DNA from: Thermodesulfobacteriota bacterium
Lineage (GTDB): Bacteria > Desulfobacterota > Deferrisomatia > Deferrisomatales > JACRMM01
Assembly (NCBI GenBank): GCA_040756475.1
Contig: JBFLZB010000004.1
Span: 33,643-69,259, forward strand
Direction: 5' to 3'
DNA: 35,617 nt
The first letter of the stretch is position 1. The number at the start of each line of letters is the position of its first letter. Below, one piece after another: positions 1 through 35,617 of the stretch. The notes beneath the pieces were generated by a model, which worked only from the letters and a program-made list of their open reading frames with translations, did no database searches and was not told the DNA's origin. Position numbers and translations under genes: made by a program.

Positions 1-53
1 CGGGCCCGGCGCGGGGGCGGGGGCGCGGCGCCGCCCCCCCCCCCCCCCGCCGG
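1..53. repeat. GC-only segment with 15-C homopolymer
   Basis: The first 53 bases contain only G and C, with a G-rich half (two GGGGGC units) followed by a run of 15 C at 34-48. The two halves are largely complementary and could fold into a strong hairpin. It lies at the window edge, upstream of the first gene. It may be a natural structure or an assembly/sequencing artefact of a homopolymer; the sequence alone does not decide. Confidence 0.5.
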
Positions 54-170
54 TAAAGGGCGGCCTACCCCATACCGTGAGAGGCGTGCTCCCGGCGCCT
101 TTCTTGCGGGACGCCGGCCCGCTGTCTTGCGACCCATTCCGTGTTTCGTCTCTTCCAAGGAGGATCCCCC

Positions 171-2288
171 ATGAGGAAGTGCGCCGTGGCGTTCCTGGCC
201 CTCTTTCTGCTTGCCGCGGGAAACGCGTCGGCGGCGACGGTGTTCCAGGACAACGTGGAGGGGGGAGTGGGCGGGTGGACGACTTCCGGGTTGTGGCAAC
301 AGGTGACGACCGGGTCTTCGTGTCGCGAGGCCAACAGCGGCAACGCAAGCTGGTACTACGGAACCGGGGCTTGCAACTTCGACGTGGGCACGAACTCCGG
401 CTCGTTGACGAGCTCGGCGTTCACGATTCCCGCCGGGCACGACGTCGTGCAGTTGAGTTTCTGGTCCTGGTACGAGACAGAGACTACTGGAACCAGTTGG
501 GACCGGCGCATTGTGCAGATTTCCGTGGATGGGGGGCCTTTCGAGAATCTGATACAGTTTTCTGGTGACACTATGAGGAAGTGGAGCCAGAAGACTCTGG
601 ACCTTACCGCCTACGCGGGCAGGTCGGTCCAGATTCGCTTCTTCTTCAACACGGTCGATAGTATCGCAAACAACTACCGGGGTTGGTACGTGGACGACAT
701 CCTCGTGTATACGGCGGAGGCCGGCTACGTGTTCGAGCCGGCGGAGTTCGAGTACGTCGACATCGCGAATCCCGCCAACCGCCTCGCGTCCGTATCCAGC
801 TGCGATGACTGCGGCCAGCAGGTGGGCATGGGGTTTTCGTACCCCTTCTTCGGCAACCTCAAGTCGAGCGCCTGGGTAAGCTCCAACGGCTTCGTGTCGT
901 TTAGTGGCACTTCCATTGGCACATTTGGGAATCACCCCATCCCGACGTCCTCCACCCCCAACGACCTTCTCGCCCCGTTCTGGGACGATCTCCACACGGG
1001 ATACAGCGGGAATGCCAATATCTACGCCGCCACCCTGGGCGCCTCTCCCAACCGCACTTTCGTGGTGCAGTATGAAGACGTGGATTTCTTCGGAAGCGGT
1101 GCAGGAGGCGGGCAGCTCAACTTCCAGGCGGTGCTCTCGGAGGCCGACGGTTCCATCACGTTTCGGTACCTGGACATGCTCAGGGCAAACCCTGGTCGCG
1201 GGGGCGGGAATTCGGCCACCATCGGCATCGAAAACGCTGGTGGAACGGGCGGGCTCCAGTACTCGTACAACCAGGTGAGCGTGGCCGACGGCATGGCGCT
1301 TCGGATGGTCTCCGTCAATCCCGACAGTGACGGGGACGGCCTGCCCGATTGGTGGGAGTTCCTCTACGGTACGGATCCCTTCGATCCCAACGCCCCCGTG
1401 CTCACCGAGGACGTGGACGGGGACGGACTCAACTGGTGGGAGGAGTTCCAGGCCGGTACGAATCCCCTCGACCCGGACACCGACGGGGACGGCCTCCTCG
1501 ACGGCGAGGAGATCGCCCTCGGAACCAACCCCCTCAACCCCGATACCGACGGCGACGGGATGCCCGACGGGTGGGAGGTCGGCCACGGCTTCAACCCCCT
1601 ATCGCCCGGGGACGCTCCCCTGGATGCCGACGGAGACGGCCTGACGAACCTCCAGGAGTACATCTTCGGGACCGACCCCTGGAACCCCGACACGGACGGG
1701 GACGGCGTCCGGGACGGCGACGAGGTGGCCCTGGGGACCAATCCCACTATCCGGGAGCCCACCACGGTGGTCCAGGAGGTGGGGCCGTGGACTCGGGTCG
1801 GCACGGCCTACGTGAGCTTCGACGTGCCCTTCGTGCAGCCGGGCACCACCGGGTTCCGGGTGTACTACGCCGCCTCGTCGCGGCCGACGGTCTGGGACTA
1901 TGAAGCCTCTTTCGACATTCCGGTTTCGGATCGCAGCACAATCATCGATCAGAAGTGGCACGGCATGCCGGGGGTGCCGATGGTGTTCCTCCGGGTGGCG
2001 CCGATCCGGGTGCTGGCGGGGCGCACGTACGTGGGCCACCCGACGGAGGAGGTGGCCACCTTCTTCGCGGGTTCGGAGCCCAGCAAGACCGGGGGGCCCG
2101 CGCAACCCGGCGACGGCGCCGGGGTGCTCGACGACAGCGACGACTCGGACGACCTGTGGGGCTTCTGTTTCGTGCAGGCGCTGGGCGCCGGCCAGGCCGG
2201 CCTGGTGGGAGCGTTCGGTGCCCTCGGCGGGCTGGCAGGGGCTTTGGGGACAGCGTGGGCGTGGCGCAGGAGCAAGCGCAAGCCGTGA
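171..2288 (+). CDS. secreted protein with jelly-roll-like, nidogen-like and thrombospondin type-3 calcium repeats
   Basis: The start is ATG 171, nine bases after AAGGAGG, giving 705 residues. A Sec signal peptide occupies residues 1-22 (cleavage after NASA). Residues about 24-185 resemble a MAM/concanavalin-like fold with paired Cys. Residues about 190-385 resemble a nidogen-type beta domain ([22 protein letters not shown]). Residues about 388-530 hold at least five DxDxDG calcium loops in thrombospondin type-3 style (DSDGDG, DVDGDG, DTDGDG, DADGDG). The C-terminus has an acidic Ser/Asp stretch, then GFCF, a Gly/Ala/Leu hydrophobic segment and a basic tail (RRSKRKP). This Cys-hydrophobic-basic layout resembles CTERM-type sorting signals, although I cannot assign a named class. 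The stop codon overlaps the next start, so the pair is probably translationally coupled. The protein is most likely a surface or extracellular adhesion or structural protein; its exact function is unknown. Confidence 0.85.
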
Positions 2289-3601
2289 TCTTTGAACGGG
2301 TGCAGGGGATCGCGCGGGCGGGAGCAGGGCTCCCGCCCGTTTTCTTCGCCGCGCTCGGGGTGCTCCTGGGCGTGGGGCTCCTCGCCGCCGCCTGCGGAGG
2401 AGGGGGCGGGGGCGGGCGCCCGGAGTGGGCGGTGTACCTGTACGTGAACGGGGACAACGACCTGGCCGACGCGGCCCGGGCCGACCTGGACGAGATGGCG
2501 CAGGCCGGGTTTTCCGAGTCGGTGGCGGTGGTGGCCCAGGTGGACCTGCCGGGGGTGCCGACCCGGCGCTACCGGCTCGTGCCCGGCGGGTTCGCGCTCG
2601 TGGAGGACCTGGGGGAGCGCGACATGGCCGCCCCCGAGACGATCACGGAGTTCGTGGCCTGGGCCGAAACCGCCTTTCCCGCCCGGAAGCGGGCGCTGGT
2701 CCTGTGGAACCACGGAAACGGCTGGGACCAGGCCGACGGCCCGAGCCCCCCGTCTCCGGCCGCCGGCCGGAGGGCGGGGTCGATCCTCCACGAGCGACAG
2801 GGGGATGACCGGAGCCCCTTCTTGGCCAACCACCGGGTGCGCGGGGCGGTCGAGGCGGCCGGGGTGCGCCTCGACCTGCTGGGCCTGGACGCGAGCATCA
2901 TGGGCACTCTGGAGGCCCTGTACGAGTTCCGCAGCCTCGCGCCGGTGCTGGTGACTTCGCAGGAGGTCGGGCAACTGGACGGCTGGGACTACACCGCCGT
3001 CCTGGGGCGGCTCTTCGCGGCGCCCGAGATGGATGGGGAGGAGCTGGGCCGGGTGATCGTGGAGGCCTACGAGGCGTTCTTCGAAGAGGTCTTCTACCCC
3101 GCCAACCCGATCTACGAGCAGCGGCACACGGTTGCGGCCCACCGGACTGCCGTGCTCGAGGAGATCGCTTCCGAAGTGGATGCCCTGGGCGCTCGGCTCG
3201 CCGCGGGCCTGGAGGATCCCGCCCTGAGGAGCGGGGCGGTGGAGGAGATCGCTGCGGCCCGCGCTGCGGCCCAGGCCATCGACCGGGAAGCCCAGCCCAA
3301 CGTCTACGTGGACCTGGTGGACCTGGCCCGGCGCCTGGAGCCCGACTCCCCCCTCCCCGGTCTCGTGGCGGAGGCGACGATCGCCGACTACCGGGGGCGC
3401 GACCGCCCCAACGCCCACGGCATCTCCCTCGTGTTCTATGCCCCCTCGCCCCTGGAGCCGGACGTCCTGCCCATCACCTACGACCCCAACTACCGCTGCT
3501 ATGACCCCGGCACCCACACCGGCAACGCCGGGGAGTTCCTGTGCCGGTTCGGGTGGGATGGGTTTCTCGACGCGTACTACGAGGCCGCGGGCTTGTTGTG
3601 A
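2285..3601 (+). CDS. clostripain-like (peptidase C11 family) lipoprotein, nucleophile Cys replaced by Ser
   Basis: GTG 2285 overlaps the upstream TGA (GTGA), with AGGAG at 2268-2272; this gives 438 residues. A hydrophobic N-terminus ends in the lipobox LAAAC followed by seven Gly, so the protein is probably a membrane-anchored lipoprotein. The family core is clear: the strand motif [12 protein letters not shown], the His motif [10 protein letters not shown] (His143), and the region after it that in clostripains reads DACLMG. Here that region reads DASIMG, so Ser204 (AGC at 2894-2896) stands where the catalytic Cys should be. The following SQEV and GWDY motifs are conserved. It is therefore either a pseudo-peptidase or a serine-nucleophile variant. 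Coupling to the upstream CTERM-like protein suggests a role in handling or anchoring that protein (inference). Confidence 0.88.
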
Positions 3602-3861
3602 GCGCCGGGGCTGATGGGATCGAAGGCCGGGGGATCGCGCATGGGCTCTCTTCGGGGGATCTCCAGCTCCACTCCTCCCAGAACCTCGAAGCGGCGGTGA
3701 ATCTGTGCCGCCAGGTTGAGCGAGACCTCCTCTGGGTTGGCGAGCGCCGTGCGCAGGATCTCGCGCGCCTGGTCCTCCATCGACCGCCCCTCCAGGGCAG
3801 CCTGGAGCCGCAGCCTACCCTTCAGGCTTTCGTCCAGATTGCGGATCGTTATACTGGCCAT
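3577..3861 (-). CDS. FitA/VapB-type ribbon-helix-helix antitoxin, orphan
   Basis: This gene encodes 94 residues from ATG 3861, preceded by GGAGGTG with good spacing. The N-terminus (MASITIRNLDESLKGRLRL, then GRSMEDQAREILR) is the typical Arc-like DNA-binding region of FitA-like antitoxins, which repress their own promoter and neutralise a PIN-domain RNase toxin. The C-terminal RREPMRDPPAFD matches the toxin-binding tail. In such modules the vapC/fitB gene normally follows directly. Here the next gene is the convergent clostripain-like gene, with which the antitoxin tail overlaps by 25 bp, and no PIN-domain reading frame is visible. It is probably an orphan left by toxin loss, or it acts as a stand-alone repressor. 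A good promoter lies just upstream. Confidence 0.82.
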   Translation of the reverse strand: MASITIRNLDESLKGRLRLQAALEGRSMEDQAREILRTALANPEEVSLNLAAQIHRRFEVLGGVELEIPRREPMRDPPAFDPISPGAHNKPAAS

Positions 3862-3890
3862 GTTAGGGCACCTCCGTCAGCCGTGTCTGG

Positions 3891-3919
3891 AGCGTAGTCA
3901 ATGATTGCGCACCCGTCAA
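3891..3919 (-). promoter_or_regulatory. sigma-70-type promoter of the antitoxin gene
   Basis: On the minus strand, TTGACG (3914-3919) is separated by 17 bp from TACGCT (3891-3896). This places the transcript start around 3884, about 23 bases before the antitoxin ATG. An antitoxin of this family would be expected to bind here. Confidence 0.5.
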
Positions 3920-4034
3920 TCCCTGCGAAACGGCGTGACGTGGTCGTGCAGGATCGGATGACGCGGCGGTGGAAGGCGGCCAGGGGAAGCGAGGAAATGG
4001 TGCTCTTTGGGCGTAAGCCGGGAGATGGGATGCC

Positions 4035-4934
4035 ATGCTGCCGGTCGTCGTGAACTTCGCCCCCACGGGGATGATTCCCACCCGGGCCATGACGCCCCAC
4101 GTGCCGCTTTCCGCAGCGGAGGTGGTGGAGGACGTGCACCAGGCCGTCGAGATCGGCATCACCATGGTCCACCTCCACGCCCGGGACGAGGTCACCGGGG
4201 AGCCCACCTGGAGGGCGGAGGTCTACGGCCGGATGATCGAGGGGATCCGGCGCTTCGCACCGGACCTGGTGGTCTGCGTCTCCCTGAGCGGCCGCACCTT
4301 CGGGGAGTTCGAGCGCCGCGCACAGCCGCTTCGGCTCGACGGGGCGCTCAAGCCCGACCTGGGGAGCCTCACCCTGAGCTCGGTCAACTTCAACCGGGAG
4401 GCCAGCGTCAGCACCCCGGCGATGATCCAGGCCCTGGCCGAAGAGATGAACCGCCGCGGGGTGCTGCCCGAGCTCGAGGCCTTCGACGCCGGGATGATCA
4501 ATGCGGCCAAGTACCTGGAGCGCAAGGGGCTGCTCGTTCCTCCCCACTACTTCAACCTGCTCCTGGGAAACGTGGCCGGGGCCCAGGCGGATCTGCTGCA
4601 TGCCGGGATGATGGTGCGGGACCTCCCGGCCGGGTCTGTGTGGAGCATGGCCGGCATCGGCGACGCGCAGCTTGCCGTCAACGCCATGGCCGTGGCTGGG
4701 GGGGGAGGGGTGCGGGTGGGGCTCGAGGACAACCTCTGGTACGACCGGGACCGCACCCGCCTGGCCACCAACGCCGACCTCCTGCGGCGGGTGCATCGGC
4801 TGGCAGAGGCCAACGAGCGAGGGGTGATGAAGCCGGGAGAGCTGCGCACCCTGTTGAAGCTGGAGCCGGGGCACGGGCGCTACGGGCGGCTCCCGCCCGG
4901 CGGACCCGGTGGGAGTGGAGAAGCCCGTGGGTGA
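4035..4934 (+). CDS. beta-keto acid cleavage enzyme (BKACE, DUF849 family)
   Basis: The gene encodes 299 residues from ATG 4035, preceded by GGGAGATGGGA. The family condenses acetyl-CoA with a beta-keto acid and cleaves it to acetoacetate and a new CoA ester, using a zinc-bound TIM barrel. The founding member is Kce of lysine fermentation. Zinc ligands are visible as HLHARD (His46, His48) and Glu231 in VRVGLEDNLW. The opening NFAPTGMIPT and the SLSGR motif also match the family. Length is normal; the last 15-20 residues are Gly/Pro-rich and unlike the family core. The substrate cannot be inferred: no other lysine-fermentation gene is nearby. The gene overlaps the start of a GNAT gene, which suggests co-transcription. 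Confidence 0.9.
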   Translation: MLPVVVNFAPTGMIPTRAMTPHVPLSAAEVVEDVHQAVEIGITMVHLHARDEVTGEPTWRAEVYGRMIEGIRRFAPDLVVCVSLSGRTFGEFERRAQPLRLDGALKPDLGSLTLSSVNFNREASVSTPAMIQALAEEMNRRGVLPELEAFDAGMINAAKYLERKGLLVPPHYFNLLLGNVAGAQADLLHAGMMVRDLPAGSVWSMAGIGDAQLAVNAMAVAGGGGVRVGLEDNLWYDRDRTRLATNADLLRRVHRLAEANERGVMKPGELRTLLKLEPGHGRYGRLPPGGPGGSGEARG

Positions 4935-5604
4935 GGGGCTGCGGGGGTACCTGGGCCACCTGGGGCGCAAGGCGCGCTACGGCGGCCTTCCCCGGCTCCT
5001 GGTGGACGGCCTCGCTCTCCTCGGAATCACGGTGCGGCCCTTCTACCTGCACCGGGAGGGGCTCTCCCTGGCCGGTCTTCGGGTTTTCGAGGAGGAGCTG
5101 GCGCCGCTCGGCGTGGGCTTCCTCGGCCCGGGCGACATGCCGGCCCTGGGGGAGCTTCCCGGGCGCAGCCTCCCCGCGCCGGCCCTCCTCTCGCGCCTGG
5201 AGCGGGGGCAGCGGTGCCTGGGCGCCCGGTGGGAAGGCCAGGTCGTCGCGTTTACCTGGTGCGATCTGGAGCGCTGCCATTACGAAGGTTGCTCGTTTGC
5301 GCTGGGGCCGGACCAGGCCTACCTCTTCGACGCCTACTGCGCTCTGGAGTGGCGGGGCAGGGGCCTGGCTCCGTACCTCCGCTACCGTGCCTACGGGGAG
5401 CTCGAGGGGCTCGGCCGCACGGAACTCTTCAGCATTACCGACGCGTTCAACGTGTCGGCCCTGCACTTCAAGGAGAAGCTTCGGGCCCGCCCCGTGCTCC
5501 TGGGGCTCCAGGTGAAGCTGTGGGGCCGGATGTGCCGCACCCGGGTCCTCAGGCGGTATCCGGGGGGCGCTCCTCCGGACCCCGGTCGGGCCGCCACGCC
5601 GTAG
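4927..5604 (+). CDS. GNAT-like N-acyltransferase
   Basis: The preferred start is GTG 4927, with GGAG six bases before it and an 8-bp overlap with the BKACE gene; GTG 4909 is an alternative with a weaker ribosome site. The product is about 225 residues. The C-terminal half contains the acetyl-CoA-binding pattern of the GNAT fold (WRGRGLAPYL), preceded by the strand AYLFDAYCALE and followed by an Asn-rich helix region (DAFNVSALHFKEK). The N-terminal half has no motif I can assign. The acceptor substrate is unknown. Its 3' end overlaps the convergent epmB-like gene by 56 bp, which is typical of this very compact region. Confidence 0.7.
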   Translation: MGEGLRGYLGHLGRKARYGGLPRLLVDGLALLGITVRPFYLHREGLSLAGLRVFEEELAPLGVGFLGPGDMPALGELPGRSLPAPALLSRLERGQRCLGARWEGQVVAFTWCDLERCHYEGCSFALGPDQAYLFDAYCALEWRGRGLAPYLRYRAYGELEGLGRTELFSITDAFNVSALHFKEKLRARPVLLGLQVKLWGRMCRTRVLRRYPGGAPPDPGRAATP

Positions 5605-6517
5605 GGAGATCGAGCCGGGCTCTCCCTCTTTCCTGGGCCACGGCCTCCACAGGAAGCTTTCCCCGGCCGCTCGGCAGGTCGACGACATAGGGGGGAGGCG
5701 CCCCACGGCCTGCTTCCCGCACGATCCCCCTTCCTCGCTCCATGGACACCCGAAACGACCGATTCCCCGGGGCGCGATCCGGGTGGTGGAGGTAGCGGGG
5801 CCGGATGCCGGCCGCGCGCAGGCCTTCCCACAGGGCGGCCAGGGTGGCGGGGTCGTCGTTGACCCCGGCCAGAAGGACCGACTGGGCTTCCACGGCGATG
5901 CCCGCCGCCCGGAGGCAGCCCACCGCGGCCAGGAGGGGCTCCCAGAGCTCGGCGGGGTGGTCCAGGTGGAGGACGACCGTGAGGGGCAGGGGTACCGCCG
6001 CCAGGCAGGCCGCCAGCCGGGACGTAACGCGCCGGGGAAGCACCACCGGGGCCCGCGTGTGGATACGCCAGCGGCGAATGGAGGGGATCGCCGCGAGGCC
6101 ACGGCCGATCTCGGCGAGCTTGCGGTCCGGCAGGGTGAGGGGGTCGCCCCCGGAGAGGACGACCTCCTCCACCTCCGGGCGCTTGGCGAGCCAGGCGAAG
6201 ATGCGGGCCCACTCCTCGGGCCCCGGACGGCCGCGGCTCCCGGGGGGCTCTCCCCGGCGGAAGCAGAAGCGGCAGTAAAAGAAACACCGGGCGGCCGCCA
6301 GCACGAGCACCCGGTCCGGGTACTTTTGGAGCAGAAAGGGCAACGGCGCACACCCCGCCTCGCCCACGGGGTCGGCCAGGGCGTCGGGGTCGGGCTCGCC
6401 CTCCGAAGGGTGGAAGTCCCCCATCCGGAGCAGCGGGCTGTTCGGCCCCAGGGACTCGGCCAAGGCCCGGTAGGCCCGGGGCCAGCGGACGGGGAGGGGG
6501 CTGGGGGAGGCAGGCAA
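5549..6517 (-). CDS. epmB: EpmB/KamA-family radical SAM aminomutase (EF-P beta-lysine synthesis)
   Basis: The family converts (S)-alpha-lysine to (R)-beta-lysine with a 4Fe-4S cluster, SAM and PLP; beta-lysine is then attached to EF-P by EpmA. The cluster motif CFFYCRFC (Cys78, Cys82, Cys85) is followed by FRRGE. SGGDPLTLPD and RIHTRAPVVLP match the SAM- and substrate-binding core. Lys287 in SGRGKLPV is at the PLP-lysine position. The start is uncertain: homology runs back to VRWPRAY, but the only in-frame initiators there are a TTG at 6517 (322 residues, used here) or an internal ATG at 6424. Relative to E. coli EpmB the N-terminus is about 50 residues short. The gene is divergent from efp and epmA, which strongly supports EpmB over catabolic lysine 2,3-aminomutase. 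Confidence 0.82.
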   Translation of the reverse strand: MPASPSPLPVRWPRAYRALAESLGPNSPLLRMGDFHPSEGEPDPDALADPVGEAGCAPLPFLLQKYPDRVLVLAAARCFFYCRFCFRRGEPPGSRGRPGPEEWARIFAWLAKRPEVEEVVLSGGDPLTLPDRKLAEIGRGLAAIPSIRRWRIHTRAPVVLPRRVTSRLAACLAAVPLPLTVVLHLDHPAELWEPLLAAVGCLRAAGIAVEAQSVLLAGVNDDPATLAALWEGLRAAGIRPRYLHHPDRAPGNRSFRVSMERGRGIVREAGRGAPPPYVVDLPSGRGKLPVEAVAQERGRARLDLPTAWRPDRGPEERPPDTA

Positions 6518-6746
6518 AGGGCTAGAGCCCGAAGTTGTAGAGGACGGACTTGCGCACCACGGGCGATTCCTCGGATCGCCTTTCCGAGCCCCGTTCGGTG
6601 AGCTACCGGGTGGGGAGGAAGTCGAGCAACCGAAGGATGCGGGATGCGCGGAACGCCCTGTGGCGGTCGGGATTCCCCTCGTGCACACCTCCCAGGGAGC
6701 CGAGGGGGCGGGGGGGCGGGAAGCGGATTGGGACATGCGCTTCATT

Positions 6747-6775
6747 TTGACAGAAGGCCCAAAAAAGTCTATTCC
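6747..6775 (+). promoter_or_regulatory. sigma-70 promoter of efp
   Basis: A consensus TTGACA (6747-6752) is followed after 17 bp by TATTCC (6770-6775). The transcript would start near 6782, giving a leader of about 43 bases before the efp ATG. The AT-rich spacer stands out against the GC-rich surroundings. Confidence 0.7.
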
Positions 6776-6824
6776 TATTGCCCTTTCCCAACCCGACAGC
6801 CTGGCGCAGGCAGGAGCGGCAGCG

Positions 6825-7385
6825 ATGTACAAGGCCGGTGATCTGAAGAAGGGGCTCAAGCTGGAGATCGACGGCGAGCCCTACGTGATCGAAGAGTTTG
6901 AGTTCTCCAAACCCGGCAAGGGGCAGGCCCTGTACCGGTGCCGCATGCGCAACATGATCAGCGGCAACCGGTTCGACCGCACCTACCGTTCGGGCGACAG
7001 CTTCAAGCCCGCCGCCCTCGAAGAGCGCAAGATGACCTACCTGTACAACGACGGGCACTTCTACACCTTCATGGACCAGGGCACTTACGAGCAGCACCAG
7101 CTCACCGCCGAGCAGCTCGGGGACGACGTGCACTTCCTGATGGACAACCTCGAGGTGGCGGTGCTCCTCTTTCGCGACCGGCCCATCGGGGTCACCCTGC
7201 CCAACTTCGTCGTCCTCAAGGTCGCCCGCGCCGACCCCGCCGCCCGGGGCGACACCGCCACCAACGTGACCAAGCTCGCGGTCATGGAAAACGGCTACGA
7301 GCTCCAGGTACCGGCCTTTGTCGCGGAGGGGGAGAAGATCCAGATCGACACCCGCACGGGGGCGTACGTGACGCGGGTGAAATAG
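6825..7385 (+). CDS. efp: translation elongation factor P
   Basis: The gene encodes 186 residues from ATG 6825, with AGGAG at 6812-6816. EF-P binds between the ribosomal P and E sites and rescues stalling at polyproline. All three beta-barrel domains are present and the length is normal. The N-terminal domain contains FSKPGKGQALYR; Lys32 in PGKGQ is the residue that EpmA modifies with beta-lysine. The adjacent epmA and divergent epmB genes indicate that this lysine is beta-lysylated. An upstream in-frame extension is open but has no ribosome site and lies before the promoter, so the 6825 start is firm. Confidence 0.97.
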   Translation: MYKAGDLKKGLKLEIDGEPYVIEEFEFSKPGKGQALYRCRMRNMISGNRFDRTYRSGDSFKPAALEERKMTYLYNDGHFYTFMDQGTYEQHQLTAEQLGDDVHFLMDNLEVAVLLFRDRPIGVTLPNFVVLKVARADPAARGDTATNVTKLAVMENGYELQVPAFVAEGEKIQIDTRTGAYVTRVK

Positions 7386-7405
7386 CGGGCCCGGAGAGGG
7401 GCGTA

Positions 7406-7445
7406 ATGGGACCTATGGGACGAATGGGACCTATGGGTGGAAAAG
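7406..7445 (+). repeat. ATGGGACNN tandem repeat, copy 1 (upstream of epmA)
   Basis: Three 9-bp units (ATGGGACCT, ATGGGACGA, ATGGGACCT) are followed by ATGGGTGGAAAAG. The last 22 bases (7424-7445) recur exactly at 8420-8441 on the other side of epmA. A diverged inverted version (CATGGGTCCCACAGGCCCCATG, two short blocks at 7479-7500) overlaps the possible epmA starts. Confidence 0.85.
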
Positions 7446-7497
7446 GCGCCGATGGGGGGCGAGGGTGGTTCTCCTGTCCATGGGTCCCACAGGCCCC

Positions 7498-8379
7498 ATG
7501 AAGGACAGGCCAGAGCGCCCGCTTCGCAACCTCGAGCTTCGCGCCCGAGTCCTCCAGGGGGTTCGGGCCTTCTTCGCCGAGGGGGGGTTCCTCGAGGTCG
7601 AGACCCCCCACCGCATCCCGGCCAACGCGCCCGAGCCCCACATCGACGCCGTGCCTTCGGGGGAGTGGTACCTGCACACAAGTCCCGAGCTCGCCATGAA
7701 GCGGCTCCTGGCGGCGGGGTACCCCCGGATCTTCCAGATATGTCGGTGCTGGCGGGAGGGCGAACGGGGGGAGCGGCACCTGCCCGAGTTCACCATGCTC
7801 GAGTGGTACCGGGCCCACGCCGACTACCGGGCTCTCATGGAGGACTGCGAGGGGCTTCTCGGGTTCCTGGGGTTCGCGGCCGGGGCCAAACCACCCTGGC
7901 CCCGCATCGCCGTGGCCGAGGCGTTCCGACGGTGGGCGGGCACCACCCCGGAGGAAGCGCTGGAGGCCGGTTCCTTCGACGAGCTCGTGGCCTTTCGGGT
8001 GGAGCCCGCCCTGGCTTCTCTCGGCACCCCGGTCTTCCTCGTGGACTACCCGGGGCCGTGCGCGGCCCTGGCCCGAAGAAAGCCCGGTCGGCAGGAGCTG
8101 GCGGAGCGCTTCGAGCTCTATGCCGGGGGGCTGGAGCTCGCCAACGGTTTCTCCGAGCTCACGGACCCGGCGGAGCAGCGGGAGCGGTTCGAGGTCGATC
8201 GGGGCGCGCGGCTCCGTTCGGGCCGCGACCCCTACCCCGTCCCGGAGCCCTTCCTGCGCGACCTCGCCCGCATGCCGCCCTCGGCCGGCATCGCCCTGGG
8301 GGTGGACCGGCTGGTGATGCTGCTCGCCGGCGCCGGGACGATCGACGAGGTGGTGGCGTTTTCGCCGGAGGAGTTGTAG
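7498..8379 (+). CDS. epmA: EF-P--(R)-beta-lysine ligase, class II lysyl-tRNA synthetase paralogue
   Basis: EpmA (PoxA/GenX) activates (R)-beta-lysine with ATP and attaches it to the EF-P lysine. From ATG 7498 the protein has 293 residues. It begins directly at the catalytic core without the anticodon-binding domain, as E. coli EpmA does. Class II motifs are clear: motif 2 around FQICRCWREGERGERHLPEFTMLEWYR (two blocks, FQICRCWREG and LPEFTMLEWYR), the substrate region GLELANGFSELTD, and motif 3 GIALGVDRLVML. The start is ambiguous because the upstream ATGGGAC repeat creates in-frame GTG 7465 and ATG 7480. I chose 7498 because homology begins just after it. It follows efp by 112 bp and probably shares its promoter. 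Confidence 0.93.
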   Translation: MKDRPERPLRNLELRARVLQGVRAFFAEGGFLEVETPHRIPANAPEPHIDAVPSGEWYLHTSPELAMKRLLAAGYPRIFQICRCWREGERGERHLPEFTMLEWYRAHADYRALMEDCEGLLGFLGFAAGAKPPWPRIAVAEAFRRWAGTTPEEALEAGSFDELVAFRVEPALASLGTPVFLVDYPGPCAALARRKPGRQELAERFELYAGGLELANGFSELTDPAEQRERFEVDRGARLRSGRDPYPVPEPFLRDLARMPPSAGIALGVDRLVMLLAGAGTIDEVVAFSPEEL

Positions 8380-8401
8380 GGGGGGCCGGGGCTTGGGTGT
8401 C

Positions 8402-8441
8402 ATGGGACTTATGGGACCCATGGGACCTATGGGTGGAAAAG
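8402..8441 (+). repeat. ATGGGACNN tandem repeat, copy 2 (downstream of epmA)
   Basis: Units ATGGGACTT, ATGGGACCC and ATGGGACCT are followed by ATGGGTGGAAAAG. The final 22 bases are identical to copy 1 at 7424-7445. It is directly followed by a perfect hairpin built from related GGGACGAACGGGACT sequence. Confidence 0.85.
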
Positions 8442-8444
8442 AAC

Positions 8445-8478
8445 GGGACGAACGGGACTCGAAAGTCCCGTTCGTCCC
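8445..8478. terminator. perfect 15-bp hairpin between convergent epmA and prpE-like genes
   Basis: GGGACGAACGGGACT (8445-8459) pairs perfectly with 8464-8478 around the tetraloop CGAA. There is no T-tract on either side, so it is not a textbook intrinsic terminator, but its place between two convergent genes suggests transcription termination or mRNA-end protection. Confidence 0.55.
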
Positions 8479-8534
8479 ATCGGTCCCCGTGGTCCCGCGG
8501 AGGCCGGCTCAGGGCTCGGCCACCTGGTTCCGTG

Positions 8535-10430
8535 CTATTTCTTTGCGTACCCCACGCCCTGGAGGGCTTCCTCGATCTCGCCCAGGGTGGCGGGGTCGTC
8601 GATGGTGGAGGGGGCGCGGTACTGCTCGCCGTCGGCGATCTTGCGCATGGTGCCGCGCAGGATCTTGCCCGAGCGGGTCTTGGGCAGCCGTTTGACGATC
8701 ATGGTCTCCTTGTAGCAGGCGATGGCGCCGATCTGGTCGCGGATCATCTGGACGAGCTCCTTCTTGAGCTTGTCCTCGGCGATGTCCGCACCGGCCTTGA
8801 GCACCACGAACCCCACGGGAACCTGCCCCTTCAGGTTGTCGCCGGCGCCGATGACCGCGCACTCGGCCACCGCCGGGTGGGTGGCGAGGATCTCCTCCAT
8901 GCCGCCGGTGGAGAGCCGGTGGCCCGCCACGTTGATCACGTCGTCCACCCGGCCCATGATGTACACGTAGTTCTCGTCGTCCAGGTAGCCGCCGTCGCCC
9001 GTGAAGTAGTAGCCCGGGAATGGGTCGGTGTAGGACTCCTTGAAGCGTTGGTCGGCGTTCCACAGGGTCGGCAGGGTGCCGGGGGGCAGGGGCAGCTTGA
9101 CGACGACGATCCCCTCCTGGTTGGGCCCCTGCACCTGGCCCGAGTCGCTCAGCACCCGCACGTCGTAGCCGGGAACGCCCTTGGTGGGGGAGCCCGGCTT
9201 GATGGGGAACTTCTCGATCCCCATGCAGTTGGCGGCAATGGCCCAGCCGGTCTCGGTCTGCCACCAGTGGTCCACCACGGGCCGCTGGAGGAGATCGGTG
9301 GCCCAGTGATAGGTGTCGGGGTCGGTGCGCTCGCCGGCGAGGAAGAGGTACTTGAAGCGGGCGAGATCGTACTTCTTCAGGTACTCGCCCTTGGGGTCCT
9401 CCTTCTTGATGGCTCGGAAGGCGGTGGGCGCGGTAAAGAGCACCTTGACGCCGTGCTGGCTGATGACCCGCCAGAAGGCCCCGGGATCGGGGGTTCCAAT
9501 CGGCTTGCCCTCGTAGCAGATGGTGGTGCAGCCGTAGATGAGAGGCGCGTACACGATGTACGAGTGGCCCACGACCCAGCCCACGTCCGAGGCGGCCCAG
9601 TACACGTCGCCCGGTTCCACGTCGTAGACATACTTCATGCTCCACGCCAGGGAGACGGCGTGGCCGCCGTTGTCGCGGACGATCCCCTTGGGCAGGCCCG
9701 TGGTGCCCGAGGTGTAGAGGATGTAGAGGGGGTCGGTTGCCTTCACGGTGACGCAGGGCGCGGGCTCGGCCTTGGCCATGAGCTCGTCCCAGTCGAAGTC
9801 GCGCCCGGGGGTAAGCTCGGCCTTTACCTGGGGGCGGGCGAGCATGACGCACTTTTCGGGCTTGTGCTTGGCGAGCTCGATGGCCTTGTCGAGCATGGGC
9901 TTGTAGGCCAGCACCTTGGCGCCCTCGATGCCGCAGGAAGCCGAGACGATGACCTTGGGCTTGGCGTCGTCGATGCGCACGGCGAGCTCGTTGGGGGCGA
10001 ACCCCCCGAAAACCACCGAGTGCACCGCGCCCAGGCGCGCGCACGCCAGCATGGAGACCACCGCCTGGGGTACCATGGGCATGTAGATGATCACGGTGTC
10101 GCCCTTGCCCACCCCGAGCCCCCGGAGCACGCCGGCAAACCGCGCCACCTCGTCCCGGAGCTCGCGATAGGTAAACTTCTGCACCTGGTTGGTGACGGGG
10201 CTGTCGTAGATCAGGGCGACCTGGTCGGCCCGGCCCCCCTCCACGTGCCGGTCCAGGGCGTTGTAGCAGGTGTTGAGCTCGCCCCCGACGAACCAGCGGT
10301 AGAACGGAGGGTTGGAGTCGTCGAGCACCTTGTCCCACTTCCGGGACCAGGCAATCGCCTCCGCGGCCTCTCCCCAGAAGCCGTTGGGATCTTGCAGACT
10401 GCGGCGAAACACCTCGTCGTAGCGTCCCAT
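8535..10430 (-). CDS. prpE: propionate--CoA ligase (PrpE/ACSS3-type, acetyl-CoA synthetase family)
   Basis: The enzyme activates a short-chain acid (propionate, possibly acetate) to its acyl-CoA through an adenylate. The start ATG 10430 follows AGGAGGAGG; the product has 631 residues, normal for the family. Motifs: YTSGTTGLPKGI (P-loop), HWWQTETGW (substrate-pocket and adenylation region), YFTGDGGY, VDDVINVAGHRLSTGGMEE (two blocks), and PKTRSGKILR with Lys589 at the position regulated by acetylation in Acs. PrpE rather than Acs is favoured by RDNGGHAVSLAWSMKY, TCYNALDRH and VSASCGIEGAKVLAYKPMLD. Substrate specificity is still an inference. The gene is monocistronic, with its own promoter, and convergent with epmA. 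Confidence 0.9.
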   Translation of the reverse strand: MGRYDEVFRRSLQDPNGFWGEAAEAIAWSRKWDKVLDDSNPPFYRWFVGGELNTCYNALDRHVEGGRADQVALIYDSPVTNQVQKFTYRELRDEVARFAGVLRGLGVGKGDTVIIYMPMVPQAVVSMLACARLGAVHSVVFGGFAPNELAVRIDDAKPKVIVSASCGIEGAKVLAYKPMLDKAIELAKHKPEKCVMLARPQVKAELTPGRDFDWDELMAKAEPAPCVTVKATDPLYILYTSGTTGLPKGIVRDNGGHAVSLAWSMKYVYDVEPGDVYWAASDVGWVVGHSYIVYAPLIYGCTTICYEGKPIGTPDPGAFWRVISQHGVKVLFTAPTAFRAIKKEDPKGEYLKKYDLARFKYLFLAGERTDPDTYHWATDLLQRPVVDHWWQTETGWAIAANCMGIEKFPIKPGSPTKGVPGYDVRVLSDSGQVQGPNQEGIVVVKLPLPPGTLPTLWNADQRFKESYTDPFPGYYFTGDGGYLDDENYVYIMGRVDDVINVAGHRLSTGGMEEILATHPAVAECAVIGAGDNLKGQVPVGFVVLKAGADIAEDKLKKELVQMIRDQIGAIACYKETMIVKRLPKTRSGKILRGTMRKIADGEQYRAPSTIDDPATLGEIEEALQGVGYAKK

Positions 10431-10488
10431 GCCCTCCTCCTCTCGAGCGCTGTGTTGAGAAACCCGGGCCCAAAACAAACGATGTGTC

Positions 10489-10518
10489 ATGCTAGCGGAA
10501 GGATTTCACCGGTGTCAA
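10489..10518 (-). promoter_or_regulatory. sigma-70 promoter of the prpE-like gene
   Basis: On the minus strand TTGACA (10513-10518) is followed after 18 bp by TAGCAT (10489-10494), placing the start near 10482 and a leader of about 50 bases before ATG 10430. The -35 box overlaps the GTG start of the divergent radical SAM gene. Confidence 0.55.
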
Positions 10519-11402
10519 CCGGCCAAGAGACGGCTGCCCTCGGGCGCTGGCCGAGCCTCGCCCGGTATTGGCAGACCCGTTTTGGAGGGCGGGTGGAGCG
10601 GGTGGGGCTCGATGCCGGGCTGTCGTGTCCCAATCGGGACGGGACCGGAGGAAGCGCTGGGTGCGCCTTCTGCGATCCCGTGTCCTTTGCCCCCTGCGCC
10701 GGTGACGAGCGACCCGTTTCGGAGCAGCTCGCAGCCGGCCTTGCACGCCTCGAGCGCCGCGGGGTCAGGCACGCCGCGGCCTACTTTCAGCCCCACACCA
10801 ATACCTACGCGCCCCTCGCGGTGCTCGAGGGGCTCTGGTCCTCCCTGCTTCCGTTTCCCGAGGTGGTGGCGCTGTGCGTGGGCACCCGCCCGGACTGCGT
10901 GCCGGACCCGGTCCTGGAGCTCCTGGCCCGGTATCGGGAGCGCTGGGAGGTGTGGCTGGAGCTCGGGCTCCAGAGCGCGCGGGACGACACCCTGGCCCGG
11001 CTCGGGCGGGGCCACACGGCCGCCCAGTTCGCGGATGCCTGCCGGCGCGCCCGGGCCCGAGGGCTCATGGTCTGCGCCCACGTGATCCTGGGGCTTCCGG
11101 GGGAGGGTCCCGAGGACGAGGCGCGTACCGCCGCGTTTCTGGCGGACCTGGGAGCGGAAGGGGTAAAGCTCCACCACCTGGCGGTGGTGCGGGGCAGTGC
11201 CCTGGAGCTTTCGTGGCGCGGAGGAGACCTTCCCCTCCTGGAAGAGGCACAGTACGTCGCACGGGCGGCGGCCTTCGTGGCGGCCCTCCCTCCCCGCACC
11301 ATCCTCCACCGCCTCGTGGGGGATACCGCAGGGGATCGGCTCCTGGCCCCGCGATACGACAAGGCGCGTGCCATTCGCGGGATCCGCCAGGCGCTGGGGT
11401 AA
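10512..11402 (+). CDS. TIGR01212-type radical SAM protein (YhcC-like)
   Basis: The product has 296 residues from GTG 10512, preceded by GGAAGG at about nine bases; ATG 10482 is in frame but lacks a ribosome site. The N-terminus LARYWQTRFGGRVERV matches the start of E. coli YhcC. The cluster Cys residues lie in LSCPNRDGTGGSAGCAFC (Cys39, Cys51, Cys54), the family's unusual spacing instead of CxxxCxxC. Further motifs are YFQPHTNTYAP, VGTRPD, LELGLQS, HVILGLPGE and GVKLHHLAVV. The reaction of this family is not firmly known; YhcC-like proteins have been linked to tRNA or redox functions. It is followed at once by a strong terminator. Confidence 0.9.
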   Translation: MSTGQETAALGRWPSLARYWQTRFGGRVERVGLDAGLSCPNRDGTGGSAGCAFCDPVSFAPCAGDERPVSEQLAAGLARLERRGVRHAAAYFQPHTNTYAPLAVLEGLWSSLLPFPEVVALCVGTRPDCVPDPVLELLARYRERWEVWLELGLQSARDDTLARLGRGHTAAQFADACRRARARGLMVCAHVILGLPGEGPEDEARTAAFLADLGAEGVKLHHLAVVRGSALELSWRGGDLPLLEEAQYVARAAAFVAALPPRTILHRLVGDTAGDRLLAPRYDKARAIRGIRQALG

Positions 11403-11406
11403 AGCA

Positions 11407-11442
11407 AAAGCCCCCGTGGCTCTTGCCGTGGGGGCTTTCTTT
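11407..11442. terminator. bidirectional intrinsic terminator
   Basis: The stem AAAGCCCCC/GGGGGCTTT (11407-11415 with 11430-11438) has an inner GGC/GCC pairing and is followed by TTTCTTT on the plus strand and TTTTGCTTT on the minus strand. It can end both the radical SAM transcript and the convergent tRNA transcript. Confidence 0.85.
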
Positions 11443-11445
11443 GGA

Positions 11446-11523
11446 TGGCGGTCCCTACGGGATTTGAACCCGTGTCGCCGACGTGAGAGGCCGGTGTCCT
11501 AGGCCGGGCTAGACGAAGGGACC
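11446..11523 (-). tRNA. tRNA-Glu (anticodon CTC)
   Basis: The minus-strand sequence begins GGTCCCTTCGTCTAG and ends GGGACCGCCA, so CCA is encoded. The anticodon loop CTCTCAC gives anticodon CTC (11487-11485). The T-arm GGGTTTGAATCCC and the D-arm GTCTAGCCCGGCCTAGGAC match bacterial tRNA-Glu. It lies 11 bp from tRNA-Gln and is probably processed from the same transcript. Confidence 0.95.
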
Positions 11524-11534
11524 GATTCTTGTCC

Positions 11535-11608
11535 TGGCTGGGGGAGAAGGATTCGAACCCTCATAAACAGATCCAGAGTCTGCTGTCCTACCATTAGACG
11601 ATCCCCCA
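11535..11608 (-). tRNA. tRNA-Gln (anticodon CTG)
   Basis: The minus-strand sequence begins TGGGGGATCGTCTAATGG and ends with an encoded CCA. The anticodon stem CAGA/TCTG encloses the loop CTCTGGA, giving anticodon CTG. The T-arm is GAGGGTTCGAATCCTTC and the acceptor is TGGGGGA/TCCCCCA. It is the first gene after the promoter at 11627-11655. Confidence 0.95.
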
Positions 11609-11626
11609 GCGACTCAGGAGTGCAGG

Positions 11627-11655
11627 TTTATACTGGACCGGTTTGCCAGTGTCAA
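11627..11655 (-). promoter_or_regulatory. strong sigma-70 promoter of the tRNA pair
   Basis: On the minus strand TTGACA (11650-11655) and TATAAA (11627-11632) are separated by exactly 17 bp. The start would be near 11620, about 12 bases before mature tRNA-Gln. It is the closest match to consensus in the window. Confidence 0.85.
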
Positions 11656-11724
11656 GCAGGAACCTGAGGCTGCCCGGGGCTTCCGGGGCCTATGCCTGCG
11701 CCGCTCCCGGAGCCGCCTCCGGCC

Positions 11725-12630
11725 TTACTGCCACCGCTCGGGGTAGAGGAAGCGGCTCAGGTGCTCCACCGCCTCGGCCACCCGGGGGCCGGGGCGGGAA
11801 AACAGGGTTTCGTCCACGATCAGGACCCGACGGGTCCGAGCGGCCCGGAGCAGGCGCAAGTGGGCGCGGTCGGCCAGGGCGGGGGGCTTTCGGTTCATGG
11901 GGCCCTCCTGGACGACGTACACGTCGGGGTCCAGGCGCAGCAGGGCCTCCACGTCGAAGAGCAGGAGCTTCTTGTCGCTCTCCACGGCGTTGATGCCCCC
12001 CGCCCGGCGGATCACCTCGTCCACGAGCCCGCCCGTTCCCGCCACGGTCAGCGGCTCGGCCCGCACCTCGAAGACCACCCGGGGCCGGCGCCCGGGCGTG
12101 CCGATCCGCTCCGCGACCCCGGCCAGGCGCTCCCGGAGCCGGGCCACCAGGGCGGCTCCCTCGGCTTCGCGGCCGCACAGGGCCCCGAGACGGGCGATCA
12201 CGGTCTCCAGGTCGCCGATGCCCCCCGGGTCGAAGGCGGCCACGGGCAGGCCCCGGGCCCGAAGCGCCGAGAGGGCCTCTTGAGACGCCCGGCCCCCCCG
12301 GCTCACCACGAGGTCGGGCCGCCGGGCCAGCAGGTGCTCCACGTCGGGCCGGAGGCCCGTGCCCACCGAGGGCAGCGCGGCCACCTCGGGAATGGTGTCG
12401 TCGTTGGAGGTGCGGGCCACCAGGGCGCCGCCCATCCCGAGCTCCCAGAGGAGCTCGGTGAAGGCGCCGTAGAGGGATACCACCCGGGCGGGCGGGGCCG
12501 GGAGGCACACCTGGGCGCCCGTGTCGTCGGTGACGCACGCGGCCCGGGAGGGCTCCGCCCCGGCGCCGAGGAGGGCCGCCCCGAAGGTGACGGCGAGGAC
12601 GAGGGGCACTACGAGGCGGGCCGTGGGCAC
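11725..12630 (-). CDS. btuF: periplasmic cobalamin-type substrate-binding protein (BtuF-like)
   Basis: The start is GTG 12630, with AGGAG five bases before it, giving 301 residues. A Sec signal peptide covers roughly residues 1-32. The mature protein begins with two Cys flanking DDTGAQV and then PARVVSLYGAFTELLWELGMG, the opening of the helical-backbone (TroA/BtuF) fold. LLARRPDLVVSRGG, VFEVRAEPLTVAGTGGLVDEV (two blocks) and LRLDPDVYVV match the family. It should bring vitamin B12 or a related corrinoid to the adjacent BtuCD complex. It is the last gene of the riboswitch-controlled operon, eight bases after the ATPase gene. Iron-siderophore binding is the alternative for the fold, but riboswitch control and cobI favour corrinoid. 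Confidence 0.88.
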   Translation of the reverse strand: MPTARLVVPLVLAVTFGAALLGAGAEPSRAACVTDDTGAQVCLPAPPARVVSLYGAFTELLWELGMGGALVARTSNDDTIPEVAALPSVGTGLRPDVEHLLARRPDLVVSRGGRASQEALSALRARGLPVAAFDPGGIGDLETVIARLGALCGREAEGAALVARLRERLAGVAERIGTPGRRPRVVFEVRAEPLTVAGTGGLVDEVIRRAGGINAVESDKKLLLFDVEALLRLDPDVYVVQEGPMNRKPPALADRAHLRLLRAARTRRVLIVDETLFSRPGPRVAEAVEHLSRFLYPERWQ

Positions 12631-12638
12631 GGCGGCTC

Positions 12639-13424
12639 CTATCTCCCCCCTCCGCTCCGGGGCAGGAACACCGCGTGGGGCCGGCCGGTGGCGGGGTGGG
12701 TGAAGACCTCCACGGGCGTCTCGTACACGGTCTCGATGACCTCCCGGGTGAAGACCTCCGCCGTGGGGCCGTCGGCGCGAATCCGCCCGGCCCGCAGGAA
12801 GATGAGGCGGCGGCAGTAGAGGGCGGCGAGGTTGAGGTCGTGCATCACGGCGAGGACCGTAACGCCCAGGGCGTTCCAACGGGTGAGGAGGTCGAAGGCG
12901 TCGATCTTGCGGTGTACGTCCATGGCGGCGGTGGCTTCGTCCAGGAGGAGCAGGGGCGCCTCCTGGGCCAGCGCCCGGGCCAGGATCAGGCGCTGGCGCT
13001 CGCCCCCGGAGACCTGGGTGACGAGGCGCCCGGCAAGGGCGGCGGTGTCGGTTTCCACCAGGGCGCGCTCCACGCAGGCCAGGTCGGCGGCCGACTCCCG
13101 GGCGAAGCGGCCGAGCCGCGGGTAGCGCCCCATGAGCACCACCTCGAAGCCGGTGAAGGGGAAGGGGATCTCCGTGGACTGGGGCACCACGGCCGCGGTG
13201 CGCCCCAGGTCCCGGGGCCGGGCGTGGGCCACGTCCACCCCGCCCACCGACACGGTGCCCGCCTCGGGGCGGAGCACGCCCGAGAGCACCCGCACCAGGG
13301 TGGACTTGCCGCAGGCGTTGGGGCCGAGCACCCCCACAAAGTCGCCCCGGGGCACGTCGAGGGTCACGTCGTGGAGCACGCGCTCCCCGCCGTAGCCGGC
13401 CCCCAGGCCGGTCACCCGGATCAC
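12639..13424 (-). CDS. btuD: ABC transporter ATPase, BtuD/FecE type
   Basis: The product has 261 residues from GTG 13424, which overlaps the permease stop as GTGA. Walker A is GPNACGKST (residues 34-42), canonical in spacing although the usual GA is AC. The signature is VSGGERQ, Walker B is [12 protein letters not shown], and the switch His is in MHDLN. It powers import through the upstream BtuC-like permease. After the ATPase core there is a normal short C-terminal extension ([19 protein letters not shown]) typical of the FecE/BtuD group. Confidence 0.92.
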
Positions 13425-14497
13425 GACCGGCCCCGGCGGGCAAGGGGGTCGAGCCGCAGCAGCCAGCAGAAGAAGGGGCCCCCCAGGAGCGCCGTGACCA
13501 CCCCCACGGGGAGCTCCTCCCCCCGGGGCAGGAGGGTGCGGGAAAGGGCGTCGGCCAGGGTGAGGAGGACCCCGCCGCCCAGGAACGACGACACCAGGAG
13601 CCGCCGGTGGGAGGGTCCGAGCACCATCCGCAGCAGGTGGGGCACCACCAGGCCCACGAACCCGATGACCCCGCTCACCGAGACGCACGCGCCGGTCAGG
13701 AGCGACGCGGCCACCAGGAGCACCCGGCGCACCCGCCGCGAGTCCACCCCCAACTGGCGCGCCCCCTCGTCGCCGAGCACCAGGAGGTCCAGATCCCGGC
13801 CGAGCCACAGGGCGGCCAGGAGGCCCGCGGCCACGTAGGGAGCACAGAAGGCCACGTGGCCCCAGCCGCGCCCCGAGAAGCTCCCCATGATCCAGAAGAC
13901 GATGGAGGAGACGCTCTCCTCGTTGAGGCTCTTGAGCAGGCTGATGCCGGCGGAAAGCGTGGTGCTCACCACGATCCCCGCCAGGATGAGGGTTCCGCTG
14001 CCGGAGTAGCCCCGCCCCGCCGCGAGCAGGTGCACCGCCCCCAGGGCAAGGAGCGCCCCGGCGAAGGCCGCGGCGGGCAGGAGGCCGAGGCCCAGGGCCG
14101 TGTAGCCCCCGAGGCCGAGCAGGATCGCCACGCTCGCTCCCAGGGCCGCCCCGGAGGACACGCCCACCGTGTAGGGGTCGGCCAGGGGGTTGAGGAGAAT
14201 GCCCTGGAATACGACCCCGGCGGTGGCGAGCCCCCCGCCCACCAGGGCCGCGAGCACCACCCGGGAAAGGCGCACGTTGAGGAGGATGGCACGGTCCACC
14301 TCGTCCAGGGTTGGTGCCGCGAGCCCCAGGGACTCCGCCCCTGCGCGGAGCAGGTGGCTCCAGCCCAGGCCCGAGGAGCCGATGCCGGAGGCCCAGACCA
14401 GGCACAGGGGCAGGAGGGCCGCCAGCGCCCAGGGGAACCACCCGTGGGAGCGGCCCCGGCGGACGGAAGAGGCGGGCGGGGCAGGGGTGCGGCTCAC
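13421..14497 (-). CDS. btuC: FecCD/BtuC-type permease
   Basis: The start is GTG 14497 (overlapping the CobI stop as GTGA), giving 358 residues. The protein has about ten hydrophobic segments. Characteristic FecCD motifs are present: LNVRLSRVVLAALVGGGLATAGVVFQ (LNVRLSRVVLAA then GGGLATAGVVFQ), NPLADPYTVGVSSGAALGAS and GFVGLVVPHLLR. The last lies next to the coupling helix that contacts the ATPase. It forms the import channel for the corrinoid delivered by the BtuF-like protein. The N-terminal 20 residues are Pro/Ser/Arg-rich and cytoplasmic. Confidence 0.93.
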   Translation of the reverse strand: MSRTPAPPASSVRRGRSHGWFPWALAALLPLCLVWASGIGSSGLGWSHLLRAGAESLGLAAPTLDEVDRAILLNVRLSRVVLAALVGGGLATAGVVFQGILLNPLADPYTVGVSSGAALGASVAILLGLGGYTALGLGLLPAAAFAGALLALGAVHLLAAGRGYSGSGTLILAGIVVSTTLSAGISLLKSLNEESVSSIVFWIMGSFSGRGWGHVAFCAPYVAAGLLAALWLGRDLDLLVLGDEGARQLGVDSRRVRRVLLVAASLLTGACVSVSGVIGFVGLVVPHLLRMVLGPSHRRLLVSSFLGGGVLLTLADALSRTLLPRGEELPVGVVTALLGGPFFCWLLRLDPLARRGRS

Positions 14498-15213
14498 CGG
14501 TTCGAACCGCCCCGGCGCACGACGAAGAGGCTCATGTACTCGGTTCCGGCAGCCCGCGCGGCGTCGGTGCCGCGCAGGAGGCGGGCGTCGGATCGCGTGC
14601 AGCGCAGGGCGTACAGGGCTTGGGGACCTCTCCCCCGGGCGTCCAACACGTCGCAGACCTCGGCGAGCTTCCGGTAGGGTTTGAGGACCACCACGTTTTC
14701 CGAGAGCTCCAGCGCCTGGGCCAGGCGCCCCGCCCCCCGGGCGGCGCTCACCACCGTGAGGCTCTCGTCCCCTTCCGCCAGGGGTTCCACCGCCGCGGCG
14801 GCAGCCGCCGCAAAGGAGGTGATGCCCGGGACCACCTCCACCGGCACGTCGGGGGAAATCTCCCGCAGGGCCCGGAGGAGGTAGGTGAAGGTGGAGTAGG
14901 TCATGGGGTCGCCCAGGGTGAGGAACGCGGCCGAGGCCGGCCGGCGCAGCACGCCGAGCACGCGCTCGGCGTTGGCCCGGTGGGCCGCCCCGCTCGCCAC
15001 CCCCTCGAAGGTGTGTTCGAAGGGCAGGGCGATCACCTCGCTGCCCGGCGGCAGGTGGGGGGTGGCGATCTCCAGGGCCAGGCTCCGCCCCGACCGAGCC
15101 TGGGCCGAGGTAAAGACCACGTCGGCCTGCCCCAGCACCCGGGCGGCCTTGAGGGTGAGGAGCTCCGGGTCTCCGGGACCCACGCCGATGCCGTACAGTG
15201 TGCCGATGCGCAA
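14494..15213 (-). CDS. cobI: precorrin-2 / cobalt-factor II C20-methyltransferase (CobI/CbiL)
   Basis: The family methylates C-20 of precorrin-2 or cobalt-precorrin-2 with SAM in cobalamin synthesis. The start is TTG 15213 (AAAGG upstream), giving 239 residues; no ATG or GTG is better placed. Motifs: GIGVGPGDPELLTLKA (SAM and tetrapyrrole site), AFLTLGDPMTYSTFTYL, VEVVPGITSFAAAA and NVVVLKPYRK. These are diagnostic of CobI/CbiL rather than other corrin methyltransferases. Whether the aerobic or anaerobic pathway operates cannot be told from this gene. Its presence among transport genes under a cobalamin riboswitch links synthesis and uptake. It is the only gene in the operon with a real gap before it, filled with tandem repeats. 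Confidence 0.92.
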   Translation of the reverse strand: MRIGTLYGIGVGPGDPELLTLKAARVLGQADVVFTSAQARSGRSLALEIATPHLPPGSEVIALPFEHTFEGVASGAAHRANAERVLGVLRRPASAAFLTLGDPMTYSTFTYLLRALREISPDVPVEVVPGITSFAAAAAAAVEPLAEGDESLTVVSAARGAGRLAQALELSENVVVLKPYRKLAEVCDVLDARGRGPQALYALRCTRSDARLLRGTDAARAAGTEYMSLFVVRRGGSNR

Positions 15214-15233
15214 AGGGGTACCTTTGGGTGCGG

Positions 15234-15314
15234 GTTGCGCGTTGCTCGTTGCGCGTTGCTGGTTGGGGCGGTGAGCCGCCCACTGTCCGTGCCGGTCCGT
15301 GCTCGTCCGTGCCC
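15234..15314. repeat. 7-bp and 10-bp tandem repeats inside the cobalamin operon
   Basis: 15234-15266 is four and a half copies of a 7-bp unit (GTTGCGC/GTTGCTC alternating). 15285-15314 is three copies of a 10-bp unit (GTCCGTGCCG, GTCCGTGCTC, GTCCGTGCCC). Together they fill most of the 110 bp between the ABC-2 permease stop and the cobI start. Confidence 0.9.
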
Positions 15315-15323
15315 CCTGCTGCC

Positions 15324-16067
15324 CTACGCCGAGGCCCGGCGCACGCTCCACACCGCCAGGGCGAAGAACAGCGCCGCAAAACCCGCCAGCACCGCCACGT
15401 GGAGCAGGGGCACGGGGCGACCCAGGGCCACGGCCCGGATGGCGAGGCTCGAGTGGGTCAGGGGCAGGAGCCATGCTGCGGCCTCGGCCCACCCGGGGAG
15501 GCGGTCCAGGGGGAAGAAGGTGCCGCAGAGAAACGACATGGGCACGATGAAGAAGGTGTTGATGTGCCCCTGGTCCGCGTGGCTTCGCACCACCATGGCC
15601 GCGGCCACCGCGGCCGAGGCGAAGGCGAAGGTGTGGAGGCCGAAGAGCCCCAGGGCCGGGGCGCTGAGCGGCAGGCTCGCCCCGAAGGCAAAGGCCAGCA
15701 CGTACACCACCGCGGCGGCGGCGATGCCCCGGAGCATGCCGTAGAGCACCTCGCCCAGGGCGATCTCCCAGGCCGGCACCGGGGCCATCTGGAACTCCTC
15801 GAAGATCCGCCAGTAGAACCGGGAGATGTTGATCTCGGTGGCCGTACCGTAGCTCTGGGTCATGGCGGCCATGGTGGCGAGGCCCGGCAACATGAAGGCC
15901 AGGTACCCCACTCCCTCCATCTCCACGTGGCGCCCCACGCCCCACCCGAACACCACCAGAAAGAGCAGGGGGGAAACCGTGTAGGAGGCCAGGTGCTTGG
16001 TCCAGCGGCGCCGGTAGATGCGCAGCTCCCGGAAGAGGACCCCCCGAACCCCTGCCAGGGCGGTCAC
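15324..16067 (-). CDS. ABC-2 type transport permease
   Basis: The product has 247 residues from GTG 16067, overlapping the ATPase stop as GTGA. It has six hydrophobic segments in the ABC-2 (NodJ/DrrB) pattern: an N-terminal cytoplasmic amphipathic stretch (FRELRIYRRRWTKHL), a conserved PGLATMAAMTQSYGTATEINISR region (in two blocks), then VPMSFLCGTFFPLDRLP before the last helices. It should form a homodimeric exporter with the preceding ATPase. The substrate is unknown; its place behind a cobalamin riboswitch suggests something linked to corrinoids or cobalt. Confidence 0.9.
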   Translation of the reverse strand: MTALAGVRGVLFRELRIYRRRWTKHLASYTVSPLLFLVVFGWGVGRHVEMEGVGYLAFMLPGLATMAAMTQSYGTATEINISRFYWRIFEEFQMAPVPAWEIALGEVLYGMLRGIAAAAVVYVLAFAFGASLPLSAPALGLFGLHTFAFASAAVAAAMVVRSHADQGHINTFFIVPMSFLCGTFFPLDRLPGWAEAAAWLLPLTHSSLAIRAVALGRPVPLLHVAVLAGFAALFFALAVWSVRRASA

Positions 16068-16978
16068 GGACCCACCCGGCGGCCGGTGCGGGCCAGGAAC
16101 AGGTCTTCCAGGTTGGCACGGCGCAGGGCGGCCCCCTCCCCGGCGCGCTTGAGGTGCGCCAGCGCGGTCTCCCGGCTCGGAAAGAATCGGCTCGCCGTGC
16201 CGTCCGGTCCGGGCAGGTCCACCGCGTGCTCCCCCAGCGCCTCGATGAGCTCCCGGGGCCCGCCCTCCTCGATGAGGCGGCCCCGGTCCAGGATGCCCAC
16301 CCGGTGGCACAGGAACTCCGCCTCCTCGATGTAGTGGGTCGTCAGGAGCACCGTGACCCCCTCCCGATTGACCGAGCGGATGAGATCCCACAGACTCCGG
16401 CGCGCCGCCGGGTCGAGCCCTACGGTGGGCTCGTCGAGGAAGAGGGTGCCGGGTCGGTGGAGCAGGGCTCGCAGGATCGTCACCCGCCGCTTCATGCCCC
16501 CCGAGAGGGTGCGCCCGAGGCTCCCGGCCCGCTCTGCGAGGCCCCCGAAGGCGAGGAGCTCCGCGATGCGCGCGCGGCGCTCCGCCCGGGGCATGCCGTG
16601 GAGGATCCCGTGGAGCTCCATGCTCTCCCGCACCGTGAGGTCCGGATCGAGGTTCACGTGCTGGCTCACGACCCCCAGCCGGCCCTTGGCCGCCACCGGG
16701 TCGCGCGCCACGTCCGTTCCGGCCACCCGGGCGGTGCCGCCCCCCGGCCGCGTCACGCCGGTGAGGATGCGGATCGCGGTGGTCTTGCCGGCGCCGTTGG
16801 GCCCCAGGAGGCCGTAGATCTCCCCCGGCGCGACCGCGAGGTCCAGCCCTTCGAGGGCCCGAATCGATCCATAGGCCTTGATGAGACCCCGGGTCTCCAC
16901 GGCCGGAGGGCACGCAGGGGCCGAAGCGGGGTGCGGCTCCGGGGGAGCATCGGGCAAGGCGGGAGAGGGGATGGCCAC
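16064..16978 (-). CDS. ABC-2 transporter ATP-binding protein (DrrA/NodI-like)
   Basis: The preferred start is GTG 16978, with GGAG seven bases upstream, giving 304 residues. The longer in-frame ATG at 17080 must be wrong, because its first 20 codons are the riboswitch terminator hairpin. Residues 1-30 are Pro/Ala-rich. Walker A is GPNGAGKTT (59-67), followed by a Q-loop region (VSQHVNLDPDLTV), the signature LSGGMKRR, Walker B LFLDEPTVGLD and the His-loop TTHYIEEAE. The last 70 residues form the C-terminal extension usual for DrrA-type exporters. It is the first gene of the cobalamin-riboswitch operon and is coupled to its permease by a 4-bp overlap. Confidence 0.92.
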   Translation of the reverse strand: MAIPSPALPDAPPEPHPASAPACPPAVETRGLIKAYGSIRALEGLDLAVAPGEIYGLLGPNGAGKTTAIRILTGVTRPGGGTARVAGTDVARDPVAAKGRLGVVSQHVNLDPDLTVRESMELHGILHGMPRAERRARIAELLAFGGLAERAGSLGRTLSGGMKRRVTILRALLHRPGTLFLDEPTVGLDPAARRSLWDLIRSVNREGVTVLLTTHYIEEAEFLCHRVGILDRGRLIEEGGPRELIEALGEHAVDLPGPDGTASRFFPSRETALAHLKRAGEGAALRRANLEDLFLARTGRRVGP

Positions 16979-17029
16979 GGCGTTTCTCCACACCCTCGGG
17001 TCGCCGGTGGCATCCCGGACGCCGGGGGC

Positions 17030-17062
17030 AAAAAAGCCCATTCCCGCAAGGGGAATGGGCTT
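17030..17062 (-). terminator. riboswitch-controlled intrinsic terminator
   Basis: On the minus strand a perfect 12-bp stem (AAGCCCATTCCC-type arms at 17051-17062 and 17034-17045, loop of five) is followed by TTTTTT then G. It lies between the cobalamin aptamer and the first gene, where a transcription-terminating expression platform is expected. Confidence 0.85.
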
Positions 17063-17127
17063 CCCGTTTTCGAAGCGCATACCGGTTCCCCAACTCTCCC
17101 ACGCCCGGAGAGGCGGTCGGGGCAGGT

Positions 17128-17290
17128 CCGGACGGCAGGTCTTCTGGCTCGCGAGTCGTCCTCGGGGCCGCCTTCCCAGCCGTTGCCGGCCAGTGGCTCT
17201 TGGGCCCTTCGTCCTCGCTTACAGCGGCGGGTCCGCGGGGGATTTGCACCCCACTTCCCTTTTGCAGCCCCGAGGGGCACCGTCGGACGA
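17128..17290 (-). promoter_or_regulatory. cobalamin (adenosylcobalamin-class) riboswitch
   Basis: The minus strand carries the ordered B12-box elements: GGGAAGTGGGGTGCAAATCC, then GCGGACCCGCCGCTGTAA, GAGCCACTGG, GGGAAGGCGG and the closing GAGCCAGAAGACCTGCCG. These are the conserved core of cobalamin riboswitches; binding of coenzyme B12 normally shuts off expression. With the intrinsic terminator at 17030-17062 this predicts premature termination of the ABC-2/cobI/btuCDF operon when B12 is plentiful. Confidence 0.95.
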
Positions 17291-17303
17291 AAATTGTTCC
17301 TGA

Positions 17304-17333
17304 CGTGTACCCCCGGGGGCCGCCCCCTGTCAA
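17304..17333 (-). promoter_or_regulatory. promoter of the cobalamin operon
   Basis: On the minus strand a consensus TTGACA (17328-17333) is followed after 18 bp of pure G/C spacer by TACACG (17304-17309). The start would fall just before the riboswitch aptamer. Confidence 0.5.
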
Positions 17334-17375
17334 TGGGCGATCGCAACATGGGCGATCTCGAACCCGTTGGCGAGG

Positions 17376-17405
17376 TTGACGGATTCCCGGGCCCCGTGGT
17401 AGATA
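17376..17405 (+). promoter_or_regulatory. promoter of the nitroreductase gene
   Basis: TTGACG (17376-17381) and TAGATA (17400-17405) are separated by 18 bp. The transcript would start near 17412, about 60 bases before ATG 17475. It is divergent from the riboswitch promoter. Confidence 0.55.
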
Positions 17406-17474
17406 AACCCTTCCAAAATACGGCGTTTTTTGCTTCTTCCCCCACAGCGCAACTGTCAATTCAGAGAGGGTGCC

Positions 17475-18023
17475 ATGGAGCTCTACGAAGCCATCCGGAG
17501 CCGGCGTTCAGTCCGCACCTACGCCGCCGACCCGATCCCCGAGGCGGTGCTCGACCGCCTGCTGGAGGCCGCCCAGTGGGCGCCGAGCTGGGCCCATACC
17601 CAGTGCTGCGAGGTGGTGGTGGTGTCCGACCCGGCTGTGCGGCAGGCACTGCAAGCGACCCTGGCGCCCACGAACCCGTCGTATCGTGCGATGGGGGAGG
17701 CACCCCTGGCTGTCGCCTTCTGCGGGCGCAAAGGTCGCGCCGGCTTCAAGAAGGGAGAAGCCACTACGCCCCGAGGGGAGTGGCTGCTCTTCGACGTGGC
17801 CCTCGCCATGGAGAACTTCATGCTGGCCGCCCGGGCCGAGGGGCTGGGCACGGTGTGCGTGGGGCACTTCGATGCCGCTGCGGCAGCCCGGGCGCTCCAC
17901 GCGCCGGCCGACGTGGAGGTGGTGGCGCTGACCCCCCTGGGGTATCCCGTGGGAGAGACGAAGGCCCCACCGCGCAAGGAGCGGGCCCAGTTCGCCCGCT
18001 GGAACCGATACCCCCCCGCGTGA
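17475..18023 (+). CDS. nitroreductase-family flavoprotein
   Basis: The product has 182 residues from ATG 17475, preceded by GAGAGGG. The FMN-binding family pattern is present: RSRRSVRTYAADPIPEAVL at the N-terminus, AAQWAPSWAHTQCCEVVVV, the segment MENFMLAARAEGLGTVCVGHF and the C-terminal LTPLGYPVGE. Such proteins are FMN-dependent NAD(P)H oxidoreductases acting on quinones, nitro-compounds or flavins. Its length matches the short subgroup. No gene nearby fixes its substrate. A BluB-type role in B12 lower-ligand synthesis can be considered because of the divergent cobalamin operon, but I see no BluB-specific motif and rate this unlikely. Confidence 0.88.
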   Translation: MELYEAIRSRRSVRTYAADPIPEAVLDRLLEAAQWAPSWAHTQCCEVVVVSDPAVRQALQATLAPTNPSYRAMGEAPLAVAFCGRKGRAGFKKGEATTPRGEWLLFDVALAMENFMLAARAEGLGTVCVGHFDAAAAARALHAPADVEVVALTPLGYPVGETKAPPRKERAQFARWNRYPPA

Positions 18024-18027
18024 CAGG

Positions 18028-18060
18028 CATCTTGAGGGCGCCCCGGGCGCCCTCAAGATG
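18028..18060. terminator. perfect 15-bp palindromic hairpin between nitroreductase and PHP genes
   Basis: CATCTTGAGGGCGCC (18028-18042) pairs perfectly with 18046-18060 around a 3-base loop. It starts five bases after the nitroreductase stop and ends just before the ribosome site (GGAGGAG) of the PHP gene. No T-tract follows, so it may be a partial terminator or an mRNA-stability or processing element. Confidence 0.6.
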
Positions 18061-18072
18061 TTGGAGGAGACG

Positions 18073-18729
18073 ATGATCGACCTGCACACCCACACGCTCT
18101 TTTCCGACGGGGAGCTCGTGCCCTCCGAGCTGATCCGGAGGGCCCAGGCGGCCGGCCTGCGGGCCATCGCCCTCACCGACCACGCAGACATGTCCACCTT
18201 CCAGGAGATCCTTCCCCGGGTAATCCGGGCCTGCGAGGAAAACGCCCGCCTGCGACCCATCCGGTGCCTGCCCGGTATCGAGCTTACCCACGTTCCCCCT
18301 GCGCTGATCGGCCGGTACGTGGCGGAGGCTCGGGAGCTGGGGGCACGGATCGTGATCGTCCACGGGGAGAGCCCGGTGGAGCCCGTGGAGCCGGGAACCA
18401 ACCGGGCCGCCATCGAGGCGGGAGCCGACGTGCTCAGCCACCCCGGGCTCATCTCCGAGGAGGAGGCCCGGCTCGCGGCCGCGGCGGGCGTGCATCTGGA
18501 GATCACCGCCCGCAAGGGCCACAGCCTCACCAACGGGCACGTGGCGGCCCAGGCGCGCAGGACTGGGGCGCCCCTGGTGCTCAACACCGACGCCCACGCT
18601 CCGGGAGACCTGATCTCCGAGGGGTTTGCCCGGGTGGTGGCCCGGGGCGCCGGGCTCGCCGACGCCGAGTACGCCGGCCTGCGCCGCAACATGGAGCGGT
18701 TGGCGGGGCTGGGGGAGGCGGCCCCATGA
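18073..18729 (+). CDS. PHP-domain metal-dependent phosphoesterase (histidinol-phosphatase-like)
   Basis: The start is ATG 18073 after GGAGGAG (the in-frame ATG at 18058 belongs to the palindrome), giving 218 residues. PHP metal-binding motifs are in order: DLHTHTLFSDG at the N-terminus, ALTDHADMS, the Glu in PGIELTHV, VIVHGES, VLSHPGL and LNTDAHAPGD near the C-terminus. The family hydrolyses phosphoesters with two or three metals. Length matches single-domain PHP proteins annotated as histidinol-phosphatase-like; the actual substrate is unknown. The stop overlaps the next gene's ATG (ATGA), so the two are coupled. Confidence 0.9.
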   Translation: MIDLHTHTLFSDGELVPSELIRRAQAAGLRAIALTDHADMSTFQEILPRVIRACEENARLRPIRCLPGIELTHVPPALIGRYVAEARELGARIVIVHGESPVEPVEPGTNRAAIEAGADVLSHPGLISEEEARLAAAAGVHLEITARKGHSLTNGHVAAQARRTGAPLVLNTDAHAPGDLISEGFARVVARGAGLADAEYAGLRRNMERLAGLGEAAP

Positions 18730-19946
18730 GCGGCCACGCGGCCCGCTCGGCCACCGGCCGGCTCATCCGGGGAATCCGCGCCGGGGGCGCGGCCCTCGGG
18801 GCGCTGCTCCTGGCGCTGGGCGCCCCAGGGTGCGCATCGCTCTCGGGGGAGCGGGAGGCCGCCGAGGCGCCCCGCCCGCCCGCACCGGCCTGGGCCATGG
18901 AGGGAGGCGACCCCGGCCGCGCTTCCCGGGCTCCGGCCCTCGTCCGCCCGGAATGGCGGCCCCACGCCCTGATCCCGCTTCGGGAGCGGATGGGCTACCA
19001 CCCCGAGGAGTACGCCACGCCGCTCCTCATCGGGAACGTGGCCTACGTGGGCCACTCCGGCCGGGCCTTCGAGGCCCTGCGCCTGGACGGGACCCGGGTC
19101 TGGAGCTTCCCCACCGGCGGGCGGGTGTACGGCACCGCGGCCTACGCCGGGGGGCTCCTGGTGTTCGGCGACGACCAGGGCACGGTGCGGGCCCTGGACC
19201 TCGCGGGCCGCGAGGTGTGGACCTTTGCCGCCGGGTATCCGGTGGTGTCGAGCCCGCTCGCGGCGGGCGACCGGGTGTACGTGCCGGTGGCGGATCAGAA
19301 CGTCTTCTGTCTCGAGGCCGCCACCGGCCGGCCCCTGTGGCAGTATGGCCGCCGGTTCCCCCGCCGGGACAGCCTGTGGCGGAGCCTGGGGCTGGCCTTC
19401 GGGGACGGCCGGGTCTACGCCGGCTTCGCGGACGGCTCGGTGGTCGCCCTGGAGGCCGACCTGGGGCGGGTGGTCTGGCGCGCCGAGGTGGGCGTCCCGG
19501 CGCTCTTCGGCGACGTGGCCGCCGGCCCGTCGTTTCGAGACGGCCGGGTGTACGCGGGGGTCTTTCGGGGCCCGGTGGTGTGCCTGGATGCCGGCACCGG
19601 CGCCGAGGTGTGGCGCCAGCCGGTGGAGGCCGCCGCCGGGTTTGCCCTGGGCGACGAGCGGCTGTATGTGGGCACGGCGGGAGGAGGGCTCGCGGCCCTG
19701 GCCCTCGCGGACGGCGCGGTGCTCTGGGAGGCACCCCTGGACGGGGGCGCCCCCACCGCGCCGGTGCTCGCGGGGGAAACGATAGTGGTGGGCGCCTCGG
19801 AGGGGAGCCTGTTGGGCATCGACGCGGCGAGCGGCGCGGTGCGGGCGCGTTTTGCGCCGGGCACGGGCCTGCACGGCCAGCCCCTGGTGTTCGAGCACGG
19901 GGTCGTGTTCCTCTCCGACGGCGGTGCCCTCCACGTGCTGAGGTAG
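18726..19946 (+). CDS. PQQ-like beta-propeller lipoprotein (BamB-like)
   Basis: The product has 406 residues from ATG 18726, coupled to the PHP gene. A long n-region with Arg is followed by a hydrophobic stretch ending GAPGC, a plausible although imperfect lipobox. From about residue 85 onwards the protein is built of repeated beta-propeller blades with the PQQ signature (ALDLAGREVWTF, CLEAATGRPLWQY, CLDAGTGAEVWRQ, GIDAASGAVRARF), about seven or eight. BamB itself is a scaffold of the outer-membrane assembly complex, but many PQQ-repeat lipoproteins have other roles, and there is no bamA, bamD or engA (der) neighbour here. It is probably an outer-membrane or periplasmic scaffold. Confidence 0.8.
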   Translation: MSGHAARSATGRLIRGIRAGGAALGALLLALGAPGCASLSGEREAAEAPRPPAPAWAMEGGDPGRASRAPALVRPEWRPHALIPLRERMGYHPEEYATPLLIGNVAYVGHSGRAFEALRLDGTRVWSFPTGGRVYGTAAYAGGLLVFGDDQGTVRALDLAGREVWTFAAGYPVVSSPLAAGDRVYVPVADQNVFCLEAATGRPLWQYGRRFPRRDSLWRSLGLAFGDGRVYAGFADGSVVALEADLGRVVWRAEVGVPALFGDVAAGPSFRDGRVYAGVFRGPVVCLDAGTGAEVWRQPVEAAAGFALGDERLYVGTAGGGLAALALADGAVLWEAPLDGGAPTAPVLAGETIVVGASEGSLLGIDAASGAVRARFAPGTGLHGQPLVFEHGVVFLSDGGALHVLR

Positions 19947-19949
19947 GCC

Positions 19950-20729
19950 ATGGGGCTGAGCGGAAAGCTTCTCGGCGCGGGCATCGGGTACTTTCTGGGG
20001 GGACCCCTGGGCGCCGTGCTGGGCGGGGTGATCGGTCACTACATCAAGGACGCCACCCCGGGCCCGGTGCAGGCCCCGCCCTGGCCGGGGGGCGAGGGCC
20101 GTTTCGAGTCGGGCTTCGAGGCCGACCCGCGGGTGCGGCAGCAGCAGCAGGAGCTGTACTTCGTCGCAAGCCTCGTGGGCATCCTGACGGCGGTGATGAA
20201 GGCCGACGGCGACGTGCGCCCCGAGGAGGTGCGCGCGGTGCGCACCTTCTTCTCGGATCGCCTGGGGTACCGGGGGGAGTCCCTCGAGATCGTCCGCGAG
20301 CTCATCAAGCGCTTCCTGCGCGAGGGGGTGGACCTGGAGGCCCTGTGCCTCGACGTCTCCCGGCGCTCCGACTACGCCAGCCGCCTGCTCCTGGTGGAGT
20401 GCATGCTCGACGTGGCGCTGGCCGACGGCCACCTCACTCCCGAGGAGGAGGCGGTCTTCGACCGGGCCGTGCGGTTCCTGGGAATCGCCCCCGGGGATCT
20501 CGCGAACCTGCGCGCCCGCGGCCGCCCCCACGCCGACTTCGACGTGTTGGGCGTTCCGCCCTCGGCGGGGCAGGAGGACGTGAAGCGGGCCTACCGGGAG
20601 CTCGCAAAGAAGTACCACCCGGACCGGGTTACCCACCTGGGGGACGAGTTCCGGGAGCTGGCCCACCGCAAGTTCCTCGAGGTCCAGCAGGCCTACGACC
20701 GCATCCGCGCCGCCAAGGGCTGGAGCTAG
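19950..20729 (+). CDS. djlA: DjlA-like membrane-anchored J-domain protein with TerB-like domain
   Basis: The product has 259 residues from ATG 19950, three bases after the propeller gene. The N-terminus is a glycine-zipper membrane segment (GAGIGYFLGGPLGAVLGGVI). Residues about 70-180 form a TerB/DjlA helical domain (VMKADGDVRPEEV and ALADGHLTPEEE, both acidic loops). Residues about 193-259 are a J domain with the HPD tripeptide at 223-225 (KKYHPDRV) that stimulates DnaK ATPase. The domain order is that of E. coli DjlA, a membrane co-chaperone. It is probably the last gene of the PHP-propeller-DjlA operon. Confidence 0.92.
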   Translation: MGLSGKLLGAGIGYFLGGPLGAVLGGVIGHYIKDATPGPVQAPPWPGGEGRFESGFEADPRVRQQQQELYFVASLVGILTAVMKADGDVRPEEVRAVRTFFSDRLGYRGESLEIVRELIKRFLREGVDLEALCLDVSRRSDYASRLLLVECMLDVALADGHLTPEEEAVFDRAVRFLGIAPGDLANLRARGRPHADFDVLGVPPSAGQEDVKRAYRELAKKYHPDRVTHLGDEFRELAHRKFLEVQQAYDRIRAAKGWS

Positions 20730-20794
20730 CCCCCCTTCCGTGAGCGGGTTCACCGATTCGCGACGGGCGGCCGCTTCTGCCCACGGGGAAGTCC

Positions 20795-23416
20795 ATGTTT
20801 CGAGCATTGCTCCCGCGCCTGCGCAAACTCCCGATCCGCTACAAGCTCCTACTCACGTACTCGGTGATCTTCGTCGTGCTGGTCACGGCAGGGGGGGCGT
20901 TCTCCTACTCGGTGGTCCGGCGCGCGGTGGAGCACGGCATCGAGAGCGAGCTCCGAAACGCAACCGCCACCCTGCTCCACCTGGTGCGCACCTCGGTCAC
21001 GAGCTCGATTCGCAACTACCTGCGGGCCATTGCCTACCGCAACCTGGAGATCACCGAGCACTTCTACGAGCGGTACCAGGCCGGCGAGCTCACCGAGGAG
21101 GAGGCCCAGGCCCGGGCCGCCGAGGTCATCCTCTCCCAGAAGATCGGGACCACCGGCTACGTGTGCTGCCTCGACAGCCAGGGCCTGGTGCTGGTCCACC
21201 CCAAGACGCCGCTGCTCCAGACCAACCTCTCCGAGTACGGGTTCGTCCAGGAGCTCAAGCAGCGCAGGGAAGGGTACCTGGAGTACGAGTGGCAGAACCC
21301 GGGGGAGGAGGCGCCCCAGCCCAAGGCCATGTACATGGCCCACTTCGCCCCCTGGGACTGGATCATCATCGCGTCTTCCTACCGCAACGAGTTCCTCGAG
21401 CTCGTCAACGTGGACGACTTCAAGGAGAGCGTGCTCTCCCTCACCTTCGGCCAGTCCGGCTACTCCTACGTGGCCGACCGGCAGGGCAACGCGGTGATCC
21501 ACCCGAAGTTCGAGGGCTCCAACATCTACGGACAGCGGGCGGTGCCGAGCGAGTTCTTCTCCGAGATGCTGGAGAGCCGCAGCGGCAAGATCGTCTACGC
21601 CTGGAAGAACCCGGGGGAGGAAGTTCCCCGGAAGAAGCTCGTGCTCTTCAACCACATCCCCGAGTTCGACTGGATCGTGGCCTCCTCGAGCTACCTGGAG
21701 GAGGTCTACGCCCCCTTGATCGAGGTGCGCAACTGGTTCGTCCTGGCGATCCTGGGCGCGCTTGTCCTGGTGCTCCCCGTGACCCTGCGGCTGAGCTCCT
21801 CCATTACGGACCCGCTTCGCAGGCTCATGGGGCGCCTGTCCCAGGAGGCGACCGGGGACCTGGGGCTTCGGGCCGAGCCCGGCTCCGCCGACGAGGTGGA
21901 CCAGCTGGGGCGGTACTTCGACGCCTACCTGGAGCGCCTCCAGGAGTACAGTGCCAGCCTGCGGGCGGAGATCGCCGATCGCAAGCACGCCGAAGAGGCC
22001 CTGCGGGAGTCGGAGGAGCGGTACCGGTCGGTGATGGAGGCGGCCCCCGACCCCATCGCCGTCTACGACATGGAAGGACGGGTGGTCTACTTCAACCCCG
22101 CCTTCACCCGGGTCTTCGGCTGGGAGCTGGAGGGGTGCCTGGGCAAGAGGATGGACCTCTTCGTGCCCGATGACTGCTGGCCCGAGACCCGCCGGGGCAT
22201 CGAGCGGGTGCTGGCGGGCCAGACCATCGCGGGGGTGGAGACCCGCCGCTACACCCGGGGAGGAAAGACGATCCACGTCTCCATCAGCGGCGCCACCTAC
22301 CGGGACCGCCACGGGGCCCTGGCCGGCAGCGTCATGATCCTGCGGGACACCACCGAGCAGGTGGCCGCCCAGCGGGCCCTCAAGCTCTCGGAGGAGATGC
22401 TCTCCAAGGCCTTCAGCTTGAGCCCCAACGCCATCGCCATCGCCACCCTGAAGGACCGGCGCCTGCTCAACGTCAACGACACCTTCCTGCGCATGACGGG
22501 CTACGAGCGCCACGAGGTCCTGGGGAAGTCGCCCCGGGAGCTCCACCTCTTCTTCGGCCTGCGCGAGGGCCAGCGGCTCCTCTCCGACCTGGTGCGCCGC
22601 GGGCGGGTGCGCAGCCGGGAAGTGCCCTTCCGCACCCGGTCGGGGGAGCGCCGCCTGGGCCGCGTCAGCGCCGACCTCATCGAGATTCGGGAGGAGCCCT
22701 GCCTGCTGGCCACTACGGAGGACATCACCGAGTGGCGGCGGCTGGAGCGGGAGGTCATCGAGTCCGGCGATCTGGAGCGGCGCCGGATCGGCCAGGAGCT
22801 CCACGACGACCTGGGCCCGCACCTCATCGGGATCGAGGTCCTGGGCAAGGTGCTCCAGCGCAAGCTCGAGCAGCCCCCGAGGGAGGAGGCCGCCTACGCC
22901 CAGCGGATCCGGGACCTCATCGCCCAGGCGACCCACAAGACCCGCGCCCTGGCCCGGGGGCTGTGCCCGGTCCACCTGGCCGACACGGGGCTCGCCTTTG
23001 CCCTGCAGGAGCTCGCCGAGAACACCCGCAGCATCTACGGGCTCTCGTGCAGCCTGAGCACTCCGGGCGAGGTGCGGGTGGAGGACAACTCGGTGGCCAC
23101 CCAGCTTTTCTACATCGCCCGTGAGGCCGTCCACAACGCGGTCAAGCACTCGGGGGGAAAGAGCGTCGACATCGGTCTGGACGAGCGCGACGGGCGCTTG
23201 CACCTCTTCGTGGCGGACGACGGTGCCGGGATGGGCGAGGGGGCCGGGACCGGAGGGGGAGGGGGGATGGGCATGCGGATCATGGCCTATCGCGCCCGCA
23301 TGATCGGCGCGGCCCTGGAGACGGAGAGCCGTCCCGGGCAGGGGACCCGCGTCTCGGTCTCCCTGCCCCTGGAGGTCTGCCTCCCCGAGGTCCCCCCAGA
23401 GGAGGCCGTGGCATGA
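20795..23416 (+). CDS. membrane sensor histidine kinase: Cache, HAMP, two PAS, HisKA_3, HATPase
   Basis: The product has 873 residues from ATG 20795 (GGGGAAG upstream). Transmembrane segment 1 is at about 17-38. A periplasmic double-Cache region follows (38-300), with two similar halves each containing a GYS/GYV strand, a VIHPK/LVHPK motif and a W(D)WI motif. Transmembrane segment 2 is at about 306-328, then HAMP (about 329-380), a short coiled coil, PAS 1 (about 405-520) and PAS 2 (about 525-640). The HisKA_3 domain carries the phospho-His at 670 (QELHDDLGPH), followed by a HATPase domain with the N-box REAVHNAVKHS and a Gly-rich GMGEGAG...GMGMRIM region. It senses a small periplasmic ligand, possibly a carboxylate or amino acid, and phosphorylates the next gene's product. 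Confidence 0.95.
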   Translation: MFRALLPRLRKLPIRYKLLLTYSVIFVVLVTAGGAFSYSVVRRAVEHGIESELRNATATLLHLVRTSVTSSIRNYLRAIAYRNLEITEHFYERYQAGELTEEEAQARAAEVILSQKIGTTGYVCCLDSQGLVLVHPKTPLLQTNLSEYGFVQELKQRREGYLEYEWQNPGEEAPQPKAMYMAHFAPWDWIIIASSYRNEFLELVNVDDFKESVLSLTFGQSGYSYVADRQGNAVIHPKFEGSNIYGQRAVPSEFFSEMLESRSGKIVYAWKNPGEEVPRKKLVLFNHIPEFDWIVASSSYLEEVYAPLIEVRNWFVLAILGALVLVLPVTLRLSSSITDPLRRLMGRLSQEATGDLGLRAEPGSADEVDQLGRYFDAYLERLQEYSASLRAEIADRKHAEEALRESEERYRSVMEAAPDPIAVYDMEGRVVYFNPAFTRVFGWELEGCLGKRMDLFVPDDCWPETRRGIERVLAGQTIAGVETRRYTRGGKTIHVSISGATYRDRHGALAGSVMILRDTTEQVAAQRALKLSEEMLSKAFSLSPNAIAIATLKDRRLLNVNDTFLRMTGYERHEVLGKSPRELHLFFGLREGQRLLSDLVRRGRVRSREVPFRTRSGERRLGRVSADLIEIREEPCLLATTEDITEWRRLEREVIESGDLERRRIGQELHDDLGPHLIGIEVLGKVLQRKLEQPPREEAAYAQRIRDLIAQATHKTRALARGLCPVHLADTGLAFALQELAENTRSIYGLSCSLSTPGEVRVEDNSVATQLFYIAREAVHNAVKHSGGKSVDIGLDERDGRLHLFVADDGAGMGEGAGTGGGGGMGMRIMAYRARMIGAALETESRPGQGTRVSVSLPLEVCLPEVPPEEAVA

Positions 23417-24075
23417 AGGGGCGCCGCCGGATCTTCGTGGTGGAGGATCATCCCATCTTCCGGCTGGGGCTTCGGGAGCTCCTGGAGGAGGAGAGCGACT
23501 TCATCGTGTGCGGCGAGGCCGACGACATCGGCAGCGCCCTGGAGGAGATTGCGCGCACCAGCCCGGACCTGGTGATCGTGGACCTCTCCCTCAAGGGGCG
23601 CAGCGGCATCGACCTCCTGCGGGACCTGCGGGCCCGGTACCGGGACCTGCCGCTGCTGGTGCTTTCCATGTACGACGAGGCCCTCTACGCCGAGCGGGCG
23701 CTGGCCGCGGGGGCCCGAGGCTACATCATGAAGCAGGAGACCTCCGACTCGATCGTCCACGCCGTGCGACGGGTGCTGGAGGGCAAGGTCTACCTGAGCG
23801 AGCGGGTGGTGGGCGACCTGGTGGGGAAGCTCCTCCATGGTGGAGGGCCCGGGGGCGGGCCTGGGGACCGCAGCCCCCTCGAGCGCCTTACCGATCGGGA
23901 GCTCGAGGTCTTCCGCCTCATCGGCAAGGGGTGCACCACCGGCGACATCGCCGAGCGGCTCCACCTGAGCGCCAAGACCATCGGCACCTACCGGGAGCGG
24001 ATCAAGGAAAAGCTCCGCCTGAAGAACGCCGCGGAGCTGACCCTGCACGCCATCCGGCTCGCCGGCGCGGACTGA
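23413..24075 (+). CDS. NarL/FixJ-family response regulator
   Basis: The product has 220 residues from ATG 23413, overlapping the kinase stop (ATGA). The receiver domain (about 5-122) has the acidic pair in VVEDHP, phospho-Asp57 in VIVDLSL, the switch Ser in VLSMYD, and Lys107. A Gly-rich linker leads to a LuxR-type helix-turn-helix (LTDRELEVFRLIGKGCTTGD then IAERLHLSAKTIGTYRERIK). It is the cognate regulator of the preceding HisKA_3 kinase. Its targets are unknown; the multicopper oxidase 134 bp downstream is one candidate. Confidence 0.96.
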   Translation: MKGRRRIFVVEDHPIFRLGLRELLEEESDFIVCGEADDIGSALEEIARTSPDLVIVDLSLKGRSGIDLLRDLRARYRDLPLLVLSMYDEALYAERALAAGARGYIMKQETSDSIVHAVRRVLEGKVYLSERVVGDLVGKLLHGGGPGGGPGDRSPLERLTDRELEVFRLIGKGCTTGDIAERLHLSAKTIGTYRERIKEKLRLKNAAELTLHAIRLAGAD

Positions 24076-24208
24076 GGGCGAGCCCCCTCCAGAATTCCCG
24101 AACCCGCTCTCCGCCCAGACGGCGGATCCAGGTCTGCACCTGGGCTGGACGGCGCCGACGCCGGGGCCCCATACTGACCGGATCTTGGGGGGAGGGGAGA
24201 GGGACAGC

Positions 24209-25699
24209 ATGGCGGCTGCGGAAGGCGCACCGGTGGGTGGAGCCCACGGGGGCCGAAGGGGTCTGCGGGGGGCGGCCGCAGCGCTGGGGGCGCTCCTGTT
24301 CCTCGGCTGCGCCGGGGCCGCGACCCTACCCGGAGCACCGGGGCTCGAGACTGTGGAGATCGTGGAGGCTGAGATCGTCGCCGCGCCTTCCCGGCTGCCC
24401 CTCCTGGACGGCGGGGAGCTCGAGGTCTGGGCCTACAACGGCCAGGTGCCGGGCCCCACCCTGCGGGTGCGGCGGGGCCAGACCCTTCGGGTGCGCTTCG
24501 AGAACCGGCTGCCCCAGCCCACCACCATCCACTGGCACGGGGTGCGGGTGCCCAACGCCATGGACGGGGTGCCCTGGGTCACCCAGGACCCCGTCCCGCC
24601 GGGGGGCACCTTCGTCTACGAATTCGCGCCCCCCGACGCCGGCACCTACTGGTTCCACCCCCACCTGCGCAGCAGCGAGCAGGTGGAGCGGGGGCTCTAC
24701 GGCATTCTGGTGGTGGAGGAGGACGAACCCCCGCCGGGGGTGCGGGAGATCCTCTGGGTGCTGGACGACTGGCGCCTGGGGGAAGACGGCCAGGTCGAAC
24801 CCCGGTTCAACACCCGCACCGACCTCGCCCATGACGGCCGCTGGGGGGATGTGCTGACCGTAAACGGCCGGCTTCGCCCCGCCGAGCCGGTCCGGGCCGG
24901 GGAGCGGCTGCGCTTGCGGCTGGTCAACGTCGCCAACGGCCGGGTCTTCGCCCCCGATTTCGGAGCATGGGAGCCGCGGCTCGTGGCCTTCGACGGCCTC
25001 CCCACCGACCGCCCCCTGGACGCCGCGGGGCTCGAGCTGGCTCCGGGCAACCGGGCCGACCTGGACCTCCTGGTCCCCCGGGTCTCGGGCGGCACCCGGC
25101 TGGAGGTGACCGACCGGTTCACCTCCCGGGTCCGGGTGCTGGCCACCCTTGCGGTGGAGGGCGCGGTGCCCGAAGAAGGACCGGCTTCTCCCGCCCTGCG
25201 TCTGGGGCCGTGGCCGGCCGAGCTCCCCCCGGACCGGGCCGAGCCGCGCCACACCTTCCGACTGGCCTCCCGGGAGGGCGGCCCCTTCGGCATCGAGTGG
25301 ACCATCGGGGGCGCCGCCTACCGCCACGAGGACCACGCCCCGGGCGGCCACGGGGACCACCCGGTGCTCGCGACCCTCCCCCTGGGGCAGTGGGCCCGGC
25401 TCCGGTTCTGGAACGACTCCTTCCGGCTCCACCCCATGCACATCCACGGCCTCTTCTTCCGGGTGGTGGCCCGCGACGGGCGTCCGGTGGCGGAGGAGCG
25501 CTGGCGCGACACGGTGCTCCTGCGGCCCAGGGAGACCGTGGACGTGGCGGCGCTGCCCCTGGACCCGGGCCTGTGGATGATGCACTGCCACATCCTGGAG
25601 CACGCCGAGGCCGGCATGATGTCCCTCCTGGAGGTGGCGGCTCCCGACGTGGGCCTGTCCGCGAATCCGGACCGGGCAGGGGGCGGCAAGGAGAAGTAG
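24209..25699 (+). CDS. multicopper oxidase (CueO/laccase-like), exported
   Basis: The start is ATG 24209 after GGAGAGGG, giving 496 residues. The N-terminus has RRGLRG before a hydrophobic stretch, a plausible Tat signal, ending in FLGC, which could instead be a lipobox. All copper ligands are present: HWHG (108, 110), WFHPH (150, 152), HPMHIHG (408, 411, 413) and HCHILEHAEAGM (459, 460, 461, 465, 470). The type 1 site is thus His408, Cys460, His465 and Met470. Such enzymes couple oxidation of Cu(I), other metals or phenols to reduction of O2 to water in the periplasm. There is no Met-rich CueO insert; a His/Gly stretch (HEDHAPGGHGDH) precedes the third motif. The 134 bp upstream contain no convincing promoter. 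Confidence 0.93.
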   Translation: MAAAEGAPVGGAHGGRRGLRGAAAALGALLFLGCAGAATLPGAPGLETVEIVEAEIVAAPSRLPLLDGGELEVWAYNGQVPGPTLRVRRGQTLRVRFENRLPQPTTIHWHGVRVPNAMDGVPWVTQDPVPPGGTFVYEFAPPDAGTYWFHPHLRSSEQVERGLYGILVVEEDEPPPGVREILWVLDDWRLGEDGQVEPRFNTRTDLAHDGRWGDVLTVNGRLRPAEPVRAGERLRLRLVNVANGRVFAPDFGAWEPRLVAFDGLPTDRPLDAAGLELAPGNRADLDLLVPRVSGGTRLEVTDRFTSRVRVLATLAVEGAVPEEGPASPALRLGPWPAELPPDRAEPRHTFRLASREGGPFGIEWTIGGAAYRHEDHAPGGHGDHPVLATLPLGQWARLRFWNDSFRLHPMHIHGLFFRVVARDGRPVAEERWRDTVLLRPRETVDVAALPLDPGLWMMHCHILEHAEAGMMSLLEVAAPDVGLSANPDRAGGGKEK

Positions 25700-25702
25700 A
25701 CC

Positions 25703-25740
25703 GAACGATCCTGCGCCCTGGGGCCGCCAGGGAGTCGTTC
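25703..25740 (+). terminator. hairpin terminator after the multicopper oxidase gene
   Basis: An outer stem GAACGA/TCGTTC (25703-25708 with 25735-25740) encloses an inner stem CCCTGG/CCAGGG (25716-25721 with 25727-25732). It starts three bases after the stop codon and is followed by a pyrimidine stretch (TCCCCTTC). It lies between convergent genes. Confidence 0.55.
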
Positions 25741-25823
25741 TCCCCTTCGGGTTCCCCTCCAGGGCTCCCGACCCTTTCTTCGGTTCTCTTGCGATGTGTT
25801 GGGTTGGGGTCGCTCCTTTCCTG

Positions 25824-26762
25824 TCACGGGGAGAGCAGGACGGCCTTGAGGTGGCGCTCGAAGAACTCCGTCAATCCGGTTCGGTTCAGATGGTCGGTGT
25901 CGAAGTAGAAGCGCGGCTCGTCCATGCTCAGGGAAAAGTCGTGGAAGACGGCCCCGGCTTCCTCCAGGATGCGCCCCACCGCCTCGTCGAACGCCGCCTC
26001 CTCCGGAAGTCGGGCATGGAAGCGGGCCGGCACCGGCATCTTGATCGCCACTAAGTCCATGCCTTCGCGCCCCACGAGGGCGACCAGCGCCGCGAACTCT
26101 TCGAGATAGCGGCGAAAGGCCTTGGGGTCGGGACCCTCCGGGTAGAGATACTCGATGCGCTTGCGGTCGGAGACGGCGGAGGGGCGGTGGGTGCGCTCGA
26201 ACTGCTTCTCTCCTTCCCAGATGTCGGGCTCGAACCGATCCCGATGGTTGAGCTTGGAAAAACCCGTCACGTAGTCGAGCACCGCCAGCGCCGCCACGCC
26301 GTGGCGGCGGCTGTAGTCGAAAAAGTGCCGGGCCAGCGCCGGCTCGAAGGGGGTTCGCCGCAGCAGCGAGGCGTCGGCGAACCGGTCCTCGTTCCAAGTG
26401 CGGGAGTGGAAGGCGAAGGAGTTGAGCACGTACAGGACGTGGTCGGCCCGACGCCCGCGCAGAAAGTGTTCGAGCACGAACCGGGTGTAGAGCGGGCCCG
26501 TGCCCGGCGCGGCGAGGTTGAGGATGCGCAGCCCCGTCTCGGCCTCCATGTGGGCGTTGAAGCCGTCGAAGGCCAGGGGCATGGCGTGGGAAGCGCCCAG
26601 GATCACCCAATCGAAGTGCCGTTCCTCCGCCGTCGCGAGCTTGAAGAAGGGGTTGCTGCGGCCGGTACGATACACGAGCCGTTCGGCGGAGTAGTAGACG
26701 GCTGCGTAGAGCAGCAGCCCGATGCCGATGAAAAGGAGGGCGGCTTTGCCGAGAGGTTTCAT
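25824..26762 (-). CDS. SGNH-hydrolase-like membrane-anchored partner of the MBOAT acyltransferase
   Basis: The product has 312 residues from ATG 26762. One N-terminal transmembrane segment (residues about 8-24) is followed by a periplasmic domain with ILGASHA (Ser58 as possible nucleophile) and, near the C-terminus, FYFDTDHLNRTG (Asp288, His291). This GxSH...DxxH layout is that of DltD/AlgJ/AlgX-like proteins that act with MBOAT permeases to acylate extracellular polymers. The gene starts 30 bp after the MBOAT stop. The polymer modified is unknown. I see no alginate, cellulose or teichoic acid genes nearby. Confidence 0.78.
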   Translation of the reverse strand: MKPLGKAALLFIGIGLLLYAAVYYSAERLVYRTGRSNPFFKLATAEERHFDWVILGASHAMPLAFDGFNAHMEAETGLRILNLAAPGTGPLYTRFVLEHFLRGRRADHVLYVLNSFAFHSRTWNEDRFADASLLRRTPFEPALARHFFDYSRRHGVAALAVLDYVTGFSKLNHRDRFEPDIWEGEKQFERTHRPSAVSDRKRIEYLYPEGPDPKAFRRYLEEFAALVALVGREGMDLVAIKMPVPARFHARLPEEAAFDEAVGRILEEAGAVFHDFSLSMDEPRFYFDTDHLNRTGLTEFFERHLKAVLLSP

Positions 26763-26792
26763 GGCCGCTCGCTGTCCGGAGGCCCGGTCGCG

Positions 26793-28265
26793 TCAAAACT
26801 GCATGTAGAGGAACTCTTTCGCCTGCCAGCGCCCGAGGAGGAGGAGCCCAAAGAGGATCCCGTAGTAGATCCCCCACCGCACTGCGACCGGCGCGGCCGA
26901 GAGCCTCTGGAAGATCGAGCGACGCTCGTCCAGGAGCTCGACTCCCAGCAGGAACGCGATGAGGCCGAAGGCGAGGTAGTGGTCCGTGCTGTACGGGTAG
27001 CGCGTCACGAGGCTCGCGATCCGACCGAGGTTGCCTGCGATCCGCTTCAGGATGAGCAACGCGTCGCCCACGGTGGCGGCGCGGAAGAAGACCCAGGCCA
27101 GGGCAATCAGGTGAAAGGTCAAGAGGATGCGCAGCGCGCGAAGCGCCGCGCTGCCCCGGACCCGCGGCAGGCGCTCCCCGAGCCGTCGCCACGCCGGGGC
27201 CGTGGCGAGCCCGACCCACTGATAGAAGCCGTTCAGTGCTCCCCAGACGAGGAAGGTCCACCCCACCCCGTAGCCCAGGCCCGCGTGCCACAGGCCGCTC
27301 ACGGTGAAGACCGCCATGATGTTCGCGTACCGGCGCCACGGACTTCCCCTGCTCCCGCCGAGGGGGATGTACAGGTAGTCGCGGAACCAGTGGCCCAGCG
27401 AGATGTGCCAGCGCTGTCCCCAGAACTCGGCGGTGCTTCGAGCCAGGTAGGGACGGCGGAAGTTCTCCATCAGCGTCAGACCGAAGAGGAGCGAGACCCC
27501 GATGGCGATGTCCGTGTAGCCCGAGAAGTCGCAGTAGATCTGAAAGGCGAAGAAATAGACGCTGAGGAGCAGCTCCATCGGCGGAGCGTAGGCGGCGATG
27601 GTGAAGGTGCGGTCGACCACCGGCGCCAGGTTGTCGGCGATGACGACCTTCTTGAACAGCCCCCAGCCCATGAGCTGCAAGCCGAGGACGAGCATGGCGG
27701 GATGGGCGCGAAGGCCGGACAGGACCCGGGGCAGGAAGGTCGTGGCCCGCTCGATGGGTCCCGCAAAGATCTTTGGGAAGTAGGCCACGTACAGCGCCAC
27801 GTGACCGGCCTTTCGCCCGGCCGGCAGACGGCCGGCGTACACGTCGACCAGGTAGCTTGCCGCGGCAAAGGCATAGAAGGAGTACCCCGCGGGCGCCGCC
27901 ACCCCGAGCCGGGGCAGGGCGGCTTCGGCCTCGAGGCCCAGAAGGGCGCCCGCGGCGCGTTCGATCTCGCCGGCGATGAAATCCCAGAACTTGAAGCCGA
28001 ACAGCGACCCGAGGACGGCGGCGAGCCCGATCCCCAGGATCCAGCCGCGCCCGGGCCCGCCGGCCGTGCGGTCGAGAGCCCACCCGCAGGCCGCCGCCAC
28101 CAGCGTGACCGCGCCCAGGTAGACGAGGTTGAGAGGCTGCCAGATGCCATAGAACACGCAGCTTGTCAGGAGCAGCCAGAGCCACCGATGGCCCGGCCGC
28201 ACCCCCGCGAATACCAGGAGCGTGAGCGGCAGAAAGAGGAAGAACTCGAACGAGGTGAACAACAT
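26793..28265 (-). CDS. MBOAT-family membrane O-acyltransferase (AlgI/DltB-like)
   Basis: The start is ATG 28265 (AGGGG upstream), giving 490 residues. It is a polytopic membrane protein with about eleven hydrophobic segments. Family landmarks are the opening LFTSFEFFLFLPLTLLVF, YFPKIFAGPI, CDFSGYTDIAIG, FWGQRWHISLGHWFRDYLYI and the catalytic His327 in SGLWHAG. It moves acyl groups, usually acetyl, across the membrane to an extracellular polysaccharide, with the following SGNH protein as partner. It lies 144 bp after the second cytochrome gene on the same strand; co-transcription is possible but not shown. Confidence 0.93.
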   Translation of the reverse strand: MLFTSFEFFLFLPLTLLVFAGVRPGHRWLWLLLTSCVFYGIWQPLNLVYLGAVTLVAAACGWALDRTAGGPGRGWILGIGLAAVLGSLFGFKFWDFIAGEIERAAGALLGLEAEAALPRLGVAAPAGYSFYAFAAASYLVDVYAGRLPAGRKAGHVALYVAYFPKIFAGPIERATTFLPRVLSGLRAHPAMLVLGLQLMGWGLFKKVVIADNLAPVVDRTFTIAAYAPPMELLLSVYFFAFQIYCDFSGYTDIAIGVSLLFGLTLMENFRRPYLARSTAEFWGQRWHISLGHWFRDYLYIPLGGSRGSPWRRYANIMAVFTVSGLWHAGLGYGVGWTFLVWGALNGFYQWVGLATAPAWRRLGERLPRVRGSAALRALRILLTFHLIALAWVFFRAATVGDALLILKRIAGNLGRIASLVTRYPYSTDHYLAFGLIAFLLGVELLDERRSIFQRLSAAPVAVRWGIYYGILFGLLLLGRWQAKEFLYMQF

Positions 28266-28402
28266 GGGTTGCACCCCTGTGGGCGTCTGCCCGCCTCGAC
28301 GGCGCTTCAGCCCGGCGACGAGGAAGGCCGTGCGCCGGCAAGGGCTGGCTTCGGCTCCGGAGGGCCGCCCGCCCCGGCTGCCCCGGCCCTGTCGGGCCCA
28401 TC

Positions 28403-28427
28403 GGGGGGGCTAGTACGATGCCCCCCC
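28403..28427 (-). other. G7/C7 hairpin across the cytochrome stop codon
   Basis: Seven C (28421-28427) and seven G (28403-28409) on the plus strand can pair across an 11-base loop that contains the TAG stop of the cytochrome gene. Right after it on the minus strand is a second short hairpin (GGCCC/GGGCC). No T-tract follows. It may mark the end of the dehydrogenase-cytochrome transcript. Confidence 0.35.
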
Positions 28428-29012
28428 GGCCCGCAGGTCCTCGGGGATCCGATCGATCGGGATCCCGGCGTTCAAGACGAGATACCGGGCCAGCGCCTCC
28501 CGCTCCCGGGGTGTGAGTTTGATCTCGATGTGGCTTGGCTTGTTCATGGTGCCGAGCCAGTGCTCCACGGTGCGGTCCTGGGTGACCGTAACGGTGATGA
28601 TGTGGCACGACTGGCAGAACTCGAGCGCCATGTCCCGCCCGTCCCGCGGCAGGATCTGCGCCCAGTTGGCCGCGGCAGGGTCCGCGGGCACCTGGTCCGC
28701 GGCCAGCGGCATGCTTACCGCCAGGTAGTCTGCAAGAGTCAGGAGCTCTTCCTCCGCGAGACCCCGCAGCCCGGCCAGGGAGGTCTTACGTTCCTTCAGG
28801 TACTGCACCCACTCCTGGGTGGACCGCGTTTCGGTGAGGAGGGCCCGCGCCTCGCCTGCCGGCGGCTTGCCCTCGAGAACGTCGGTGAGCAGCGAGCGGC
28901 CCCCGAGGGGGATGAAATCGAAGATCGGATCGAACTCTGCCTGCACCGGTGCGGCCAGGGCCGCCCCGAGGAGCGCGAGGACGGCAACCGCGTTGCGTCG
29001 CGCGATGCGCAT
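28410..29012 (-). CDS. secreted mono-haem cytochrome c, paralogue 2
   Basis: The product has 200 residues from ATG 29012, preceded by GGAAGGA. A Sec signal peptide covers residues 1-25 (cleavage after PVQA). One haem site, CQSCH, is at 133-137, with Met residues at 156 and upstream as possible axial ligands. Residues 35-130 form a helical domain without haem that is shared with the next gene upstream: GGRSLLTDVLE, EWVQYLKER, LADYLAVSMP, LPRDGRDMALEFCQSCH, LTQDRT-like, and KLTPREREALARYLVLNAGIP. It is about 40% similar by eye to its neighbour and clearly arose by tandem duplication. It probably receives electrons in the periplasm, perhaps from the E1 proteins encoded upstream. Confidence 0.88.
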   Translation of the reverse strand: MRIARRNAVAVLALLGAALAAPVQAEFDPIFDFIPLGGRSLLTDVLEGKPPAGEARALLTETRSTQEWVQYLKERKTSLAGLRGLAEEELLTLADYLAVSMPLAADQVPADPAAANWAQILPRDGRDMALEFCQSCHIITVTVTQDRTVEHWLGTMNKPSHIEIKLTPREREALARYLVLNAGIPIDRIPEDLRAGGASY

Positions 29013-29077
29013 GGCTTGCGTCCTTCCCTTGAAGGCCCGTGATCGCCGCCGAGGGGCGGTTGGTGCCGCGCCCTTCG

Positions 29078-29656
29078 TCAGAAGCGCAGGTCGGGCGGCA
29101 CGTCTTCGATCTTCATGGGCATGTTGATGGCCGAGTAGCGCGAGAACTCTTCCCGTTCCTGCGGGGTCATCTTCATCTCGCGGTGGAAGGGGGACTCGAA
29201 CATGTTCATCCAGGCCTGCAGGCTGCGATCCTGCGTGAGATGGCTCGTGAACAGGGAGTGGCAGAACTGGCACTCGTGCCAGGCCAGCTCCCGGCCGTCC
29301 CGCGGAAGGGCTGCATAGAGCTCCGCCGTTCGTCCCTCCCGCTGTGCCACTTCCCCGGGGTTCGACACGGGCATGTTCACCGCCAGATAGGCCGCGAGGG
29401 TGCTCTGCTCCCGTTCGCTCAGCGCCGCGGCGCGGGGGGCGAGGACCTGGCGCCACTCCCCTTCGCTGCGGCGGGCGGAGAGGAGGGCCAGGAGCTCCCC
29501 CCCGTTGCCCGCTTCGGCCAGGACCTGGAGCAGCAGGGTCTTGCCCCCCTTGGGCATGAAGGAGTCGTCGAGCTGGGGCAGCGCCGGCACTGCGCCCAGG
29601 AGCAGGGCGCCGGCGGCGGCCGGAACCAGCCACCTTCGGTGTCGTGGGCACGTCAT
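29078..29656 (-). CDS. secreted mono-haem cytochrome c, paralogue 1
   Basis: The product has 192 residues from ATG 29656 (GGAGGA at good spacing), overlapping the zinc-finger gene's stop as ATGA. The signal peptide ends near residue 28. The haem site CQFCH is at 129-133; Met150, Met152 and several later Met are candidate sixth ligands. The N-terminal half (GGKTLLLQVLAEAG, EWRQVLAPR, LAAYLAVNMP) has the same layout as paralogue 2. The C-terminal part, from LPRDGRELAWHECQFCH to MTPQEREEFSRYSAINMP, is the most conserved between the two. I do not recognise a named cytochrome family. Its coupling to the E1 operon suggests a dedicated electron acceptor. Confidence 0.88.
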   Translation of the reverse strand: MTCPRHRRWLVPAAAGALLLGAVPALPQLDDSFMPKGGKTLLLQVLAEAGNGGELLALLSARRSEGEWRQVLAPRAAALSEREQSTLAAYLAVNMPVSNPGEVAQREGRTAELYAALPRDGRELAWHECQFCHSLFTSHLTQDRSLQAWMNMFESPFHREMKMTPQEREEFSRYSAINMPMKIEDVPPDLRF

Positions 29657-29970
29657 GGTTCCTCCCGGCGCACGGTCCGGTCGCGCAGGGAGAAGACCGG
29701 TACGCGCAGCTCTCGCAGTGCGCTCTCCGATGGAAAGCCGTCGCCCCGGAGCAGGTCGAGCAGCACCACCGTGTGGTCGTCGTAAAACTGCTCGTGGCAG
29801 GCCCCGCACACGATGGCGGGGATGTCTTCCACGACCACCAACCGGTCGCCGTGCCAGAACGCCGACCGCACGCTCGCGGGGTGTGTGGCGTCGCTGCCGC
29901 AGTTCCCGCACGTCTCGCCCGGCTGCTTCCCAGCCTGGGGATCGATCTCGCCCATGCCCTGCGTTTCCAT
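29653..29970 (-). CDS. YgiT/MqsA-type zinc-finger protein
   Basis: The product has 105 residues from ATG 29970. Two CxxC pairs (CGNC at 21-24 and CGAC at 55-58), with the spacer WHGDRLVVVEDIPAIV, are the YgiT-type zinc-finger pattern found at the N-terminus of MqsA antitoxins. The helix-turn-helix of MqsA is absent; the C-terminus (VVLLDLLRGDGFPSE, RELRVPVFSLRD) is short. There is no mqsR-like toxin next to it. Its stop overlaps the first cytochrome gene, so it is translated together with it. The function is unknown; possibilities are a regulator or a metal/redox accessory of the E1-cytochrome locus. Confidence 0.8.
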   Translation of the reverse strand: METQGMGEIDPQAGKQPGETCGNCGSDATHPASVRSAFWHGDRLVVVEDIPAIVCGACHEQFYDDHTVVLLDLLRGDGFPSESALRELRVPVFSLRDRTVRREEP

Positions 29971-30005
29971 GGCGCCTCACTCTCCCTGGGACGATCCGGG
30001 TGGCT

Positions 30006-30041
30006 GCCCGCCGCGGTTGGAGGGATCCACCCGCGGCGGGC
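30006..30041 (-). other. GC-rich hairpin between E1 beta and the zinc-finger gene
   Basis: GCCCGCCGCGG (30006-30016) pairs perfectly with 30031-30041 around a 14-base loop. It lies 17 bp after the E1 beta stop codon. There is no T-tract, so it may be a partial terminator or processing site that lowers expression of the cytochrome part relative to the E1 part. Confidence 0.5.
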
Positions 30042-30057
30042 CCCTTTCTTCGGGCCT

Positions 30058-31029
30058 TCAGGCAGCCAGCTTCTTCGCCGCGGCGACGATGTGGTCGGCG
30101 TTGGGCCGCATCCACAGGAACATCTCGGGAGACGCCGGAGGCGGCGCGTCGGGAAAGGCGATGCGCTTGAAGCGCGCGCCGTCCACGTTCTCCGCCACCC
30201 GGGCGATCACCTCGGCCGCCGGGCCCAGGGTGTAGTAGGACTGGTCCACGGCCAGGAGCCGCTTGGTCTTCTGCACCGACGTCACGAGGGTCTCGGTGTC
30301 CATGGGCTTGAGGGAGCGCAGGTCGATGGTCTCCACCTTCATGCCCTGCTTCTGCAACTGCTCGGTCGCCTTGAGCACCTCGGGCATGCCGCCGCCCGAG
30401 CCCACGATGGTGATGTCGCTCCCCTCGGACCGTATGGCGGCCTTGTCCAGGGGCGTGGTGTACGGGTCATCGGGCACGTCTTCGATCATGTCCCGCAGGC
30501 CGGCCGCATACAGGAAGGCGACCGGGTTCGGATCGCGTAGCGCCGACACCATCATGCCCTTGGCATCGGTGGGGTTCGACGGGATGACCGTCTTCAGGCC
30601 GGGGATGTGCGCGTAGTAGGTGTCGATCTCGTAGTCGGAGTGCTGGCCGGCGAAGCCCGGGGTCTGCCCGGTCATCTCGAGCACGAAGACCACCGGCATC
30701 TGTGCCTGCCCACCCGTCATGTGGTGCAGCTTGCCCGCGTGATTCTGCAGGATCTGGAAGCACATGGCGTTGCCCTGGTAGGGGATGTAGGTGGCGGCCC
30801 GGGAACCGGCCAGGCCCGCGCCCAGAACGCAGGCTGCCATCCACATCTCGTCGATGCCGGTATTGACCACCCGCTTGCGGCCGAACTCCCTCTCCAGGTT
30901 GATGACCGGCTTCCCCGGGGTCGACGCCACCGGCGGCGTCAACTCGAAGATCCAGATCATGTTGGGGTCCTTTTGCATTTCGTACTGCACGGCCTCGAGG
31001 ACCGAGTACATGAAGCTCTTGCGTGCCAT
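30058..31029 (-). CDS. TPP-dependent 2-oxoacid/acetoin dehydrogenase E1 component, beta subunit
   Basis: The product has 323 residues from ATG 31029, with GGGAGGG upstream; the in-frame ATG at 31044 overlaps that site. It has the transketolase-like pyrimidine-binding and C-terminal domains of E1 beta: VVNTGIDEMWMAACVLGAGLAG with Glu61 at the cofactor-activating position, GGQAQMPVVFVLEM, GQHSDYEID, IPGLKTVIPSNPTDAKGMM (two blocks), DITIVGSGGG and VETIDLRSLKPMD. There is no signal peptide at all, although its alpha partner has a Tat signal. Export as a folded alpha-beta complex (Tat hitchhiking) is the simplest reading. The region after GQ is less like pyruvate dehydrogenase than usual, so the substrate (pyruvate, acetoin or another) is open. 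Confidence 0.9.
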   Translation of the reverse strand: MARKSFMYSVLEAVQYEMQKDPNMIWIFELTPPVASTPGKPVINLEREFGRKRVVNTGIDEMWMAACVLGAGLAGSRAATYIPYQGNAMCFQILQNHAGKLHHMTGGQAQMPVVFVLEMTGQTPGFAGQHSDYEIDTYYAHIPGLKTVIPSNPTDAKGMMVSALRDPNPVAFLYAAGLRDMIEDVPDDPYTTPLDKAAIRSEGSDITIVGSGGGMPEVLKATEQLQKQGMKVETIDLRSLKPMDTETLVTSVQKTKRLLAVDQSYYTLGPAAEVIARVAENVDGARFKRIAFPDAPPPASPEMFLWMRPNADHIVAAAKKLAA

Positions 31030-31095
31030 GGTCGCCCTCCCCATTGCTTGCCAAGTGTGAGGTGGTTGCGCCTGTTCCCCTCTGCGCAGTCCGGC

Positions 31096-32325
31096 TCAGC
31101 CGAACTGCCGGGGAAGAACGGTGCCCTCGACGAAGACGTGCTTGAGCCCGTCTTCCGGCTTGCCGAGGGGCTGTTTGTCGGCCCAGGCAAAGGCCTCGAC
31201 CATCTCCGCCCTGGCGGCAGTCTCGATCTCGTCGGCCTTGGCTCGATCCAGAACTCCCCAATGGATGAGGGTGTTGCGAGAGATGTCGACCGGGTCGCGG
31301 GCCATCCAGGCGCGCACCTCGCGCTCCGGCCGGAAGGAGGTGATGGCCAGGGGGTCGTAGCCGAAGGCGCCCAACTCGCCCGGTTTGGCGCCGGGTGCGC
31401 CCCAGTGGTTGTAGTAGCGGTAGGTCTTGGCCTCGATGAGGGTCGGCCCCTCGCCGGCGCGCGCGCGCTCCACCGCCTGCTTCGCCGCGTTGTACACCTG
31501 GATCACGTCCTGGCCGTCCACGACCACCCCTGGGATCCCGTAGGTCTTGGCAGCGATGGCGATGTCCTTCATCGGGCAGGAGTAGGAGTAGTGTGCATAC
31601 TGGTGGTACAGGTTGTTCTCCAGGACGTAGATGAAGGGCAGGTTGAGGAGCGCCGCGTTGTTGAGCGCGCTGTGGAAGTGGGGGGTGGCGTAGGTGCCGT
31701 CGCCGCCGTAGTTCACGACGACCTGCTTGCTGCCCCGGGCGCGGATGGCGAAGGCGGACCCGGTGGCAATGACGTAGCCGGGGCCGATCATGCCGTCGGC
31801 TCCCATGAAGCCCACCGACTTGTCGGCGATGTGCATCTCCCCCGCGTACCCCTTGTTTAGCCCCGTGGCCCGGAACTCGTACTCCGCGGCCATCTTCTTT
31901 ACTTCCACGCCCTTGGCGATCGCGTGGCCGGAGGGGCGGTGGGTGCTGTAGACGAGGTCCGCCTCCATCACCCCGCCCGTGTTCTTCAGGGCGGCGGAAA
32001 CCCCCGTGGCCACCGCCTCCTGTCCGACGTAGAAGTGGTTGTAGCCGCGATAGCCGGGCTCGGTGAGCATCTTGTCCACGCAGGTGCGCTCGAACCAGCG
32101 GATGCGCTGGATCGTCGTGTACAGGTGGATCAGTTGCTCGTTGGTGAGATCCTTGGCCCAGAAACCGATCTCGCCGTTGGCCCAGGCGACCTTGCTGCCC
32201 AGCGAGATCGCCGCGCCGGCACCCGCCAGGGCCGCCAGAAAGCCGCGGCGGCTCGTCGGCAGTGTCCAGCCTCGGCCTTCTTCGCGGTCCTGCGTCTCCG
32301 ATGGAGTCTTCGATTGCATTGTCAT
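31096..32325 (-). CDS. Tat-exported TPP-dependent dehydrogenase E1 component, alpha subunit
   Basis: The start is ATG 32325, directly after GGAGGAAGG (a second ATG two codons later is equivalent), giving 409 residues. Residues 1-49 are a textbook twin-arginine signal: a polar n-region, TSRRGFLAALAG (Arg26, Arg27), a hydrophobic core and the cleavage motif AWA before Asn50. The mature part is a complete E1 alpha: NHFYVGQEAVATGV, STHRPSGHAIAKG, GYAGEMHIAD, and the TPP motif GDG (208-210) to ENN (236-238), then YGIPGVVVDGQDV and PTLIEAKTYRYYNHWGAP. E1 alpha subunits of pyruvate, branched-chain and acetoin dehydrogenases are normally cytoplasmic and hand the acyl group to lipoyl-E2. Here no E2 or E3 gene follows; cytochromes c do. 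It is probably a periplasmic oxidoreductase. Confidence 0.92.
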   Translation of the reverse strand: MTMQSKTPSETQDREEGRGWTLPTSRRGFLAALAGAGAAISLGSKVAWANGEIGFWAKDLTNEQLIHLYTTIQRIRWFERTCVDKMLTEPGYRGYNHFYVGQEAVATGVSAALKNTGGVMEADLVYSTHRPSGHAIAKGVEVKKMAAEYEFRATGLNKGYAGEMHIADKSVGFMGADGMIGPGYVIATGSAFAIRARGSKQVVVNYGGDGTYATPHFHSALNNAALLNLPFIYVLENNLYHQYAHYSYSCPMKDIAIAAKTYGIPGVVVDGQDVIQVYNAAKQAVERARAGEGPTLIEAKTYRYYNHWGAPGAKPGELGAFGYDPLAITSFRPEREVRAWMARDPVDISRNTLIHWGVLDRAKADEIETAARAEMVEAFAWADKQPLGKPEDGLKHVFVEGTVLPRQFG

Positions 32326-32607
32326 GACCTTCCTCCAGTGCGAGCCGGCCCGGGTGGCAACTCGGACGCTAGGGAACAGCCGGGTTCGGGTCCAAGCTGG
32401 ACCGCACGCCGGACACGCTTCGGACTTGCGCAACGAGAGATCCGGCTCGACAGCACTTCGTACCGCTCTGCACCCGAAGTTGTTCACGAGATCACATGGC
32501 CTGGCGTGCACCCCGTCGTCAGACGCGCCAGACAGCCCATCCTCGCGTACCTTCCGAGGCCCTGGGTTGGAAAAGGTCTCGACCTGAGAAGGTACGGCGG
32601 CAGAAGA

Positions 32608-32645
32608 CAAAAGGCCTCAAAGGGAAGAGTCACCCCTTGAGGCCT
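32608..32645 (-). terminator. intrinsic terminator upstream of the E1 operon
   Basis: On the minus strand AGGCCTCAA (32637-32645) pairs with 32612-32620, extended by GGG/CCC after one mismatch, and is followed by TTTTG. It ends transcription arriving from the right, either from the candidate ncRNA or as an attenuator 283 bp before the E1 alpha start. Confidence 0.75.
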
Positions 32646-32836
32646 CGTATCGGCACTTTTTGGCGCTGCCGCTTCATGGCTGTCTCCAATGTCCATCGCT
32701 TGGAGAAGCTTGTTCCGTCGCGGGGATCGAATGCCGCCGAAGGGCTTGCAGCATCCAGGGGGCTCGTCGTAACCCCTCCACGTCCCCGGTCGACCTCCGG
32801 CACACCTCCTGTGGGTTTCTTCGTCGAGCCGTGACA
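32612..32836 (-). ncRNA. candidate small RNA with GGA-loop hairpins
   Basis: This stretch has no credible reading frame but has its own promoter (32842-32870) and ends at a strong intrinsic terminator, predicting a transcript of about 225 bases. Hairpins on the minus strand include CACA-GGAGG-TGTG (32801-32813) and CTCCAA/TTGGAG (32684-32705) with GGA in a 10-base loop, and GGCTCG/CGAGCC (32825-32830 with 32761-32766) closes a larger domain. GGA in hairpin loops is the recognition pattern of CsrA/RsmA, so a CsrB/RsmZ-like sponge is one idea. It could instead be a structured leader of the E1 operon. It matches no 6S, SRP, tmRNA or RNase P signature that I can recall. Confidence 0.4.
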
Positions 32837-32841
32837 ATCGA

Positions 32842-32870
32842 ACCCTAGTCCAGGGTTCCTATCCCGTCAA
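32842..32870 (-). promoter_or_regulatory. promoter of the candidate small RNA / E1 leader
   Basis: On the minus strand TTGACG (32865-32870) is separated by 17 bp from TAGGGT (32842-32847). The start would be near 32835. It lies just beyond the terminator of the lipoprotein gene, as expected for an independent transcript. Confidence 0.5.
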
Positions 32871-32945
32871 GGTTGTGGAATCTCGGCTGCGGAGGTACCG
32901 AGGCCGGTTCCTCGCAAGCGAGGGGCAGGTGGCAAGCTCCCAAAG

Positions 32946-32984
32946 CGCCGCCCCCCTTCGTCCTCGTGGCGAAGGGGGGCGGCG
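32946..32984 (-). terminator. hairpin terminator of the Cys-rich lipoprotein gene
   Basis: CGCCGCCCCCCTTCG (32946-32960) pairs perfectly with 32970-32984 (15 bp, loop of nine). It lies 32 bp after the lipoprotein stop on the minus strand and is followed by CTTTGG, a weak T-stretch. Confidence 0.7.
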
Positions 32985-33016
32985 GAAGGCGCGGTGCAGT
33001 CGTTGGAGAGGACTTC

Positions 33017-34843
<1,827 letters not shown>

Positions 34844-34913
34844 CGACCCATCCTTTCTCCGAAGACCTCCGCCAAAACCCCAGGGTTTCCCGGCAGGTTC
34901 CTCGGCTACCATG

Positions 34914-34932
34914 GCAGGACTTCTTGTCCTGC
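34914..34932 (-). other. hairpin in the leader of the lipoprotein gene
   Basis: GCAGGAC (34914-34920) pairs perfectly with 34926-34932 around a 5-base loop, about 70 bp upstream of the lipoprotein start. It is the only clear structure in the roughly 290-bp gap between this gene and the hydrolase gene (34844-35133). I found no convincing promoter there, although the AT-richer part around 34970-35060 is where one would be expected. Confidence 0.4.
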
Positions 34933-35133
34933 GCATGTTTCGGCAGGTCCGGCTCCGTTCTTGAGGGTCATGACGGAGAAAGATGGATGCGGATGTGCGC
35001 AAAGAGTGTATGTGATGGAACTGCTCTGCGTCTTGAAACACGAAAAACGATGTATCTCCCATACGCAGCGCACCCGGGTCGTGGGCATGGGGGAAGGGGG
35101 GCGCGGGGGTGTTCATCCCTTCCCTCGGTGTCC

Positions 35134-35617
35134 TCAGGGCTTCGGCGGGGGGGACGGCGGGAGGACGTCGTCCAGGAACCGGCCGACCTCTTCCAGGAGG
35201 CGCTTGCCGGCGAAGAGCTCCCCGTCGTTGTGGTCCGCCCGGGGGACGACCAGGAGGCGCTTGACCGAAACCGGGGCGGCGTCGAAGAGGACTCGGCTCT
35301 CCGAGAGGGGGACGATGCTGTCGCGCTCGCCGGCGGCCACGAACAGGGGGCACGCGAGCTGCGCGATACGGTCCAGGGAGGGGTAACGGTCCCGCAGGAG
35401 CCAGCCCACCGGCAGGAAGGGGTAGTGGAGCTTTCCCAGGGCCGCAAGCGACGTGAAGGGGGATCGGAGCACCAGGGCCGCGGGGGGGCGCGCCACGGCC
35501 TCGGCCAGGGCCACCGCCGAGCCCAGGGATTCCCCGAACAGCACCACCGGGGCGCCGGGAACCAGCGCCTCCAGGTGCCGGCGGGCGGCCCGGGCGTCCT
35601 CCAGGAGCCCCGTCTCG
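35134..35617 (-). CDS. alpha/beta hydrolase (C-terminal part, runs off the window)
   Basis: The reading frame is open to the window edge, so the N-terminus is missing; 160 residues are visible. The nucleophile elbow GESLGS is preceded by the strand APVVLFGE. Then come LVLRSPFTSLAALGKLHYPFL (two blocks), the acid loop FVAAGERDSIVPLSES with Asp, and the catalytic His in PRADHND. This layout is that of BEM46/ABHD13-like serine hydrolases. The visible half is intact and the usual triad is present. The substrate is unknown, and most such proteins are esterases or thioesterases of unclear role. The stop codon is at 35134-35136, about 290 bp before the lipoprotein start. Confidence 0.88.
   Translation of the reverse strand, partial: ETGLLEDARAARRHLEALVPGAPVVLFGESLGSAVALAEAVARPPAALVLRSPFTSLAALGKLHYPFLPVGWLLRDRYPSLDRIAQLACPLFVAAGERDSIVPLSESRVLFDAAPVSVKRLLVVPRADHNDGELFAGKRLLEEVGRFLDDVLPPSPPPKP

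Follow-up and report, generated by a model that had tools for sequence, protein, structure and literature searches.

E1-type ThDP dehydrogenases are, to our knowledge, cytoplasmic (or organellar) enzymes that are bound to E2. PoxB belongs to another ThDP family; it is cytoplasmic, depends on FAD and reduces quinone. HybOC and PaoABC provide precedents for hitchhiking through the twin-arginine (Tat) pathway (PMC4273604). Pairs of an MBOAT and an SGNH protein usually acylate envelope polymers from cytoplasmic acyl-CoA, and in PatA acetyl reaches the SGNH partner on the Tyr of the FxYxxF motif (PMC12148441).

The locus described here joins an E1, two cytochromes c and an MBOAT–SGNH pair in one operon (Table 1). 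It lies in a stretch of 35,617 nucleotides that was analysed as a whole and is called the window below. We read the locus as a mobile seven-gene operon for a periplasmic ThDP oxidoreductase with its own cytochromes c and a coupled acyl shuttle. We hold this reading to be moderately probable; export, electron path and coupling are inferred.

Table 1. Features of the operon in the window
Feature	Position	Strand	Details
E1-alpha, ThDP-binding dehydrogenase, predicted to be Tat-exported	31096..32325	-	409 aa; RR = residues 26-27; PF00676, TIGR01409; orthologues in 55 loci
N-terminal extension and twin-arginine leader of E1-alpha	32179..32325	-	to about residue 49; AWA cleavage region
E1-beta, leaderless	30058..31029 (or ATG 31044)	-	PF02779/PF02780; Glu61 and His130 invariant (numbering from Met 31029)
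YgiT-type zinc-finger protein, no leader	29653..29970	-	CxxC...CxxC; TIGR03831 43.4 bits, cut-off 20.2
Secreted monohaem cytochrome c 1 (cyt1)	29078..29656	-	CQFCH; orthologues in relatives' operons
Secreted monohaem cytochrome c 2 (cyt2)	28410..29012	-	CQSCH; paralogue of cyt1
MBOAT membrane O-acyltransferase	26793..28265	-	PF03062 87.3 bits, cut-off 27; FLYMQF at C-terminus; His330 (numbering from 28274)
Membrane-anchored SGNH acyltransferase-like protein, DltD-like fold	25824..26762	-	Ser58, Asp288 and His291 invariant (alignment A3)

The E1 subunits and the twin-arginine leader

The alpha gene starts at an ATG at 32325, preceded by GGAGGAAGG, and stops at 31096. Its product matched the E1_dh family PF00676 with 181.8 bits (cut-off 22) and begins with the leader TSRRGFLAALAGAGAAISLGSKVAWA, which passed the Tat signal profile TIGR01409 in an NCBIfam profile search (17.6 bits; cut-off 16.7). 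The RR motif was present in all orthologous alphas with a complete N-terminus, down to 66% identity; R26 and R27 were invariant in an alignment of 26 members (A4), 19 of which matched TIGR01409 at E ≤ 0.1. By its leader (TIGR01409 above cut-off, RR in complete orthologues) the subunit qualifies as a Tat substrate. Since the scan patterns had been placed within the mature enzyme and not in the leader, leaderless orthologues would have been picked up as well; none occurred among the complete alphas. A chance or degenerate leader was ruled out, as all complete orthologues keep it. The Tat leader that the earlier note had seen is thus real, and the orthologues without a leader that would have counted against it did not turn up. 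Export of alpha via Tat remains a prediction.

The beta subunit was said to carry no leader, and we found no signal sequence; both of its domains scored far over their cut-offs (PF02779, 57.8 bits against 27; PF02780, 100.5 bits against 25.9). Alpha positions matching human His63a, Asp167a, Asn196a, Tyr198a and His263a were invariant in all 53 alphas; the human numbering was taken from the alignment and from the general numbering of E1. All 26 betas of alignment A5 keep the activating Glu (E61) and also the His (H130), and an alignment to Bacillus E1-beta agrees. The pair meets both the domain criterion and the ThDP/Mg plus catalytic His/Glu criterion of the 2-oxoacid dehydrogenase E1 superfamily. 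Alpha did not reach the NCBIfam PDH equivalog cut-offs (TIGR03182, 231.4 against 393.85; TIGR03181, 180.1 against 411.35), so the name "pyruvate dehydrogenase" should not be used. The Tat-E1-alpha clade has many private residues. YRYYNHW stands where a YHGHS-type sequence is expected, and near the phospho-loop region there is an insertion (GELGAFGYDPLA, near residues 312-328). Our best reading of the alpha–beta pair is a ThDP-dependent 2-oxoacid (or similar) oxidoreductase in the periplasm, its substrate and activity being inferred without biochemical data. One other locus (L002, on G000:C77) has a different E1-alpha that lacks a Tat leader; it is 41% identical to that of the window and stands beside a radical-SAM-like gene, so near the contig end that its partners are out of view.

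Conservation, origin and control of the operon

Scanning the named genomes in the genome collection, we found 55 loci with alpha orthologues of 66-87% identity. The hosts are nearly all Alpha- and Betaproteobacteria (Rhodobacteraceae, Bradyrhizobiaceae, Devosia, Chelativorans, Ramlibacter, Burkholderiales MAGs), and the cultivated environmental ones include Chelativorans xinjiangense, Ramlibacter lithotrophicus and Roseovarius marisflavi. Gene content and order are observed directly: Tat-E1-alpha, E1-beta, a YgiT-type zinc finger, two cytochromes c, an MBOAT and a DltD-like SGNH protein follow one another on every contig long enough, with short intergenic gaps, and the cyt1 start overlaps the zinc-finger stop (ATGA). 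Orthologue content was determined by tblastn. Operon genes missing from a locus reflect contig ends, and one beta (L033) that had been lost in ORF extraction was present by tblastn. The zinc-finger protein retains its four Cys in 53 of 53 sequences; it is possibly a cytoplasmic assembly or export factor, a role that we infer.

Pairwise identities of alpha correlated with those of cyt1 (r = 0.84), cyt2 (0.80), the MBOAT (0.74) and the SGNH protein (0.70). Such correlation is expected from joint inheritance, and shared descent accounts for it in part. That the seven genes form one unit is well supported by comparison across the loci. Tat-E1-alpha was present in 8 of 249 genomes drawn evenly from the family of Roseovarius marisflavi, the centre genome included. 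In a draw of 399 Pseudomonadota the centre genome was the sole carrier, which indicates that the operon is rare and patchy. No plasmid-borne alpha copies were found at ≥ 60% identity. The tabulation of homologues that the earlier note had proposed came out as it would have it, with Tat leaders in all complete alphas, cytochromes c always adjacent and E2/E3 absent. Its reading of an exported E1 with cytochromes is supported; what it overlooked were the zinc finger, the MBOAT–SGNH pair, the anaerobox of the relatives and a horizontal origin.

This origin was apparent from both distribution and phylogeny. None of 98 searched relatives of the window's own genome gave an E1 match at E ≤ 1e-80, and the phylum (395 genomes) held only cytosolic E1s about 40% identical; a native origin of alpha in this lineage was ruled out on these grounds. 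The nearest cytosolic E1s found share at most about 45% identity with Tat-E1-alpha. The Tat clade is monophyletic in the alpha tree, its stem measuring 1.17 substitutions per site. Within it the alpha of the window falls into one group (support 0.94) with the Hyphomicrobiales/Bradyrhizobiaceae MAGs L016, L017 and L019. Nesting among Hyphomicrobiales, together with absence from the 98 relatives, shows that the window copy was acquired horizontally; judged by these comparisons, the operon is mobile. A misbinned contig was excluded by the contig's acyl-CoA synthetase, whose counterparts in relatives from the family and the order are 83-84% identical to it. This synthetase-like gene (8535-10490, minus strand; probably for acetyl- or propionyl-CoA) is native to the lineage. 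Elsewhere in the window, a probable elongation factor P gene is followed by an EpmA/GenX-like lysyl-tRNA-synthetase-like gene (6474-8379, plus strand; recognized by eye).

The anaerobox of the FNR/FnrL regulon has the consensus TTGA-N6-TCAA (PMC11784457). Of 52 loci, 23 have a strict FNR-type box (TTGAY-N4-RTCAA) upstream of alpha, where base shuffles predict 0.02, and anaerobox density at -200 to -100 was 4.4/kb compared with 0.08/kb elsewhere in the same loci. Upstream of the window copy there is no recognisable anaerobox. Low-oxygen control of FNR/FnrL type is thus indicated in many hosts, as a DNA motif only. The flanks hold FnrL/Crp regulators (12 loci), nitroreductase (9), Hsp20 (9), Usp (7), P-type ATPase (7), ATP synthase beta, partly of the alternate type (5), and an acetate-CoA ligase (8 loci; 56-64% identical to each other, one scoring 858 bits with NF003313 at a cut-off of 729). 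They have the appearance of low-oxygen and stress islands. Phosphoribosyltransferase and erythromycin-esterase-like genes also recur around the operon (16 loci; L067, L034, L041, L027 and others) and are fused in L067. In the window, a Cache/PAS/HAMP sensor histidine kinase gene and then a LuxR-type response regulator gene (20795-24075, plus strand) converge on the operon about 1.7 kb past its 3' end; both have a weak, below-cut-off likeness to MctS/MctR and NarX/NarL. The region upstream of the operon (33017-34868, minus strand) encodes a putative lipoprotein, which contains a long repeat of Pro-Glu, (PE)n, and whose C-terminus is rich in Cys.

Electron and acyl acceptors

The two secreted cytochromes c that the earlier note had placed near the E1 are genuine CxxCH proteins. 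They gave only weak class-I matches in Pfam (Cytochrome_CBB3, Dehyd-heme_bind), and the best solved-structure profile match of cyt2, the SorB haem domain, was not significant (E 0.19). The AlphaFold2 model of the cytochrome is all-helical (pLDDT 85) and had no Foldseek match in the PDB at E ≤ 0.001. The pair was observed in exactly the 8 genomes with Tat-E1-alpha among the 249 of the one family; the sole extra match in that set, a weak one (E = 4e-9), was a small SorB-like cytochrome beside a Tat molybdoenzyme. From this exact co-occurrence the cytochrome family looks dedicated to Tat-E1. It also looks distantly like cytochrome subunits that take electrons from Tat-exported oxidoreductases, so far as sequence likeness can tell.

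His330 of the MBOAT is 100% conserved, and nearly all complete copies end in the F[ILV]Y..F (FxYxxF) motif, the exceptions being L032 (AIYMQF) and L056 (unrelated C-terminus). The AlphaFold2 model of the SGNH protein (pLDDT 95.6) had DltD as its top Foldseek match (E = 1.7e-7, probability 1.00), with PatB lower in the list. Domain, His, FxYxxF, Ser-Asp-His and fold all agree with an MBOAT–SGNH pair. A Dlt D-alanylation system is not indicated: the DltB equivalog score was 125.1 against a cut-off of 375, and the conserved operon has no DltA or DltC. No polymer-biosynthesis gene family recurs near the operon across the loci.

In the mechanism that we propose, alpha and beta would fold with ThDP/Mg in the cytoplasm, and the folded complex would cross by Tat with beta hitchhiking on the alpha leader. 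This step is inferred from the leader, its conservation and the precedents HybOC and PaoABC; for beta it rests on analogy. In the periplasm a 2-oxoacid would be decarboxylated, or a related carbonyl compound attacked, to give hydroxyalkyl-ThDP. Two electrons would then be passed singly to the dedicated cytochromes c, from which a terminal oxidase or reductase would receive them. The transfer to the cytochromes is inferred from their strict co-occurrence and from the lack of another acceptor. Comparison gives export and acceptor good support; the substrate, the fate of the acyl group and the direction of the shuttle rest on inference. As there is no lipoyl-E2 to take the acyl group on ThDP, the SGNH Ser/MBOAT Tyr shuttle is a candidate acyl handler in its place, and the operon would then link oxidation in the periplasm with the transfer of acyl groups at the membrane.

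No E2 or E3 recurred in the operon of any of the loci, and a linked lipoyl E2 and E3, which would mark membership of a complex, are missing from the conserved operon. Three E2 genes were identified in the genome from which the window comes: one on contig C18 adjoins another E1-alpha/beta pair, one on C9 sits between the end of a 2-oxoglutarate-dehydrogenase-like E1 and an E3, and one at the start of C213 fits, by inference, an E1-alpha/beta pair near the end of C297. No orphan E2 that could serve Tat-E1 was found in this genome. The genomes do encode E2/E3, and one could suppose that the leader is unused and that alpha–beta is a cytoplasmic E1 served by them. We consider this highly improbable, given that all complete orthologues keep the leader, that each own-genome E2 either has another E1 beside it or stands at a contig break compatible with one, and that the PDH equivalog cut-offs are missed. 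E2/E3 genes elsewhere that clearly use this E1, which would have overturned the earlier proposal, are not in evidence, and neither is any sign that the leader goes unrecognised.

The only acyl acceptors that the conserved genes offer are water (giving a free acid, then acetate-CoA ligase) and the SGNH/MBOAT shuttle, and we cannot decide between the two. If the shuttle is the acceptor, the system would amount to a 2-oxoacid dehydrogenase divided between the two sides of the inner membrane, with a periplasmic E1 and cytochromes c, in which the SGNH-Ser/MBOAT-Tyr shuttle, running inward to CoA or onto an envelope acceptor, replaces lipoyl-E2; we put this forward only tentatively and with considerable doubt. 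The inward route taken by itself, from acyl-ThDP outside via SGNH Ser and MBOAT Tyr to cytoplasmic CoA, would send electrons to cytochrome c and make acyl-CoA inside. It would agree with the absence of E2, the retention of all acyl-shuttle residues and the need of the reaction for some acyl acceptor, but we think it unlikely: the known MBOAT–SGNH pairs work in the outward direction, an ester of serine donates poorly to CoA, and there is neither precedent nor interaction evidence. The MBOAT–SGNH pair may instead be tied to E1 by physiology and not by chemistry, since the usual work of such pairs is to modify envelope polymers with acyl groups from cytoplasmic acyl-CoA. A narrower reading with the same export and electron path and no chemical coupling is quite possible, though we lean against it: a periplasmic oxidase would release free acid (acetate from pyruvate, PoxB-like), and independently of it the pair would O-acylate an envelope polymer, with cytoplasmic acyl-CoA as the source, both activities belonging to one low-oxygen response. 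Known MBOAT–SGNH pairs do work in this way (PMC12148441), the flanks contain low-oxygen and stress genes, and an acetate-CoA ligase beside 8 loci is as expected if acetate is made. However, MBOAT and SGNH genes in the same order in every locus long enough exceed what a loose physiological link would require, and no recurrent polymer-synthesis gene family is nearby. Finally, the exported E1 could be a lyase, carboligase or acyl donor that builds or modifies an envelope compound by non-oxidative ThDP chemistry, with the cytochromes serving a side reaction. E1-like proteins without E2 are known in other settings, and the clade-unique insertion near the phospho-loop region and the many private residues would suit such a function; two strictly co-occurring cytochromes that are always in the operon make it improbable.

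Comparison with described systems

Every protein of the operon belongs to a known superfamily; their combination, compartment and partners match no system that we know or found. The open-access PMC literature contained no description of a Tat-exported E1, of periplasmic ThDP pyruvate oxidation or of an E1/MBOAT operon (subscription papers and preprints were outside its scope), and within that literature the statement of the earlier note that no such system had been described still stands. If our reading is correct, the operon would let electrons enter respiration by a new route at the level of cytochrome c, and it might also offer acyl groups a new way across a membrane.

PatAB, AlgIJ and DltBD (PMC12148441) share with the window pair the MBOAT His, the C-terminal FxYxxF and the DltD/PatB-like SGNH fold, whereas the window pair is in one operon with an exported dehydrogenase and cytochromes and has no recurrent polymer genes. 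PaoABC, the periplasmic aldehyde oxidoreductase of E. coli, is likewise a multi-subunit redox enzyme with one Tat leader and leaderless hitchhikers (PMC4273604), but it is a molybdenum/FeS/FAD enzyme, not a ThDP enzyme, and has no MBOAT–SGNH pair. The sulfite:cytochrome c oxidoreductase SorAB also combines a catalytic subunit that Tat exports with a cytochrome c as its partner. SorAB is a molybdenum enzyme with an unrelated catalytic subunit, however, and the conserved operon has no gene for a molybdenum SorA. PoxB with acetate-CoA ligase resembles the proposed system in that ThDP-dependent pyruvate decarboxylation feeds the respiratory chain without E2, and the ligase is near 8 loci. The alpha2-beta2 E1 of PDH and branched-chain 2-oxoacid dehydrogenase shares both subunits, the ThDP/Mg motif and the catalytic His and Glu. 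In contrast to complex-bound E1, the system in the window has a Tat leader, dedicated cytochromes c, a clade insertion and no linked E2/E3. We rate it as new because it departs from the known E1 systems in its compartment, in its electron acceptor and in its acyl partner, all three of which are inferred.
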